Of a stretch of 64,000 nucleotides of DNA, positions 1 through 64,000 are shown piece after piece. The stretch spans positions 182,578 through 246,577 of the forward strand of contig NZ_BMLV01000005.1 in NCBI RefSeq assembly GCF_014645495.1, written 5' to 3'. Origin of the DNA: Cloacibacterium rupense. Lineage in GTDB: Bacteria > Bacteroidota > Bacteroidia > Flavobacteriales > Weeksellaceae. The position numbers and the translations under genes were made by a program. The notes beneath the pieces were generated by a model. That model did no database searches. It had not been told where the DNA came from and worked only from the letters and a program-made list of their open reading frames with translations. Every line of letters begins with the position of its first letter. The stretch's first letter is position 1.

Positions 1-21
1 AAAAAAATTAAAAATTTAATA

Positions 22-52
22 TTGCACAATAAATTAAAAGTTTTTATATTCG
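22..52 (+). promoter_or_regulatory. Promoter for the M43 protease gene
   Basis: A TTG at 22-24 and TATATTCG at 45-52, 20 bases apart, match the Bacteroidetes -33/-7 pattern (TTG, then TAnnTTTG or TAnnTTCG). Another -7 match, TAAATTTG at 85-92, lies only two bases before the start codon and fits less well. Inferred from motif only. Confidence 0.5.
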
Positions 53-94
53 CCTCACTAAAGAAAAATGTGTTAATTAAAAATTAAATTTGCT

Positions 95-1078
95 ATGAAA
101 AAATTTTTACTGGGTGCATTCACGCTAGGAATGTTAATGGCGTGTAACACCACATCAGAATCAACTGAAACTCTAAATGACGATGCTTTTACAGGTGTAG
201 CATCTAGAAAATCTTGTCCATCTGAAGAAATCAGATCAAACCTTCTTGCAAAAGATGCTGACGCAAAAGCCAGATATATTGCAATTGAAAACGGTACAGA
301 AAAATTCATTCAAGCGAGAAAGGCAGGCAGAGTAAACGCAGATGGAAGCATAGATATACCTGTAGTTGTTAATGTAATATACAAAACTGCAGCTGAAAAT
401 GTTTCTGATGCTAGAATTGCAGAACAAATTGCAATCCTAAATGCCGATTATGGTGGAACAAATACCGATGCTTCTAAAATTCCTTCAGAATTTTCTAGTG
501 TTAAAGCAGGTGATACTAAAGTAAGATTTCACTTAATTAAAACTGTAAGAAAATCAACTACCAAAACAAAATGGGGAACAAATGACGCCATGAAAAAGAC
601 TTCTACAGGAGGTATAAATGCAACAGACCCAACTCAATATTTTAACATATGGGTTGTAGGAAGCATGGGGGGCATTTTAGGATACGCTACTTTCCCTGAG
701 TCATCTGGTCTTTGGAATGATGGTGTAGTAATTGCTGCTCCTTATTTTGGACAAACAGGTGCCACCTCACCTTATAATTTAGGAAGAACTGCAACTCATG
801 AAGTTGGGCATTATCTTAATTTAAGACACATTTGGGGCGATGCTACATGCGGAAGTGACTTAGTAGCTGATACACCTACCCAAACTGGTGCAAACTATGG
901 AAAACCAACTTATCCATTGATGAATACTTGCGGTGGCGTATCTAGATCTGTAATGTTTATGAATTATATGGATTATGTAGATGACGCTGCAATGTTTATG
1001 TTTTCTGCTGGCCAAAAAGACAGAATGCAAGCTGTTTTAACTGCAACTGGTGCTAGAAAAGGATTAAGAAACTTATAA
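95..1078 (+). CDS. M43 (pappalysin/cytophagalysin) family zinc metalloprotease lipoprotein
   Basis: Predicted secreted, zinc-dependent endopeptidase of 327 residues. The N-terminus is a lipoprotein signal ending in a lipobox (LMAC, Cys about residue 17), so the protein should be anchored to a membrane, probably the outer one. The zinc motif HEVGHYLNLRH at residues 235-245 supplies three His ligands and the catalytic Glu236. It is followed by a Cys-containing loop and a Met-turn region (MNYMDY), as in bacterial M43 enzymes. Many M43 proteins carry a long propeptide and a T9SS tail; this one has neither, which fits export by the lipoprotein route. The gene stands alone and converges on an M1 peptidase with a shared terminator. 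Substrate unknown. Confidence 0.9.
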   Translation: MKKFLLGAFTLGMLMACNTTSESTETLNDDAFTGVASRKSCPSEEIRSNLLAKDADAKARYIAIENGTEKFIQARKAGRVNADGSIDIPVVVNVIYKTAAENVSDARIAEQIAILNADYGGTNTDASKIPSEFSSVKAGDTKVRFHLIKTVRKSTTKTKWGTNDAMKKTSTGGINATDPTQYFNIWVVGSMGGILGYATFPESSGLWNDGVVIAAPYFGQTGATSPYNLGRTATHEVGHYLNLRHIWGDATCGSDLVADTPTQTGANYGKPTYPLMNTCGGVSRSVMFMNYMDYVDDAAMFMFSAGQKDRMQAVLTATGARKGLRNL

Positions 1079-1096
1079 AATTTTTTAACAAACAAA

Positions 1097-1127
1097 AACT
1101 CCGAGAGATTTCTCGGAGTTTTTTTAT
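1097..1127. terminator. Bidirectional terminator
   Basis: A 10-bp perfect stem (1097-1106 with 1111-1120), loop GATT, flanked by A and T tracts on both sides. It lies between the convergent M43 and M1 protease genes and can serve both. Confidence 0.9.
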
Positions 1128-1129
1128 AT

Positions 1130-3334
1130 TTATTCTTTAGTAAAATCAAATTTTTGACCAACTTGCGAAAGAGTCATTGTTTTCTTGTCCTTACTAAACT
1201 GTAACTCTAGCCCTGCTGCTTCATAAACAAATTTATCATTTCCATCATATTCAAATTCTATTGTTTTTTGACCATCTGCCTGGCCCACCAATTTATTGTT
1301 TTCTACTTTGAAATTAATTTTAATTGGCAATTGTTTACTTCCATACACCCCAACATAATCTTGTAAATTAACCTTTTCTGTAACGGCAGTAGATTGCTCA
1401 GAAGATTTCCAAGAATTATTTTTTAAATCCACATCAGGAATTTTATTTTCAGGGTCTATCGTTACCGAATCTATTTCTTTAGTTGAATTCACATGGAAAG
1501 TCCAAGATTTATTACGTTTCCAAACTTCCACAGGAATTTTCACGACTTGTGTAGAGCCATCTTTAAATTTCATCTGAACAGTAGTAGGCATAGGCAGTTG
1601 ACCAATATTTTCTATGGTAACATTAGCGCCTTTTGCAAAATTTCCATCTATATATTTTACTCCTTTTACCGCTTGGTCTACTTTCCATTTATTAAAGAAC
1701 CAACCTCTCCAAAACCAATTGAGTTCTTCACCAGAAACATTTTCCATAGTATGAAAAAAATCCCAAGGTGTAGGATGCTTAAATGCCCATCTTTCGATGT
1801 AAGTTCTAAAAGCTTTGTCAAATTTTTCTGGACCTAAAACACTTTCCCTCAACACATAAAGTCCCAAACCTGGTTTCATATAAGCTAAAACCCCTATGCT
1901 ACCCTCCTTCATATTATCTGGGCCAGACATTACCGGCTCACTATTATCATTAAAAAACATAGAAGAAAGCCAAGAAATATTTTTCTTATTATAATATTCT
2001 CCATCATTGAAAGCTTCTGTGGATAATTCATTGATAAAAGTATTGAACCCTTCATCCATCCAAGCAAAAAGCCTTTCATTAGAACCTACCACCATCGGAA
2101 ACCAATTATGTCCAAATTCGTGGTCTGTAACTCCCCAAAGTTCCTCTCCTGCAGATTGGTAATTACAAAATACGATTCCTGGATACTCCATTCCTCCTTC
2201 ATTGCCTGCAACATTAGTTGCTGCAGGATAGGTGTATTCATACCATTTTTTAGAATAATGCTCTATAGATGCTTTGGTATATTCTGTAGACCTTCCCCAA
2301 GCTTCTTGGCCTGCACTTTCTATAGGATATGCAGAAATTGCAAGCGATTTTTTGCCACTTGGTAAATTAATCCTAGCAGCATCTATAATAAAGGCTGAAG
2401 ATGAAGCCCAAGAAAAATCTCTAGCTTGATTAATTTTAAATTTCCAAGTTTTTGTACCTGAAGCCGTGTTTTTCCCTAGAGCAGATTCTGGACGAATCAT
2501 TACCGTTTTATCACTATTTTTAGCTTGTTCCCAAAGCTTATTTTGCTCCTTAGAATAGACTTCGCCAGCATTCAGAAGTTCGCCAGAAGCTACCACATAG
2601 TGATTGGCTGGCACTGTAATATTGGCAGTGATATTTCCGTATTCTAAATAAAACTCAGACGCTCCTAAATAAGGCATTGTGTTCCACCCTAAGACATCAT
2701 CATAAACACACATTCTAGGATACCATTGTGCAATGGTAAAAATTTTACCATTTTTAGTATCTAAAACTCCCATTCTGTCTGAGCCATATTTTGGTGAAAC
2801 AAAAGAATATTCGATTTTGATTTTAGCAATTCCTCCGTTAGATTTAAGCCCTTTCGGAAGGTCTATCTGCATTCTGGTATCAGAGATAGTATATTTCACC
2901 TCTGCACCATCAATTTTTACAGATTTTATTTTGTAACCCCCATCTAATTCTTCACCGTGCGCACCATTTCTGCTTCCATACATTGGGATTATTGCATTCC
3001 CTCTAGAATCTTTAGCAAAAAGATTTTGGTCTAGTTGTAACCAAAGAAAACCTAATTGGTCTGGACTGTTATTGGTGTAAGTGATTTCAGACGTTCCTGT
3101 GATTTCGTTTTTAGCATCATTAAGAGATACATTAAGTACATAATCAGCAGAATTTTGCCAGTATTTATGCCCTGGTTGCCCACTTGCAGACCTAGTTTCT
3201 GTACCTGTAGAAGGATAAAAAAATGGCTTAAAAGCTTCGTTGTAATCATACTTTGGAGCCTCTTGTGCATAAACCCCAGAGGTAAACGCGAAAACAGCCA
3301 TTGCCGTAATCAGTTTGGGAAATTTAAAATTCAT
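1130..3334 (-). CDS. M1 family aminopeptidase, secreted
   Basis: Gluzincin aminopeptidase of 734 residues with a signal peptide (about residues 1-23, ending VYAQ). The catalytic signature HEFGH is at residues 405-409, and the third zinc ligand, the Glu of WMDE, follows after 18 residues, exactly as in M1 enzymes. The substrate-binding exopeptidase motif appears as GGMEYP about 30 residues earlier, the equivalent of GAMEN. A C-terminal beta domain follows the peptidase domain. The family removes N-terminal residues from peptides; here it should act in the periplasm or outside the cell on peptides for nutrition. Transcribed alone. Exact specificity cannot be read from the sequence. Confidence 0.93.
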
Positions 3335-3489
3335 TGAAAGTTCTTTTTGAATTGGTATTATATTTATACTTAACTGTTACAAATATCAAAAAGAAAATTC
3401 AAATTATTTATATATAATTCGATAAATTTCAAGTTTTTAAATAAATTTTAAATTCTAGAACCTCACTAATTTCTAAATCTAAGAAAATT

Positions 3490-6324
3490 TTAATTACGAG
3501 TTTTTAAGAGAATCCATCCAGTTCTGGTGTAATTATTTTGTATTTCTATAACATACCAATATGTATCAGAAGGAAGCGTTCTTCCTAAATAAAAACCATC
3601 CCAATTGAATTTAGAAATGTCTTCTGTATAAAACACTTTTTTGCCATACCTATCATAGATTGCCAACTTAGCATTTTTGAAATATTCTATATTTCCTACC
3701 TTCCAAACATCATTGAAACTATCTTGATTAGGTGTAATTACATTTGGAATAAATAAAACGGCAGATTGTGCAACAGCAGTACAAGAATTGGTTTGAGATT
3801 TTACAAAAATTTGATAAATCCCAGCTTTTAAATTGGTGAAAATATTACTGGTTTGCCAATTTACATTATCTAAAGAATAAAAATACGGTGGATTACCTCC
3901 TTCTGCTGAAATCTCCAAAAAGTTTTCTCCACTTTTTATATTGGTAATATTTGGAGTGACTCCATTTACGACTTCCACGGTTTGTTCTGCTGTACAACCA
4001 TTACTGCTTGTAAGTTTCACGGTATATTTCCCTGCAGATGTTAAGGTAATTTTTTGAGAATATTGAGGTGGTATAGTATTCCATTCATAAGCTGAAAACC
4101 CACCTCCCGCGTCTAAAGTTACAGTACCACCATCACAAATGGATTTGTTTTCTAAAACATCTGAATGTGGCGCTGGCAATACAGTTACCACAATTTCTGC
4201 TCTTGCACTTTCACAAGTTCCATTATTCTGAGAAACCCAAAAAGAAAAATTACCTGCTTGTACTGTGCTAGGAATCGGCGCTACAGATGTTCCTGCTCCA
4301 CCAATTTGAGATGAATACCAAAGTAGATTATTTCCTATAGCTGATAACGCTGAAGCGGTATAATTCTGACAAATTTGATAATTGGTAACCAAAGGAGGAT
4401 TTGGGTTCGCTAAAATAGAAACTTTGATTTGTGCTCGTGGACTTTCGCAACCATTAACATTTTGAGAAACCCAATAATAAAAATCTCCAATTTGAGTAGT
4501 ACTAGGAATAGGAGCATTAGGGCTACCAGTACCTCCAACTTGAGAAGTGTACCATTGCAAATTCCTCCCTGTAGCGGTTAATGCTGATGCAGTAGAATTT
4601 TGACAGAATTGAACATCAACAACTTGTGGAGCCGCAGGAATTGGAAAAATCGTCACAGTGATTTTTGCTCTAGGACTTTCACAACCATTGACCGATTGAG
4701 AAACCCAATAAGAAAAATTTCCTACTTGAGTTGTATCTGGAGTTGGCGCTGTAGCACTTCCTGTTCCACCAGTTGAAGAATTATACCAAAGTAAATTATT
4801 TCCTATAGCTGTTAAAGGTGACGCCGATGCGTTATGACAATACTGAATATCTGAAACCTGAGGTGCATTTGGATTAGCTAAAACCGTAACTTTAATTTCT
4901 GCTCTTGCACTTTCGCAAGTTCCATTATTCTGAGAAACCCAAAAAGAAAATGTACCAACCTGAGACGTATCTGGCGTAGGTGCTGTAGAAGACCCCGTTC
5001 CGCCAGTTGAAGAAGAATACCATAATAAATTGCTTCCATTAGCGGTGAGTTGATTTGCTGTAGAATTTTGACAATATTGATAATTACTGACTAATGGCGC
5101 TGTAGGTATGGAAATAATATTTACTGTAATTTTAGTTCGCGAACTTTCGCAACCGTTTACTGTTTCTGTAACCCAATAATCTTTAGAACCAACTACAGAA
5201 GTATCTACAACTGGTGGTAAAGTATCTGGAATTCCTCCGATGGCAGAAGTGTACCATAAAATTTCTTTGCCAGAAATTGAAATAGAATTCCCAGTAGAAT
5301 TCTGACAAAAATTAAAAATTTTAGGCAACGGCGCAGCAGGATAACCCAAAACAATAGCCTTATAATTAGAAGAATACACTCTACAAGTTACTGTATTAAT
5401 ATTGGTAGATTCACCTACAATAAATCTGTACAAATCATTATTTTGATATGAACCAGCAGCAATATTGATAGTAGGATTGGTAGTTGCAGATGTAAGATCT
5501 ATCCAAGTATTTCCTCCGTTTATACTTTTTTGCCAAATATAGTTAGGGTTAGTATAAGTGCCAGCACTTATTTGTGCTGTTAGTTGAAATCCCAGAGAAT
5601 TGTCACAAACACCTGTTGTAAAAACATCAATCGAAGTAGAAACAGAGGTAGCTGGACCGCACGGACTAAAACTAATATCATCTATTGCAAGGTCATTGCC
5701 ATTTCCTCCCTCCGCATTATTGATTAAAACCACATCTACTTCTGAAGAAGCTGGATCAGATTTAAAATCTAAATAAAAATTTCGCCAAAACTCGCCATTT
5801 TCTTCTCTTAAATCACCTGTAGAAACGCTTCCTAAAATAGTGCCACTTGTACTTCTAATCTGAAATGTGACATTTGGTTTTTTGACATTTGCGCCAGCTC
5901 TATGAATATTTAAAATCCAAGCAGAAAATCGATAAACTTGATTAGAACACAAATTAGAAACCCTTCTTCTATAAAATTCACCTGGTGTATAACTGGCATT
6001 CACCAAAAGCATATTGCCATAAGTTCCAGAGGCATCATTAGTATGATCTAGGGATTTCTGCCAACCCCAACTAAGATATTCTGTAGAATTGGTAATCGTA
6101 TAAAATCCATCATCAGGTGGTATTTTAGGAGAATAAATATAATTGGTGAATGCTGGTGGAACCAATGCAGGAGAAACCACTTGTAATGGTGTAGTTACAC
6201 TACCGAAATCTTCCGTAAAAATAGGCGCTCCAAAAGACCCGCCACAAGATTGCGCAGAAAATCTACTTAGAAACAACAAAAATATGAGTAAAAAAAATCC
6301 TAGCTCTCTACGAATCAATTTCAT
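3490..6324 (-). CDS. T9SS type B sorting domain surface protein with five Ig-like repeats
   Basis: Large secreted protein of 944 residues. A signal peptide (residues 1-24) is followed by an N-terminal beta domain resembling carbohydrate-binding or MAM-like modules (it ends in DLAIDDISFSPC), then five tandem repeats of about 78 residues, a further Ig/PKD-like module, and a C-terminal gliding-motility-associated domain (VITPNQDSFNDVW ... YDRYGKKVF ... WDGFYLGRTLPSDTYWY). The last domain is the type B signal for the type IX secretion system, so the protein should be exported to the cell surface or medium. Each repeat has a pair of Cys residues, one early (CQN) and one late (GCES or TCES), probably disulphide-bonded. 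No catalytic domain is visible; an adhesin or matrix role is inference. Confidence 0.9.
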   Translation of the reverse strand: MKLIRRELGFFLLIFLLFLSRFSAQSCGGSFGAPIFTEDFGSVTTPLQVVSPALVPPAFTNYIYSPKIPPDDGFYTITNSTEYLSWGWQKSLDHTNDASGTYGNMLLVNASYTPGEFYRRRVSNLCSNQVYRFSAWILNIHRAGANVKKPNVTFQIRSTSGTILGSVSTGDLREENGEFWRNFYLDFKSDPASSEVDVVLINNAEGGNGNDLAIDDISFSPCGPATSVSTSIDVFTTGVCDNSLGFQLTAQISAGTYTNPNYIWQKSINGGNTWIDLTSATTNPTINIAAGSYQNNDLYRFIVGESTNINTVTCRVYSSNYKAIVLGYPAAPLPKIFNFCQNSTGNSISISGKEILWYTSAIGGIPDTLPPVVDTSVVGSKDYWVTETVNGCESSRTKITVNIISIPTAPLVSNYQYCQNSTANQLTANGSNLLWYSSSTGGTGSSTAPTPDTSQVGTFSFWVSQNNGTCESARAEIKVTVLANPNAPQVSDIQYCHNASASPLTAIGNNLLWYNSSTGGTGSATAPTPDTTQVGNFSYWVSQSVNGCESPRAKITVTIFPIPAAPQVVDVQFCQNSTASALTATGRNLQWYTSQVGGTGSPNAPIPSTTQIGDFYYWVSQNVNGCESPRAQIKVSILANPNPPLVTNYQICQNYTASALSAIGNNLLWYSSQIGGAGTSVAPIPSTVQAGNFSFWVSQNNGTCESARAEIVVTVLPAPHSDVLENKSICDGGTVTLDAGGGFSAYEWNTIPPQYSQKITLTSAGKYTVKLTSSNGCTAEQTVEVVNGVTPNITNIKSGENFLEISAEGGNPPYFYSLDNVNWQTSNIFTNLKAGIYQIFVKSQTNSCTAVAQSAVLFIPNVITPNQDSFNDVWKVGNIEYFKNAKLAIYDRYGKKVFYTEDISKFNWDGFYLGRTLPSDTYWYVIEIQNNYTRTGWILLKTRN
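4165..5337 (-). repeat. Five in-frame repeats of about 234 bp
   Basis: The coding sequence of the T9SS protein holds five tandem units of about 78 codons. Each carries an early CQN or CHN, a LLWY or LQWY block, GGxG, a PxPxT block, a YWVSQ or FWVSQ block and a final CES. The first unit is the most divergent; units 2 to 5 are closest. Boundaries are approximate. Confidence 0.85.
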
Positions 6325-6361
6325 TGTCTTATTTTGAGACTATAAAAATAGTCTTTTTAAA

Positions 6362-6389
6362 TTAAAAATCCCGAAAATATTTTCGGGAT
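6362..6389 (-). terminator. Terminator of the SDR gene
   Basis: A 10-bp perfect stem (6368-6377 with 6380-6389) followed on the minus strand by a T-rich run. It lies eight bases after the stop codon of the reductase gene. Confidence 0.85.
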
Positions 6390-6397
6390 CAAATGTA

Positions 6398-7279
6398 CTA
6401 AGAATTTTTCTTTGCTTTTATCATCATTTCTAACATATCCCACATTTCTTGCGGAATTTGTTCAAGCATATTAAATTCGCCAGCTCCTTGTAACCATTCT
6501 CCACCATCTATTGTAACCACTTCTCCGTTTACATAAGCCGAAAAATCAGAAACCAAATATGCCGCTAAATTGGCTAATTCCTGATGCTCTCCTACTCTTC
6601 TGAGTGGAACTTTTTTTCTCATATCGAATTTCTCTGCCAAATCTCCGGGCAATAATCTTTCCCAAGCTCCTTTTGTAGGAAATGGTCCAGGTGCAATGGC
6701 ATTAAATCTAATATTGTATTTCGCCCATTCTACCGCTAAACTTCTAGTCATTGCAAGTACTCCTGCTTTAGCACACGCCGAAGGAACTACATACGCAGAG
6801 CCCGTCCAAGCGTAGGTGGTAACAATATTAAGTACCGTACCAGGAATTTTGTTTTCAATCCAATATTTTCCAACAGAAAGAGTACAGTTTTTAGTTCCTT
6901 TCAATACTATATCCAAAATAGAATCAAAGGCTGAATGCGTTAATCTTTCGGTAGGTGAAATAAAATTTCCTGCTGCATTATTTAGTAAAATATCTATTCT
7001 CCCAAATTCTTTAATAGCAGCATCTTTCATGGCTTCTACCTCCTCCCAATTTCTTACATCACAAGAAACACAAAGTACTTTTCCGCCAGTTTGTTCTTCT
7101 AATTCTGCTGCAGTTGCTTGTAATTTTTCTAAATTTCTGGAAGTGATGACTACTTTAGCTCCCGATTGAAGAAAATATTTGGTCATAGCTTTTCCAAGAC
7201 CGCTTCCGCCACCTGTTACAATGATTACCTTATCTTTTAATGCGTCTTCACGAAGCATTGGTTGAGTATATAAATTCAT
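6398..7279 (-). CDS. 2,4-dienoyl-CoA reductase-like SDR oxidoreductase
   Basis: Short-chain dehydrogenase/reductase of 293 residues with a Rossmann NAD(P) site (TGGGSGLG, residues 22-29) and the NAAG motif (101-104). The usual YxxxK catalytic Tyr is absent: residue 167 is Ser. Tyr156 lies 15 residues before Lys171, the same spacing as Tyr199/Lys214 of mitochondrial DECR1. The surrounding sequence (GSAYVVPSACAKAG, PGPFPTKGA, VNGEVVTIDGGEW, and an EFN motif near the end) follows that family closely. The likely role is NADPH-dependent reduction of 2,4-dienoyl-CoA during beta-oxidation of unsaturated fatty acids in the cytosol. Assignment from remembered family features; activity not proven. Confidence 0.85.
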   Translation of the reverse strand: MNLYTQPMLREDALKDKVIIVTGGGSGLGKAMTKYFLQSGAKVVITSRNLEKLQATAAELEEQTGGKVLCVSCDVRNWEEVEAMKDAAIKEFGRIDILLNNAAGNFISPTERLTHSAFDSILDIVLKGTKNCTLSVGKYWIENKIPGTVLNIVTTYAWTGSAYVVPSACAKAGVLAMTRSLAVEWAKYNIRFNAIAPGPFPTKGAWERLLPGDLAEKFDMRKKVPLRRVGEHQELANLAAYLVSDFSAYVNGEVVTIDGGEWLQGAGEFNMLEQIPQEMWDMLEMMIKAKKNS

Positions 7280-7348
7280 TTTAAATTTAATTTAAATTAG
7301 GTTTTAAAAATAATCATTATTTAATAGTTTCAAGAAATTAATTGAATG

Positions 7349-7993
7349 TTATGAATAAGTTTTTGAAGTTTTCAAAATTCCTTTTACCAATAAAACTTGA
7401 GCCAAAACATAAGTAATCATGACCAATAGATTAAGCAACAAAGAAGAGTTCACAAATAGATTAACAGACAAAACACTATCTGAAATCACAAAAAACAACG
7501 CTCCAACTATCAGTAATTTTTCTTGAGTTTTAATACTGAAATAAAGCATCATAGAAATGATAATTCCATAAATAATGACTGGAATTTTCATTTCATTAAG
7601 ATGAGGAAACAAAAACGAAAGTAATGATACCAAATATAACAATAGCACTACAACTACCCCAACTGAAACTCTACTCAAATCTCTTTTTTTGAAACTTATG
7701 ATATAGAAAATATGTGCCAATAAAAAACTTCCTAACCCTAATAAAAAACCTGATGTAAGCAATAAAAAGAAATCTCCTAAAAAACTAAAAATGAGTCCTA
7801 AAATAAAAAAAAGGTCTAACTTAATTTGGTGAAATTTCGCTTCCGAAAAATAAATGAATAGCAAAACAGGCATTAATAAATTTTTAGAAATGAATCTAAA
7901 ATTGGTTTTATCTAGATAAATAAAAAGTAAATCAGCCAAAAACAATAGGCTAAGTAATGAATAAAGAAATTTTATTTTAATAGATGAATTCAT
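7349..7993 (-). CDS. YhhN/TMEM86 family membrane protein (lysoplasmalogenase-like)
   Basis: Polytopic inner-membrane protein of 214 residues with about seven or eight hydrophobic segments. The conserved acidic signatures of the YhhN family are visible: GDFFLLL around residue 73 and SDSVLSVNLF around residue 170. In animals this family includes lysoplasmalogenases that cleave the vinyl-ether bond of lysoplasmalogens; the bacterial function is less certain. The gene stands between the SDR and a divergent nitroreductase. Confidence 0.75.
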   Translation of the reverse strand: MNSSIKIKFLYSLLSLLFLADLLFIYLDKTNFRFISKNLLMPVLLFIYFSEAKFHQIKLDLFFILGLIFSFLGDFFLLLTSGFLLGLGSFLLAHIFYIISFKKRDLSRVSVGVVVVLLLYLVSLLSFLFPHLNEMKIPVIIYGIIISMMLYFSIKTQEKLLIVGALFFVISDSVLSVNLFVNSSLLLNLLVMITYVLAQVLLVKGILKTSKTYS

Positions 7994-8073
7994 TTTTGTT
8001 TTTTCGCTAATGTACTTATTAAAAATATTTTTAAAGAATAAATGAATAAATTTGTCGTCAAAATATTTGAAAT

Positions 8074-8676
8074 ATGAGTTTTATAGAATTAATGCAGCAG
8101 AGATACACCACTAAAAAATACAACCCTACTGAAAAAATAAGTTCAGAAAAAATAGAACAACTGAAACAAATCCTTCAGCTTTCACCTTCTTCCATCAACA
8201 GCCAGCCTTGGAAATTTATTTTTGTAGAAAACCAAGAATTAAAAGCTCAATTGGCAGAGGTCTCTCGCCATAATACAGAGAGAGTGCTTCAATGCAGTCA
8301 TTTGGTGGTTTTTAACGTTGTGAATAATTTAGAATTTTTCGAGAAACAAATCTCAGAAAATCTACCAGAAGGCGCTGTAAATTACTACAAAACCTATCTA
8401 AAACCTAGACCAGAAGAAGAAATAAAATCTTGGATGAAAAACCAAATCTATATTTCTCTGGGTGTATTTCTTACCGCTTGTACATCGATGGAGATAGACG
8501 CCACCCCAATGGAAGGTATTGAAAATGAAAAATATACAGAAATTTTAGGTCTAGAAAATCATTTCACCACTTTTGCAGTTTGTATAGGAAAAAGAGATGT
8601 TGAAGACAGCAACCAACCAAAATTTAACCCGAAAAGAAGAGTAGCGATGGAGAAAATTATTACTGAAATCAAATAA
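8074..8676 (+). CDS. Nitroreductase family protein (NAD(P)H-dependent, FMN)
   Basis: Protein of 200 residues, the usual length for an NfsB-like nitroreductase. The N-terminal FMN-phosphate segment (QQRYTTKKY) and the SPSSINSQPW motif (around residues 36-45) are typical, as is the late FAVCIGKRD strand. Such enzymes are homodimers that reduce nitroaromatics, quinones or flavins with NAD(P)H; the physiological substrate cannot be told. Single gene with its own terminator, convergent with the M16 protease gene. Confidence 0.88.
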   Translation: MSFIELMQQRYTTKKYNPTEKISSEKIEQLKQILQLSPSSINSQPWKFIFVENQELKAQLAEVSRHNTERVLQCSHLVVFNVVNNLEFFEKQISENLPEGAVNYYKTYLKPRPEEEIKSWMKNQIYISLGVFLTACTSMEIDATPMEGIENEKYTEILGLENHFTTFAVCIGKRDVEDSNQPKFNPKRRVAMEKIITEIK

Positions 8677-8679
8677 AAA

Positions 8680-8705
8680 AGACCGCAAAATCTGCGGTCT
8701 TCCTT
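8680..8705. terminator. Terminator between nitroreductase and M16 protease genes
   Basis: An 8-bp stem (8680-8687 with 8693-8700). The A run on its left gives a T tract when read from the minus strand, so it is stronger for the M16 protease gene than for the nitroreductase gene. Confidence 0.8.
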
Positions 8706-8724
8706 ATTTTATTTACCTAAAAAA

Positions 8725-11652
8725 TTAGTAACCAAATAATTCTTCTAGAGAAATCGTTTTTACTTCACCTAATTTCTTTAGGTCGTCCATAGAAACTTTT
8801 TTGTCTGAAGCTACCAAACAATACGTGTATGGTTTTCCAGAGAAATGAGATTGGTGGAATTGGTTTAATTCATCTAGAGTTACTTTATCTACAGAAGAAT
8901 ATACCTGTTTTCTGATATCTTCTTTTAGACCTAACTGTTGTGCTCCTAAATAATTAAAAATAATTCCGTCTTGTGTAATACGCTCCGTTTCTAAATCTTT
9001 TTTAACCTGACCTTTTGCCAAATCTAGATTTACTGGCAATTTCGGCATTGTGGTTAACAATTCATTCATAGCACCTACTGCTTCATTAAATTTATCTGCC
9101 TGACTACCAACATAAGCTAGCATGTAATAATCATCTTCTTTTTTAGAAGGAGAAGCGTAAACTCCGTAAGTACTGTAAGCCAAAGCTTTACTTTCTCTGA
9201 TGGTTTGGAATACCAAACTGCCCATTCCTCCACCGAAATAGTTATTAAAAACATTAACTAAAGTTGTATTTTTCGGGTCGTAAGTTTCTGTATTTCTTAC
9301 CCATCTGGTTTCCGCTTGTACCATCTCATAATTGGTAAAAAGCACCTGGTTTTTGCTCTGTGCAACTTGTTTGAAAACTTTTGGTTCTGCTGCTTTAACA
9401 AATGTTGCAGGAACTTTATGAAGTGGAGCTAACTTAGAAGTAAGTTCGGTAATAGATGCTGGACCATAATAAATTACTGTTTGCTCATAATTATTAAGAT
9501 TTTTTACTCTATCTACCAATTCCTGAGACGTAACAGCAGCTAAATCTGCATCTGAAAGCACATTATTAAATTTATTTTTGGCACCATAAAGAGCATAGCT
9601 TGTTAAACCTTGCATAATAGCTCCTTTATTTAGTTTAGCATCTTTTCTAGACTTTGCAATTCTTGCTTTAAGAGCAACTAGAGCTTTATCATCTGCTTTT
9701 GCATTTAGTACTAAATCTTCATATAATTTTACTGCATTTTCGAAGTTTTCTTGTAAGCCTTCAATCATTACCGTAGTATATTCTTCGCCTGCTGAAATAT
9801 TGAAACTTGAAGCTATTTTGTAGAATTCTTTAGAAATTTGTTCAGCAGATTTTTTATCCGTTCCTAAAAACTGAATGTACTGAGCTGCCAAAGGAAGTTT
9901 CAAATCATTAAGCGTTCCTGTCTTGTATCTAAATCTTAATCTGTAAATAGAATTGTCTTTGTTTGGAACATAAAGAACTTCTGCTTTCCCCAATTTTGAT
10001 TTCAAAATATCTTTACCGTAATCTAAAAATACCGGTTTAGCTGGTGTTGCAGGCATATCATTTACCATTTTCACAAACGGAGATTGCTTATCTGCATTGG
10101 TTTCTACAGGTGTAATGGCAGGTTTTTCTATTTTCACAAGGTCTTTTCTTTCGCCTTTTCTTTTTAGAACCGCCACATAATTGTCACCTAAATATTTATT
10201 AGCAAAAGCTATTACATCTTCTTTTTTGATTTTAGACAAATCATTTACATACGCTACTTGAGTTTTCCAATCTAATTCTGAGGTAAAAGCATCCATCAAA
10301 TCACTAGCTCTATTTCCGTAGTTTTCTGTGCTTTGGATTTTATATTTTTTGATGTTATTTACAATTGCAGGAATTAAATCATCATCAAAATTTCCTTTTT
10401 TAAGATTGTCTATTTCTGCTAAAACCAAAGATTTTACCTCATCTAAAGTCTGTCCATTGGTAGGTGCAGCAGAAAGATATAAAATTCCATAATCTATTAA
10501 AGGATAGGTGAAAGCGCTTGCTCTCAACAATTTTTGTTTTTTAACCAAATTCAAGTCTAAAAGCCCTGCTTTTCCGTTGGTTAAAACTTGCCCTACTAAA
10601 TCTGCTAAAAGTACATCTTTATCTTTATTCCCTGGTAGTCTAAAACCGATGGTAACGCTTTCTGCATCAGGCCCTACTACTTCTTTTACAATAGGAGCTG
10701 CAATAGGAGCTTCTGGTGAAAAAGTATATTTAGAGACAGGTTTTTCTTTCATATAAGAAAAAGCCTTATCAATTTTAGCAATTACTTCATCTGGATTGAA
10801 ATCTCCAGACAAGATAACGCCCATATTATTAGGCACATAATAATTGTTAAAATATTTTCTAATTTCTACTAAAGAAGGATTTTTAAGATGTTCTACAGTC
10901 CCAATCGTAGTTTGCTGACCGTAATTATGTTTTTGGAACAAGTTAGAAAGCAATGTTTCGAAAACGAGTGAACCATCACTATCTAGGCTTCTGTTTTTTT
11001 CTTCGTATACCGCTTCTAATTCAGTATGAAAAATTCTAAGAATTGGATTTCTGAAACGCTCAGACTGCACTGCTAAATATTTATCTAAAGCAGAACTAGG
11101 AACATCATCTGTATATACCGTTTGCTCAAAACTGGTAAAAGCATTAGTTCCTTGAGCTCCCATAGCAGCCATCATTTTATCATATTCATTGGCAATAGCA
11201 AATTTACTTGCCACTCCAGAAATAGAGTCAATTTTTTTGTAGATTGCTTTTCTTTGCGCTTCGTCTTTAGACTTATTGTATTGTTCGTACAATGCATCTA
11301 TTTTGTCTAATTCTGGTTTTTCTTTTGCCCAATCTAAAGAACCAAATTTATCAGTTCCTTTAAAAAGCATATGCTCTAAATAATGCGCCAAACCTGTATT
11401 GGTTGCAGGATCTGTCTTGCTCCCCGCTTTTATGGCAACATAAGCCTGAATTCTGGGGTCTTTTTTGGTTGGACTCAAAATTACAGTTAAACCATTTTTC
11501 AGGGTGTAGAATCTAGCCTGTGTAGGATCGTTGGTTACGTATTTGTATTTGTAACCGTTACCTGAAGCTTCTTTCCACTCAAATTTAGATTGCGCATAGG
11601 TAGCTACAGAAATTGCTATTGCTACTAATGCAAAAGTGAGTTTTTTAATCAT
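8725..11652 (-). CDS. M16 family zinc metalloprotease (two-lobed, secreted)
   Basis: Insulinase/pitrilysin-type protease of 975 residues with an N-terminal signal peptide (residues 1-20). The inverted zinc motif HYLEH is at residues 90-94, and the third ligand region (ELEAVYEEKNR) follows about 75 residues or more later, as in active M16 peptidases. The C-terminal half is a second, inactive M16-like lobe, giving the usual clamshell. The protein should sit in the periplasm or on the outer membrane and cut medium-sized peptides. Alone in its transcription unit. The family commonly occurs in Bacteroidetes envelopes, but its substrates are poorly known. Confidence 0.9.
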   Translation of the reverse strand: MIKKLTFALVAIAISVATYAQSKFEWKEASGNGYKYKYVTNDPTQARFYTLKNGLTVILSPTKKDPRIQAYVAIKAGSKTDPATNTGLAHYLEHMLFKGTDKFGSLDWAKEKPELDKIDALYEQYNKSKDEAQRKAIYKKIDSISGVASKFAIANEYDKMMAAMGAQGTNAFTSFEQTVYTDDVPSSALDKYLAVQSERFRNPILRIFHTELEAVYEEKNRSLDSDGSLVFETLLSNLFQKHNYGQQTTIGTVEHLKNPSLVEIRKYFNNYYVPNNMGVILSGDFNPDEVIAKIDKAFSYMKEKPVSKYTFSPEAPIAAPIVKEVVGPDAESVTIGFRLPGNKDKDVLLADLVGQVLTNGKAGLLDLNLVKKQKLLRASAFTYPLIDYGILYLSAAPTNGQTLDEVKSLVLAEIDNLKKGNFDDDLIPAIVNNIKKYKIQSTENYGNRASDLMDAFTSELDWKTQVAYVNDLSKIKKEDVIAFANKYLGDNYVAVLKRKGERKDLVKIEKPAITPVETNADKQSPFVKMVNDMPATPAKPVFLDYGKDILKSKLGKAEVLYVPNKDNSIYRLRFRYKTGTLNDLKLPLAAQYIQFLGTDKKSAEQISKEFYKIASSFNISAGEEYTTVMIEGLQENFENAVKLYEDLVLNAKADDKALVALKARIAKSRKDAKLNKGAIMQGLTSYALYGAKNKFNNVLSDADLAAVTSQELVDRVKNLNNYEQTVIYYGPASITELTSKLAPLHKVPATFVKAAEPKVFKQVAQSKNQVLFTNYEMVQAETRWVRNTETYDPKNTTLVNVFNNYFGGGMGSLVFQTIRESKALAYSTYGVYASPSKKEDDYYMLAYVGSQADKFNEAVGAMNELLTTMPKLPVNLDLAKGQVKKDLETERITQDGIIFNYLGAQQLGLKEDIRKQVYSSVDKVTLDELNQFHQSHFSGKPYTYCLVASDKKVSMDDLKKLGEVKTISLEELFGY

Positions 11653-11733
11653 ATAAATTAATTTTTATAGTTATTAGACGAATTTTTTCTAAGATTGTTT
11701 CTGATGAATTCATTTTTTTGAAAAATTTAACAT

Positions 11734-13068
11734 TTATCTCTCAAAAAGCAATCTTTCTCCAAATTTTTCTTCTGAAAATTTACCGTTTTCGTAAGCCAAA
11801 TTTCCATTGATGAAAGTATGCGTAATTTGTGATTGAAAAGTCTCACCTTCTAATGGACTCCAACCGCATTTGTACAGAATATTTTCTTTAGAAACAGTGT
11901 ATTCTTTTTTCAAATCAACCAAAACCAAATCTGCTTTATAGCCTTCTTTCACAAAACCTCGTTTTTCAATTTCAAATAAAATCGCAGGATTGTGACACAT
12001 TTTTTCTACAATTTTTTCTAAAGAAATTTTGCCTTTTTGATAATATTCCAGCATCACATTCAGAGAATGCTGAACCAAAGGTCCACCAGAAGGGCATTGT
12101 AAATATTTATTAGACTTTTCATCCAAAGTATGAGGAGCGTGGTCTGTGGCGATTACATCTATTCTATCATCCAATAAAGCTTCCCAAAGTCCGTCTTTAT
12201 CTTTTTCGGTTTTTACTGCTGGGTTCCATTTGATTAAAGAACCTCTGGTTTCGTAATCTTCATTGGTAAAATGAAGGTGATGAACGCAAACTTCTGCGGT
12301 GATTTTTTTGTCTTTTAAAGGAATATCATTTCTGAAAAGTTCAGTTTCTTTGGAAGTAGAAAGATGATAAATGTGCAATCTTGCTCCCGTTTTTTTTGCC
12401 AATTCTACTGCTTTTGAACTCGAAAGATAACACGCTTCCTCGCTTCTGATAAGATGATGAAACTTCACAGGAATATCTTCTCCGTATTTTTCTTTGTAAA
12501 TTTCTGTGTTCTTTCTGATGGTGGTTTCGTCCTCGCAATGCACACAAATGGGCATTTTTACTTTGCTGAAAATATTTTCTAAAGTTTGAGGATTATCTAC
12601 CAACATATTTCCGGTGGAAGAACCAAGAAAAAGTTTAATGGCAGCAACATTTCTCGGGTTAGTTTTCAGAAGTTCTTCTAGATTATCATTGGTTCCGCCC
12701 ATCGAAAAAGAATAATTGGCGTAAGATTTCTCGGAAGCTATTTTATATTTTCCTTCTAAAAGTTCTTGCGTTACAGCATTCGGAACGGTGTTTGGTTGTT
12801 CTATAAAACTGGTTGTTCCGCCTGCAATTGCAGCTTTAGATTCGCTTTCTATATTGCCTTTGTGCGTTAAACCAGGCTCACGAAAATGCACTTGGTCATC
12901 AATAACACCAGGAATAAGAAATTTTCCTTCGGCATCAATTATTTTATCCAAATTTTCTTCGGGAATATTTTCAGAAATTTTTGCAATCAAATCATTTTCA
13001 ATCAAGACATCAGACTGAAAAATTTTTCCTTCATTTACAACTTGAGCATTTTTAATTAAGATTTTCAT
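11734..13068 (-). CDS. pyrC: Dihydroorotase (class I)
   Basis: Amidohydrolase of 444 residues that interconverts carbamoyl-aspartate and dihydroorotate, the third step of pyrimidine synthesis. Visible metal-site motifs: QVHFREPG (residues 60-67; Asp or Asn is commoner at the first position), the carboxylated-Lys strand KLFLGSSTG, HCED, HIYHLST and ATDHAPH. The length and the HFREPG context favour the Bacteroidetes dihydroorotase type; allantoinase or hydantoinase is a weaker alternative. A second pyrimidine-linked gene, dut, lies on the opposite strand nearby, but the two are not in one operon. Confidence 0.88.
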   Translation of the reverse strand: MKILIKNAQVVNEGKIFQSDVLIENDLIAKISENIPEENLDKIIDAEGKFLIPGVIDDQVHFREPGLTHKGNIESESKAAIAGGTTSFIEQPNTVPNAVTQELLEGKYKIASEKSYANYSFSMGGTNDNLEELLKTNPRNVAAIKLFLGSSTGNMLVDNPQTLENIFSKVKMPICVHCEDETTIRKNTEIYKEKYGEDIPVKFHHLIRSEEACYLSSSKAVELAKKTGARLHIYHLSTSKETELFRNDIPLKDKKITAEVCVHHLHFTNEDYETRGSLIKWNPAVKTEKDKDGLWEALLDDRIDVIATDHAPHTLDEKSNKYLQCPSGGPLVQHSLNVMLEYYQKGKISLEKIVEKMCHNPAILFEIEKRGFVKEGYKADLVLVDLKKEYTVSKENILYKCGWSPLEGETFQSQITHTFINGNLAYENGKFSEEKFGERLLFER

Positions 13069-13084
13069 TTTTTTTAGATTTCTA

Positions 13085-13092
13085 CAAATTTA
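13085..13092 (-). promoter_or_regulatory. -7 promoter element for pyrC
   Basis: TAAATTTG on the minus strand, 16 bases before the pyrC start codon, matches TAnnTTTG. Confidence 0.5.
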
Positions 13093-13175
13093 ATCGAAGT
13101 TTTTCCTTAAGCCAAAGTAATTTCTAATTTTAATTACTTTGAAACGCTTTACTTCATTGATTTTTTTAAAAATCA

Positions 13176-13202
13176 TAAATCCCAAATCGTAAATCCCAAA
13201 TC
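13176..13202. repeat. Short direct repeat, two 13-bp units
   Basis: TAAATCCCAAATC occurs twice at 13177-13189 and 13191-13203 (within a base), in the gap between divergent pyrC and the flippase gene. The AAATCGTAAAT core between them recurs before the GNAT gene near 53.6 kb. Confidence 0.6.
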
Positions 13203-13209
13203 TTATAGT

Positions 13210-13217
13210 TATTTTTG
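13210..13217 (+). promoter_or_regulatory. -7 promoter element for the flippase operon
   Basis: TATTTTTG, 20 bases before the TTG start codon of the flippase gene. Confidence 0.5.
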
Positions 13218-13237
13218 CATTCTAAAATCATTAAAAA

Positions 13238-14689
13238 TTGTATAAAAAACTATTCGGACAAACCGCTATATATGGCTTAAGTTCTGTCTTGGTAAGGATT
13301 TTCCCTTTCCTCATTGCACCTATTGTTACACGAGCTTTCGGACCAGCTGCATCATCACCTTTTGTAGATTGGTACTCAATCGCAGGGGTAATTACGGTTT
13401 TTTTAACCCACGGAATGGAAACTTCTTTCTTCCGATTTGCGCAAGAAGAAGATATTGACAAAAAGACCTTAATCTCTACTACTGCCTTAAGTGTTCTTAC
13501 GGTTGGTTTTATCTATTTGATTTTAGGATACGTTTTTCGTCAGCAGTTGGCCAACGCTTTTGAAACACCAGATCAAGTCAATTTTTTGGTTATTTTTCTA
13601 TTTATTTTATCGTTTGATGCTTTTTCTACCATCCCATCTGCGGTTTTGAGGCTAGAGGGAAGGCCAATTCAATATATGCTTTCTAAAGTAGTAGGTTCAT
13701 TGGTTTACTTTTTTTTGGTGGTGTTTTTCATCAAATGGTTACCAAAATTCCCGAACGGAATTTTAGGAATTAAATACAATCCGGAAATTGGAGTTGGCTA
13801 TGTTTTCATCGCAAATTTGGTTCAAAGTATTGTGACTTTAGCTATTGTAGGAAAAGAATTTGTCAATTTTAGCATTAATAAATTCAATTTCAATCTTTGG
13901 AAAAGAATTATGAATTATTCATGGCCAGTAATGATAGCAGGCTTGGCAGGCATTGTAAACCAAACGCTTGATAGACAGTTCCTTAAATATCTGCTTCCAG
14001 ACGAAGAAGCAAGACATCAAATCGGAGTATATGGAGCTGTTTATAAAATTGCTACGTTTATTACCGTTTTCAGACAAGCCTACCAGTTAGGAATAGAACC
14101 CTATTTTTTCAGTAGTTTTAAAGACAAAAACAATCATAAAACATACGCCGTTTTAATGGACGTTTTTGTGATTTGCAATTGCTTGATTTTTATGGGATTG
14201 ATGGTGAATCTACAGTGGATTTCTGAGAAATATTTAAGAAACCCTCTTTATTATGAAGGCATAGAAATTATTCCGATGGTCATGTTAGGTGCTTTATTTT
14301 TAGGCATTTACCTTAATCTTTCTATCTGGTACAAACTTTCAGACCAGACTAAAGTTGGTTTATACATTTCTATAATTGGTGCTATAATCACTACAGTAAT
14401 TAATGTACTTTTTATTCCAAAATTTGGATATTGGGCAAGTGCAACTGCAGCTTTGGTAACTTTTACCAGCATGATGGTGATTTCATACATTTGGGGAAGA
14501 ATTAAATATCCTATTCCTTACAATACAGCAAAAGTGATAGTTTATCTTATGATTTCGGTGTCACTATCAATGCTTTCGTTTTATTATTTTAGAACCAATT
14601 ATTTTGTAGGAAATTTATTTTTACTATTATTCATTGGTTTTGTAGCCTTCAAAGAACAAACTATAATCAAAAGAATTTTAAAAAGATGA
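13238..14689 (+). CDS. Oligosaccharide flippase family membrane protein
   Basis: Inner-membrane protein of 483 residues with about 12 to 14 hydrophobic segments, in the polysaccharide biosynthesis/MATE-like (MVF) superfamily. Such proteins flip lipid-linked glycans across the inner membrane. The start codon is TTG (13238), chosen because [13 protein letters not shown] is the usual N-terminus of such flippases and the promoter element lies just upstream. The stop overlaps the dut start by four bases, so the two are translationally coupled. A sugar nucleotidyltransferase follows, which supports a role in envelope glycan synthesis. The actual cargo is unknown. Confidence 0.85.
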
Positions 14690-15126
14690 CCATAAAAGTA
14701 ATCAATAAATCAAAACACGATTTACCAAAATACCAGACCGAACTTTCTGCAGGAATGGATTTATACGCCAATATCGATGAACCAATCACACTGAAACCTT
14801 TAGAAAGAACACTAGTAAAAACAGGATTATTAATTTCATTACCAAAAGGTTACGAAGCTCAAATAAGACCAAGAAGTGGACTCGCTTTCAAAAACGGAAT
14901 TACCGTTCTCAACACTCCTGGGACAATAGATGCAGATTATCGTGGTGAAATTGGAGTAATTTTAGTAAATTTATCCTCCCAAGATTTTACCATAAATGAT
15001 GGCGATAGAATTGCACAAATGGTAATCGCAAAACACGAGACAGCAACATGGGAAGCAGTAGAAAATCTAGACGAAACCAATCGTGGAGAAGGCGGTTTCG
15101 GAAGTTCTGGAGTTTCTAAAAAATAG
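14686..15126 (+). CDS. dut: Deoxyuridine 5'-triphosphate nucleotidohydrolase
   Basis: Trimeric dUTPase of 146 residues that hydrolyses dUTP to dUMP and pyrophosphate, keeping uracil out of DNA and feeding dTMP synthesis. All five family motifs can be read: AGMDLYA, RPRSGLA, a motif 3 block with [22 protein letters not shown] and the C-terminal P-loop-like [10 protein letters not shown]. The start overlaps the flippase stop in an ATGA. Confidence 0.96.
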
Positions 15127-15172
15127 GAAAACATAAAAGAAAAAACATAAAAAACTCAAAAATTATTCATCA

Positions 15173-16195
15173 ATGAAAATTATTGTTCCCATGGCTGGAC
15201 GCGGTTCCAGACTTAGACCTCATACCCTAACTGTTCCTAAACCTTTAATTCCTATTGCTGGTAAACCAATTGTACAAAGGTTAGTAGAAGATATTGCAAA
15301 AGTAGCTGGTGAAAAAATAGACGAAATTGCATTCATCATCGGAGATTTCGGTGAAGAGGTAGAGCAGTCTTTATTAGAAATCGCTGAAAAACTTGGCGCA
15401 AAAGGAAGCATATACACGCAAGACGAACCTCTAGGAACTGCTCATGCAATAAAATGTGCAGAAAATTCTATGCAGGGTGATGTAGTAATTGCATTTGCTG
15501 ACACGCTTTTCCGCGCAGATTTTGTGTTAGACAAAGTATCAGATGGTGTAATTTGGGTAAAAAAAGTAGAAGACCCTTCCGCTTTTGGGGTGGTAAAATT
15601 AGATGATTATGGTTTTATTACTGATTTTGTAGAAAAACCAAAAACTTTCGTCTCTGATTTGGCTATTATTGGAATTTATTATTTCAAATCTGCCGAAAAA
15701 TTAATGGATGAAATTAATTTCATCATGAGCAATAACATTAAAGTAAGTGGTGAATATCAACTAACTACCGCTTTAGAAAACCTTAGACAGAAAGGTGCTA
15801 AATTTTCTCTTGGTAAAGTAGACGATTGGATGGATTGTGGAAACAAAAATGCAACTGTAGAAACCAACGGAAAAATCCTTGCCTACGAAAAAGTAGAAAT
15901 GGAAACACCTCCCGCTTCTGCTAAAATTGAAAATAGCCTCATCATTCCGCCATGTTTTATTGGTGAAAATGTAGAAATTAAAAACTCTAAAATTGGCCCT
16001 TATGTTTCCCTAGGAAACGGAACTTGCATAGTAAATTCGAATATAGAAAACTCTTTAATCCAAGAAAAAACTGTAATTAATCACGGTAACCTTAGCAATT
16101 CTATGATTGGTAATAATGCACATTATTACGGTGTTTCTAGAGAAATTTCGTTAGGAGATTACTCTGTTTTGGATTTTCATTCTAAAGACCAATAG
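15173..16195 (+). CDS. Sugar-phosphate nucleotidyltransferase with C-terminal beta-helix
   Basis: Protein of 340 residues. The N-terminal nucleotidyltransferase domain begins MKIIVPMAGRGSRLRPHT and has the PKPLIPIAGKPI signature of the glucose-1-phosphate thymidylyl- or mannose-1-phosphate guanylyltransferase type. Other motifs are DTLF (metal-binding Asp region) and VEKP. The C-terminal 80 residues or so look like a short left-handed beta-helix (ENVEIKNSKIGPYVSLGNG). It should make a nucleotide-activated sugar in the cytosol for envelope glycans, in line with the flippase two genes upstream. The base and sugar used cannot be decided from sequence alone. Confidence 0.85.
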   Translation: MKIIVPMAGRGSRLRPHTLTVPKPLIPIAGKPIVQRLVEDIAKVAGEKIDEIAFIIGDFGEEVEQSLLEIAEKLGAKGSIYTQDEPLGTAHAIKCAENSMQGDVVIAFADTLFRADFVLDKVSDGVIWVKKVEDPSAFGVVKLDDYGFITDFVEKPKTFVSDLAIIGIYYFKSAEKLMDEINFIMSNNIKVSGEYQLTTALENLRQKGAKFSLGKVDDWMDCGNKNATVETNGKILAYEKVEMETPPASAKIENSLIIPPCFIGENVEIKNSKIGPYVSLGNGTCIVNSNIENSLIQEKTVINHGNLSNSMIGNNAHYYGVSREISLGDYSVLDFHSKDQ

Positions 16196-16222
16196 AGATT
16201 AATCATAAATATATTGATACCA

Positions 16223-16250
16223 AAAACACACAAAACATTTTGTGTGTTTT
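16223..16250 (+). terminator. Strong hairpin after the nucleotidyltransferase gene
   Basis: A 13-bp perfect stem (16223-16235 with 16238-16250) with a two-base loop and a T run at its end. It separates the flippase-dut-nucleotidyltransferase unit from the DUF4292 gene. Confidence 0.75.
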
Positions 16251-16281
16251 GGCGTTATAATTGTAATGTTTTATCGAAACA

Positions 16282-17091
16282 ATGATTAAAAAAATGAAAA
16301 ATTTTATCCTTAGCATATTCGCAGCATTGGCATTATTTTCTTGCAAAAGTAGAACTGCAGTCCAGCCGAATACAACTGTAGAAAAACCTATTGTAAATTC
16401 TAACAAAGCTTTTTTTGACAAAATATTACAAAAAGACCAATTCGAAAGTTTAAAAATCAGTAGCAAAGTAAATGCAGAAACTGGACAGTTTATCCCAACC
16501 TTAGACGCTACTTTTTATATAGAAAACAATCAAAAAGTTTGGGTAAATCTACAAGCCTTATTTATCACCATGGCAAGAGGAATAGCCACCCCTTCTGGAA
16601 TAAAAGGCTACGAAAAACTCAATAAAACGTATATAGACTCTGACTTCGGATACATAAATAAGTTATTAAAAATCAACTTTATAGACTATAACTCCCTACA
16701 GAATTTATTACTTGGAAAAACATTTATTCCAGTTAATGAAAATGATTATGAACTCATCACTTCTGAAAAGGGCTTTTTCTTAAATTCTATTAAAAACCAA
16801 ATTTTCGAGGTCAATGGCAAAAAAAGTGAATACAAAATAAGCCTTAATTACAATCCCGAATTAGACTTAAAGAAAATATATTTAGAAGATTTAATATCAA
16901 AAAACACGTTAGAAATTAATTATGAAAATTTCGAAAACATCGGCTCACAAAAACTCCCAAAAAATGTTAAAATAATTATAAAAGGGCAAAAAACAGACCA
17001 AATTTTCATAGAAAATACGAAATTTGAATTTTTGAAGATGGAAACCCCTTTTTCCATTCCTGCTAATTACACAAAGACCATAATTAAATGA
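16282..17091 (+). CDS. DUF4292 family lipoprotein
   Basis: Lipoprotein of 269 residues with a lipobox LFSC (Cys about residue 17). The body matches my memory of DUF4292, a family common in Flavobacteriia that structurally resembles LolA/LolB-type lipoprotein carriers (a half beta-barrel); this likeness is inference. Its stop overlaps the start of the EnvC-like gene by four bases, so the two are coupled, an arrangement that suggests an outer-membrane or wall function. No catalytic residues are apparent. Confidence 0.78.
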   Translation: MIKKMKNFILSIFAALALFSCKSRTAVQPNTTVEKPIVNSNKAFFDKILQKDQFESLKISSKVNAETGQFIPTLDATFYIENNQKVWVNLQALFITMARGIATPSGIKGYEKLNKTYIDSDFGYINKLLKINFIDYNSLQNLLLGKTFIPVNENDYELITSEKGFFLNSIKNQIFEVNGKKSEYKISLNYNPELDLKKIYLEDLISKNTLEINYENFENIGSQKLPKNVKIIIKGQKTDQIFIENTKFEFLKMETPFSIPANYTKTIIK

Positions 17092-18635
17092 TGCATAGAA
17101 AACTGAGTTTATTTTTAGGATTATTAATGTTCGGCTTTGCCTTTTCTCAACAACCAGAAAATAGAAAAGAGCAACTCCAAAGACAAAATGCCGAACTGAA
17201 AAAACAGATTGCTAACATTAACGCAGAACTAGCAAAAGCAAAAGGTGAAACCAAACTTTCCTTGGCTTATCTAGCTGGGGTAAACCAAAAAATTGCATTA
17301 AGAGAAAAAGTGGTAAACAATACCCAAAAAGAAAAGAGATATATAGAAGATGACATCTACAAACGTCAGCTAGAAATCAATAAATTCAACCGTGAACTAA
17401 AAGTTCTTAGAAAAGATTACGCAGATATATTGGTAAAAGCTTATAAAAATAAAGGCGTACAAAACAAAGTTACCTTTGTACTTTCTTCTAAAAATCTTGG
17501 AGAAGCTCTTAGAAGAGTGCAATACATTAAACAATACGGAGAATATCAAGACAAGAAAGCTGCGGAAATCACAGATAAAGCAACCCAAATAAAAACTTCT
17601 ATCAACCTAAAACAGAAGTCTGTAAAAGAAAAAGACGCTCTTCTTAACAGACAAAAACAAGATTTAGCAGTAATAGAAAAAGAAAGAAAAGATAAAGAAA
17701 TTCTACTCCAAGAATTTAAGAAAAACGAAGCTAAACTCTCTGCTGACCTTAGAGCAAAACAAGCAGAAAACAAAAAAATAGAATCTGCAATCAGAAGCCT
17801 TATTAATGAAGAAATAAAAGCAGCAAAAGCAAGAGAAGAAGCAGAGAAAAAAGCTGAAGCTGAGCGTATAAGATTAGCAAAAATAGCGGCAGAAAAAGAA
17901 AAAGCAAAATTAGAAGAAGCCAGAAAAGCTGAAGCTGCAAGACTTTTAGCAGAAAAGAAGAAAGCTGAAGAAGAAGAAAGAAAATTGGCAGAACTAGCCC
18001 GTAAAAAAGCGGATGCTGAAAAAGAAGCTATCGCAAGAAATGATGCTGCTAAAATAGCAAAAGCCGAAAAAGAGAAAAAAGAATCTGAAGACAAAGCAAA
18101 TGCTGCAAAAGAAAAAGCAGATATTGCCAGAAACGCTTCTAAAGCTTTAGCAGAAAAAACTGAAAAGGAAAAAGATGCGATTGAAGAAAAGACCATGAAA
18201 AACTTCGGAGTGGGCAGTGTAGTTGCAGGCAGTAATTTTGCTGCAAACAAAGGTAAAATGTCTTTTCCTGTGGCCAGTGGTTCTATAATTGAAAGATTTG
18301 GAAGACAAAAGCATCCGGTTTTTGAAAAAATGGATATTGAAAACAACGGTATAAAAGTAAAAGTTCCTGCTGGCACTAAAGCAAGATGTGTTTTCCCTGG
18401 AGTTGTGATTAATGTAATGGTAACTGGTGGCGCAAAAACGGTTTTGGTAAAACACGGTGACTATTTCACTATTTATGGGAACTTAGAATCAGTTAATATT
18501 GCAAAAAACCAACAAGTTTCAGCTGGCACTATTATTGGCGGTGTAGGCTCAGATTTAGAGGGAGTTTATGCCCTTGATTTCCAGATTTGGAATGGTCAAA
18601 CACCTGTTGATCCTCTTGGTTGGGTTTCATATTAA
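17088..18635 (+). CDS. EnvC-like murein hydrolase activator with degenerate LytM domain
   Basis: Periplasmic protein of 515 residues. A signal peptide (residues 1-20) is followed by a very long Lys/Glu/Ala-rich coiled coil (about 22-370) and a C-terminal M23/LytM-type domain (about 395-515). The zinc residues of active M23 peptidases are not kept: the final HxH strand reads ALDFQIW, and the YxxYxHL-type motif reads TIYGNL. This is the pattern of EnvC/NlpD, which activate amidases rather than cut peptidoglycan themselves. The likely role is control of cell separation. Start overlaps the DUF4292 gene (ATGA). Confidence 0.85.
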   Translation: MMHRKLSLFLGLLMFGFAFSQQPENRKEQLQRQNAELKKQIANINAELAKAKGETKLSLAYLAGVNQKIALREKVVNNTQKEKRYIEDDIYKRQLEINKFNRELKVLRKDYADILVKAYKNKGVQNKVTFVLSSKNLGEALRRVQYIKQYGEYQDKKAAEITDKATQIKTSINLKQKSVKEKDALLNRQKQDLAVIEKERKDKEILLQEFKKNEAKLSADLRAKQAENKKIESAIRSLINEEIKAAKAREEAEKKAEAERIRLAKIAAEKEKAKLEEARKAEAARLLAEKKKAEEEERKLAELARKKADAEKEAIARNDAAKIAKAEKEKKESEDKANAAKEKADIARNASKALAEKTEKEKDAIEEKTMKNFGVGSVVAGSNFAANKGKMSFPVASGSIIERFGRQKHPVFEKMDIENNGIKVKVPAGTKARCVFPGVVINVMVTGGAKTVLVKHGDYFTIYGNLESVNIAKNQQVSAGTIIGGVGSDLEGVYALDFQIWNGQTPVDPLGWVSY

Positions 18636-18642
18636 TTTTATG

Positions 18643-18650
18643 TACATTTG
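18643..18650 (+). promoter_or_regulatory. -7 promoter element for tatA
   Basis: TACATTTG, 15 bases before the tatA start codon. It suggests tatA and the following genes have their own promoter, besides any read-through from the EnvC-like gene. Confidence 0.5.
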
Positions 18651-18665
18651 TAAAAAAATTTTAAA

Positions 18666-18863
18666 ATGATTTCATCACTTGTTATACTAAATTTGTCTTG
18701 GCAACATATCCTTATTGTAGCCATTATATTAGTTCTATTATTCGGAGGTAAAAAAATTCCTGAACTCATGAGAGGAGTTGGAAGCGGAATTAAAGAATTT
18801 AAAGACGCTGTAAAAGAAGAAGACAAAAAACCAGAAGATCCTAACAAATCTGAAAACAACTAA
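18666..18863 (+). CDS. tatA: Twin-arginine translocase subunit TatA/TatE family
   Basis: Small membrane protein of 65 residues: one N-terminal transmembrane helix (about 12-27), the hinge FGGKKIPELMRGVG, an amphipathic helix (IKEFKDAVKEE) and a charged tail. This is the TatA layout; TatA oligomers form the pore that passes folded proteins across the inner membrane. tatC is not in the window. The next gene starts three bases after the stop. Confidence 0.95.
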   Translation: MISSLVILNLSWQHILIVAIILVLLFGGKKIPELMRGVGSGIKEFKDAVKEEDKKPEDPNKSENN

Positions 18864-18865
18864 TT

Positions 18866-19477
18866 ATGTCTTTTACATCTACAGCTTGGGATATCTTCAG
18901 CAAATCTGTTGAAGATTATCATAATAATGACGACATAGATTTCCCTATAAATAATCCTTACGAAAAAGGTAGTTTGGAACAACTTTTGTATGCTAAGAAT
19001 TGGATTGACACTGTGCAATGGCATCTAGAAGACATCATAAGAGATGAAAATATAGATCCTGTAGATGCGCTTAAACTTAAAAGAAGAATAGATGCGTCTA
19101 ATCAGCAGAGAACAGATTTAGTAGAGTATATAGACAGTTGGTTTCTCCAAAAATACCAAAATATCACTCCTAAACCTGATGCTAAAATCAATACAGAAAC
19201 CGTAGCTTGGGCTATTGATAGACTTTCTATATTAGTTTTAAAAGTTTACCATATGAACCAAGAAGCTACCAGAGAATCTGCTTCTGATGAGCATAGAGCA
19301 AAATGTACAGAAAAACTAAATGTACTCTTGGAACAAAAAAATGACCTAAGCCAAGGGATAGATTTTTTATTAGAAGAAATAGAAAAAGGAAATGTTAAGA
19401 TTAAAACGTACAAACAAATGAAAATGTACAATGACGAAAGCCTTAACCCTGTACTTTATCAAAAATCAAAAAATTAA
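18866..19477 (+). CDS. DUF4254 domain protein
   Basis: Soluble, mostly helical protein of 203 residues without a signal peptide. The sequence (FTSTAWDIFSKSVEDYH, NPYEKGSLEQLLYAKNWIDT, RRIDASNQQRTDLVE) matches what I recall of DUF4254, a Bacteroidetes family of unknown function. The gene lies two bases after tatA, and its stop shares one base with the start of a small lipoprotein gene, so the three are one unit. Function unknown. Confidence 0.75.
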   Translation: MSFTSTAWDIFSKSVEDYHNNDDIDFPINNPYEKGSLEQLLYAKNWIDTVQWHLEDIIRDENIDPVDALKLKRRIDASNQQRTDLVEYIDSWFLQKYQNITPKPDAKINTETVAWAIDRLSILVLKVYHMNQEATRESASDEHRAKCTEKLNVLLEQKNDLSQGIDFLLEEIEKGNVKIKTYKQMKMYNDESLNPVLYQKSKN

Positions 19478-19923
19478 TGAGGAAATATATAAGTTTAATC
19501 GTTATTTCTATTCTATGGACATCTTGTTCTGTAGAAAAATTAAACTTATCTCCTTTGTCTAATAGCTTAACTAGCAATCAATCTGTTTATACTATTTCTA
19601 GTAAAACTTCTGAATCTATTAATACAATCAATTACACATCAGAACTTTCAAATTTATTATCAGAATTCCCTATTTTTAGTAATAAAACCATGAATGCTGA
19701 AATATACAAACTGAAACTTCATATCACTGATTACTTATATGCCATCAAGCAAAAAGATTTTATCAGTAAAAATGATGCCTATGAATTGTATAAAAAAACC
19801 TTTGTTAACATACAAAAGACTAAAGACGTACTACCAGAAGATGAAAAAGAACTACTTAATAGATTTATGGCAAAGGTAAAAACAAGTGTTTCTCTAATAG
19901 AGTCTGAAAAAATCACAGAATAA
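19477..19923 (+). CDS. Small lipoprotein of unknown function
   Basis: Protein of 148 residues with a short lipoprotein signal (lipobox WTSC, Cys17). The remainder is polar and helical in its second half. I do not recognise a family. The start overlaps the DUF4254 stop by one base (TAATG) and ribA follows after 12 bases. Confidence 0.7.
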   Translation: MRKYISLIVISILWTSCSVEKLNLSPLSNSLTSNQSVYTISSKTSESINTINYTSELSNLLSEFPIFSNKTMNAEIYKLKLHITDYLYAIKQKDFISKNDAYELYKKTFVNIQKTKDVLPEDEKELLNRFMAKVKTSVSLIESEKITE

Positions 19924-19935
19924 CACATCAAAAAA

Positions 19936-20541
19936 ATGGTAAAAATTCAAGCGGAAGCCAATGTACCTACAGATTATGGCAACTTCCGAATGATTGCTTT
20001 TTCTGAAAATGATAATGACTGGATGCCGCATATGGCTTTAGTCGCAGAAAATACAGACTTTTCTGAGCCTGTGAATGTACGTTTCCATTCTGAATGTATT
20101 ACTGGTGAAGTTTTTCATTCTAGAAAATGTGAATGTGGCCAGCAATTAGATTCTGCTCTCAAATACACTCACGAAAATGGGGGAATTATTGTATATCTCC
20201 GCCAAGAAGGTAGAAATATAGGAATCATAAATAAACTAAAAGCTTACGCTTTGCAAGAAAAAGGATTAGATACAGTAGAAGCAAATCTACAACTGGGGCT
20301 TCCTGCTGATGATAGAGACTTCAATGTAGCTATTGATATTCTTAAAATTTTGGGCGTAAAAGAAATTAATCTTCTGACCAATAATCCTGAGAAAATAAAA
20401 TTTGTAGAAAACAGCGAAATTCACCTTAACCTAAGAATCCCTCTACAGATAAAAGCCAACGAAAATAGCAAAGAGTATCTAAAAACCAAGAAAAACTATT
20501 TCGGACATCTCTTAGAAGACGACGAAAAAGATTCAAAATAA
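19936..20541 (+). CDS. ribA: GTP cyclohydrolase II
   Basis: Stand-alone RibA of 201 residues that opens the GTP ring to start riboflavin synthesis. Zinc ligands are seen in HSECITGEVFHSRKCECG (three Cys). The catalytic and GTP-binding segments include YLRQEGRNIGI, NLQLGLPADDRDF and NNPEK. In many bacteria this domain is fused to RibB; here it is separate. Last gene of the tatA unit, with a strong terminator two bases after its stop. No FMN riboswitch is visible upstream. Confidence 0.95.
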   Translation: MVKIQAEANVPTDYGNFRMIAFSENDNDWMPHMALVAENTDFSEPVNVRFHSECITGEVFHSRKCECGQQLDSALKYTHENGGIIVYLRQEGRNIGIINKLKAYALQEKGLDTVEANLQLGLPADDRDFNVAIDILKILGVKEINLLTNNPEKIKFVENSEIHLNLRIPLQIKANENSKEYLKTKKNYFGHLLEDDEKDSK

Positions 20542-20542
20542 C

Positions 20543-20575
20543 AAAACGCTTTGATTTTTTCAAAGCGTTTTGTTC
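20543..20575 (+). terminator. Terminator after ribA
   Basis: An 11-bp perfect stem (20543-20553 with 20561-20571) with a seven-base loop, placed directly between the convergent ribA and deoD genes. Confidence 0.85.
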
Positions 20576-20595
20576 ATGTCATTTATAGAAAACGA

Positions 20596-21303
20596 CTACA
20601 GTTTTATAGCTGATTCTAGAGCTAATTCTATCATTGGTTTCAGAGCACGTTCTCTTTCATCAGCAGAAATTTGCTCATGCGTAGGAATTATATCAGAAAC
20701 GGTGAGAATAGTAGCAGCGTTTTTACCTAAATGCTTAGCATTTGCAAAAAGAGCAAAAGCTTCCATTTCTACAGCCAAACAATTATATTTTTCTGCAACA
20801 GCAGGAATTCCTGCATCTTTTCTGTAAAAAATATCACTAGTATGGATATTCGTAGCTTTTGCATTGATGGAAAGTGACGAAGCAGTTTCATTAATCACCT
20901 CGAAAGCATTTCCTTGATGCGGAATTAATTCTCCCTCAATTCCCCATGCAAACTGAGCATAAGTACTTTCGCTTGCAGAATTTTCTACATTTAGCAAATC
21001 AAATAATTTCAAATCTGTAGTATATGCACCACAAGTTCCTATTCTAATAATGGTATCTACATCATACTCTGTAAACAATTCATAAGAATAAATCCCAATA
21101 CTTGGCACTCCCATTCCACTAGCTCCAACAGTAATTTCTTTGCCTTTGTACAATCCTGTAAAATAAAAAATTCCTCTGGTTTGGCTCACCAATTTTACAT
21201 CGGTCAAAAAATTTTCGGCGATATATTTCGCTCTTAAAGGATCTCCTGGCTGGAGAACCACTTTTGCAATTTCTCCTTTTTTAGCACTAATGTGTACGCT
21301 CAT
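20596..21303 (-). CDS. deoD: Purine-nucleoside phosphorylase, DeoD type
   Basis: Hexameric-type PNP of 235 residues that splits purine (deoxy)nucleosides with phosphate for salvage. Seen: PGDPLRAKYIAENFL near the N-terminus (phosphate site), the GASGMGVPSIGIYSYEL motif of the family, RIGTCGAY, AVEMEAFALF (nucleoside binding) and SDIIP. Length is normal. Monocistronic, between two terminators. Confidence 0.95.
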   Translation of the reverse strand: MSVHISAKKGEIAKVVLQPGDPLRAKYIAENFLTDVKLVSQTRGIFYFTGLYKGKEITVGASGMGVPSIGIYSYELFTEYDVDTIIRIGTCGAYTTDLKLFDLLNVENSASESTYAQFAWGIEGELIPHQGNAFEVINETASSLSINAKATNIHTSDIFYRKDAGIPAVAEKYNCLAVEMEAFALFANAKHLGKNAATILTVSDIIPTHEQISADERERALKPMIELALESAIKL

Positions 21304-21325
21304 ATTTTTAAAAATTAAAGGATAA

Positions 21326-21333
21326 CAAAGATA
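21326..21333 (-). promoter_or_regulatory. -7 promoter element for deoD
   Basis: TATCTTTG on the minus strand, 22 bases before the start codon of deoD. Confidence 0.5.
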
Positions 21334-21365
21334 AGAACTTTTAAACTCCTATTAGAAATACTTTT

Positions 21366-21407
21366 CAAAATAAAAATTCCCGACAAGAATAACTTTGTTG
21401 GGAATTT
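21366..21407 (-). terminator. Terminator of the 21.4-kb lipoprotein gene
   Basis: A stem of about 13 bp (21374-21386 with 21395-21407, one G-T pair) followed on the minus strand by a T-rich run. It lies 28 bases after the lipoprotein stop. Confidence 0.8.
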
Positions 21408-21434
21408 CATTTTATAATGGGTTTTTAAGGAGTT

Positions 21435-21944
21435 CTATTTTGGCTCTTTTAGATTGTAGTATTTAACTACAGCATTATAATCTTCGTAATTTACTTTATT
21501 TGCAGTTTTGCTAGTCCTAGAAGCTGGGACCAAAACAATTCTAAAAGTCTGATTGTTGAGATATGCATTTTTTTCATCAGATGACATCGTTGCTTGATCG
21601 AAATTAGCTTCTGTATATATTTCTACCCTACTAGCATCAAACAAAAAATTGTAATCTAGCTCTCTTGCTCCACTCAAGAAATATGTTTTGGGAACCAACT
21701 GCCAAACTGGTGAAGAACCACTATTAGAATTATAATTTCTATAAACCAAAACCACATCAGAATTTGCAATACTTATAGATTGGTTTAAGGTGTAATTATT
21801 TCCACTGGTAAAAGTACCAGTCACATCTTTCATTACAGGATACGTATCATTATCTTCTACAAGTACAGTATCTGTTCTTTCGCAACTCATCATAAACAAT
21901 CCTCCTAAAACAGCAAGAATCATTAAAGTAAAATATTTTTTCAT
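21435..21944 (-). CDS. Lipoprotein of unknown function
   Basis: Protein of 169 residues with a clear lipoprotein signal (lipobox MMSC, Cys about residue 20) and a beta-rich body. It resembles uncharacterised Chryseobacterium lipoproteins that I cannot name. No catalytic motif seen. Single gene. Confidence 0.75.
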   Translation of the reverse strand: MKKYFTLMILAVLGGLFMMSCERTDTVLVEDNDTYPVMKDVTGTFTSGNNYTLNQSISIANSDVVLVYRNYNSNSGSSPVWQLVPKTYFLSGARELDYNFLFDASRVEIYTEANFDQATMSSDEKNAYLNNQTFRIVLVPASRTSKTANKVNYEDYNAVVKYYNLKEPK

Positions 21945-22093
21945 ATTGTTAAATTTTGTAAGGTTATACTTTTCTATTCCAACTTACGTGCCAATTTTTA
22001 TTTAATAATTGTTTTTGATATTTTTTTAATAACCCATAAAACAAAATTTTTAGAAATAATTGAGATACATTAGCAATCACAAAAACATATTTG

Positions 22094-22101
22094 TATTTTT
22101 G
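22094..22101 (+). promoter_or_regulatory. -7 promoter element for the GH3 gene
   Basis: TATTTTTG ends 18 bases before the ATG at 22120. It lies inside the longer possible reading frame that begins with TTG at 22060, which supports the shorter start. Confidence 0.55.
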
Positions 22102-22119
22102 TTGAATAACATTGCTTTT

Positions 22120-23805
22120 ATGAAATTCATCAAAAATATATTTTCTTACATCCTCATCTTATTTTTCGCTAACGTTTCAGCACAGTATTTCCCGAAAAAT
22201 GGAAACAAAAAGCTCAACCAAAAAGCCGAAAAATATGCAGATTCTATCTATCAGCAATTGTCTTTAGACGAAAAAATTGGACAGCTATACATTGTAGCTT
22301 TGTACAATAACCGAGGCGAAGAAGAAATTCAGAAAATTAGAAATCTGGTTGAAAAAGAAAAAATTGGAGGATTGATTCTAATGCAAGATGATCCCGAAAA
22401 ACACATCACTCTACTCAATGAATTTCAAGCGATGTCTAGAGTTAAAATGATGATTGGCATCGATGGAGAATGGGGACTTTTCCAGAGGTTTCCAGCGGCT
22501 CATAAATTTCCTTGGGCCATGACTTTAGGCGCTATTCAAGACAATTCATTAATCTATGAAATGACATCTAAAATAGCCCAAGATTGCAAAAAAATGGGCA
22601 TTTATTGGGATTTTGCGCCAGTTGTAGATGTGAATACCAATCCTGAAAATCCTATTATTGGCAACAGAAGTTTTGGCTCAGATGTCAATAATGTTATTGC
22701 TAAAGCTTTAGCTTATGCACAAGGTTTGCAAGACAATGGCGTTCTCGCTTCTATGAAACATTTCCCAGGACATGGAGACACCAATACAGATTCCCATTTA
22801 GATTTACCCGTAGTTTCTCATAATTTAGCAAGGTTAAATAATGTAGAATTAGCGCCATTTAAAGAACTTTTGGATAAAAAAATTGGCGGGGTTATGGTGG
22901 CGCATTTATATGTTCCTACTCTTGAAAAAAAATCAGGAGTTCCTGCTTCTGTTTCTTATGAAATCATCACCAATTTACTCAAAAACACTTATCATTACAA
23001 CGGTTTAATAATTACCGATGCTTTGAATATGAATGCAGTTGCGAAGAAGTTTCCTGCGGGTGAATTAGATTTGAGGGCTTTCAAAGCGGGAAATGACATC
23101 ATGCTTTTTTCACAAGACGTTCCGAACGGAAAAGCGTTGATAAAATCAGCAATAGAAAAAGGTGAAATCTCCGAAAATCGTTTGGCAGAAAGTGTAAAGA
23201 AAATTTTGAAAACCAAATTTTTACTTGGACTTCAAGATTTAAAACCTATTAATCCTCAAAACATTAAAGAAGATTTAAACAACGCATCGCACGCCGAAAT
23301 TTCAGAAAAATTATATGCCAATGCAATTACTTTGTTGAAAGACGAAAAAAATCTTTTGCCTTTAAGTTGTAGTAAAACCTATTATTACCTTCCATTAGAA
23401 GAAGCTCCATTCCAGACTTTTGTAGAAAATTTAAATTTCGGAACAACCCTTAACTTAATTTCAAAAGAAGAAATTTCTCTAATTCCTGAAAATTCTACAG
23501 TAATTGTTGGGCTTCATAAGGACAATTCTACAGCGTATAAACCTTATAAAATTTCTCTAGAAAGTAAAAATATTTTAACAGAATTAAGCAAAAAACAAAA
23601 CGTAATTTTAAATGTTTTTGGTTCGCCTTACGCTTTGAAAGATATTGATATCACTAAAATTTCTACGGTTTTGGCAAGTTATGAAAACAATGATTTATCG
23701 ATGAAAGCGTCTGCAAAAGCGCTTTTAGGAAAAACAAAAATTTCTGGAAAATTGCCTGTAATTGTCAATGAAAATTTAAAAGCAGGGAGCGGAATTGAGA
23801 AATAA
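22120..23805 (+). CDS. Glycoside hydrolase family 3, NagZ-type beta-N-acetylhexosaminidase
   Basis: Secreted GH3 enzyme of 561 residues. The start at 22120 gives a proper signal peptide (MKFIKNIFSYILILFFANVSAQ is the N-terminal segment in meaning, cleaved near Ala-Gln); the upstream TTG would put a promoter element inside the gene. The signature KHFPGHGDTNTDSHLDLP holds the Asp-His dyad of the N-acetylglucosaminidase branch, and ITDALNM holds the nucleophile Asp. A shorter C-terminal domain follows. It may act on murein or other GlcNAc glycans in the periplasm or at the cell surface. Not in an evident operon. Confidence 0.88.
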   Translation: MKFIKNIFSYILILFFANVSAQYFPKNGNKKLNQKAEKYADSIYQQLSLDEKIGQLYIVALYNNRGEEEIQKIRNLVEKEKIGGLILMQDDPEKHITLLNEFQAMSRVKMMIGIDGEWGLFQRFPAAHKFPWAMTLGAIQDNSLIYEMTSKIAQDCKKMGIYWDFAPVVDVNTNPENPIIGNRSFGSDVNNVIAKALAYAQGLQDNGVLASMKHFPGHGDTNTDSHLDLPVVSHNLARLNNVELAPFKELLDKKIGGVMVAHLYVPTLEKKSGVPASVSYEIITNLLKNTYHYNGLIITDALNMNAVAKKFPAGELDLRAFKAGNDIMLFSQDVPNGKALIKSAIEKGEISENRLAESVKKILKTKFLLGLQDLKPINPQNIKEDLNNASHAEISEKLYANAITLLKDEKNLLPLSCSKTYYYLPLEEAPFQTFVENLNFGTTLNLISKEEISLIPENSTVIVGLHKDNSTAYKPYKISLESKNILTELSKKQNVILNVFGSPYALKDIDITKISTVLASYENNDLSMKASAKALLGKTKISGKLPVIVNENLKAGSGIEK

Positions 23806-23844
23806 TTTAACAACAAAAGAAAAACTTATATTTAAAACGCCATC

Positions 23845-23960
23845 TTTGTCATTCCGAAGAAATCTAAATAATTTTGTAGAGATGCTTCAGCATGACAAAC
23901 AAACCATAAAAATTATAATTTAAAAACAGAAACGAATAACTTCGTTTCACTCGCAATAAT
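23845..23960. repeat. Degenerate intergenic repeat before bshA
   Basis: The gap holds a GTCATTCCGAAGAAATCT segment (about 23848-23865), AGATGCTTCAGCATGAC (about 23879-23895) and AACTTCGTTTCACTCGCAAT near 23938-23957. These resemble the widespread GTCATTGCGAGGAACGAAGCAATC intergenic repeat. The last piece runs to the bshA start codon. Confidence 0.55.
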
Positions 23961-25100
23961 ATGAAAATAGGAATCCTTTGTTACCCAACATACGGTGGTA
24001 GCGGAATTGTAGCCACCGAACTCGGAATGTCTCTTGCCAAAAAAGGGTATGAAGTACACTTCATATCTTCTGAATTGCCCGCAAGATTAGACATGACAGA
24101 CCCTAACATTTTCTTTCATAAGGTAAATGTACAAACGTATCCTTTATTTAAACACCAACCGTTTGACATTGCACTTTCATCCACCATTTATCAAGTGGTG
24201 AAATTGTATAAATTAGATATTTTACACGCACATTACGCCATTCCTTATGCTTATGCTGCGTTTTTTGCTAAACAAATGTTAAAAGAAGAAAACGCTGATA
24301 TTCCGTTAGTTACCACACTTCACGGAACAGATATTACTTTAGTGGGGCAACACCCAAGTTACAAACACGCCGTAGAGTTTTCTATCAATCATTCTGATAA
24401 AATAACTACCGTTTCAGAAAGTTTGAAGCGTGATACTTTAAAATTTTTTCAAATTACAAAAGAAATAGAAGTCATCACCAATTTTATAGACAACAAAGAA
24501 TTTGAAGACTTGCCTTGTTGCGAAAGACATCATTTTGCTGCACCTGACGAAAAAATTCTAATACACGTTTCCAATCTACGACCAGTAAAGAGAATTCAAG
24601 ATGTTTTAGATATTTTCAAAAAAGTAGAAAAATCAGTAAAATCTAAACTTCTAATTTTAGGTGATGGTCCAGATGTAGAATTAGTTCACGAGTTCATCAA
24701 TAAAAACCCAGAACTCATCAATAAAATAAAATTACTGGGAAAAGTTGACAACTTATACCAAATTTTAAAGTTTGCAGATGTCTTTTTGTTACCTTCCGAA
24801 CAAGAAAGTTTTGGTTTGGCAGCCTTAGAAGCTATGGCCGCAGAAACTCCCGTTATTTCGAGTAATGCAGGCGGAATTCCGGAAGTAAATGTACAAGGTG
24901 AAACCGGATTTTTGGCCGAAGTTGGCAATGTAGAAGCCATGGCGAGTTATGCCATAAAATTGCTTTCAGACAATAAATTGTTGGCTCAAATCAAGAAAAA
25001 TGCAAAGGCCAGAGCTTTAGAATTTGACTTGGTTAATATACTTCCTATCTATGAAAAAATGTATGAAGAAACGCTAGAAAAATTCCATGCAATAAGTTGA
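23961..25100 (+). CDS. bshA: N-acetyl-alpha-D-glucosaminyl L-malate synthase
   Basis: GT4 glycosyltransferase of 379 residues that joins GlcNAc from UDP-GlcNAc to L-malate, the first step of bacillithiol synthesis in the cytosol. The N-terminus (MKIGILCYPTYGGSGIVATELG) and internal blocks (LHGTDITLVG, SNLRPVKRIQDV, EQESFGLAALEAMA) follow BshA closely. Other bacillithiol genes (bshB, bshC) are not in the window. A dispersed repeat abuts its start codon. Confidence 0.92.
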   Translation: MKIGILCYPTYGGSGIVATELGMSLAKKGYEVHFISSELPARLDMTDPNIFFHKVNVQTYPLFKHQPFDIALSSTIYQVVKLYKLDILHAHYAIPYAYAAFFAKQMLKEENADIPLVTTLHGTDITLVGQHPSYKHAVEFSINHSDKITTVSESLKRDTLKFFQITKEIEVITNFIDNKEFEDLPCCERHHFAAPDEKILIHVSNLRPVKRIQDVLDIFKKVEKSVKSKLLILGDGPDVELVHEFINKNPELINKIKLLGKVDNLYQILKFADVFLLPSEQESFGLAALEAMAAETPVISSNAGGIPEVNVQGETGFLAEVGNVEAMASYAIKLLSDNKLLAQIKKNAKARALEFDLVNILPIYEKMYEETLEKFHAIS

Positions 25101-25171
25101 AAATTTCAATTTCGAAGTTGATAAGGCTTTAAAAATCAATATCATTGCGTGAAATAAAAAACTAACTAACC

Positions 25172-26431
25172 ATGAACGAAAATTTACTCCAATATTTGTG
25201 GAAATATAAAATATTTTCAAAATTTGACTTTAAAGATTCTGAAGGTAATCCTTTGGAAATTCTAGATTTTGGCAAGTTTAATAAGAATTCTGGCCCTGAT
25301 TTTTCATTGGCAAAAATTAAAACTAAAAACATCACATTAGCGGGAAATATAGAAATTCACGTGAAATCTTCGGATTGGTATTTTCATCATCACAACACGC
25401 AAAAAGATTATCAATCTGTGATTCTACATGCTGTCTATTTCAATGATGTAGATGTTTTGGAGCTTAAAAATGCTGGAATTCCCACATTGGAACTGAAAGA
25501 TTATATTGATGATAAAATTTTAGCAAAATACCAATCTTTAGAAAATCATTTTGAATTCATCCCTTGTGAAAGTATTTTTGAGCCCAATAAAATTCCTTTT
25601 CTTTTTTCTGAAGAAACTTTGCTTAAAAAACTAGATGAAAAATCTATAGAAATTGAAAATCTACTCGCCAAATCTAAGAATAACTACGAATCGGTTTTGT
25701 TTCAAAAACTGGCCTATAGTTTTGGATTGAAAGTAAATGCTGAAATTTATCAAAACATTACAGAAAATATTGATTTTAAAACTATTCAAAAAATTTCGCA
25801 AAATCAATTTCAATTAGAAAGTTTGCTCTTCGGGAAAGGAAATTTACTAGAAAATGAAACCGAAATCAACAAAAAATGGAAAAAAGAATTTGAATTTATA
25901 AAAACCAAATTTCACATTTCTGATCAAGTTTTTCCTGTTAAATTTTTAAGGTTAATGCCACCTTCATTTCCAACCATTCGACTTTCGCAATTGGCCAATT
26001 TGTATCATCTTCAGCCTAATTTATTTTCAAAAATCATTAATTCTAAAAATATCAAAGAATTAAAATCCTATTTTGAAAACATAAAAACTTCAGAATTTTG
26101 GGAAAACCATTATACTTTCGAGAAAAGTTCAGAAGAGAAAACCGAGAAATTTTTATCTGATGATTTCGTAGAAATACTCCTTATTAATGCAGTTTTACCA
26201 ATAATTTACACTTATTATAAAAACTTAAATCCTGAAAAAACAGAACAAGTTTTAGAATTTTATAAAAATCTAAAACCCGAAAAAAATTCGGTTATTTCTC
26301 AATGGAAAAAACGAGGCGCAAAACTGAATTCTGCGTTAGAAACACAAGCATTTCTTTTTCATCATAAACATTTTTGTTCTGAAAAAAATTGTCTAAATTG
26401 CAGTATCGGTTTCCAAATCCTTAAATCTTAA
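25172..26431 (+). CDS. DUF2851 family protein
   Basis: Soluble protein of 419 residues. The N-terminal half (GKFNKNSGPDFSLAKIK, GNIEIHVKSSDWYFHHHN) is characteristic of DUF2851, a Bacteroidetes family of unknown function; the Asp, the Glu-x-His and the clustered His residues look like a nuclease-style metal site, which is only inference. A Cys-rich tail (HFCSEKNCLNCSIG) could bind a metal. The DUF58 gene follows after five bases. Confidence 0.8.
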   Translation: MNENLLQYLWKYKIFSKFDFKDSEGNPLEILDFGKFNKNSGPDFSLAKIKTKNITLAGNIEIHVKSSDWYFHHHNTQKDYQSVILHAVYFNDVDVLELKNAGIPTLELKDYIDDKILAKYQSLENHFEFIPCESIFEPNKIPFLFSEETLLKKLDEKSIEIENLLAKSKNNYESVLFQKLAYSFGLKVNAEIYQNITENIDFKTIQKISQNQFQLESLLFGKGNLLENETEINKKWKKEFEFIKTKFHISDQVFPVKFLRLMPPSFPTIRLSQLANLYHLQPNLFSKIINSKNIKELKSYFENIKTSEFWENHYTFEKSSEEKTEKFLSDDFVEILLINAVLPIIYTYYKNLNPEKTEQVLEFYKNLKPEKNSVISQWKKRGAKLNSALETQAFLFHHKHFCSEKNCLNCSIGFQILKS

Positions 26432-26436
26432 CCATT

Positions 26437-27771
26437 TTGAAGAAAATTTTCAGGAGTTTATACCTCAACAACAGAGTTTTTTATGCCGCATTTGCAGTTG
26501 CGGTGGTTTATATTTTGGCATTTTTCTTTCCTATTTTGATGAATTTGGCTTTTGGAATGCTGATGATTTTATTACTTCTCAGTTTTGTAGATATTTTGTT
26601 GCTTTTTATCAATAGAAATCCGATAAAAGCACAAAGAATTTTACCTGAAAAATTCTCAAACGGTGATGAAAATTTCGTGAAAATTGATATTAAAAACCTT
26701 TACAGCTTTAATATTAAAACAAAAATTATCGACGAAATTCCTTTTCAGTTTCAAAAACGCGATTTTTTGATTGAAAAATTAATAGAATCTGGTAAAAATA
26801 CTTTTTTTCAATATCATCTAGAGCCGAAAGAACGCGGCGAGTATTCTTTTGGAAGTTTGAATGTGTTTGTAAGTTCGCCCATTGGCTTGATTTCCAGAAA
26901 ATTGATTTTTCAAAAAGATGAAAATCTGGCTTGTTATCCCTCATTCATTCATCTTAGAAAGTATGAATTGATGGCGCTGAATAATGAATTTATGATGGGC
27001 GGAATTAAAAAAATCCGAAGATTGGGACATACCATGGAATTTGAACAAATTAAAGAATATGTTCCCGGTGATGATGTAAGAACCATTAATTGGAAGGCCA
27101 CTTCTAAACGAAATCAACTGATGGTCAACCAATTTCAAGACGAAAAATCACAAAGAATTTATATGATTATTGATAAAGGCAGAACGATGCAAATGCCTTT
27201 CAATGGACTGAGTTTGCTGGATTATTCTATAAATTCTGCGATGGCGCTTAGTCATATTATTCTCAAAAAATCAGACAAAGCAGGGATGATGACTTTTTCT
27301 AAAAAAACAGAAAATAAAATCGCTGCTGAAAACAAAAGTGGACAGCTCAAAAAAATAGCAGAAGCTCTTTATAACATCAAAACCAATTTCTACGAAAGCG
27401 ATTTCAGCAGATTGTATCAAGATGTGAAATTCAGTATTAACCAAAGAAGTTTGATATTGCTTTTTACCAATTTTGAAACTTTAGACGCTGTAAATCGTCA
27501 AATGAAATACTTGAGAGGAATTGCCAAAAATCACCTTTTGGTAGTGGTTTTTTTTAAAAATTCTGAAGTGGCGCAATTGGTAGGGAAAAATCCTGACAAT
27601 ATGCAAGAAGTGTATGATGAGATAATTGCTGAGAAATTTGAAATGGAGAAAAAACTCATCATTCAAGAACTCAGAAAACACGGTATTTATTCTATTTATA
27701 CTCTTCCAGAAAATTTGAATATCGAAGTCATCAACAAATATTTAGAAATAAAAGCGAGAGGAATTTTGTAA
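26437..27771 (+). CDS. DUF58 domain membrane protein
   Basis: Protein of 444 residues with two N-terminal transmembrane helices (about 15-55) followed by a cytosolic or periplasmic domain containing the DUF58 hallmark GDDVRTINWKATSK (around residue 208) and a VWA-like segment (MIIDKGRTM). DUF58 proteins usually occur with MoxR ATPases and VWA/BatA proteins; those partners are not here. The start is TTG at 26437, five bases after the DUF2851 stop. A terminator hairpin overlaps its last codons. Confidence 0.85.
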   Translation: MKKIFRSLYLNNRVFYAAFAVAVVYILAFFFPILMNLAFGMLMILLLLSFVDILLLFINRNPIKAQRILPEKFSNGDENFVKIDIKNLYSFNIKTKIIDEIPFQFQKRDFLIEKLIESGKNTFFQYHLEPKERGEYSFGSLNVFVSSPIGLISRKLIFQKDENLACYPSFIHLRKYELMALNNEFMMGGIKKIRRLGHTMEFEQIKEYVPGDDVRTINWKATSKRNQLMVNQFQDEKSQRIYMIIDKGRTMQMPFNGLSLLDYSINSAMALSHIILKKSDKAGMMTFSKKTENKIAAENKSGQLKKIAEALYNIKTNFYESDFSRLYQDVKFSINQRSLILLFTNFETLDAVNRQMKYLRGIAKNHLLVVVFFKNSEVAQLVGKNPDNMQEVYDEIIAEKFEMEKKLIIQELRKHGIYSIYTLPENLNIEVINKYLEIKARGIL

Positions 27772-27790
27772 ACCTCTCGCTTCGTTTTTA
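27754..27790 (+). terminator. Terminator overlapping the DUF58 stop codon
   Basis: An 8-bp perfect stem, GCGAGAGG at 27754-27761 with CCTCTCGC at 27773-27780. The stop codon sits in the loop, and a T-rich run follows. Confidence 0.8.
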
Positions 27791-27804
27791 GATACGTAAT
27801 TCTA

Positions 27805-30414
27805 TTATTTCATTCTAGGATTAATGAGTTTTGCGACTGTAGAAGTCCAGCCAGTTTGGTGAGAAGCACCAACTCCTCGACCGTTGTCACCATGGAAATA
27901 TTCGTAGAACATGATGTAATTTTTGAAATGTTCGTCTTCATTAAATTTATTTACATTTCCGTTAAAAGCTCTTTTTCCTTCTTTGTTTTTAAGGAAAATG
28001 TTAGATAGCCTTCTGCTAAGATTTTCAGCTACTTCATTTAAATTTTTATACTGATTACTCCCCGTAGGAAACTCTACTTTTAGACTGTTATCATAATAAA
28101 AATAGAAACGTTGTAAACTTTCTACAATCAAGAAATTGATTGGGAACCAAATTGGGCCTCGCCAATTGCTATTACCACCAAACATTCTACTGTCACTTTC
28201 TGCTGGTGTGTAGTGCACCACGTGATTTTCGCCATTAATTTCTAATTGAAAAGGAGTTTCTTCATAAATTTTAGACATAGAACGAATCCCGAATTCACTT
28301 AAAAATTCTTTTTCGTCTAGCATTCTATTTAATATTTTTTTCAATCTGGTTTTTCTTAAGATACTCATGAGGTGCTTTCTACCTTTACCTTCCATTTCCC
28401 AATGAGAAACTAGATTTGCCAATTCTTTTTTATTTTTAAGAATCCAGTCCATTCTTTTCTTAAATTTTGGTAATTTTTCTAGCATTTCGTGCTCTATGAC
28501 TTCTACCGCAAAAAGAGGAATAAGACCTACAATACTTCTTAATTTCAAAGAAATACCTGTACCGTCATTCAACTGTAAAACATCATAAAAGAATCCGTCT
28601 TCTTCATTCCAAAGTCCGCTTTTATCCTCACCTAAATTCTCCATCGCTTCTGCTATATAGAGATAATGCTCAAAAAACTTAATCGCCATGTCTTCGTAAA
28701 CGGGATTGTAAAGTGCCAATTCCATGGCAATTCTCATCATATTAAGAGCAAACATGGCCATCCAAGAAGTTCCGTCTGCTTGTTCTAGATATTCACCATT
28801 TTGAAACTGTGTATTTCGGTCGAATGCGCCAATGTTATCTAAACCAAGGAAACCTCCACCAAAAACATTATTCCCATTTTTATCTTTTCTGTTGACCCAC
28901 CAAGTAAAATTCAGTAACAATTTTTGAAAAACACTTTCTAAAAATGCTAAATCTGGTTTTCCTTTAATTTTTTCATCAATTTTAAAAACTCGAAAGGTAC
29001 TCCAAGCGTGAACCGGAGGATTAACATCAGAAAAATCCCATTCATAGGCTGGTAATTGACCGTTTGGATGCATATACCATTCTTTGGTCAATAATTGCAA
29101 TTGATTTTTAGCAAAATCAGGGTCTAGAATACTAAAACTTACACAATGAAAAGCCAAATCCCAAGTTGCAAACCATGGATATTCCCATTTATCTGGCATA
29201 GAAATGATGTCTTTATTGTGCATGTGTTTCCATTCTGTATTTCTCACAAAATGGTCAAAATTTCTTTGAACAGGAAAATTTGGGTCGCCTTTTAACCATT
29301 TTCCTACATTATAATGATAAAACTGTTTGTTCCAAAGTAAACCAGCAAAAGCTTGTCTTTGCACGTTTTTTTCGTCTTCATCAGTAATATCTTTTTGAAT
29401 TTCTGTATAAAATTCATCTGCTTCTTTCTTTCTCAATTCAAAAACCTCATCAAAATCAAAAAAAGCATTTTCCATTTTATGAGGAGACAGTCTGAAATCA
29501 AATGTCTTAGTTTCTCCTGCTTCTAATTCAGTATCGATGAGAAATGCAGCCTTGGTTCCAAATTTTTTCGGATTTACAGTGTTTTTTTTATGTATTACAT
29601 GGTTATTAATGCCATCTTTAAAGTATTTACTACCAGATTTTTTTCCATAGAGTTTTTCGGTATTGGTCTCATTTTCGCAAAAAAGAATCTTGACGTCTTT
29701 TTCTCTAGAATATAATTTTTTTACATCTAATCTATTGTGCTCTACATCAATCTGGCCTCTGTGGTTTGTAGTTAAATACGGTTTATAAAAATTGTATCCC
29801 CAGCTCCAGTTATTTCTGTACCAAAGTGTAGGAAGAATGACCAATGGTGCTTTTACAGAATTTCTATTGGTAACCGAAACTCGAATTAAAATATCATCGT
29901 GATGAATTTTGGCATATTCTATAAAAATATCAAAATACTCATCTTTATCAAAAACGCCGGTGTCTATAAGCTCATATTCTTGCTCTTTATTACTTCTCTG
30001 GGCATTGGTGTTGATTAAATCTTCATAAGGAAAAGGATTCTGTGGATATTTATACACCATTTTCATATAACTATGCGTAGGCGTATTGTCTAAATAGTAA
30101 AAAACTTCTTTGATGTCTTCTCCGTGATTTCCTTGGTAATTGCTTAGCCCAAAGAATCTTTCTTTAACCATTTTATCCTTTTTGTTCCAAAAAGAAAAAG
30201 CGAAACACAATTGTTGGTCTTCATCTGAAATCCCAGCGATACCTTCTTCTGCCCATCTGTAAGCTCTAGCCTCAGCATCATCATGACCTGTAGCTTCCCA
30301 AGTATTACCATCAGCACTATAGTCTTCTCTTACATTTCCCCATTGTCTATTGCTAACGTAAGGTCCCCAATTTCTGTAATTTATATCTTGTAATCTTAAT
30401 TTTTCTGCTTCCAT
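27805..30414 (-). CDS. GH63-like (MGH1 type) glucosidase
   Basis: Cytosolic-looking protein of 869 residues without signal peptide, related to mannosyl-oligosaccharide glucosidases of family GH63. Typical features are the N-terminal block around WGPYVSNRQWGNVREDYS and a C-terminal (alpha/alpha)6-type domain with the segments PYEW-like WEYPWFATWDLAFHCV, GFLGLDN and NWRGPIWFP. Bacterial members cleave glucosyl or related alpha-linked sugars; the substrate is not known. It is divergent from the methionine cluster and has no visible partner genes. Confidence 0.82.
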   Translation of the reverse strand: MEAEKLRLQDINYRNWGPYVSNRQWGNVREDYSADGNTWEATGHDDAEARAYRWAEEGIAGISDEDQQLCFAFSFWNKKDKMVKERFFGLSNYQGNHGEDIKEVFYYLDNTPTHSYMKMVYKYPQNPFPYEDLINTNAQRSNKEQEYELIDTGVFDKDEYFDIFIEYAKIHHDDILIRVSVTNRNSVKAPLVILPTLWYRNNWSWGYNFYKPYLTTNHRGQIDVEHNRLDVKKLYSREKDVKILFCENETNTEKLYGKKSGSKYFKDGINNHVIHKKNTVNPKKFGTKAAFLIDTELEAGETKTFDFRLSPHKMENAFFDFDEVFELRKKEADEFYTEIQKDITDEDEKNVQRQAFAGLLWNKQFYHYNVGKWLKGDPNFPVQRNFDHFVRNTEWKHMHNKDIISMPDKWEYPWFATWDLAFHCVSFSILDPDFAKNQLQLLTKEWYMHPNGQLPAYEWDFSDVNPPVHAWSTFRVFKIDEKIKGKPDLAFLESVFQKLLLNFTWWVNRKDKNGNNVFGGGFLGLDNIGAFDRNTQFQNGEYLEQADGTSWMAMFALNMMRIAMELALYNPVYEDMAIKFFEHYLYIAEAMENLGEDKSGLWNEEDGFFYDVLQLNDGTGISLKLRSIVGLIPLFAVEVIEHEMLEKLPKFKKRMDWILKNKKELANLVSHWEMEGKGRKHLMSILRKTRLKKILNRMLDEKEFLSEFGIRSMSKIYEETPFQLEINGENHVVHYTPAESDSRMFGGNSNWRGPIWFPINFLIVESLQRFYFYYDNSLKVEFPTGSNQYKNLNEVAENLSRRLSNIFLKNKEGKRAFNGNVNKFNEDEHFKNYIMFYEYFHGDNGRGVGASHQTGWTSTVAKLINPRMK

Positions 30415-30443
30415 AATCTTCTATTTTTCATTAAATCTAAATA

Positions 30444-30451
30444 CGAAGGTA
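30444..30451 (-). promoter_or_regulatory. -7 promoter element for the GH63-like gene
   Basis: TACCTTCG on the minus strand, 29 bases before the start codon; fits TAnnTTCG. Confidence 0.45.
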
Positions 30452-30526
30452 GAAAAAAATAAAAAAATGAGTATTTCGTCTCCATTAATTTTAAAAAACC
30501 AATTTTCAAATGTGGAAAAAATGCAA

Positions 30527-30534
30527 TAGTTTTG
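30527..30534 (+). promoter_or_regulatory. -7 promoter element for the SAM riboswitch-metH unit
   Basis: TAGTTTTG, about 30 bases before the first helix of the riboswitch, so the aptamer would lie wholly within the leader RNA. Confidence 0.55.
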
Positions 30535-30563
30535 CAAAAAATTGTTCTTATAAAAATCTCGAA

Positions 30564-30670
30564 ATGTTATCAAGAAAAGTGGAGGGAATAGACCCTATGA
30601 AACTTTAGCAACCTCTTGTTTTAGAATAAGAAAGGTGCTGCATTCTACCTAATTTTTGGATAGATAACCC
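30564..30670 (+). ncRNA. SAM-I (S-box) riboswitch
   Basis: The S-box core can be read in order: the closing helix GTTATC (30566-30571) with GATAAC (30663-30668), then GTGGAGGGAATAGACCCTATGAA, TAGCAACCT, a short hairpin and AAGGTGCT followed by CTACC. It binds S-adenosylmethionine in the leader RNA. The gene behind it encodes part of methionine synthase, the expected target. Assignment by motif; not folded by software. Confidence 0.9.
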
Positions 30671-30672
30671 TG

Positions 30673-30712
30673 TTATTCTAAAAGTTGAAATTTCTACACA
30701 GAATTTCTTTTT
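30673..30712 (+). terminator. Expression platform of the SAM riboswitch
   Basis: TTATTCTAAAA at 30673-30683 is exactly complementary (11 bases) to TTTTAGAATAA at 30619-30629 inside the aptamer. Just after it, GAAATTTCT (30687-30695) and AGAATTTC (30700-30707) form a hairpin with one bulge, followed by five T. The layout suggests a switch by alternative pairing, with the hairpin acting as a weak terminator. Mechanism inferred. Confidence 0.55.
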
Positions 30713-30738
30713 AACATTTCAAAAAATATATTAATAAA

Positions 30739-31752
30739 ATGAACTCTAGAACTCAACAGCTTTACGAAGCTCTTAATAAAAGAATTCTTGTGTTAGACGG
30801 AGCTATGGGAACCATGCTTCAGCGTTACAAATTTGAGGAGGAAGATTACCGTGGCGAAAGATTTAAAGATTGGAAATCTCCTGTAAAAGGTAATAATGAT
30901 TTGCTTTCTCTTACACAACCACGCGCTATAGCAGAAGTTCACAAAAAATATCTAGAAGCTGGTGCAGACATTATAGAAACCAACACATTTTCTGCAACTA
31001 CCATTGCAATGGCAGATTATCATATGGAAGAATTGGTCTATGACCTCAACTATGAATCTGCTAAAATTGCGAGAAAAGTTTGCGATGAGTTTACCGCTCT
31101 AAATCCTGAAAAACCGAGATTTGTTGCAGGTTCTATTGGTCCAACTAACAAGACAGCTTCTCTTTCGCCAGATGTTAATGATCCTGGTTATCGTGCGATT
31201 ACTTTCGATGAATTAAGAATTGCCTACAAACAACAATGCGAAGCATTGCTAGATGGTGGTGCAGATTTACTTTTGGTAGAAACTATTTTTGATACTTTAA
31301 ATGCAAAAGCCGCACTTTTTGCCATTGATGAAATTCAGGAAGAAAGAAATATAAAAATCCCAATTATGGTTTCTGGAACCATTACAGATGCTTCTGGAAG
31401 AACATTGAGCGGACAAACTGCGGAAGCATTTTTGGTTTCTGTTTCGCATCTTAATTTGTTGAGCGTTGGTTTTAATTGTGCTTTGGGTGCAAAACAATTA
31501 ACACCGTATTTAGAAACGATTTCTAATCAATCAGAATTTTTTGTCTCTGCTTATCCTAATGCAGGTTTACCAAATGCTTTTGGACATTATGATGAAACGC
31601 CAGAAGTTATGGCAGAACAAATCAGAGAATATGCAGAAAAAGGATTGATTAACATTATTGGTGGTTGTTGCGGAACTACACCAGACCACATAAAAGCAAT
31701 TGCAGAATTGGTGAAAAATTATCAACCAAGAAAAATCAATTTGGTTATTTGA
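30739..31752 (+). CDS. metH: Methionine synthase, homocysteine-binding half
   Basis: Homocysteine S-methyltransferase domain protein of 337 residues, equal to the N-terminal module of cobalamin-dependent MetH. Zinc ligands are visible in GFNCALG (around residue 247) and [10 protein letters not shown] (around residue 314); the GAMGT motif near the N-terminus is typical. The rest of MetH is the next gene, so the enzyme must work as two chains. Both are downstream of the SAM riboswitch, so high SAM should reduce expression. The protein ends cleanly after the domain, so this is a natural split and not a broken gene. Confidence 0.92.
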
Positions 31753-31789
31753 GGATGAGATAATGTGATAATTCACTCAAAACATTCCA

Positions 31790-31819
31790 AAATTACCTCA
31801 TTAGCAAATTACCTCATTA
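31790..31819. repeat. Tandem 14-bp repeat between the metH halves
   Basis: AAATTACCTCATTA occurs at 31790-31803 and again at 31806-31819. It fills the 72-base gap between the two methionine synthase genes together with a GATAATGTGATAATT-like segment. Confidence 0.7.
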
Positions 31820-31824
31820 AAAAT

Positions 31825-34479
31825 ATGAAATATTTAAAACTTTCAGGTCTAGAACCTTTAATTATAACTCCAGAATCCAATTTTATTAATGTTGGAGAGC
31901 GAACCAATGTTGCAGGCTCTAAGAAATTTCTTCGATTGATTAAAGAAGAAAAATTTTCCGAAGCATTGGATATTGCAAGACATCAAGTAGAAGGTGGCGC
32001 ACAAATTTTGGATGTTAACTTCGATGATGGATTGCTTGATGGAAAATACTGTATGGTTAAATTCCTTAATCTCATTGCTTCCGAACCCGATATTGCCAGA
32101 ATTCCGATTATGATAGATTCTTCAAAATGGGAAATTTTGGAAGCTGGTTTACAAGTAGTTCAAGGAAAATGCGTGGTCAATTCCATCAGTTTAAAAGGTG
32201 GAGAAGAAGAATTTATCAGACAAGCAAAAGCGATAAAAAGATACGGAGCTGCGGTAATTGTAATGGCTTTCGACGAAATCGGACAAGCTGATAATTACGA
32301 ACGTAGAATCGAAATTTGTAAAAGAAGTTACCAAATTTTGACAGAAATTGTAAAATTTCCTGCCGAAGATATTATTTTCGATTTGAATATTTTCCCAGTT
32401 GCTACAGGTATGGAAGAACACCGTAGAAACGCTTTAGATTTCATCAATGCAACAAAATGGGTTCGAGAAAACTTGCCTTACGTTTCGGTTTCGGGTGGCG
32501 TTTCTAATGTTTCTTTTTCATTTAGAGGAAATGATTCGGTGAGAGAAGCAATGCACTCGGTTTTCTTGTATCACGCCATTAAAAACGGAATGAATATGGG
32601 AATCGTAAATCCTGCAATGCTAGAAGTTTATGACGAGATTCCGAAAGAATTATTAGAATTGGTAGAAGATGTAATGCTTGACAGAAGAGACGATGCTACC
32701 GAAAGATTACTAGATTATTCCGAAAAACATAAGTCTGTAAAAAAAGAAATTGTAGAAAATCTAGAATGGAGAAATCTGCCTTTGCAAGATAGAATTACGC
32801 ATTCTTTGGTGAAAGGAATTGACCGTTTTATAGAAGAAGATGTAGAAGAAGCTCGAAAAGTCTCTGCAAAACCTTTAGATGTTATTGAAGGAAACTTAAT
32901 GACAGGAATGAGCGTTGTTGGAGATTTATTTGGAAGCGGAAAAATGTTTTTACCACAGGTAGTAAAATCTGCGAGAGTGATGAAAAAAGCGGTTGCTTAT
33001 CTTCAACCTTTCATTGAAGCTGAAAAAGATTCTGCTCAAAAAGCTAACGGAAAAGTATTAATGGCAACTGTAAAAGGCGATGTTCACGATATTGGTAAAA
33101 ATATTGTGAGCGTGGTTTTGGGTTGTAACAATTACGAAATTGTAGATTTAGGAGTGATGGTTCCTGCCGAAAAAATTATTCAAACTGCGATTGATGAAAA
33201 AGTAGATGTGATTGGTTTGAGTGGTTTAATTACGCCAAGTTTAGACGAAATGGTGCATATTGCCAATGAATTAGAACGCAGAAATTTAGATTTTCCGTTG
33301 ATGATTGGTGGTGCAACAACTTCTAAAGCGCACACTGCGGTAAAAATTGATCCAAAATATAAAAATGCGGTAATTCACGTAAACGATGCTTCCAGAGCAG
33401 TTGGAGTAGTGAGTTCTTTGTTGAGCAATAGAAATGCAGAATACGTTTCGGAATTGAAAACCGATTATGCAGATTTCCGTGAGAAATTTTTGAATAGACA
33501 AGTTGATAAAGAATATATTTCGATTGAAGAAGCGAGAAATAAGAAATTTAAGATTGATTGGGAAAACGAAGAAATTGTAAAACCGAAAAATTTAGGTGTT
33601 CAAATAATTGAAAATCAAAATTTAGAAGAATTAATTCCTTATATCGATTGGAGCCCGTTTTTTAGAAGTTGGGATTTATTTGGTAAATATCCACAAATTT
33701 TAAAAGATGAAGTGGTAGGCGAACAAGCAACTGAACTTTTTGCGGATGCTCAAAAAATGCTTCAAAAAATTGTAGATGAAAAACTTTTGACCGCAAAAGC
33801 AATTTTCGGGATTTTTCCTGCAAATTCTAATGAGCAAGATGATATTGAACTGAAAAATGGTGAAGAAACATTCACTTTCAGAACGCTTCGTCAACAACAC
33901 AAAAAATCGGAAGGTAAAGAATATTTAGCTTTGAGCGATTTTATTGCGCCTAAAACTTCAGGAAAGCAAGATTACATCGGTGTTTTTGCGGTGACAACAG
34001 GTTTTGGAACTGATGAATTGGCCCAACAATATGAAGCAGAACACGATGATTACAATGCCATTATGGTAAAAGCTATAGCAGATAGATTCGCAGAAGCTTT
34101 TGCAGAATTTTTGCACAAAAAAGTAAGAACGGAAATTTGGGCATATTCTAACGATGAAAATTTAGAAAACGACGATTTAATTGCAGAAAAATATGTAGGA
34201 ATTCGTCCTGCTCCTGGTTATCCTGCTTGTCCGGATCATTTGGAAAAAACCACAATTTGGGATTTACTAAAAGTGAAAGAAAATATTGGTTTAGAATTGA
34301 CGGACAGTTTGGCAATGTTTCCTACTGCTTCGGTTTCTGGGTATTATTTTGCCAATCCTAAAGCGAAATATTTTGGGGTAGGGAAAATTGCAGAAGACCA
34401 ATTGAAAGATTACGCCGAAAGAAAAAATATAGATTTAGAGTTCGCGAGAAAATGGCTGAGCCCGAATTTGGCGGATTAA
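31825..34479 (+). CDS. metH: Methionine synthase, folate, B12 and activation modules
   Basis: Protein of 884 residues holding the remaining three MetH modules: the pterin (methyl-THF) domain (about 1-310; [14 protein letters not shown]), the cobalamin domain (about 320-560) with DVHDIGKNI around residue 419 supplying the B12 lower ligand His, and the C-terminal AdoMet activation domain ([12 protein letters not shown] around residue 794). It transfers methyl from methyl-THF through cobalamin to homocysteine bound by the preceding protein. The ATG at 31825 is chosen because [12 protein letters not shown] is the domain start; a GTG 60 bases upstream would translate the repeat. Confidence 0.93.
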
Positions 34480-34867
34480 TTTTTAACAGCAAAAGCAGCA
34501 AAAGATTTTATTGAAGAAATTTCAGTTTTTCAAAAAAACAAAAAAGTTGATTTTTCATATGATAAAAATTGTTCCGTAGGAACAAAATGTTTGTAGAAAA
34601 AATAAAGCGTAGAAAAGGGCGCTCCGTAGGAGCGCAATATAAAAAACATAAATTTATAGCACTATCATTTCGCGTGAGCGATTGCAGTGGAAATCCTTTT
34701 TTTGCTTGGGAAAAGTTTTGGCAAAAAAAGATTGTAACGGAAAGCGCGGTTTTGTAAAAAACACTCGGATTTAGCCTTGGATTTTTTACAAAACACGCCC
34801 AAAATAAATTTAAAATAATAAAAATATAAGAAATAGGAACGGATTGCTTCGTTCCTCGCAAGGACAA
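34480..34867. repeat. Gene-free stretch packed with inverted repeats
   Basis: No gene in 388 bases. It holds two related hairpins with a CCGTAGG centre (34569-34585 and 34619-34635, each a 7-bp stem), a 10-bp stem with T and A tracts (34696-34705 with 34721-34730), a 13-bp perfect stem with a 20-base loop (34749-34761 with 34782-34794), and a GATTGCTTCGTTCCTCGCAA element at 34842-34861. A similar set lies between 62.5 and 63.2 kb. Confidence 0.75.
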
Positions 34868-35824
34868 ATGAAAATTACAGAACACATACAAAACGCCAAC
34901 GGAAAAGCGCTATTTTCTTTTGAGGTAATTCCGCCGCAAAAAGGGTCTAGCATAAATGATTTGTACAAAAATATAGATCCTCTGATGGAGTTTAAACCTC
35001 CTTTTATAGACGTAACCACTTCTAGAGAAGAATATATTTTTATAGAAAAAGAAAACGGACTTTTTGAGAAAAAAATCACCAGAAAACGCCCCGGAACAAT
35101 AGGAATTTGTGCTTCTCTTCAACATAAATATGGTGTAGATACGGTGCCTCATATCTTGTGTGGAGGTTTTAATAAAGAAGAAACAGAATACGCTTTGATT
35201 GAATGCCAATATCTTGGCATTCAGAATATTATGGCTTTGCGTGGAGATTCTAGAAAAGATGAACCGTATTTTAAAGCGCACAGCGAAGGACATCCTTTTG
35301 CGTCTGATTTGGTGAAGCAAATTAAGGATTTGAACTCTGGGAAATTCCTTCACGAAGAAATAGAAGTTGCCGAAAATATGGATTTTTGTATTGGCGTAGC
35401 TGGTTATCCTGAGAAACATCTAGAAGCTCCAAGTTTGAATTATGACTTGCAAATGCTGAAACAAAAAGTAGAAAATGGCGCAGATTATATCGTAACACAA
35501 ATGTTTTTTGACAATCAAAAGTTTTTTGATTTTGTAAAACAAGTTCGTGCCATGGGAATAGAAGTTCCGATTATCCCAGGAATTAAACCGATTGCTACGA
35601 AAAGTCATTTGCAGATTTTACCTCAGATTTTTAGAATTGATTTGCCTGAAGCTTTGATTAATGAAGTTCAAAAATGTAAAACAACCACCGAAGTAAGACA
35701 GGTAGGAATAGAATGGGCGATACAACAGAGTAAAGAATTACTGGATTTTGGGGTGCCAGTTTTGCATTACTATTCTATGGGGAAAAGTGATAATATTTAC
35801 AAAATAGCTAAAGAAATTTTCTAA
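34868..35824 (+). CDS. metF: Methylenetetrahydrofolate reductase
   Basis: FAD enzyme of 318 residues that reduces 5,10-methylene-THF to methyl-THF, the methyl donor for MetH encoded just upstream. The TIM-barrel motifs SFEVIPPQKG (near the start), GIQNIMALRGD, GVAGYPEKH, QMFFDN and PGIKPI are all present. The start at 34868 is chosen because upstream codons belong to an intergenic repeat. The 388-base repeat-rich gap makes co-transcription with metH uncertain, and I see no second SAM riboswitch. Confidence 0.94.
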   Translation: MKITEHIQNANGKALFSFEVIPPQKGSSINDLYKNIDPLMEFKPPFIDVTTSREEYIFIEKENGLFEKKITRKRPGTIGICASLQHKYGVDTVPHILCGGFNKEETEYALIECQYLGIQNIMALRGDSRKDEPYFKAHSEGHPFASDLVKQIKDLNSGKFLHEEIEVAENMDFCIGVAGYPEKHLEAPSLNYDLQMLKQKVENGADYIVTQMFFDNQKFFDFVKQVRAMGIEVPIIPGIKPIATKSHLQILPQIFRIDLPEALINEVQKCKTTTEVRQVGIEWAIQQSKELLDFGVPVLHYYSMGKSDNIYKIAKEIF

Positions 35825-35825
35825 A

Positions 35826-35856
35826 AAAAAATCACCGAAATTTCGGTGATTTTTTG
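35826..35856. terminator. Bidirectional terminator metF/GH13
   Basis: A 20-bp palindrome (35831-35850) flanked by A and T tracts, between convergent metF and alpha-amylase genes. Confidence 0.9.
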
Positions 35857-35858
35857 TT

Positions 35859-37229
35859 TTAATTTTTAACCCAAATCTTATATTCCCAAGGTTTTAACTG
35901 TAAAGTGTAAGAATCTTTCAAGACCGTTTTTTCTTTGCTAAAAAGTTCTGTGTAATTGCCTTGCAAGTATTTAGTATCTAATTTCACGGTAATTTCTTCA
36001 TTAGAAAAATTGAAAATTGGTAAAACCGCATCGCCATTACTCTCACGATAAAAAGATATGATTTTGTCTTGTTTATCATTTACAACCCTCACCATTTCTC
36101 CACCATATTTTCCGTTCCAAAGTGCTTGGTTTTTATGCTTTAAATCAAATAAGGTTTTGTATAAATTTTCGTATTTTAAATTACTGAAATCTATTAAATC
36201 TTTGTCAAAGAAATTCAAACTTCTATCAAGCCCTGCTTCTTGTCCGCTATACACCAAAGGCATTCCGTTTACCACTCCGCAGAAAACCATCGATAATTCT
36301 AGACCTTTTCCGAAATTTTTCTGCGGAGTTCCGTTCCAAGAATTCATATCGTGATTGTCTGTAAACAGCATTCTATAAGCATTTCTAGGAACTGAACCTA
36401 CATCGTGAGCCAAATATTCTACCAAACCGCCAATTCCTTTGTTTTGGGTAGTTGCATCTTTCAACTTATCAAATAAAGTCCAAGAATAAGTCATGTCAAA
36501 AGATTTTTTGTACAAATCTCTACTTTCCCACTCTGCTAACATAAAAACAGGCTTTATTTCGTCTAGTTCTTTTCTGGCGTTTTCCCAAAAATCTACAGGA
36601 ATAAAACCAGCAACATCTGCTCTATAACCATCAATATTGGCTTCTTTTACCCAAAACTTGAGCGCTCCTGTCATATATTTTCTAAATTCTGGATGGTTGT
36701 AATCAAAATCTATCACATCATCCCAATCATACCACGGAGTTGGTTGGAAATTTCCATCTCTGTTTTTGGTGTACCAATCTGGGTGTTCTTTTGCCAAAGG
36801 ATTATCCCAAGCAGAATGATTACCTACCCAATCTATAATCACATACATTCCTAATTTGTGTATTTCATCTACCAAATGTTTGAAATCTTGCATATTTCCA
36901 AATTCTGGATTGATTCCTTTAAAATCTTTTACGGCGTAATAACTTCCTAATTTTCCTTTTCTGTATTTCTCACCAATTGGGTGAATTGGCATCAACCAAA
37001 TAATATCAATTCCCATATTTTTGAGTCTTGGCAGATGTTTTTCAAATGCTTTGAAAGTTCCTTCTGGAGTGTATTGACGGACATTTACTTCGTAAATGGT
37101 TGCATTTTTGCTCCATTCTGGGTGCGTGATTTCTACATATTCTTTCGGAATATATTGGGTTTCATTTTTTTGAGAAAACAAGTTCTGAGAAAAAATGGTC
37201 ACCCAAATAAGAAAAAGTATTTTTTTCAT
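35859..37229 (-). CDS. GH13 alpha-amylase family protein, secreted
   Basis: Glycoside hydrolase of 456 residues with a signal peptide (residues 1-19). All three catalytic acids of GH13 are visible: Asp in GYRADVAG, Glu in LAEWES and Asp in TDNHD; the VGNHS strand is the first conserved region. A C-terminal beta domain follows. It should cut alpha-glucans in the periplasm or outside the cell. The enzyme lacks a T9SS tail. It is a single gene and not part of a recognisable susCD locus here. Confidence 0.9.
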   Translation of the reverse strand: MKKILFLIWVTIFSQNLFSQKNETQYIPKEYVEITHPEWSKNATIYEVNVRQYTPEGTFKAFEKHLPRLKNMGIDIIWLMPIHPIGEKYRKGKLGSYYAVKDFKGINPEFGNMQDFKHLVDEIHKLGMYVIIDWVGNHSAWDNPLAKEHPDWYTKNRDGNFQPTPWYDWDDVIDFDYNHPEFRKYMTGALKFWVKEANIDGYRADVAGFIPVDFWENARKELDEIKPVFMLAEWESRDLYKKSFDMTYSWTLFDKLKDATTQNKGIGGLVEYLAHDVGSVPRNAYRMLFTDNHDMNSWNGTPQKNFGKGLELSMVFCGVVNGMPLVYSGQEAGLDRSLNFFDKDLIDFSNLKYENLYKTLFDLKHKNQALWNGKYGGEMVRVVNDKQDKIISFYRESNGDAVLPIFNFSNEEITVKLDTKYLQGNYTELFSKEKTVLKDSYTLQLKPWEYKIWVKN

Positions 37230-37237
37230 AATGGTAA

Positions 37238-38128
37238 TTATTTATAATATTTTGAATATAATTGAATTAAATTTTCGGAGCTAAGGCTATCAGAAACCAA
37301 TTCTTTTGAACTGATGCACATTGCTCCACAAATGCTGCCAAATTTCATACAATCTTGCAAAGATTTCCCTTGTAGAAATCCAAAAAGAAATCCTGAGAAA
37401 TAGTTGTCTCCTGCTCCATTAGAATCTACTATCTCATCTATTTTTATTGCAGGTTCCTCTAGCCACTCTCCATTTTTTGTAAGTAAGGTAGAACCATTTT
37501 TACCGTGAGTACAAACCACAAATTCTTTACCTCTCTGAATTAGATTTTGCATTGTTTTTTTATAATCGACTAAATTATCTGAACTTAAAAATATATAATC
37601 AGAAACTTCTATAAATGGCTCGTGATAAGGATTAGAGTCTGTATAGTCATGTAAATCTGTAAAAATAGGCTTGTTTGCGTCTCGCAAAAGAGGCACAAAA
37701 TTTTTACAATAAGAAATAATATTGAGAACAATTACCTCGCTATTCTGAATATTTTGATTGATTAAATCTGCGCTAAACTCTAGATTTTCAGAAGATTGAG
37801 TCACAAAAATAGAAATCCTCTCTCCGTTTTCATTCATCAGGTTGATATGCCTCTCTGTTCCTTTATCATCAAAATCATAAAAAAAATCTACCTTATTTTT
37901 GTCCAAAAACTGAATTATTTTTTGTCCAAAAGTATCATTTCCTAAAACAGAATAAAAAGAATTGGGCACCTCTAATTTGGTAAGAGCCAAAGCTTTTCCA
38001 GTGCCAGTAGACCCTGCGGTTTCATAAAAATTAGCTTGATGAATAGTTTGTGGAATGGGCTTAGGGAACTCAGGCAAAGAAATAATATGATCAAAAGTAG
38101 TACCTCCGATAATAAAAACACGCTTCAT
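37238..38128 (-). CDS. PfkB family carbohydrate kinase
   Basis: Sugar or nucleoside kinase of 296 residues of the ribokinase fold. The C-terminal PfkB signature DSNGAGDNYFSGFLFG holds the catalytic Asp; the N-terminal part has GGTTFDHI and a TAGSTGTGKAL segment. The start is set at 38128: a longer frame reaches 38242 but would run over the 3' end of tmRNA, and a -7 element lies between. The sugar phosphorylated cannot be told. Confidence 0.88.
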   Translation of the reverse strand: MKRVFIIGGTTFDHIISLPEFPKPIPQTIHQANFYETAGSTGTGKALALTKLEVPNSFYSVLGNDTFGQKIIQFLDKNKVDFFYDFDDKGTERHINLMNENGERISIFVTQSSENLEFSADLINQNIQNSEVIVLNIISYCKNFVPLLRDANKPIFTDLHDYTDSNPYHEPFIEVSDYIFLSSDNLVDYKKTMQNLIQRGKEFVVCTHGKNGSTLLTKNGEWLEEPAIKIDEIVDSNGAGDNYFSGFLFGFLQGKSLQDCMKFGSICGAMCISSKELVSDSLSSENLIQLYSKYYK

Positions 38129-38145
38129 TTCAAATAGAATTTCAT

Positions 38146-38153
38146 CAAAGTTA
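38146..38153 (-). promoter_or_regulatory. -7 promoter element for the PfkB gene
   Basis: TAACTTTG on the minus strand, 17 bases before the start at 38128; supports that start. Confidence 0.5.
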
Positions 38154-38203
38154 ATGAAATAAAAAATCGTTACAAAAAATATTTGTAACGATATGATTAT
38201 CAG

Positions 38204-38600
38204 TGGAGTTGGAGGGATTCGAACCCTCGTCCAAACAAGCAATACGCAAGCTTTCTACATGCTTATTTTGCTATTGATATTCGTCATAAAGCAGACAGCA
38301 AACAGCCAACATTATGCTTATCTTCTAAGGTTTTCGTTCCCGAACCGAAGTTTTTCGGGACTTATTTCCGCATTTTCTATGCCTCTTAATCGAACGTCGC
38401 AGAACAGAACTTTCGAGAGACATCTTGTTTCCTTACTATACTTCGGGAAAAACGCTAATCCTACTAAGCTTCAGATTAAGCAGCAAGAGCAAACTCTTCG
38501 TTGCCAGTTAAATTTTGTAGCAAGGGATTAAAGAGATCGCGCTACGGTTCTCTGCATGCTTACTTACCCATTGGTCTTGCTGTCGAAACCAGTCAACCCC
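38204..38600 (-). ncRNA. ssrA: Transfer-messenger RNA
   Basis: One-piece tmRNA of about 397 bases. The 5' end GGGGTTGACTGGTTTCGACA and 3' end (GGTTCGAATCCCTCCAACTCCA) form the tRNA-like domain; the acceptor stem has a G-U pair at the third position, the alanyl-tRNA synthetase identity mark. The tag frame at 38476-38505 reads GNEEFALAA then TAA, with the ALAA ending needed for proteolysis. CCA is not encoded in full. It rescues stalled ribosomes with SmpB, which is not in the window. Confidence 0.95.
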
Positions 38601-38614
38601 AATTTTTGAGTATG

Positions 38615-38622
38615 CAAATATA
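38615..38622 (-). promoter_or_regulatory. -7 promoter element for ssrA
   Basis: TATATTTG on the minus strand, 14 bases before the mature 5' end of tmRNA. Confidence 0.55.
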
Positions 38623-38661
38623 ATCAAAAATTATTCCTAAAATTAATTTAAAAAATTTGAG

Positions 38662-39216
38662 TTACTTAATTCTATCAGGATTTTGTTTCAAGAAACTTGC
38701 CCATCCTGTATAATTTTTGTCAGAAGCTACATTACCCATATTAAAATGATGACAAACCGCTACTGCTAAACCATCTGATGCATCCAAATATTTGGTAGGA
38801 AATTCTTTTAACCCAAGTAAATTTTGGAGCATTCCTGCTACCTGCTCTTTGCTGGCATTACCATTTCCAGTAATTGCCATTTTCACTTTTTTGGGAGAAT
38901 ATTCTGTAATAGGAACTTCGCGGTGAAGGCTAGCTGCCATTGCTACACCTTGCGCTCTGCCTAACTTGAGCATAGACTGCACATTTTTGCCAAAAAACGG
39001 AGCTTCTAGCGCTACTTCATCTGGATGAAATTCGTCTATTAAAGCCAATGTTCTGTCAAATATTTTTTTGAGTTTTATTTCGTGGTTAGGATATTTTTTT
39101 AGAATAAGTTCGTCTATTGCAATGAGTTTCATTTTGCCTTTTTCTACAGAAATGATTCCGAAACCCATAACAGCAGTTCCTGGGTCTATTCCTAAAATGA
39201 TTTTTTCTGTTTGCAT
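38662..39216 (-). CDS. ruvC: Holliday junction endonuclease RuvC
   Basis: Resolvase of 184 residues that cuts Holliday junctions made during recombination, working with RuvAB. RNase H-fold motifs are present: IDPGTAVMGFG with the first catalytic Asp, VALEAPFFGKN with Glu, and the C-terminal DASDGLAVAVCHH with the last acidic pair. Length is slightly longer than the 173 of E. coli RuvC. ruvA and ruvB are not adjacent. A promoter element lies four bases before its start codon. Confidence 0.95.
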   Translation of the reverse strand: MQTEKIILGIDPGTAVMGFGIISVEKGKMKLIAIDELILKKYPNHEIKLKKIFDRTLALIDEFHPDEVALEAPFFGKNVQSMLKLGRAQGVAMAASLHREVPITEYSPKKVKMAITGNGNASKEQVAGMLQNLLGLKEFPTKYLDASDGLAVAVCHHFNMGNVASDKNYTGWASFLKQNPDRIK

Positions 39217-39220
39217 GAGA

Positions 39221-39228
39221 CAAATTTA
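39221..39228 (-). promoter_or_regulatory. -7 promoter element for ruvC
   Basis: TAAATTTG on the minus strand, only four bases before the ruvC ATG. If used, the transcript would begin at or next to the start codon (leaderless). Confidence 0.45.
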
Positions 39229-39262
39229 AAGATAAAGAAATTAATTTCTATAAAAATTTATT

Positions 39263-40312
39263 CTATCTGATGTTTGAATTTCTATAATTTCTCATCACAA
39301 AATTAAGCCCAGTTTCTAGGATTTCTCCCATTGTTTCGCATCTTTTAAACTGAGAATTATAGGTGAGTTTTAATAGTGAAGTCTTCAATTCTTCTACACT
39401 TTCTGGTTTAGAAATAGTATCTTTTTTCATAATAGCAATTAGATGTTCTAGTCTTCCATCTGTACTTGCTCTTTTGGCAATCGCAGAACGAACTTCTTTT
39501 TTGTATTGCTCTATAGAATTGGGTTTCAACTTTTCTTGCACCAATTCTACCATTTTTATGTTTTCTTTAAAATATTGAGGCAAATAAATTTTGAGATTCC
39601 CTTCATAACATTGTTGGTCAAAATCTATTGGGCGAATTCTATAAACCACCTGATCAAAATCGTGGGTAGGAATAATTACATAATTGTAAGAACGCATATC
39701 TCCCAAAAGCCCAATCATACAGCGCTCATTAAACTTTACAAATTCTTTAGCAATTTGTGCTTTTTCTAAAGGGTTGCAATTCTCTAAATGTTGATCTATA
39801 AATACATCTCCCGGAATTCCCAGAATATGTTCTTCGATTAAAGTATCTTTGTACAAAAGAAAATTTATACGATTAGGCGATAGAATTTCTTCTAATTCCA
39901 AACCATAAATTCTAGAAGCGTCTGCTTTTTTGATGTAAAAATTGGTGTAATTATCATTCAAGATATTTCTTACTCTAATTCTAAAAGGTTTAGAATTCCC
40001 AAACGTACAAAAGTGTATAGAATCTACTTTTAAGAACGGCAAAACATCTACATCTCCGTCTGAATGTAGTAAAGTATAAATTTTATTAAGGTTAGCTTCT
40101 ATCTCATCGTGTTCGAATTCTGGATAATAAACACTGAGCCAAAGCGTATCTTTCCCTTCTTTGTCAAGAACTGGCGTATAATCTGAAAAACGCAAAAGAT
40201 CATCGTAATAGAACCGAATATTAGTAAGACGATTATTTTTTTCTAAATAATCCATCAGTTCTTGATTGACAGGATACATCGGTTTTCTGAATTCTATTTT
40301 TACGTCTTTCAT
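39263..40312 (-). CDS. Conserved orphan protein with kinase-like catalytic motifs
   Basis: Soluble protein of 349 residues, no signal peptide, no family that I can name. Between residues 200 and 232 the sequence reads GLLGDMRSYNYVI then RPIDFDQQ. Asp205 and Asn210 have the five-residue spacing of the HRDxxxxN catalytic loop of protein kinases, and Asp230-Phe-Asp follows like the DFG metal site. Upstream, NFYIKKAD (Lys128/129) and an acidic helix GLELEEIL could match the ATP-binding Lys and helix C Glu. No clear glycine-rich loop is visible. A kinase or aminoglycoside phosphotransferase-like fold is inference only. Divergent in function from neighbours ruvC and desaturase. Confidence 0.8.
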   Translation of the reverse strand: MKDVKIEFRKPMYPVNQELMDYLEKNNRLTNIRFYYDDLLRFSDYTPVLDKEGKDTLWLSVYYPEFEHDEIEANLNKIYTLLHSDGDVDVLPFLKVDSIHFCTFGNSKPFRIRVRNILNDNYTNFYIKKADASRIYGLELEEILSPNRINFLLYKDTLIEEHILGIPGDVFIDQHLENCNPLEKAQIAKEFVKFNERCMIGLLGDMRSYNYVIIPTHDFDQVVYRIRPIDFDQQCYEGNLKIYLPQYFKENIKMVELVQEKLKPNSIEQYKKEVRSAIAKRASTDGRLEHLIAIMKKDTISKPESVEELKTSLLKLTYNSQFKRCETMGEILETGLNFVMRNYRNSNIR

Positions 40313-40331
40313 TTTTTTAGTTTTCCTGATT

Positions 40332-40339
40332 CAAAGATA
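40332..40339 (-). promoter_or_regulatory. -7 promoter element for the kinase-like orphan
   Basis: TATCTTTG on the minus strand, 19 bases before the start codon. Confidence 0.5.
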
Positions 40340-40356
40340 AGAAAGTCAAATCATAC

Positions 40357-40396
40357 AAAAAAACCGCCTCACATTAGCAAGACGGTTTTGATTTTT
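40357..40396 (-). terminator. Terminator of the desaturase gene
   Basis: AAAACCG (40360-40366) pairs with CGGTTTT (40383-40389), extended by two more pairs across a mismatch. A T run follows on the minus strand. It sits directly after the desaturase stop. Confidence 0.8.
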
Positions 40397-41452
40397 TTAT
40401 GCTTTAACTGGAATTTTCTTCAATTGTCTGAAGGTAATCATTTTGTAATTTTCTTCGTCCCAAAGCGTATAAAAAGCGTATTTCATACTGCTTAGCAATG
40501 TAATTGTGGTAACATATTTCTGAAAAATAGGATTTTCTTTGCTGCATTTTTCCAATTTATAAAAAGGAACTTTCGGCGCCAAATGATGAATATGATGATA
40601 ACCTATGTTTCCTGTAAAAAAGTTGAAAATTTTTGGTAATTTATAATAAGAACTTCCTTTGATAGCGGCTAAAACAAATTGCCAATCTTGTTTCCAAGCT
40701 TTATAGTTTGGGTCATGCTGATGCTGCATATAGAAAAACCAAATGGCAGTAAATGCAAACGTCATCAAAATAGGAACGTATAAAACCGTCAATTTCTTAA
40801 AACCATACCAAATATCAAGATGTGGCAAACCAAGAAGCAAACCCAAAACCGCAAAAAACAATAATAAATAAAGATTAGTTCTAGTAAGTGCTTTTCTTTC
40901 TTTATCCCAACCATTAAATTTGATAAAAGGAAATCTATTATGAATAAATATGTAATAAATAGGTCCTAAAACAAACATTACAGGTAAAGAACGATAAATT
41001 CTGTATTTCAATTTTCCCCAAGTAGATAGCTCGTTGTACTCTCTCACCGTCAATAAAGTTACATCGCCTATTGTTCTGGTGTCTAACTGACCTTGATGAG
41101 CGTGATGATGATTGTGAGAACGTGCCCAATATTTGTACGGAATACAAGTCATGAGACTCATAATAAAGCCTGTTCTGTCGTTTTTAGTTCTATCGGGGAA
41201 AAAAGATTGATGCCCACAATCATGTTGAATAATGAAAACTCTAGTCAAAAATAAACCTGCCAAAAAGCAAACACCTATAGCTCCCCAAAACGTAAATTCA
41301 TAAATAATTGCTGCTGCAATAAAAAGCAAAACGAAAGGTAAAACGGTTTTCCAAACTTCTTTTCTAGCGAGTTTTACTTCGGGAGTCGCATAAGGTTTGA
41401 TGAGTTCTTTCCAATTTTTTAGGTCCTCTACAATTTCGTTTTCATTATTCAT
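40397..41452 (-). CDS. Membrane fatty acid desaturase
   Basis: Integral membrane di-iron desaturase of 351 residues with four to six hydrophobic segments and the three histidine boxes of the family: HDCGHQ, HNHHHAHQ and HHIHH. It introduces double bonds into acyl chains of membrane lipids, which would adjust fluidity. The box spacing resembles the acyl-lipid (DesA/DesK-like) group. Regiospecificity cannot be read. Single gene with its own promoter and terminator. Confidence 0.9.
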   Translation of the reverse strand: MNNENEIVEDLKNWKELIKPYATPEVKLARKEVWKTVLPFVLLFIAAAIIYEFTFWGAIGVCFLAGLFLTRVFIIQHDCGHQSFFPDRTKNDRTGFIMSLMTCIPYKYWARSHNHHHAHQGQLDTRTIGDVTLLTVREYNELSTWGKLKYRIYRSLPVMFVLGPIYYIFIHNRFPFIKFNGWDKERKALTRTNLYLLLFFAVLGLLLGLPHLDIWYGFKKLTVLYVPILMTFAFTAIWFFYMQHQHDPNYKAWKQDWQFVLAAIKGSSYYKLPKIFNFFTGNIGYHHIHHLAPKVPFYKLEKCSKENPIFQKYVTTITLLSSMKYAFYTLWDEENYKMITFRQLKKIPVKA

Positions 41453-41474
41453 AACATAATATTTTTCTTCGCGT

Positions 41475-41482
41475 CAAAGATA
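41475..41482 (-). promoter_or_regulatory. -7 promoter element for the desaturase gene
   Basis: TATCTTTG on the minus strand, 22 bases before the start codon. The rest of the 243-base gap up to 41695 is AT-rich and holds only this element and the icmF terminator. Confidence 0.5.
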
Positions 41483-41633
41483 TAGATGTATTTTTAATTT
41501 ATCACAAAAAATAATTGTTAAACTCTATTAAAATTTTCGCTTTGTTTAAAAATATTACAATTAAAAAAGCATTTACAGATAGACTCATAACCTATAAACA
41601 AAATTGCTGTTTAAAATAAATTTGTATTACACA

Positions 41634-41664
41634 CAAAAAAAATCTCCAGAAATTTCTGGAGATT
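41634..41664 (-). terminator. Terminator of icmF
   Basis: A 24-bp palindrome (41641-41664, up to 12 pairs) followed on the minus strand by a T run. Confidence 0.85.
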
Positions 41665-41695
41665 TTAAATCGTAATACGAAACTCGTATCTCGCA

Positions 41696-44600
41696 TCACA
41701 TATTCCTTCTATATTTTCCCCCAACTTCGAAAAGCGCATTGGTAATTTGTCCAAGACTGCAATATTTTACCGCTTCCATCATCACTTCAAAAAGGTTTTG
41801 TTGATTAATAGCAGAAAGTTGTAGTTTTTTCAGCCATTCTTCCGATTGATCTTCGTTAGATTTTTGGAAATTTTCTAAATTTTGAATCTGCAACTGCTTT
41901 TCTTCTTCGGTAGAACGAATCACTTCGCCTGGTAAAACTGTTGGCGAACCGTCTTTTCCAAGGAAAGTATTCACACCGATAATTGGATATTCTCCCGTGT
42001 GTTTCAACCATTCGTAATGCATCGATTCTTCCTGAATTTTAGAACGTTGATACATGGTTTCCATCGCTCCCAAAACGCCGCCTCTTTCTGTAATTCGGTC
42101 AAATTCTGCATACACCGCTTCTTCAACCAAATCCGTCAATTCTTCAATAATAAAAGAACCTTGCAACGGATTTTCATTTTTTGCCAAACCTAGTTCTTTA
42201 TTAATGATGAGCTGAATTGCCATCGCTCTTCTTACCGATTCTTCAGTTGGCGTTGTGATTGCCTCGTCGTAAGCATTAGTGTGAAGCGAATTGCAGTTAT
42301 CATAAATCGCGTACAACGCTTGAAGAGTAGTTCTAATATCGTTAAAATCAATTTCTTGTGCGTGAAGCGAACGTCCCGAAGTTTGAATGTGATATTTCAA
42401 CATTTGAGAACGTTCATTGGCGTGGTATTTTTCGCGCATTGCTTTTGCCCAAATTCTTCTTGCAACACGTCCAATTACAGCATATTCTGGATCAATTCCG
42501 TTCGAGAAAAAGAAGGATAAATTCGGTGCGAAATCATTGATGTTCATTCCTCGGCTCAAATAATATTCCACATACGTGAAACCATTCGCCAAAGTAAACG
42601 CCAATTGCGAAATCGGATTAGCACCAGCTTCTGCAATGTGATAACCAGAAATAGAAACCGAGTAAAAATTTCTTACTTTATTTTTGATAAAATATTCCTG
42701 AACGTCACCCATTAATCTCAAAGCAAATTCCGTAGAAAAAATACACGTATTTTGTGCTTGATCTTCCTTTAAAATATCTGCTTGAACCGTTCCACGAACC
42801 GTAGCAATGGTTTCTGCTTTTATTTTTTCGTAGGTTTCTGCATCTACAATTTCGTCGCCTGTCAAACCTAATAATTTTAAACCTAAACCGTTGTTGCTTT
42901 CAGGTAAATTTCCGTGATAAACTGGCCTTTTCAAACCTTTATCATCAAATTTTGCTTTCAGTTTATCCTCAACTTTATTCCAAAGATTATTTTCTTCGAT
43001 ATATTTTTCTACATTTTGGTCAATCGCTGCATTCATAAAAAACGCCAAAATCATCGGAGCAGGGCCATTTATCGTCATCGAAACCGAAGTCAATGCATTA
43101 ATCAAATCAAAACCTGAATATAATTTTTTGGCATCATCTAAAGTGGCGATAGAAACTCCCGCATTTCCAATTTTTCCATAAATATCAGGTGGAAGTGCTG
43201 GATCTTGCCCGTATAAGGTCACCGAATCAAATGCAGTTGAAAGTCTTTTCGCGTCCATATCCGCAGAAACGTAGTGAAACCTTCGGTTGGTACGTTCTGG
43301 TCCGCCTTCCCCTGCAAACATTCTAGTAGGATCTTCTCCAGTTCTTTTGAAGGGATAAATTCCTGCAGTGTAAGGAAACGCACCTGGAACGTTTTCTTGC
43401 CCTTTCCAACGAATTAAATCTCCCCAATCTTGAAATTTCGGCAAAGAAATTTTTGGAATTTTAAGATGAGAAAGACTTTCGTATTTGGTTTCTACTTTTA
43501 TTTCTTTTCCACGAACCAAGTAAGAGAAGGTTTCTTGTTTCATTTCTTCTTTGAAATGATGCCATCCTTGCAAAAACAATCGGTTTTCTTCAGACAAATC
43601 TTTCTTGGTTTTTAGGAAAACTTTTTCTAATTTATCTGTGGTATGTTCGTCATCAGTAATTAAGGCTTTTGCGCCGTCAATTAAATACATTTTCTTAGCA
43701 ACCAATGCTTGTTCCTCAACTTCTTTGTCGTAATTTTTATTATTGTCAACAATTTCAGAAAGATAGCGAACTCTTTTTGGCGGAATAATGGTAGAATCTT
43801 CGGAAACGTTTTGTTCAGAATATTCATTCAAATTCAATTCAGAAAATTTAGAATTTAATTTTTTAATTAATTGATTATAAACTTCCGTAGTTCCCCAATC
43901 GTTGAACTGACTGGCTTTGGTAGAAAAGACGGGCATTTCTTCCAAAGGTTTTTCAAACAAAGTGTGATTTCTTTGGTACTGTTTTCTTACGGCTTGCAAA
44001 GCATCAAGAGCGCCGCGTTTGTCAGATTTATTCAGCGCGATTAAATCGGCGTAATCCAACATATCAATTTTTTCTAATTGCGTAGAAGCGCCGTATTCTG
44101 GAGTCATTACATACATCGAAACATCTGCAATTTCGGTAATTTCGCTGCCCGATTGTCCAATTCCCGACGTTTCTAAAATAATAATGTCTGGATTTGATAT
44201 TTTTAAAACATCCAATGCAGAATGAATGTAAGGCGACACCGAAACATTATTCTCACGAGTTGCCATAGAACGCATATAAACACGTTTGTCATTTATAGAA
44301 TTCATTCTGATTCTATCACCCAAAAGTGCGCCTCCTGTTTTCTTTTTACTTGGGTCTACCGAAATAATGGCGATTTTTTGATCAGGATTTGAACGCAAAA
44401 ACCTTCTGACTAATTCGTCTGTTAAAGAAGATTTACCAGCGCCACCAGTTCCTGTAATTCCGATGATAGGAATGTTGAAATTTTTAGATTTTTCTTTCAA
44501 AGCAGCAACCAATTCAGGTTTTTCATCAGAGAAATTTTCGACTGCTGAAATGAGTTGAGCGATTGATTTAGCATCTTCGAATTTAATATTTTCGATATCT

Positions 44601-45058
44601 GAAACCGAAATAGTTGGGCCAGTTGCAAAATCAGATTTTTGCACCAAATCATCAATCATTCCTTGCAGACCCATTTCTCGACCATCATCCGGAGAATAAA
44701 TTCTATCAATTCCGTACTCCATTAAATCTTTGATTTCTTCGGGAAGAATTACACCACCACCGCCACCAAAAATTTTGATTTGTGGAGAGTTTTTCTGTCT
44801 TAATAAATCGTAGATGTATTTAAAATACTCGTTGTGTCCACCTTGATAAGAAGTAAGCGCAATGGCATTTGCATCTTCTTGAATGGCAGTATTTACAACT
44901 TCTTCGGCAGATTTATCGTGCCCGAGATGTATGACTTCGCAACCAGTTGCTTGAATCATTCTGCGCATAATATTAATAGCGGCATCGTGTCCATCAAATA
45001 ATGAAGCTGCGGTAACTACTCTTACTTTGTTTTTAGGTTGATATTTTTGGGATTCCAT
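41696..45058 (-). CDS. icmF: Fused isobutyryl-CoA mutase (B12-binding, G-protein and mutase domains)
   Basis: Protein of 1120 residues in the IcmF domain order: cobalamin-binding domain (about 10-140; [13 protein letters not shown] carries the B12-ligand His), a MeaB-type GTPase chaperone (about 190-450; P-loop [29 protein letters not shown]), a linker, and the acyl-CoA mutase TIM barrel (about 545-1115). The segment [17 protein letters not shown] is the IcmF version of the substrate region; classical methylmalonyl-CoA mutase has TMYTFRPWTIRQYAG. It should interconvert isobutyryl-CoA and n-butyryl-CoA, perhaps also other acyl-CoAs, with adenosylcobalamin. No cobalamin riboswitch precedes it. 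Often annotated simply as methylmalonyl-CoA mutase. Confidence 0.92.
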
Positions 45059-45077
45059 AATTACTTTTGATTGGTCT

Positions 45078-45085
45078 CAAATATA
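45078..45085 (-). promoter_or_regulatory. -7 promoter element for icmF
   Basis: TATATTTG on the minus strand, 19 bases before the icmF start. Confidence 0.5.
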
Positions 45086-45113
45086 AAAAAATCGAGTTAA
45101 TTATTAAATTAAT

Positions 45114-45121
45114 TACTTTTG
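45114..45121 (+). promoter_or_regulatory. -7 promoter element for the small membrane protein gene
   Basis: TACTTTTG, 15 bases before the ATG at 45137. It contains the TTG of a longer possible start at 45119, arguing against that start. Confidence 0.5.
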
Positions 45122-45136
45122 CAAAAATTTTTAGAA

Positions 45137-45466
45137 ATGAAAAGAGCGCTAACCTACACCATTGCAGGAACTTTAATCAGTTTTTTAATTAACCATTTTT
45201 TACTAGAAAGTGGCGGTTTCTGGTTAGAACTTTTTTACGGTTTCGCGTTTGGATTAGCATGGGGAATGGCCTATTATCTGGACAATCCTAATTTGCATTT
45301 ATCTAAAAAACTAGGAATTTCTTTTGGGGTGATGCTCGTTTTAGTAATTATAGGCAGTCTCATTTTTGATTTTGAAAAGGCATTACCCTCAGTTTTTAAA
45401 TTTTCTATAGTGTTTGTAGGCTATTATTTATTGGCAAGCTTTAGACAAAACAAGTCACTAAAATAA
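45137..45466 (+). CDS. Small membrane protein of unknown function
   Basis: Protein of 109 residues with about four hydrophobic helices and no recognised family. The ATG at 45137 is preferred to a TTG at 45119, which is part of the promoter. It is divergent from icmF and lies upstream of the ribosomal protein operon, but that operon has its own promoter. Confidence 0.7.
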   Translation: MKRALTYTIAGTLISFLINHFLLESGGFWLELFYGFAFGLAWGMAYYLDNPNLHLSKKLGISFGVMLVLVIIGSLIFDFEKALPSVFKFSIVFVGYYLLASFRQNKSLK

Positions 45467-45514
45467 TGAAAAACAGAATTTTACACTAAAAAAAGCCTCT
45501 ATTTTTGTAGAAAA

Positions 45515-45546
45515 TTTTTCAATTCCAAAAAAAAACCATACCTTTG
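45515..45546 (+). promoter_or_regulatory. Promoter of the rplM-rpsI-rpsB genes
   Basis: TTG at 45515-45517 and TACCTTTG at 45539-45546 with a 21-base spacer: a full match to the Bacteroidetes consensus. Confidence 0.7.
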
Positions 45547-45550
45547 CACA

Positions 45551-45590
45551 CCTTTTTAAGGGAAAATTATGTTTAATCGTAAACGATAAT
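45551..45590 (+). ncRNA. Structured leader before rplM (candidate L13 leader)
   Basis: In the short leader a small hairpin (CCTT with AAGG, 45551-45561) is followed by a longer one: ATTATGTTTA (45566-45575), loop ATCG, TAAAC then ATAAT (45580-45590) with one bulged G. The second ends two bases before the GTG start. The position suits feedback by ribosomal protein L13. I recall an L13 leader motif described for Bacteroidia; I cannot confirm the match. Confidence 0.5.
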
Positions 45591-45592
45591 AA

Positions 45593-46048
45593 GTGAATAC
45601 ATTAAGTTACAAAACCGTATCGGCTAACAAAGCTACCGCAAAAAAAGAATGGGTTGTGGTAGATGCAGCTGGGCAACCGTTAGGAAGATTAGCTTCTAAA
45701 GTTGCGAAGATTTTGAGAGGTAAGCACAAGACGAATTACACTCCACACGTAGATTGTGGTGATAATGTAATCGTTTTGAATGCAGAACAAGTTGCTTTAT
45801 CTGGCAACAAGTGGGCAGACAAAGAATACATTTGGCATACTGGTTATCCAGGTGGTCAAAAATCGTTAACTGCTGAAGAAGTGCACAAAAAAAACAACTG
45901 TAAATTGGTAGAAAAATCTGTAAAAGGTATGTTACCAAAAAACAGATTGGGTAGTGTGATTTACAAAAACTTGTATGTATATGCAGGTGGTGAGCACAAG
46001 CACGAAGCACAGCAACCAAAAGTTATTAACCTTAACGAAATTAAATAA
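45593..46048 (+). CDS. rplM: 50S ribosomal protein L13
   Basis: Protein of 151 residues ([41 protein letters not shown]). The start is GTG at 45593; an ATG upstream runs into a stop after six codons. First gene of the ribosomal operon; rpsI follows two bases after its stop. Confidence 0.97.
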
Positions 46049-46050
46049 TT

Positions 46051-46437
46051 ATGTCTATAGTTCACAAGATTGGAAGAAGAAAAACTTCTGTAGCTAGAGT
46101 TTATGTGAAACCAGGCACTGGTAACATCACAGTAAACGGAAGAGACGCAAAAGAATACTTCAATACGGAGATGTTGGTTTATAAAGTAAATCAACCATTC
46201 TTATTAACTGAAACTGTAGGACAGTACGATGTTACTGTAAACGTTTTCGGTGGTGGAATTACTGGTCAGGCAGAAGCAATCAGACTAGGAGTTTCTAGAG
46301 CATTATGCGCTATCAACGAAGAAAACAGATTGGCTCTTAAGCCGGCTGGTTTGCTTACAAGAGACGCAAGAATGGTAGAAAGAAAGAAACCAGGACAGAA
46401 AAAAGCAAGAAAGAGATTCCAATTCTCAAAACGTTAA
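46051..46437 (+). CDS. rpsI: 30S ribosomal protein S9
   Basis: Protein of 128 residues with the typical [11 protein letters not shown] start, [19 protein letters not shown] centre and the basic C-terminal tail ending [12 protein letters not shown] that reaches the ribosomal P site. Directly after rplM, the nearly universal L13-S9 pair. Confidence 0.98.
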
Positions 46438-46498
46438 TCTTTTTTCTCGGTTTATTTACAAATTATTACAAAAAATTGCCCGTTATGTTTAGCATCCA

Positions 46499-46525
46499 AA
46501 TTTATCTCCCATCTAAAGATAAATT
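46499..46525 (+). ncRNA. Hairpin in the rpsB leader
   Basis: The 132-base gap between rpsI and rpsB contains a 9-bp perfect stem (AATTTATCT 46499-46507 with AGATAAATT 46517-46525) and a nine-base loop. No T run follows, so it is not a normal terminator. It may be a regulatory leader of S2; inference. Confidence 0.4.
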
Positions 46526-46569
46526 GATTGCATAAAAAGCGGAACGTAAACTAACAAAAAATTAAAAAA

Positions 46570-47331
46570 ATGGCAAAAGCTCAAGTTAAAGACTTATTAG
46601 AAGCTGGTGTACACTTCGGTCACATGACTAGAAAGTGGAACCCTAATATGGCTCCATACATTTTTATGGAGAAAAACGGTATTCACATTATCGACTTACA
46701 TAAAACTGCAGTAAAATTAGATGAAGCTTGTAACGCTTTAGAAAAAATTACTTCAGCAGGTAAAAAAGTTCTTTTCGTAGCTACTAAGAAACAAGCGAAA
46801 GAAGTTGTTGCAAAACACGCATCTGAACTTAATATGCCTTACATTACTGAAAGATGGCCAGGTGGTATGCTTACTAACTTTGTAACCATCAGAAAAGCTG
46901 TAAAGAAAATGAACTCTATTGATAAAATGAAGAAAGATGGTACTTTCGAAACTTTATCTAAAAAAGAGAGATTGCAAGTAGACAGACAGAGAGCTAACCT
47001 AGAGAAGAACTTAGGTTCTATCGCTGACATGGTGAGACTTCCTTCTGCTGTATTTGTAGTAGATATCCTTAGAGAACACATTGCTGTTACTGAAGCTAAA
47101 AAATTAGGAATTCCTGTTTTTGGTATCGTAGATACTAACTCAGATCCTAGAAAAGTAGATTTCGTAATCCCAGGAAATGATGATGCTTCTAAATCTATCG
47201 ATATGATTCTTTCTGTAGTTTCTGAAGCAATCAAAGAAGGTCAATCTCAAAGAAAAGCAGATAAAGAAAAATCTAAAGAAGAAGGAGAAAAAGTAACTGC
47301 TGACGCAGACAAAGATTTCGACGCTGAATAA
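46570..47331 (+). CDS. rpsB: 30S ribosomal protein S2
   Basis: Protein of 253 residues (LLEAGVHFGHMTRKWNPNM, RWPGGMLTNF, GIPVFGIVDTNSDP). The acidic, Lys-rich tail is longer than in E. coli. It is followed at once by a strong terminator; tsf, which usually comes next, is absent. Confidence 0.98.
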   Translation: MAKAQVKDLLEAGVHFGHMTRKWNPNMAPYIFMEKNGIHIIDLHKTAVKLDEACNALEKITSAGKKVLFVATKKQAKEVVAKHASELNMPYITERWPGGMLTNFVTIRKAVKKMNSIDKMKKDGTFETLSKKERLQVDRQRANLEKNLGSIADMVRLPSAVFVVDILREHIAVTEAKKLGIPVFGIVDTNSDPRKVDFVIPGNDDASKSIDMILSVVSEAIKEGQSQRKADKEKSKEEGEKVTADADKDFDAE

Positions 47332-47352
47332 TTTTTCTAAATCATAAATAAT

Positions 47353-47387
47353 AAAAAGCCTTTCAAAATTATTTTGAAAGGCTTTTT
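47353..47387 (+). terminator. Terminator of the ribosomal protein operon
   Basis: A stem of up to 17 bp (47353-47369 with 47371-47387) ending in a T run, 21 bases after rpsB. Confidence 0.92.
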
Positions 47388-47417
47388 TATGTAATAAAAT
47401 TAAATATTAAATACCTA

Positions 47418-47945
47418 TTAATTGTCGTTTTTTCTAGTCAATGCTACTAGAATATTTTTATTCAAATCTTTTTGAGCTTCATACTTCAACTCACAGAGAT
47501 TGCCTTTTAAGGTATAAATTCCTTTTTCTACCATGATGGCATTTTGTCCTTTAGCAGGTACAGGAATATTGTACACTGTTTTTCCTTCAATTTTCAAAAC
47601 CATATTACAATGAGAGTTGTTTTTTACTAAAAGCAAACTCAACTGATCATTTTCGTCACTTTTTAGCATTTCATTCAGAACCTCAGTAGTGATTGGTTTC
47701 TTAGAATTCTCATTGTTATTTGAACTCATTAAAAGATCAAAAGCATCTTGGTCTTCTTTTGAAACTTTAAATTTCTTAATATCTACAGTTTCTATAGTAG
47801 ATTGTTCATTATTGGCAATGTAACTTACCGCTTGTGCTGCGGTTACCTTATTTTCTTTCGAGGGTAAATCTCCGACATCTGCCTTTAGTTGTCCAAAAAC
47901 AGGTAGAGTGATTAATCCCAGTAATAGAATAGTTATTTTCTTCAT
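47418..47945 (-). CDS. Secreted protein of unknown function (possibly DUF6759)
   Basis: Protein of 175 residues with a signal peptide (residues 1-18, ending VFGQ). The C-terminal part (LLLVKNNSHCNMVLKI ... VEKGIYTLKGNLCELKY) with two Cys resembles what I recall as DUF6759 in Chryseobacterium; this is uncertain. It starts 18 bases after the trmB stop and is probably co-transcribed with trmB. Confidence 0.7.
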   Translation of the reverse strand: MKKITILLLGLITLPVFGQLKADVGDLPSKENKVTAAQAVSYIANNEQSTIETVDIKKFKVSKEDQDAFDLLMSSNNNENSKKPITTEVLNEMLKSDENDQLSLLLVKNNSHCNMVLKIEGKTVYNIPVPAKGQNAIMVEKGIYTLKGNLCELKYEAQKDLNKNILVALTRKNDN

Positions 47946-47963
47946 ATTTACTTTTCTTTTACT

Positions 47964-48641
47964 TTATTTCAATTTAAACTTTATGTAAGTAATTGTTTTA
48001 CCTTTTGACGAAAACAATTCTTCGTAATAAGTCTTTATTTCTCTTAAGTAAAGGGTGTCTGGTTCATACTCTGGCGCTCCATATATATCATGATGAGCAG
48101 TAAGAATTTCATAGCCAAGACCTTGTAGTAACCCTAAGGTATAACCATGCAAAAATTCTGAATCAGTTTTAAGATGTACAATTGCAGATGATTTTAAAAT
48201 ATTTTTGTAACGATTAAGAAAATCAGGATGGGTAAGCCTATGTTTACCTCTTCTGTACTTAATCTGTGGATCTGGAAAAGTAATCCAAATTTCATCCACT
48301 TCATTTTCGGCGAAAAAACAGTCTATTAATTCTATCTGAGTTCTCAGGAAAGCTACATTGCCTAGATTATTATTGATGGCATCTTTGGCCCCAAACCAAA
48401 ATCTTGCTCCTTTGATATCTACCCCTATAAAATTTTTATCAGGAAAAGCCTTTGCCATTCCTACTGTGTATTCACCTTTGCCACAACCTAACTCTAGAAC
48501 TATTGGATGATCATTCTTGAAGATTTTTTCTCTCCATTTCCCTTTTAGTTCAAAATTATTTAATGCTTCTTCTCTTGTAGGTTGTATAACATTTGGTAGT
48601 AATTTGTTCTCTGCAAACCTTGCTATCTTATTTTTTCCCAC
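47964..48641 (-). CDS. trmB: tRNA (guanine-N7-)-methyltransferase
   Basis: SAM-dependent methyltransferase of 225 residues that makes m7G at position 46 of tRNAs. The SAM site LELGCGKGEYTVGMA, the acidic strand FIGVDIKGAR, and TrmB motifs FPDPQIKYRRGKHRL and LKTDSEFL are present. The start codon is GTG (48639-48641). A promoter element lies 23 bases upstream. Confidence 0.93.
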   Translation of the reverse strand: MGKNKIARFAENKLLPNVIQPTREEALNNFELKGKWREKIFKNDHPIVLELGCGKGEYTVGMAKAFPDKNFIGVDIKGARFWFGAKDAINNNLGNVAFLRTQIELIDCFFAENEVDEIWITFPDPQIKYRRGKHRLTHPDFLNRYKNILKSSAIVHLKTDSEFLHGYTLGLLQGLGYEILTAHHDIYGAPEYEPDTLYLREIKTYYEELFSSKGKTITYIKFKLK

Positions 48642-48664
48642 TTACTTCGTTTAAAATTGGGAAA

Positions 48665-48672
48665 CAAATATA
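48665..48672 (-). promoter_or_regulatory. -7 promoter element for trmB
   Basis: TATATTTG on the minus strand, 23 bases before the trmB start. Confidence 0.5.
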
Positions 48673-48762
48673 GAATAAAATTTAAAACAAATCATAAAAA
48701 AATGTTAAAATAAGACAAATCTCATATTTATAATGAATTATACTTAGAAAAAAGCATTAAAA

Positions 48763-49560
48763 TTATTTTTTAGGTAATACATCTTGTAAATGAGACGAAC
48801 GAAGTCTTTTTTGATAAATTGGGATATATTTTTCGATAGAAACCTTCACTGCTTCATAATTAGAACTTTCTATATAAGTCAATAGATTATCAGAAGTGTA
48901 AACAAATTGTAAAAAATTGTCAATCAAATCTACTGGAATTTTAAGCCTCACAAAATAATCTTCTCCTAAATAAGCTTTTGTATTATTAATAGCATACTGC
49001 ATTTTTTCATACTGATATAGGCGCTGCTTTTTCTTTCGATCGCCAGAAACCACATCATACAAACTCTCTAGACTTATACTGAATCCGCCATTCGCCAAGT
49101 CAGCAACTGGAGCTATAGGAGGTGTACCATCTCCTTTTGGGGCTGGCAAACCAATAATTTTAGCTACTTCTATACTCGATTTTTTTGAATCTAAAGACCT
49201 TACATCCTTTTTTAGATTACCTGTTGGCTTAAATCTATTGAGAACCACTTCCTGAATTTCCTTGTAAGCCACTTCTAGTTCTATAAGATTTCTAGTATTA
49301 TCAATAATTTCTTGGGTCATTTTCACATCTTTCCTCTCAGAAACAATAGAAGTAAATCTTATTATATCTCCTATTTTTGCAGGTATTCTAAATTCACCAT
49401 TATAATTGGTAAGATAGGTTTTTTGTTCATTAAGATTAGTCACATAGATTTGGTTAAGATAAAATGAGGATTTGTCCCTCATAAAAACCGTTCCTGAAAA
49501 TGACTGCGCGCTGATGTTTACTATAAAAAGTAAGCAAAAAATTGAAATGATTCTCTTCAT
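48763..49560 (-). CDS. Secreted protein with carboxypeptidase-regulatory-like domain (paralog A)
   Basis: Protein of 265 residues with a signal peptide (residues 1-18) and an N-terminal beta-sandwich of the carboxypeptidase regulatory/TonB-plug-associated kind (residues about 20-95; TYLTNYNGEFRIPAKIGDIIRF). The rest (about 100-265) is helical, with a TGNLKKD motif and a YDVVSGDRKKKQRLYQYE block shared with paralog B. It is the most diverged of four paralogs here and is read away from the other three. Function unknown. Confidence 0.75.
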   Translation of the reverse strand: MKRIISIFCLLFIVNISAQSFSGTVFMRDKSSFYLNQIYVTNLNEQKTYLTNYNGEFRIPAKIGDIIRFTSIVSERKDVKMTQEIIDNTRNLIELEVAYKEIQEVVLNRFKPTGNLKKDVRSLDSKKSSIEVAKIIGLPAPKGDGTPPIAPVADLANGGFSISLESLYDVVSGDRKKKQRLYQYEKMQYAINNTKAYLGEDYFVRLKIPVDLIDNFLQFVYTSDNLLTYIESSNYEAVKVSIEKYIPIYQKRLRSSHLQDVLPKK

Positions 49561-49570
49561 AATGATGCAG

Positions 49571-49578
49571 CAAAAATA
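49571..49578 (-). promoter_or_regulatory. -7 promoter element for paralog A
   Basis: TATTTTTG on the minus strand, 10 bases before the start codon. Confidence 0.45.
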
Positions 49579-49799
49579 CTCAGATTTTCAATGCAAAAGC
49601 GACACAAGAACTAAAATTGTAGTTAAACTTCTATTAAACTTTCAGATTAAAATGTTAAGAAAAGTTAGAAACCGCCGTCTAATAAACAACTTATAAAAAT
49701 TATCCGTCATTTTTTAACCAATTTTAAAGTGATTCTATCATAAAAACTCATAAAAAAGTTAAGTCTAGTTAAATTTATAAATACTGTGAATTTTAAAAA

Positions 49800-49807
49800 T
49801 AAATTTG
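49800..49807 (+). promoter_or_regulatory. -7 promoter element for paralogs B-D
   Basis: TAAATTTG, 17 bases before the start of paralog B. Confidence 0.5.
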
Positions 49808-49824
49808 CTAAAAATCACTAGCCA

Positions 49825-50601
49825 ATGAACAAACTTCTATCTCTTGTATTTTTTATTCTATCTTTTAAATTTTTTGGTCAAGAAACCCTCTCTGGCAAAG
49901 TAGTAACAGAACAATCTACAGAATTAAGTAGCGTTTTGGTTGTAAACATTACAACAGATGATAAAACCTATACCAACTCAGAAGGAAATTTTAAAATCCT
50001 TGCAAAAAAAGGAGACGAAATCCGTTTTTTAAAAGAAAAATATGACCGAGCATCTATTTCTGTTTTTTATGTAGATTTTCAAAAAAAATTAAAAATTATA
50101 TTAACCAAAACCCCAATAGAAATAAAAGAAGTACAGATAAAACCCAGACTTACTGGCAACTTAAACAAAGATTCTAAATCATTAAATAAAAGAAATAGAA
50201 ACCAAGAGCTGCAAAATGCAATCGGGCTTCCTCCACCGCCAGAAAAACCAAGAGAAAAACCAGCTGAAGTCGCCAGAGACATTTTACTTCCTATCATCAC
50301 AGGTAACCTAAACATACAAGCTATCTATGACGTAGCTTCTGGTAAAGCAAAAAGACAAAAAAGATTATACAAATACCAAGATTTACAAGAAAATATAGTT
50401 TGGGTAAGACAAAAAATAGAGGACGAATATTTTATTAACCTGGGCATTCCTAAAGAAGATATCAACAGTTTTATTGAATATTCATTTGCTAAAAATCCAT
50501 TTGCATTGCGCTATGCAAAGGCAGAAAACGTTTCAGGATTTCTCTTACAAATAGAAGAACCCGCCATTAGCTTTGTAAAAATTCTTCAACAAAAAAAATA
50601 A
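49825..50601 (+). CDS. Secreted protein with carboxypeptidase-regulatory-like domain (paralog B)
   Basis: Protein of 258 residues: signal peptide (1-18), beta-sandwich domain (about 20-95; KTYTNSEGNFKILAKKGDEIRF), a TGNLNKDSKSLNK linker motif and a helical tail with YDVASGKAKRQKRLYKYQ, closest to paralog A in that tail. First of three tandem plus-strand copies; the next begins 12 bases after its stop. Function unknown. Confidence 0.78.
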   Translation: MNKLLSLVFFILSFKFFGQETLSGKVVTEQSTELSSVLVVNITTDDKTYTNSEGNFKILAKKGDEIRFLKEKYDRASISVFYVDFQKKLKIILTKTPIEIKEVQIKPRLTGNLNKDSKSLNKRNRNQELQNAIGLPPPPEKPREKPAEVARDILLPIITGNLNIQAIYDVASGKAKRQKRLYKYQDLQENIVWVRQKIEDEYFINLGIPKEDINSFIEYSFAKNPFALRYAKAENVSGFLLQIEEPAISFVKILQQKK

Positions 50602-50613
50602 TAACCCTACGAT

Positions 50614-51399
50614 ATGAAACAACTTTTAATTTTCTTTTTCCTTTCCACTTTCACCAATTTATATTCTCAAGAATACATTTTCGGGAAGGTGACTTCTGAA
50701 CAAAACACCGAAATGGCAGGCGTTTTGGTCATTAACATAAAAACAGACGAAGAAACATACACCAATAAAGACGGGAATTTTATGATTGCTGCCAAAAGCA
50801 ATGACCTTTTGAGATTTGTAAAACAAAAATTCGATAGAGTTTCTTACACTATAAAACCTGAAGATTTTCAGAAAGCAATTACTATCAGCATGCAAAAATC
50901 TACTATTGAAATAGAAGAAGTAGAAATAAAAACAAAATTGACAGGAAACCTTGCAAAAGACTCGAAAGCTCTTAATAAAAGTGCAAAAACGCTAACTCTA
51001 AACCAAGAAATGGATTCTTACATGAGAATGAAACCAGAGAAACCATTTCCTACGCTTAGAACTCCGTCAGCTTTCGAAAAACCTAATGTTAATGCGGCGC
51101 AAGTAGACATTATAAAAGCTATAGGATTTATTACAAAACTAATTAAAGGAAATAAAAAACCAGAATTTAATCCTAATCAAAACACTATTAAAGGATTTTC
51201 AATGAGAGTTCGATATAATCTTACAGACCAATATTTTATAGAAATGGGATTAAAAATCGAAGAAATAGATGGTTTTCTGAAATATGCCGATAATAGATTT
51301 CAACTCACTAAAAATTATTACAACAACTTTAATTTGGCGAAGATTCAGCTTCAATTAGAAAGCGTTTTAGATGAATATAAAAAGAATCTAGTTTCATAA
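50614..51399 (+). CDS. Secreted protein with carboxypeptidase-regulatory-like domain (paralog C)
   Basis: Protein of 261 residues. Its signal peptide and beta-sandwich (about 1-105) are almost the same as in paralog D at both protein and DNA level (shared block GNFMIAAKSNDLLRFVKQKF), while the tails differ. It has the TGNLAKDSKALNK motif after the domain. Probably one transcript with paralogs B and D. Function unknown. Confidence 0.78.
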   Translation: MKQLLIFFFLSTFTNLYSQEYIFGKVTSEQNTEMAGVLVINIKTDEETYTNKDGNFMIAAKSNDLLRFVKQKFDRVSYTIKPEDFQKAITISMQKSTIEIEEVEIKTKLTGNLAKDSKALNKSAKTLTLNQEMDSYMRMKPEKPFPTLRTPSAFEKPNVNAAQVDIIKAIGFITKLIKGNKKPEFNPNQNTIKGFSMRVRYNLTDQYFIEMGLKIEEIDGFLKYADNRFQLTKNYYNNFNLAKIQLQLESVLDEYKKNLVS

Positions 51400-51437
51400 A
51401 AGTTAGCTCAGCCTAAAGGTTAAAAAAACAAATACCA

Positions 51438-52169
51438 ATGAGAAAATTATTGCTTCTTACTTTCTTTTTAATTTTCACCAATTCCTATTCTCAGGAATAT
51501 ATTTTTGGGAAGGTTATTTCTGAACAAAATGCTCAAATAGCAGGCGTTTTAATCATCAATATAAATACAGATGAAAAAACATACACTAACAATGAAGGCA
51601 ATTTTATGATTGCAGCCAAAAGCAACGACCTTTTGAGATTTGTGAAGCAAAAATTTGATAGAGTTTCTTATACCATAAAACCAGAAGATTTCCAAAAATC
51701 TCTCACCATCTATATGCAAAAATCTGCTATTGAAATAGAAGAAGTTGAACTAAAAAACAAATTGACGGGAAACCTTAAAGTTGACAATAATAAAGTTGAA
51801 AACAAGAAAAAATCTAAGCTAAATCTGGAAATAAGTAAAATGAATTTAGAAAATACAGATATTAGAATCCTTTTGCCTAATGCAGGAGAATTTAAACAAC
51901 CAAAAGGCGAAGGCTTCTCTATAGGCGCTATAAAAGACAGATGGGATGTTGTAGATATTAACGAAGGTTATTTGTATATTTTAGGAGAAAGTTATTTTGT
52001 TGAGGAATTAGGACTCAAAAAAGACGAAGTAGCACCTTTCATAGGCTACGTAATGCAAAGTTTGAAATTAAAAAACATCAAAAAGAAAGGGTTTTTCTAC
52101 AGTGAAGATATTGCAAAGTTTCAGGTATTGGCAGAAGAAAAAATCAAAACATTTAAAAAGTTAAAATAA
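51438..52169 (+). CDS. Secreted protein with carboxypeptidase-regulatory-like domain (paralog D)
   Basis: Protein of 243 residues. The first 110 residues nearly match paralog C; the C-terminal part (Lys-rich linker, then a segment around GFSIGAIKDRWDVVDINEGYL) matches the others only weakly. The abrupt change from near identity to little similarity suggests a recent partial duplication or gene conversion of the N-terminal domain. Function unknown. Confidence 0.78.
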   Translation: MRKLLLLTFFLIFTNSYSQEYIFGKVISEQNAQIAGVLIININTDEKTYTNNEGNFMIAAKSNDLLRFVKQKFDRVSYTIKPEDFQKSLTIYMQKSAIEIEEVELKNKLTGNLKVDNNKVENKKKSKLNLEISKMNLENTDIRILLPNAGEFKQPKGEGFSIGAIKDRWDVVDINEGYLYILGESYFVEELGLKKDEVAPFIGYVMQSLKLKNIKKKGFFYSEDIAKFQVLAEEKIKTFKKLK

Positions 52170-52277
52170 TCTTAAAAATGTTAACAAAATCTTAAAATCT
52201 GGCACGAGTTTTGAAATATTTATTTTACATAAATTTAATCATCTTTTAAAATTCAACCAAAAAACACCTCTCACAAA

Positions 52278-53009
52278 ATGAACAAAAACATTATTGCCAT
52301 TGCCATAGCATCACTAGGTTTCGTAATCGGACTTGGAATATTGGGCAATGCCATCAAAAACCGAAACAAATCTGAAAACACCATTTCAGTAACTGGTTTG
52401 GGAACTAAAAAATTTACCTCAGACCTCATCACTTGGAACGGAAGTTTTTCAAGAAACGATTTTGAACTTAAAACCGCTTATGATGAACTTCTAAATGATA
52501 GAAAAGTCATTGAAAATTATTTGATCTCTAAAGGAATTCCTAAAAACGAATTGGTTTTTTCTGCAGTAGATATTCAGAAACAATTTAATTATGTTTCAGA
52601 TTCTAACGGCAGCAGCCATCAAACTTTTGCTGGTTATCAGCTCACACAATCTATTTCTTTGGAAAGCAAAGATGTCGCAAAAATTGAAAATTTATCTAGA
52701 AACATCACAGAAATCATCAATCTAGGAATTGTTTTTACGTCTTCTAAGCCTAATTATTTTTATACTAAACTAGCCGAAGTAAAACAAGAAATGATAGCCA
52801 ATGCTACCAAAGATGCCAAGGAACGAGCCGAAAAAATTGCAGAAAACGCAGGCTCATCTCTTGGTAACCTAAAGAAAGCTACAATGGGCGTTATTCAAAT
52901 TACCGCACCAAACTCGAATGAAGATTTTTCTTACGGAGGAACTTACAATACAGAATCTAAAGAAAAAGAAGCAAGCATAACCATAAAACTAGAATATGAG
53001 GTAGATTAA
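52278..53009 (+). CDS. SIMPL domain (DUF541) protein
   Basis: Protein of 243 residues with an N-terminal membrane anchor or signal (about 5-25) and a SIMPL domain (ISVTGLGTKKFTSDLITWNGSF ... AGYQLTQSISL ... AKERAEKIAENAG). The family includes periplasmic and outer-membrane proteins such as BP26 that form oligomeric channels-like rings; the role here is unknown. Transcribed after the paralog cluster but 108 bases away. Confidence 0.88.
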   Translation: MNKNIIAIAIASLGFVIGLGILGNAIKNRNKSENTISVTGLGTKKFTSDLITWNGSFSRNDFELKTAYDELLNDRKVIENYLISKGIPKNELVFSAVDIQKQFNYVSDSNGSSHQTFAGYQLTQSISLESKDVAKIENLSRNITEIINLGIVFTSSKPNYFYTKLAEVKQEMIANATKDAKERAEKIAENAGSSLGNLKKATMGVIQITAPNSNEDFSYGGTYNTESKEKEASITIKLEYEVD

Positions 53010-53026
53010 TAACCTGATTTGGCGGA

Positions 53027-53551
53027 CTATTGTTCGCCATTTTTTTGATACACTACTCCGTAAATGCTTTCTATATTTTGTCCCAAAGTCTCTGGCAAAA
53101 AATTGCTCATTAAAAATAAATGAAGTGAAGATTTTCCCTCACCATAAGAAGGCTGAGTATAATCTTTATCAATGATTTCAAAGCCATTTCTTTGATAAAA
53201 ACCGACTCTTCTAGCCGCAATTTCAGACAAAAAATCTGGTTCAGTTTCTAGAATGAGTTTTTCAAATTTTTCTTTAAGAGCCTCTAGAATCTGCTCTCCA
53301 AATTTCTGATTTCTAAATTCTTCTAAAACCTCAAAATGCTCTAAAAAATAAAACCCATCAAGTTCCCAAATTACACAATAACCAATAGTTTCGTCTTCAT
53401 TATTAATCAAGAAAACATAAGCATCAGGATTTTCTGCTAAATCTAAAAATTGCTCTTTGCTTCTCCTTTCGTTTTCGGGAAAAGTTTTTTCATATCGGCT
53501 AAAAATTTTAGAAACTTTTTTGCGCGTTTGCAATTCTTCAAACCAAAGCAT
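53027..53551 (-). CDS. GNAT family N-acetyltransferase
   Basis: Protein of 174 residues of the acetyl-CoA-dependent GNAT fold. The CoA-pyrophosphate loop appears as EEFRNQKFGEQIL (about residues 96-108) and the late FYQRNGFEIID motif is typical. The substrate amine is unknown. It lies downstream of the MazG-PspC pair, separated by 65 bases that hold a short repeat. Confidence 0.85.
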   Translation of the reverse strand: MLWFEELQTRKKVSKIFSRYEKTFPENERRSKEQFLDLAENPDAYVFLINNEDETIGYCVIWELDGFYFLEHFEVLEEFRNQKFGEQILEALKEKFEKLILETEPDFLSEIAARRVGFYQRNGFEIIDKDYTQPSYGEGKSSLHLFLMSNFLPETLGQNIESIYGVVYQKNGEQ

Positions 53552-53554
53552 TTT

Positions 53555-53588
53555 TATTTACGATTTACAATTTTTTATTTACGATTTT
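53555..53588. repeat. Short direct repeat TATTTACGATTT
   Basis: Two copies, at about 53555-53566 and 53576-53587, just upstream of the GNAT start codon. The reverse complement shares AAATCGTAAAT with the repeat near 13.18 kb. Confidence 0.55.
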
Positions 53589-53616
53589 TTGATTTTTAAT
53601 TTCTTGAAAAAAACAC

Positions 53617-53853
53617 CTACAAGTCAAAAACATTGGGTCTTCTGGTGATAAAAATATCTTTTACCCAAAGTGTAAATGCCATCCCCAAATAAATTAAGAA
53701 AAAAACACCTGCGGTTGCAAACGTAGAATAAATGAAAAAAACACGTAACTTAGAAACAGGAATTCCTAGTCTGCTCCCAAATCTAGTAAGCGTTCCAAAC
53801 CATTCGTGCTCTACTCTATGTCTTAAATCTGTGATAAATTTGGGTTCTCTCAT
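53617..53853 (-). CDS. PspC domain small membrane protein
   Basis: Protein of 78 residues. After a short cytosolic part (VEHEWFGTLTRFGSRLGIPVSKLRVFFI in meaning a PspC-type start) there is one transmembrane helix (about 45-65). PspC proteins belong to phage-shock-type envelope stress responses; this is a short variant. It shares one base with the stop of the MazG-like gene. Confidence 0.78.
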   Translation of the reverse strand: MREPKFITDLRHRVEHEWFGTLTRFGSRLGIPVSKLRVFFIYSTFATAGVFFLIYLGMAFTLWVKDIFITRRPNVFDL

Positions 53854-54179
53854 TATTTCAGTTTTTCATTATTTTGATGTCTATCAAAATCTCTTTCGGT
53901 TTTTACTTTCATCTTTTTATCAAAAGCGGCTTGTAAATCTACGCCAGTTTGGTTTGCCAAGCACAAAGTTACAAATAAAACATCTGCCAACTCTTCTCCT
54001 AAATCCTTGGATTTATCAGACTCTTTTTCGCTTTGTTCACCATATCTTCTGGCAATAATTCTTGCTACTTCTCCTACTTCTTCAGTCAGCATCGCCATAT
54101 TCGTTAATTCATTAAAATAACGAACACCAATGGTTTTGATCCATTCATCTACTTGTTTTTGAAGATTTGTGATTTCCAT
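53853..54179 (-). CDS. MazG-like nucleotide pyrophosphohydrolase
   Basis: Protein of 108 residues of the all-alpha NTP pyrophosphatase superfamily. The metal-binding EExxE-type motif is LTEEVGEVARI and the second is EELADVLFVTL. It probably hydrolyses (d)NTPs to monophosphates for pool cleaning. Overlaps the PspC gene by one base (TAATG) and starts 10 bases after the small coiled-coil protein gene. Confidence 0.88.
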   Translation of the reverse strand: MEITNLQKQVDEWIKTIGVRYFNELTNMAMLTEEVGEVARIIARRYGEQSEKESDKSKDLGEELADVLFVTLCLANQTGVDLQAAFDKKMKVKTERDFDRHQNNEKLK

Positions 54180-54189
54180 TATATTTGAG

Positions 54190-54402
54190 TTACGAATCTT
54201 TATTAATTCTATTTTCTAAACTTTCTATTTTTGTGTTAAGTTTTTTAATTTCTTCTTTCAATTCTTCTAAACTATTAGAGTTTTTTCCTGCCACTTCTGT
54301 ATAATTTGCAATTCTTTTAAAAAAGAATCTTATTCCAAAATAAATTGCAATTATAATTATTATGCCTAGAAAACCTTCAATTCTTTCTAAAGTCCCTTCC
54401 AT
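54190..54402 (-). CDS. Small membrane protein with C-terminal coiled coil
   Basis: Protein of 70 residues: a transmembrane helix (about 10-28) and an acidic/basic coiled coil (LEELKEEIKKLNTKIESLENRI). The ATG at 54402 is chosen; a TTG nine bases earlier belongs to a -7 element. First gene of the unit with the MazG-like and PspC genes. No family recognised. Confidence 0.65.
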   Translation of the reverse strand: MEGTLERIEGFLGIIIIIAIYFGIRFFFKRIANYTEVAGKNSNSLEELKEEIKKLNTKIESLENRINKDS

Positions 54403-54408
54403 AGTAGT

Positions 54409-54416
54409 CAAATATA
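54409..54416 (-). promoter_or_regulatory. -7 promoter element for the 54.2-kb unit
   Basis: TATATTTG on the minus strand, six bases before the ATG. The transcript would have almost no leader. Confidence 0.45.
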
Positions 54417-54468
54417 AATTTTATTTTTTATAATAATGATTACATCACATATTACCAGTCAACCATAA

Positions 54469-55869
54469 TTATTGATACGCTCCAATAGTAGGGCTGGTAG
54501 TTCTATTTACTTTTACAATATCTAGCGGAACCAAAGCTGCTGTAGAAACCTTTCCTTTTCCTTTGGCTGGCGAATCTGCTTTTACTCTTAAATTCAGTTT
54601 TTGTGTGAAATAATTTTCAAATTTTGGTTCTTGATTCTGAAGAGAATTCACCACAGATGGATTTCCATCAAAATTAAACCCTGCATTTTGAGAAGAATAT
54701 TTCAATAGAGAATTTTCTATTAGGTAAGTAAAAGTTTGTCCAGAAATAGGCTTCAACTGCATGGCTGTACTTTTATCAGAATAAACGATAGAATTTTTTA
54801 GATTAAAATTTAAAGCTCCTAATTCTGTACTTGCACCATTTATAAATTCATTAGTTGCATAAATTCCGAAACCAGGCAACGCTCCGTTTAAGTTCCAATA
54901 GTTAGCAATCGTAGAATGTAAAATGTTATAATTTCCACCTTTGAAAATCCCAATACAAGCTTGTCCGCAATTGTTCATTACTAAATTTTCAGCATTTACA
55001 GTGGCTTGAACTCCCATAATCCCGAATTCTTGATTGGTATGAATTATCGTATTTTTGAGAGTAGCAGAAGCTTGATTAAGGTAAAGCGCATTAGTTCCTC
55101 CGAAAATTTTAGTATAATTAAGTTGAGCTGTCGCTCCTTGTTCTAGTTGAATTCCACCCCAGTTTTTAGGTAATGTATCATATCTTGCATCATTTCTGTC
55201 ACCTCGGAAGATGATTTCTTTTCCTAAATTTCCATTGGCTACCAGTTGAGCATTTTTCCCAATTTTCAGATTGGCATCTCTATGAAAATACACTTTAGTA
55301 CCTTCTGAAAGTGTGAGAGTTTTACCGTCTGCTACTTTTAAATCGCCATAAATAATTTTGGCTTTATTGCTATTCCAAACGGTATTTTGATTGATAATCT
55401 GAGGATTAGTAGAAGTAGAAACATAAAATTCTGCATCTTGAACCACAGAAAGCAAAGTAAAATGTTGATTTGCGGCAGGAGTTTCTATTTGCACTCTGTC
55501 TTCTGCAATAGCTTCTGTAGCATTAGCTTGAGGAGCTATTTCTACAAAAACATACAAACTGTCTTTCTTACGAAGCGGAACATTGGTAAATTCAGTCCCA
55601 GGTTTTCCATCTACATTAATTCTGTAAGGAGATGCAGCACCTCCTTCTAAATAAATTCTAGGTATGCTGATGTCTTTATTTTCGGTATTGTATATTTTTA
55701 CAGCATAAGTTTCGCTTCTTACTTGGTTATAAACGGTATCAAGAACCAAAGTATCTTGGGAAAATCTCAATTTTTGAGAAGGTGCATCAAAATTAATATC
55801 ATCTCTATTACAAGAAATTACAAATAGAGCTAGCCAAAAGCTAAAAAAAAGTAGGTATTTAGTCTTCAT
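54469..55869 (-). CDS. Lipoprotein with parallel beta-helix domain
   Basis: Lipoprotein of 466 residues (lipobox VISC, Cys about residue 20). An N-terminal Ig-like part (about 30-140) is followed by a right-handed parallel beta-helix (about 160-440), seen as short repeats such as ADGKTLTLSEGTKVYFHRDANLKIGK and GGIQLEQGATAQLNYTKI in outline. It resembles Bacteroidetes surface lipoproteins of unknown function; a pectate-lyase-like active site is not apparent. Single gene. Confidence 0.8.
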   Translation of the reverse strand: MKTKYLLFFSFWLALFVISCNRDDINFDAPSQKLRFSQDTLVLDTVYNQVRSETYAVKIYNTENKDISIPRIYLEGGAASPYRINVDGKPGTEFTNVPLRKKDSLYVFVEIAPQANATEAIAEDRVQIETPAANQHFTLLSVVQDAEFYVSTSTNPQIINQNTVWNSNKAKIIYGDLKVADGKTLTLSEGTKVYFHRDANLKIGKNAQLVANGNLGKEIIFRGDRNDARYDTLPKNWGGIQLEQGATAQLNYTKIFGGTNALYLNQASATLKNTIIHTNQEFGIMGVQATVNAENLVMNNCGQACIGIFKGGNYNILHSTIANYWNLNGALPGFGIYATNEFINGASTELGALNFNLKNSIVYSDKSTAMQLKPISGQTFTYLIENSLLKYSSQNAGFNFDGNPSVVNSLQNQEPKFENYFTQKLNLRVKADSPAKGKGKVSTAALVPLDIVKVNRTTSPTIGAYQ

Positions 55870-55969
55870 TGATGAATAAAAATAAGCGTAAAGTTAATGA
55901 AAAAACCTGAACTCTCTTTAAAAACGAAAAACAAGCCAATTTCTTTCGTAAAAATGTTTAAAATGCTAT

Positions 55970-55999
55970 TTGTCAATTCAAAAAATATTCCTATTTTTG
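55970..55999 (+). promoter_or_regulatory. Promoter of rpmE2
   Basis: TTG at 55970-55972, a 19-base spacer and TATTTTTG at 55992-55999: a full match to the Bacteroidetes consensus. Confidence 0.65.
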
Positions 56000-56016
56000 C
56001 AGTCTAAAATTTAAGA

Positions 56017-56051
56017 ATAATAAAAGCAGTGCCATTACACGCTAGTATTAT
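56017..56051 (+). ncRNA. Structured leader before rpmE2 (candidate L31 leader)
   Basis: An inner hairpin AGC-A-GTG (56025-56031), loop CCATTA and CACGCT (56038-56043) has six pairs and one bulged A. An outer helix ATAATA (56017-56022) with TATTAT (56046-56051) encloses it. The element is entirely within the leader of the L31 gene. Position and shape suggest feedback by L31. Pairing read by eye. Confidence 0.5.
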
Positions 56052-56079
56052 CATTAACAATTAAAAAGAAAACAAAGAT

Positions 56080-56331
56080 ATGAAATCAGGAATCCACCCA
56101 GAAAATTATAGATTAGTTGTATTCAAGGATATGAGTAATGACGAAGTATTCCTTTGCAAATCTACTGCTGAGACTAAAGACACCATCGAATTCGAAGGTA
56201 CAGAATATCCATTAATCAAAATGGAAATCTCTTCTACTTCTCACCCGTTCTATACAGGTAAAGTAAAATTAGTAGATACTGCAGGTAGAGTAGATAAATT
56301 TATGAATAAATATAAAAAATTCGCTAAGTAA
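56080..56331 (+). CDS. rpmE2: 50S ribosomal protein L31 type B
   Basis: Protein of 83 residues, the longer zinc-free form of L31: it begins [19 protein letters not shown] and lacks the CxxC zinc pair (only one Cys). In many bacteria the B form is induced on zinc starvation, but in Bacteroidetes it is commonly the only L31. Own promoter and terminator. Confidence 0.95.
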
Positions 56332-56356
56332 TTTAGTAGATTTTTCATAATAAATA

Positions 56357-56388
56357 AAAGTCCTTCAAAATTTTGAAGGACTTTTTTT
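56357..56388 (+). terminator. Terminator of rpmE2
   Basis: A 14-bp perfect palindrome (56357-56370 with 56371-56384) followed by a T run. Confidence 0.9.
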
Positions 56389-56487
56389 GTATTTTTGTAA
56401 AACACATATAAGAAAAACATAATATCAATAAAACTTTTATCAAAAAAAATAAAGTTATTATTGAAAACTCTAAACACGAAAAACTCT

Positions 56488-57645
56488 ATGCAACTTATAT
56501 TCTCTGATGCTCAATATTGGGGAGAATTTCTTCCGTTGACTTACACCAGACCTGTAGCAGAACTAAGAGCAGGCGTACTTACTTTCTCAGAAAGATGGCA
56601 AAAACTCCTAAATTCTAATGAAGTATCTTACATCACAGAAAATTATCTTCAAAAGAAATATAAATCTTACGAAAAGACAGAAAGCTTGCTCATTACTCCT
56701 AACTTTTTACCGTCTGATGGAGTTTTAGAACAAATAAAAAATCTACAATTAGGCGAAGCCCTCATCTATGAAAACGAAGTTTTAGCCGCAAGATTAGATA
56801 TGAACGATTTTTCTCTTTCGAAAATTGAGAAAATGACAGACATCACCGAAGAATTAGTTTTCTTCAAAAAACATACGGATCTATTTTCTAAAAATGAACA
56901 AGCTATAAATTTTGATTTTGCGTTATTAAGCAAAGGAAAAACTTCAGCTCCTCTGTCTGAAACCAATGGATTTCTGGGAAAAAAAGAAGACCTTTTTATA
57001 GAAGAAGGTGCCAGTATAGAATTTTCTACACTCAACACCAAAACCGGAAAAATCTACATCGGTAAAAATGCAGAAATAATGGAAGGTAGCAATGTACGCG
57101 GACCGCTTGCCCTCTGCGAAAGTGCTAAAATAAATATGGGTTCTAAAGTATATGGCCCTACCACCATTGGCCCTCAATGTAAAATAGGTGGCGAGGTAAA
57201 TAACTGTGTACTTTTCGGCTACTCTAGTAAAGCCCACGAAGGATTTATAGGAAATTCGGTAATGGGCGAATGGTGTAATCTGGGTGCTGACACCAATTCT
57301 TCTAACCTTAAAAACAATTATGCTGAAGTAAAACTTTGGAATTACAATACTCATAAATTTGAAAAAACTGGACTTCAGTTCTGCGGAATGATTATGGGAG
57401 ACCACTCTAAAGCAGCCATTAACACCCAATTTAACACAGGAACGGTAGTGGGAGTTGGCGCTAATATTTTTAAAACTGGTTTTGCCCCAAATGTCATAGA
57501 ACATTTTTCTTGGGGCGGGCATAAAGGAGACGAAAAATTTAATCTGCAAAAAGTCTATGAGGTTGCTGAAAAAGCAATGGCAAGAAGAAATATACTTCTT
57601 TCTGAAGAAGATAAAGAGATTTTAGAATGGATTTATAATTTGTAA
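56488..57645 (+). CDS. GlmU family protein (putative sugar nucleotidyltransferase)
   Basis: Protein of 385 residues. The N-terminus (MQLIFSDAQYWGEFLPLTYTRPVAELRAG) belongs to a Bacteroidetes family related to GlmU that lacks the usual nucleotidyltransferase GxGTRM loop. The C-terminal half is a left-handed beta-helix with hexapeptide repeats (GKNAEIMEGSNVRGPLALCE, GPTTIGPQCKIGGEV), so an acyl- or acetyltransferase-like trimer is likely. The start at 56488 is chosen over a TTG at 56461 because the family begins there. Substrate unknown. Confidence 0.83.
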   Translation: MQLIFSDAQYWGEFLPLTYTRPVAELRAGVLTFSERWQKLLNSNEVSYITENYLQKKYKSYEKTESLLITPNFLPSDGVLEQIKNLQLGEALIYENEVLAARLDMNDFSLSKIEKMTDITEELVFFKKHTDLFSKNEQAINFDFALLSKGKTSAPLSETNGFLGKKEDLFIEEGASIEFSTLNTKTGKIYIGKNAEIMEGSNVRGPLALCESAKINMGSKVYGPTTIGPQCKIGGEVNNCVLFGYSSKAHEGFIGNSVMGEWCNLGADTNSSNLKNNYAEVKLWNYNTHKFEKTGLQFCGMIMGDHSKAAINTQFNTGTVVGVGANIFKTGFAPNVIEHFSWGGHKGDEKFNLQKVYEVAEKAMARRNILLSEEDKEILEWIYNL

Positions 57646-57673
57646 AACATCAAAAATCCTCAATAACAATAGG

Positions 57674-57702
57674 AGTTTCAACCAAAAGTTGAAACTTTTT
57701 TC
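57674..57702 (+). terminator. Terminator after the GlmU-like gene
   Basis: A 9-bp perfect stem (57674-57682 with 57688-57696), loop CAAAA, then a T run. Confidence 0.9.
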
Positions 57703-57757
57703 ATTTCCGATGTAATATTTTCCCGAACTTCGTTGTCTTACCTACAGAAGCTAACCT

Positions 57758-58264
57758 ATGAACCAAGAAACATTTAAAAATACAGTCTTTGTACTGAAAG
57801 ATGAGATGTATCGTTTTGCAAAACGATTCTTGGTAAGTAGTGACGAAGCCCAAGATTTGGTACAAGACCTGATGATGAAGTTTTGGCAAAAAAAAGATGA
57901 ACTGGCTGGTCTTAATGTAAAATCTTACGCTTTGAAATGTGTGAAAAATGAGTGCCTCAACAAGTTGAAACACGAAACGGTGAAACAGAATTTTGCAGAT
58001 TTCCATATCCATCGGAGCGAACTATATAAGATAGAAGTCAATAATCTGAAGGAAAAAATTATTCATTTTATTAATGAACTTCCGGAAAAGCAAAAAATGG
58101 TCATTCACCTAAAAGATGTAGAAGAATATGAGGTCTCGGAAATTTCGGAAGTTTTACAAATGGAGGAAAATGCAGTAAGAGTAAATCTGATGCGAGCCAG
58201 ACAAAAAGTAAAAGAACAAATTACACAATTAATGAACTATGAACAAAGACAAATTTCAAGATAA
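57758..58264 (+). CDS. ECF RNA polymerase sigma factor
   Basis: Extracytoplasmic-function sigma factor of 168 residues. Region 2 (about 10-75) includes SDEAQDLVQDLMMKFWQKKDEL, the -10 recognition helix area; region 4 (about 105-160) has LPEKQKMVIHLKDVEEYEVSEISEVL and a helix-turn-helix (MEENAVRVNLMRARQKVKE). The next gene overlaps its end by 26 bases and is a membrane protein fit to be its anti-sigma, so the sigma is probably held inactive until an envelope signal appears. Its regulon may include the two DUF4252 genes downstream. Confidence 0.93.
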   Translation: MNQETFKNTVFVLKDEMYRFAKRFLVSSDEAQDLVQDLMMKFWQKKDELAGLNVKSYALKCVKNECLNKLKHETVKQNFADFHIHRSELYKIEVNNLKEKIIHFINELPEKQKMVIHLKDVEEYEVSEISEVLQMEENAVRVNLMRARQKVKEQITQLMNYEQRQISR

Positions 58265-58865
58265 GTACAATGAAATCTTCCAAGAAATAAAGGAAGAAAA
58301 AATGGACTGGAATTTCGAAGATTTCTTAGCACAAACCAAGGAAAAACCTGAAGGTGCTAAAATAGTTCCATTGCAAAAAAAGTCTAGCAAACAATGGCTC
58401 TATATTGCTGCAAGTTTAGTATTAATCACTGGCTTCGGAATTGTTCTAAAAAATTATTTCTTTGAAAGCACTACAGTGAAACCTACTGAAATTGCCCAAA
58501 AAGACAACTCAGAAAATACCGATAATCTGATTATTGCCCAAACTACCTCGGTAAAATCTGATGATAGCAACTTCCCTACCACTAGAACTGTAAACACCGA
58601 ACCTATCAAAAGAAAAAAATCAAAATATAAAAAATCTGTACAGTATTTGGCAAAAAATTCTATGAAAAATCATGACAATAGCGCTAAAGGTGATAATGAA
58701 AACATAGAATATAACCCCAACTTCGTAATCATCAATGGTAAACCGGTAGCCACAGAAGACGAAGCTATAAAATACACTAAAAATGCAATTGATATGCTTG
58801 GCGGAAACATAAATACCGCCTTAGAAAAAGCAGAACCCGTGAAACTTTTAACTGTTAATTTTTAA
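58239..58865 (+). CDS. Putative anti-sigma factor (single-pass membrane protein)
   Basis: Protein of 208 residues: a short acidic cytosolic N-terminus (about 1-45), one transmembrane helix (about 50-68; LYIAASLVLITGFGIVL) and a polar periplasmic part. No zinc anti-sigma motif is visible. The overlap of 26 bases with the sigma gene and the topology are the reasons for the call; there is no sequence proof. Confidence 0.75.
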   Translation: MNKDKFQDKYNEIFQEIKEEKMDWNFEDFLAQTKEKPEGAKIVPLQKKSSKQWLYIAASLVLITGFGIVLKNYFFESTTVKPTEIAQKDNSENTDNLIIAQTTSVKSDDSNFPTTRTVNTEPIKRKKSKYKKSVQYLAKNSMKNHDNSAKGDNENIEYNPNFVIINGKPVATEDEAIKYTKNAIDMLGGNINTALEKAEPVKLLTVNF

Positions 58866-58929
58866 AACAACTACTTATAAAATCGTCTACGATTACATAA
58901 GACCTTTAACAAAATAAACAACTACTTAT
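58865..58929 (+). repeat. 14-bp direct repeat flanking the gap before the GIN-domain gene
   Basis: AAACAACTACTTAT occurs at 58865-58878 and 58916-58929, 51 bases apart. The second copy runs into the start codon of the next gene; the first begins at the last base of the anti-sigma stop codon. Confidence 0.75.
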
Positions 58930-60166
58930 GAAAAAGATATTATTTATATTCATTTTGATGTTCAGCACTCTCAATATTTTTGGACAAAGTGATAAACTGA
59001 ACCAACTATTTGACCAGTATCAAGACACAGAAGGTGTGACCTCAATCAAAATTGCAAAACCTATGTTTAGACTTCTAGGAAATCTAAGTATTGAAGATGA
59101 AGATTTGAAAAAAATTAAACCGCTCATCAATAAAGTAAATGCTCTGAAAATTTTAGTAGTAGAAAAGCCAGAAAAGGGAAACAATGACTCTATCAAAGCT
59201 TATAATAATTTCCAAAAAGTACAATCATCTATGCTTTCTGCTCTTAAAAACTTAAACTACGAAGAGCTGATGACCGTAAACAGCAAAGACAATAAAATAA
59301 AATTTTTAGCTGCCAATACTTCTTCTGATATTCTAGATAATCTTTTATTGACCATCAACGGAGAAGACAGCAATGTACTGATGATGCTCGACGGAAAAAT
59401 CTCTATGAATGACGTTTCTAATCTGGTAAATGATGTGCAAGAAAAAACTCAGAAACCAGCTCCTACAAATGATAATATTTCATCTATCAGAAGTGTAGAA
59501 GCTTTCCACGGGGTAGATATTTCGGCTGGTGTAATTGTAGATTTTACCCAAGGAAATGATAGAAAAGTAGAAGTAATTGCAGATGCAGACAAAATGCAAT
59601 ATGTAAAAACAAAAGTTGAAAACGGAATTTTGAAAGTTTCTATCGACAGAAGCTCTAATAAAAATTTGAAATTCAAGAAACTTTTAATCAATATTCAAAA
59701 TCCTAAATTAGATGACCTCTATGTAAGTTCAGGCTCTATTTTTAAAACTAAAAACAAAGTTTCAGACGAAAAACTGAATGCCCAAATCAACTCTGGAGCT
59801 ATTGTAACCGCAGATTTTGATTATAATGAAATGACCATTCAAGCTAATTCTGGTTCGGTACTTACATTAGATATTAATGCTAAAATGTTAGATTTTTCTG
59901 GAAATTCAGGGATGATTATTAACGCCAAAGGAAATGCAGAAAACGCCTCGTTCAAATTAGGAAGTGGAGCTAGTTGTAATGCTCAAAATTTAATTTCGAA
60001 AAATGTAAAAGTAGACGTAAACTCTGGTGCTATTGCAAAGGTAAATGTTAGTTCTACTTTAGATGTCAACGCAAGTTCTGGTGCTATCGTTCAATACAAA
60101 GGAAATCCAGAAGTGACTTCTAATGTGAAAAAAAGCAGTGGTGCTATCATCAAAAAAATTGACTAA
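58928..60166 (+). CDS. DUF4252 plus GIN-type (DUF2807) domain secreted protein
   Basis: Protein of 412 residues: signal peptide (1-19), a DUF4252 domain (about 20-170; VTSIKIAKPMFRLL) and a C-terminal right-handed beta-helix of the head-GIN/DUF2807 type (about 190-412) with many SSGSI, NSGAI and SGA repeats. Exported adhesin- or sensor-like proteins of this sort sit next to ECF sigma genes in Bacteroidetes. The two domains are usually found in separate proteins, so this looks like a fusion. Exact role unknown. Confidence 0.85.
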   Translation: MKKILFIFILMFSTLNIFGQSDKLNQLFDQYQDTEGVTSIKIAKPMFRLLGNLSIEDEDLKKIKPLINKVNALKILVVEKPEKGNNDSIKAYNNFQKVQSSMLSALKNLNYEELMTVNSKDNKIKFLAANTSSDILDNLLLTINGEDSNVLMMLDGKISMNDVSNLVNDVQEKTQKPAPTNDNISSIRSVEAFHGVDISAGVIVDFTQGNDRKVEVIADADKMQYVKTKVENGILKVSIDRSSNKNLKFKKLLINIQNPKLDDLYVSSGSIFKTKNKVSDEKLNAQINSGAIVTADFDYNEMTIQANSGSVLTLDINAKMLDFSGNSGMIINAKGNAENASFKLGSGASCNAQNLISKNVKVDVNSGAIAKVNVSSTLDVNASSGAIVQYKGNPEVTSNVKKSSGAIIKKID

Positions 60167-60185
60167 TCTATAAAATGACAAAAAA

Positions 60186-60695
60186 ATGAAACTAAAATAT
60201 TTACTTTTACTACCTATTTTATTCTTTTTACAATCTTGTTTCGTGAGCGAAAAATCTCTTTATAACGAAGAAACAAAAGGAAATGCCACTATTACCAAAG
60301 TAAACGTACCCATGTTTTTGGTAAAACCTTACATCAAAAAAGCACTGCGAGAAGACGGAGAATCTGAACAGGTAATCAACTTGATTAGAAAAATAAGAAA
60401 AGTAAAAGTCTATACCGTAGAAAATGCAACAGAAAAAATGGCAACTCAATTTTCTAGACAATCATTCGGGAGTAATTTACAAGAATTAGTAAGTGTTAAT
60501 AGCAAAGACTCTAAATTGAAAATCATGTCTGCCATTACCAATTCTGATACTGTAATCAAGGATTTACTCATAACCGTAAAAGATGAAAAAGACTTGGTTT
60601 ATGTAAAAGTTTTAGGGAGATTCTCGATGGATGATATTGCCAAAATTGCTGAACTTTCAGAAAAAAATAAAGATTCTGTAGCCAACAATAATTAA
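60186..60695 (+). CDS. DUF4252 lipoprotein
   Basis: Lipoprotein of 169 residues (lipobox LQSC, Cys about residue 17) consisting of one DUF4252 domain (VPMFLVKPYIKKAL, VRVYT-like KVKVYTVENAT, LLITVKDEKDLVYVKVLG). It is a paralog of the N-terminal half of the upstream protein, 19 bases away. Last gene of the ECF operon. Function unknown. Confidence 0.85.
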   Translation: MKLKYLLLLPILFFLQSCFVSEKSLYNEETKGNATITKVNVPMFLVKPYIKKALREDGESEQVINLIRKIRKVKVYTVENATEKMATQFSRQSFGSNLQELVSVNSKDSKLKIMSAITNSDTVIKDLLITVKDEKDLVYVKVLGRFSMDDIAKIAELSEKNKDSVANNN

Positions 60696-60701
60696 GAAAG
60701 T

Positions 60702-60729
60702 AAAACTGCTCTATTGGGCAGTTTTTTTA
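60702..60729 (+). terminator. Terminator of the ECF/DUF4252 operon
   Basis: A 9-bp stem (60703-60711 with 60716-60724, one G-T pair), loop TATT, and a T run. Confidence 0.85.
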
Positions 60730-61299
60730 ATACAAAAAATGAAAAACTTTAATTCTTTTTCCTTTTCTAAAAACATTTACAATATATAGATCATTAAACT
60801 TATCATCTGGGATATCTTTGTAAAAATTAACTTTACAAATTTCATTAAGCAACAATGGATTGGTATTAGAATGTCCCGAAATAATACTTTTAGACTGATT
60901 AAAAACCAATTCGGTTTTTACAAAATCCGAAATTTTAGAAGGATTATAGATTTTAACTTCTAATTTTTTATCCGAAACCAAATATTCTAAAGTCTCTCTG
61001 GTTCTGAAAAAATCTGTGCTGTACGCGTGATCTATTTTAGCGTTTTTTAATAATTCTGCTAAGTTTATCGCACGATTTTTCCCGGCTTCAGAAAGATGCG
61101 GATTTTTACCACTGTTTTCTTTTTCACCGTGTCTTACAATGATAAAAACTGTCGCTTGTTTTTTTATAAACTTTTCAATCTTTTGATTAGTTAGATTCCC
61201 TACAAAAACAGTATCAACTTTCATTTCTTGAGAATAACAAAAATGAAAGCCCAAAACCCAAAAAAGACAAAGAAAATATTTTAATAACAAATTTTTCAT
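60727..61299 (-). CDS. Histidine phosphatase family protein, secreted
   Basis: Protein of 190 residues with a signal peptide (residues 1-23). The catalytic motif is VRHGEKENSG (RHG around residues 56-58) and a later ISGHSNTN holds the second catalytic His. Members are phosphohistidine-dependent phosphatases or mutases; export points to a phosphatase in the periplasm. Divergent from recA. Confidence 0.85.
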   Translation of the reverse strand: MKNLLLKYFLCLFWVLGFHFCYSQEMKVDTVFVGNLTNQKIEKFIKKQATVFIIVRHGEKENSGKNPHLSEAGKNRAINLAELLKNAKIDHAYSTDFFRTRETLEYLVSDKKLEVKIYNPSKISDFVKTELVFNQSKSIISGHSNTNPLLLNEICKVNFYKDIPDDKFNDLYIVNVFRKGKRIKVFHFLY

Positions 61300-61315
61300 A
61301 CCATTAATTTTATCA

Positions 61316-61323
61316 CAAATCTA
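61316..61323 (-). promoter_or_regulatory. -7 promoter element for the histidine phosphatase gene
   Basis: TAGATTTG on the minus strand, 16 bases before the start codon. Confidence 0.45.
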
Positions 61324-61344
61324 AAATAAAAAATCAATATTTTA

Positions 61345-61365
61345 ATACGACATGTTTTGTCGCAT
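61345..61365. promoter_or_regulatory. Near-palindromic operator candidate upstream of recA
   Basis: ATACGACA (61345-61352), a five-base spacer and TGTCGCAT (61358-61365) form an inverted repeat with one mismatch. It lies between the divergent promoters of recA and the phosphatase gene, nine bases before a -7 element of recA. Binding protein unknown. Confidence 0.5.
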
Positions 61366-61373
61366 TAGTATGA

Positions 61374-61381
61374 TATCTTTG
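61374..61381 (+). promoter_or_regulatory. -7 promoter element P1 for recA
   Basis: TATCTTTG, 81 bases before the recA ATG and just downstream of the operator candidate. Confidence 0.5.
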
Positions 61382-61436
61382 TCGTTGTAAAAAAGAATGT
61401 GGAAAAGTTCTTTTAAACAAAACCAAAATTAATTAG

Positions 61437-61444
61437 TATTTTTG
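61437..61444 (+). promoter_or_regulatory. -7 promoter element P2 for recA
   Basis: TATTTTTG, 18 bases before the recA ATG. It includes the TTG of a longer possible start, arguing for the ATG at 61463. Confidence 0.5.
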
Positions 61445-61462
61445 ATAAAATTTAAGAAAAAA

Positions 61463-62464
61463 ATGAGCAGTTCAGACGATAAGAAAAAAGCACTAGCACT
61501 AGTGCTAGAAAAAATGGACAAAACCTACGGAAAAGGTACCGTAATGAAAATGGGAGATAGCGCCGTAGAAGAGGTAGAAGTAATCCCAAGTGGTTCTCTT
61601 GGTTTAGACATCGCACTAGGTGTTGGCGGTTATCCCAAAGGTAGAGTTATCGAAATCTATGGACCAGAATCTTCTGGTAAAACCACCCTTACCATGCACG
61701 CTATTGCAGAATCACAAAAAGCAGGCGGAATTGCTGCTTTTATAGATGCAGAACACGCTTTCGATGCTGGATATGCCAAAAAATTAGGAATTGATGTAGA
61801 AAATTTAATTATTTCTCAACCTGACAATGGCGAACAAGCATTAGAAATTGCAGATAATTTAATCCGCTCTGGAGCTATTGATATCGTTGTGGTAGATTCT
61901 GTTGCTGCTCTTACTCCAAAAGCAGAAATTGAAGGCGAAATGGGAGACTCTAAAATGGGTTTACACGCAAGACTGATGTCTCAAGCGTTGAGAAAATTAA
62001 CTGCTACCATTTCTAGAACCAAATGTACAGTGATTTTCATTAACCAATTAAGAGAAAAAATTGGGGTAATGTTCGGAAACCCTGAAACTACGACTGGTGG
62101 AAATGCACTGAAATTCTACGCATCAGTAAGAATTGACATCAGAAGAAGTGGCTCTCCGATTAAAGTAGGTGAAGATGCTGTAGGAAACCGAGTGAAAGTG
62201 AAAATTGTGAAAAACAAAGTTGCACCTCCATTCAAACAAACAGAATTTGACATTATGTACGGAGAAGGAATTTCTAAAGTGGGTGAAATTCTAGATTTAG
62301 GGGTAGAATATGACATTGTTAAAAAATCTGGCTCTTGGTTCAGCTATGGTGATACAAAACTAGGACAAGGTAGAGATGCAGTAAAAGAACTTTTAAAAGA
62401 CAACCCTGAACTTTTAGAAGAACTGGCTGAGAAAATAAAAACGGCTATTCAAGAAAAGAAATAA
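61463..62464 (+). CDS. recA: Recombinase RecA
   Basis: ATP-dependent strand-exchange protein of 333 residues. Walker [10 protein letters not shown], the Walker B strand VVVDSVAAL, the L2 loop [22 protein letters not shown] and the C-terminal domain are all present at normal spacing. The ATG at 61463 is used; a TTG 21 bases upstream is within a promoter element. Central to recombination repair together with ruvC in this window. Confidence 0.98.
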
Positions 62465-62518
62465 TTTTTTAATTATGGGTGGCTGCGAAGCTATCGCTGT
62501 AAACTTTTCAAAATTTTA

Positions 62519-62540
62519 GAACGCGCCTTATGGCGCGTTC
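62519..62540. repeat. GC-rich hairpin between recA and the alkyltransferase-like gene
   Basis: A 9-bp perfect stem GAACGCGCC with GGCGCGTTC and loop TTAT, followed by CTACG. It resembles the palindromic CCGTAGG elements near 34.6 kb and stands between convergent genes, where it may also stop transcription. Confidence 0.65.
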
Positions 62541-62546
62541 CTACGT

Positions 62547-62861
62547 TTATAAATTAATTTCTTCTAAAGGATTCCAAAAAATTTTCTTGAAATTCTGAAT
62601 CTTATTTCCTTTTACTTCTACTCCTTCTTTGGCTAATTTTTCTGTAAACTTTGGAATGCAACCTTCCGCAGAAATAACTCCCGAAGAATTACAAACTCTG
62701 TGGGCAGGAAAATCTTCGTCATAATTGCGCAGAGCATTTCCTACATGTCGAGAATGATTTGGGAAACCAACTGCCTTCGCAATCGCTCCATAACTAGTGA
62801 CTCTACCTTTTGGAATCATTCTGATGATTTCAAAAACTTGCTGTTTGAAGGTTTCATTCAT
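62547..62861 (-). CDS. Alkyltransferase-like protein (MGMT family, no active-site Cys)
   Basis: Protein of 104 residues, the length of the alkyltransferase-like (ATL) group. It has the MGMT DNA-binding features (IPKGRVTSYGAIAKAVG, RHVGNALRNYD), but the active-site PCHRV reads PAHRV, so Cys is replaced by Ala. It cannot remove alkyl groups; ATL proteins instead bind O6-alkylguanine and hand it to nucleotide excision repair. Next to recA, though on the other strand. Confidence 0.88.
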   Translation of the reverse strand: MNETFKQQVFEIIRMIPKGRVTSYGAIAKAVGFPNHSRHVGNALRNYDEDFPAHRVCNSSGVISAEGCIPKFTEKLAKEGVEVKGNKIQNFKKIFWNPLEEINL

Positions 62862-63157
62862 ATACGTAAAGTTATACTTTTTTTAGAAATTTTTGAGGAT
62901 TTCTTTGGCGCGAGCGAAGCGAGCGTCGATTGTTTTCAAAGTTATGAAATCTTCAAAACAAAAACCGAAAAGTTAACTCTAGCCCTGATTGGAGCATTTG
63001 TTTGAGCTCTTTTTATTTTTTGAAAAAAAATAAAAAAGCGAGTGCGGAAAGCAGGACAGAACGTGAAAAGAAGCTCTACTCTTCTTGCTCCTAAAACTAC
63101 CCCGACTTCGCCCTGCAAAATCACCAAAGATTGCTTCGTTCTTCGCAATGACAAAAA
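62862..63157. repeat. Gene-free stretch with composite intergenic repeat
   Basis: No gene. From 62981 to 63055 runs an element with AGCCCTGATTGGAGC, a T-rich/A-rich stem (about 63010-63038) and GCGGAAAGCAGGA; it resembles the element at 34671-34750. From 63129 to 63152 is GATTGCTTCGTTCTTCGCAA plus TGAC, as at 34842. Further small inverted repeats lie between. Confidence 0.7.
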
Positions 63158-63183
63158 AAACGCCCAAAATCATTTGAGCGTTT
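63158..63183 (-). terminator. Terminator of the deoxyhypusine synthase-like gene
   Basis: AAACGC (63158-63163) pairs with GCGTTT (63178-63183), with four inner pairs across one mismatch. An eight-base T run follows on the minus strand. Confidence 0.8.
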
Positions 63184-63211
63184 GTATAACTTCTGACTTT
63201 CGTCTGTATCC

Positions 63212-64000
63212 TTAAGAATTTTCTAAAATATATTTAAACATCAATGGTGCACAAATGGTAGCATCACTTTCTACGATGTATTTCGGCGTGGTGATATCTA
63301 GCTTGCCCCAAGTAATTTTTTCGTTCGGAACTGCCCCAGAATATGAACCATAAGAAGTGGTAGAATCTGAAATCTGACAGAAATAACTCCAGAATGGGAT
63401 GTCGTGCATTTCCATATCTTGGTACAACATTGGCACTACACAAATTGGGAAATCTCCTGCAATACCCCCACCAATTTGGAAGAAACCTACACCTTTTCCG
63501 CTGCAATTTTTCGGGTACCAATCTGCCAAAAACATCATATATTCTATTCCAGATTTCATGGTAGAAGCTTGCAAATCTCCCTTTATACAGTAGCTTGCAA
63601 AGATATTACCCATGGTAGAATCTTCCCATCCTGGTACTACAATTGGCAAATTCTTTTCGGCCGCAGCAATCATCCAAGAATTTTCTCTTGGGATTTCATA
63701 ATACTGTTCTAAAACTCCCGAAAGTATCATTTTATACATATATTCGTGCGGAAAATATCTTTCTCCTTTAGAATCTGCATCTTTCCAAATTTCATAGATG
63801 TGTTTTTGCAACCTACGGAAAGCTTCTTCTTCTGGGATACAAGTATCCGTCACTCTATTGAGACCTCTTTCTAGCAATGCCCACTCTTCTTGCGGTGTCA
63901 AATCTCTGTAATGAGGTACTCTTTCGTAGTGAGAATGCGCCACCAAATTCATTAAATCTTCCTCTAAATTGGCACCTGTACAAGAAATAATATCTACTTT
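63212..64000 (-). CDS. Deoxyhypusine synthase-like protein (5' end outside window)
   Basis: The open frame continues past the window edge; the visible 262 residues or so lack only the N-terminus. Near the edge SCTGANLEEDLMNLVAHSHY is the NAD-binding part of the family; later come VVPGWEDSTMGNIFASY, GIEYMMFLADWYPKN, GGGIAGDFPICVVPML and ITWGKLDI, where the Lys of WGK corresponds to the active-site Lys. Eukaryotic and archaeal enzymes modify eIF5A with spermidine; bacterial relatives are thought to act in polyamine metabolism, for example as homospermidine synthase-like enzymes. Which applies here is not known. Confidence 0.9.
   Translation of the reverse strand, partial: KVDIISCTGANLEEDLMNLVAHSHYERVPHYRDLTPQEEWALLERGLNRVTDTCIPEEEAFRRLQKHIYEIWKDADSKGERYFPHEYMYKMILSGVLEQYYEIPRENSWMIAAAEKNLPIVVPGWEDSTMGNIFASYCIKGDLQASTMKSGIEYMMFLADWYPKNCSGKGVGFFQIGGGIAGDFPICVVPMLYQDMEMHDIPFWSYFCQISDSTTSYGSYSGAVPNEKITWGKLDITTPKYIVESDATICAPLMFKYILENS

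Follow-up and report, generated by a model that had tools for sequence, protein, structure and literature searches.

The gene considered here, which is unannotated, lies on the reverse strand of the window, by which we mean the whole stretch of 64,000 nucleotides analysed from Cloacibacterium rupense (contig NZ_BMLV01000005.1, positions 182,578 to 246,577). The features that matter for its interpretation are the following, with coordinates counted from the first letter of the window.

39263..40312, (-), gene for a kinase-like protein of 349 aa with a predicted PI3K-type fold, ATG start, from the reading of the open reading frame
39617..39625, (-), D230-F-D232, predicted metal-binding motif at the DFG position, followed by the invariant Q233; 96/96 homologues
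39683..39703, (-), putative catalytic loop G204-D205-M-R-S-Y-N210; G204, D205 and N210 in 96/96 homologues
39827..39835, (-), codons of E160-E161-H162 at the end of strand 157-161, the hinge position; E160 and H162 invariant
39890..39898, (-), codons of E139-L-E141, acidic residues of helix 132-144, which corresponds to helix C, from the model and the alignment
39929..39931, (-), codon of K128, the predicted ATP-contacting lysine, on the last N-lobe strand before helix C; 96/96 homologues, placed by codon arithmetic
40332..40359, (-), candidate promoter TTTG-N16-TATCTTTG, with a short spacer, ending 19 bp before the ATG
40360..40389, (-), terminator-like hairpin and T run, separating the kinase-like gene from the desaturase gene upstream of it

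Downstream of the gene lies ruvC (PF02075, E 5.9e-41) and upstream a fatty-acid desaturase gene (PF00487, E 1.2e-35). An earlier sequence-only reading of this DNA had placed the gene between these two, which is correct for the window, but the arrangement is not conserved among relatives. Three terminator-like sites made of a hairpin and a T run were found in the region, against 1.1 expected, and the candidate promoter resembles TAnnTTTG, the consensus of Bacteroidota promoters. Together, the hairpin behind the desaturase gene and the TTTG element before the ATG point to a transcript start of its own, so that the kinase-like gene, judged from its sequence signals, is probably transcribed separately.

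Two other arrangements in the window deserve mention in their own right. On the forward strand at 49825-52169, three adjacent genes encode proteins of 243-261 aa that resemble one another and all begin with a signal-like stretch and a carboxypeptidase-regulatory-like domain, apparently the result of tandem duplication. At 30739-34479 on the same strand, a MetF-like gene follows two consecutive ORFs (337 and 884 aa) that have the look, by sequence, of a methionine synthase divided between two genes.

Comparison of the loci of family members revealed no same-strand neighbour kept across orders. Divergent ABC-transporter genes occur in 43 loci, 61-2859 bp from the kinase-like gene, a neighbourhood that we read as family synteny. 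Other neighbours are local, namely a lipoprotein-like gene in 19 loci and the gene of a bshA-like glycosyltransferase in 5. As no neighbour gene is kept across the family, the context does not point to a substrate.

The conservation of the protein was assessed on an alignment of 96 diverse homologues from across Bacteroidota, which are 39-80% identical to the window protein and among which 39 of the 349 positions are invariant. These include K128, D131, R134, G204, D205, N210, D230, F231 and D232, found in all 96 sequences, and further E160, H162, K189, R197, L202, L203, Q233, Y243, P245 and N251. The sequence-only reading had singled out D205-MRSY-N210, D230-F-D and K128-K129 as kinase motifs, all of which are present at those residues of the ORF, and had proposed the invariance of D205, N210 and D230 as a test of its claim; the three residues are the same in 96/96 homologues. 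Of the two lysines suggested as ATP ligands, K128 stands, but K129 does not, as this position is Lys in just 58 of the 96 homologues. The acidic helix expected after the lysine is likewise borne out, since helix 132-144 carries Glu or Asp throughout at both E139 (Glu in 92, Asp in 4) and E141 (Glu in 95, Asp in 1). The residues K128, D205, N210 and D230 were chosen from one sequence before any alignment was made, and the probability that four random picks would all be invariant (39/349) is about 1.6e-4; hence their invariance is not due to chance.

Three invariant residues, K128, D131 and R134, form a K-x-x-D-x-x-R motif. The loop that follows further on reads G-D-M-[R/H]-x-x-N in the family and D-M-R-S-Y-N in the window protein, with position 207 being Arg in 80 homologues, the window protein included, and His in the other 16. 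In the gene tree, the H207 members group together in one clade, where a single member has Arg instead, and their loop, G-D-M-H-[SA]-G-N, follows the DxHxxN pattern. The later motif is D-F-D, and not D-F-G, in every one of the 96 sequences.

These motifs fall at the appropriate places of a predicted two-lobed kinase fold. AlphaFold2 returned this fold, in ligand-free models, both for the window protein (96 sequences; pLDDT 93.8, pTM 0.90) and for a distant member 39% identical to it (59 sequences; pLDDT 92.8, pTM 0.89). The modelled N-lobe has its elements in kinase order, namely strands 94-102, 110-116 and 121-129, helix 132-144, and strands 151-154 and 157-161; after the hinge come helix 181-200, the loop 204-210, a long beta hairpin at 211-228, D230-F-D and a helical C-lobe. 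Two additional strands, together with helices (44-49, 55-62, 65-83), precede the ATP-binding strands and lie inside the span aligned in the structural comparison described next.

For the window model, Foldseek ranked ordinary protein kinases and pseudokinases first (E 3.0e-5), for the second member it placed Vps34 at rank 3, and against viral models it found distant kinases only. VIA-align, a second-look alignment restricted to the Foldseek candidates, gave as the best of the matches listed a Z of 13.8 over 274 residues at 4.5 Å for the window model and a Z of 14.3 over 280 residues at 4.2 Å for the second member. The 50 matches listed for each model are all PI3K, PI4K or PIKK structures, and entries for HipA, APH and LanM are absent from these lists of 50 per model. 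According to the guide for this tool, a Z below 8 (for helical bundles, below about 13) need not mean more than a common arrangement, and the values for this mixed alpha/beta protein are well above 8; the best Z of about 14 is nevertheless moderate, with an rmsd above 4 Å and an identity of 7-14% to the PI3K/PI4K/PIKK structures. The kinase-like fold, which had been put forward as a second test, is thus what the AlphaFold2 models and the Foldseek and VIA-align matches agree on.

Sequence libraries, on the other hand, do not recognise the family. The window protein has no match in Pfam at E<=10, APH/choline kinase (PF01636 and relatives) included, nor any in NCBIfam, PHROGs, PADLOC or, by sequence and profile searches, the PDB, in keeping with the earlier reading, which knew no named family for it. 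A Pfam scan of the 96 members listed 25 families, PF00454 not among them, and weak matches to Tudor, DUF892 and CFAP300, scattered over few members, were taken as chance. The PF00454 profile passed its cut-off in 0/148 genomes, and in the phylum it gave sub-threshold matches only, such as proteins that may be called, on our interpretation of their sequences, ABC1-like, and a HipA-like family of 267-301 aa. This second family, seen at L181, L182 and L184 in three genomes, is an observation apart: two of its carriers (G222, G226) lack the present kinase-like family and one (G260) has both.

The family alignment was also compared by hhalign with alignments of HipA, HipA-like, ABC1 and PI3K proteins, with reversed and shuffled controls, the PI3K, Vps34 and mTOR query strings having been checked letter by letter against PDB chains. 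The scores against HipA (30 proteins), HipA-like and ABC1 were at control level, and that against PI3K, 17.4, was not significant beside 14.4 +/- 2.3 for 100 column shuffles and 13.2 for the reversed alignment. The path with p110gamma, equally not significant, lays G204-D205..N210 onto GDRHNDN. A publication on this kinase-like family was not found in open-access PMC text. From the lack of matches in sequence libraries and the non-significant profile comparisons, it looks as if the family is new at the sequence level and the fold is what was already known; families that bridge it to known kinases may exist.

The same sequence-only reading had called the protein an orphan and the putative family one of Flavobacteriia, and both descriptions proved too narrow, as relatives occur in many genomes throughout Bacteroidota. 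A protein search found one in 51 of 148 genomes of its own taxonomic family; in the class, 85 of 247 genomes have a strong match, and in the phylum carriers number 68 of 247, so that some 28-35% of the sampled Bacteroidota genomes have the gene. Flavobacterium, Tenacibaculum, Chryseobacterium, Elizabethkingia and Leeuwenhoekiella are among the named carriers. In a neighbouring family of the same order, all 26 sampled genomes carry it. Profile scores in the phylum are above 400 bits or else at 18 bits and lower, with none between, and the family is therefore sharply bounded within Bacteroidota. COX1 is present in nearly all genomes, and the gene was found in 0/9 of those lacking COX1 (p=0.03, uncorrected for relatedness). 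Collections of phages, plasmids and viruses yielded no relatives.

Each genome with a strong match has one copy, with G375 as the sole exception, and the gene tree broadly follows taxonomy; the two facts together suggest mostly vertical descent. The second copy of G375 (L166:5977-7023, reverse strand) is very divergent, with 40% identity to the window protein and an end branch of about 3, yet it retains the core motifs and has possibly taken on a new specificity.

The reading of the protein as a kinase or phosphotransferase is supported by the fold and the invariant residues, from which we infer ATP binding and phosphotransfer. Both the two-lobed fold and the core residues are present, as judged from models and alignment, and place it in the protein-kinase-like (PKL) superfamily. 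We consider it likely that the protein is an active, cytoplasmic, single-domain ATP/Mg-dependent phosphotransferase of this superfamily, with lobes like those of PI3K, PI4K and PIKK. In such an enzyme, the ATP phosphates would be bound by K128 with the help of E139 or E141, the hinge would consist of E160-H162, D205 would be the catalytic-loop Asp and N210 the metal Asn, and D230 of D-F-D would serve as the second metal ligand. As to the substrate, our guess is that a protein or other macromolecule is likelier than an inositol lipid, because Q233, Y243, P245 and N251, in the region of the activation segment, are invariant in the phylum and because the gene does not co-occur with inositol synthesis. 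A bolder form of this proposal, which we regard as doubtful, sees in it a core, stand-alone protein kinase of PI3K/PIKK type that regulates some general process of the Bacteroidota cell. The fold, known from eukaryotic PI3K, PI4K and mTOR/ATM kinases, would then have an ancient branch in bacteria, in which Flavobacteriia use Arg where the catalytic loop otherwise has His.

The best of the competing explanations, to which we give a real chance though one short of even, is that the protein phosphorylates a small molecule or metabolite, using the fold as aminoglycoside and choline kinases do. Its single copy and mostly vertical inheritance would suit a metabolic enzyme, and the loop of the H207 clade resembles those of APH-type enzymes; against it speak the missing APH/choline-kinase match in Pfam, the structural matches listed, which are all PI3K/PI4K/PIKK, and the lack of a metabolic neighbour gene kept throughout.

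Kinase folds are also known to perform other chemistries. The departures of the family motif from the textbook at R207 and D232 would accord with AMPylation, with glutamylation or with a LanM-like phosphorylation of Ser/Thr followed by elimination. In the LanM enzyme CylM, the sequence does not resemble kinases and yet the fold is lipid-kinase-like, Asp347, His349 and Asn352 forming its DxHxxN motif (PMC4550811). We nevertheless find this unlikely, given that the canonical phosphotransfer residues, the catalytic Asp D205 included, are all invariant, that the ORF ends at 349 aa with no LanC-like cyclase domain, and that no peptide partner was recognised near the gene. A pseudokinase or ATP-binding scaffold, for which the replacement of the DxH His by Arg in most members could be adduced, is quite improbable; pseudokinases usually lack one of the Lys, the catalytic Asp or the metal ligands, and here the Lys, the catalytic Asp and both metal ligands are invariant across the phylum. 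That the protein is literally a PI3K-type phosphoinositide or lipid kinase has hardly any likelihood, even with Vps34/PI3K as the closest fold among the matches listed, and we rejected the inositol-lipid link, phosphorylation of such lipids being unlikely on indirect grounds, as no match to myo-inositol-1-phosphate synthase (PF07994) occurs in its own genome (G000) and the synthase shows no association with the gene in 247 class genomes (5/85 with the gene, 11/162 without it, p=1.0).

The favoured phosphotransferase reading would describe a single-copy gene whose kinase family seems to be undescribed and escapes the sequence libraries. If true, it would add to the PI3K/PIKK-like architecture a compact bacterial member, tractable for structure and mechanism, and would provide a candidate regulator in bacteria common in the environment and the clinic, such as Flavobacterium, Chryseobacterium and Elizabethkingia.

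Among known systems, the closest solved folds in the matches listed are those of PI3K, PI4K and PIKK (PF00454; Vps34, p110gamma, PI4KIIIbeta, mTOR, SMG1, ATM; Z about 14). The window family shares with them an N-lobe with extra strands and helices, the K-x-x-[DE]-x-x-R motif behind the final N-lobe strand (KHGDDLR in PI3K, KGHEDLR in mTOR), the I-D-F motif and a loop of the form G-D-x-[H/R]-x-x-N, which in the H207 clade is a GDMHxxN that matches the GDRHxxN of PI3K/PIKK. It differs from PI3K/PI4K in its stand-alone length of 349 aa, the absence of a PF00454 match and D-F-D instead of D-F-G, and from PI3K/PIKK in having Arg for the DxH His in 80/96 members. Since the Pfam profile and DFG are wanting, as is the DRH loop in most members, we do not file it as PI3K; nor is the catalytic loop by itself specific for PI3K, as G-D-x-H-x-G-N also resembles the loops of APH and ABC1.

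Like CylM, it is a bacterial protein whose lipid-kinase-like fold goes with no resemblance to kinases at the sequence level, and the H207 clade has the same DxHxxN, whereas the window protein has R207, no cyclase domain and no recognised peptide partner or RiPP context. HipA proteins (PF07804), found in 27/61 Bacteroidota genomes, are likewise bacterial Ser/Thr kinases with a kinase fold, but the window family has no Pfam match to them, a profile comparison at chance level and no recognised HipB-like partner, and is single-copy and not a mobile multi-copy module. Another novel kinase-like family with numerous members in Flavobacteriales is that of the kinase-methyltransferase Lani_1194, found in Legionella and Flavobacteriales (PMC9758233). 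In Lani_1194, Arg replaces the ATP Lys, a helix-C Glu cannot be identified and a methyltransferase domain is usually attached, whereas the window family keeps the Lys without exception, conserves E139/E141 and lacks a second domain.

Finally, a flavobacterial protein of 1243 aa is encoded near the kinase-like gene at L045:6969-10700 on the reverse strand, and its cluster occurs in 20 loci. It combines a calcineurin-like phosphoesterase with an outer-membrane ShlB-like barrel, and the unassigned region between the two contains the motifs GDWDRHYDQW and PRDRDQAF, which we take to resemble the loops of CotH/FAM20-type kinases.
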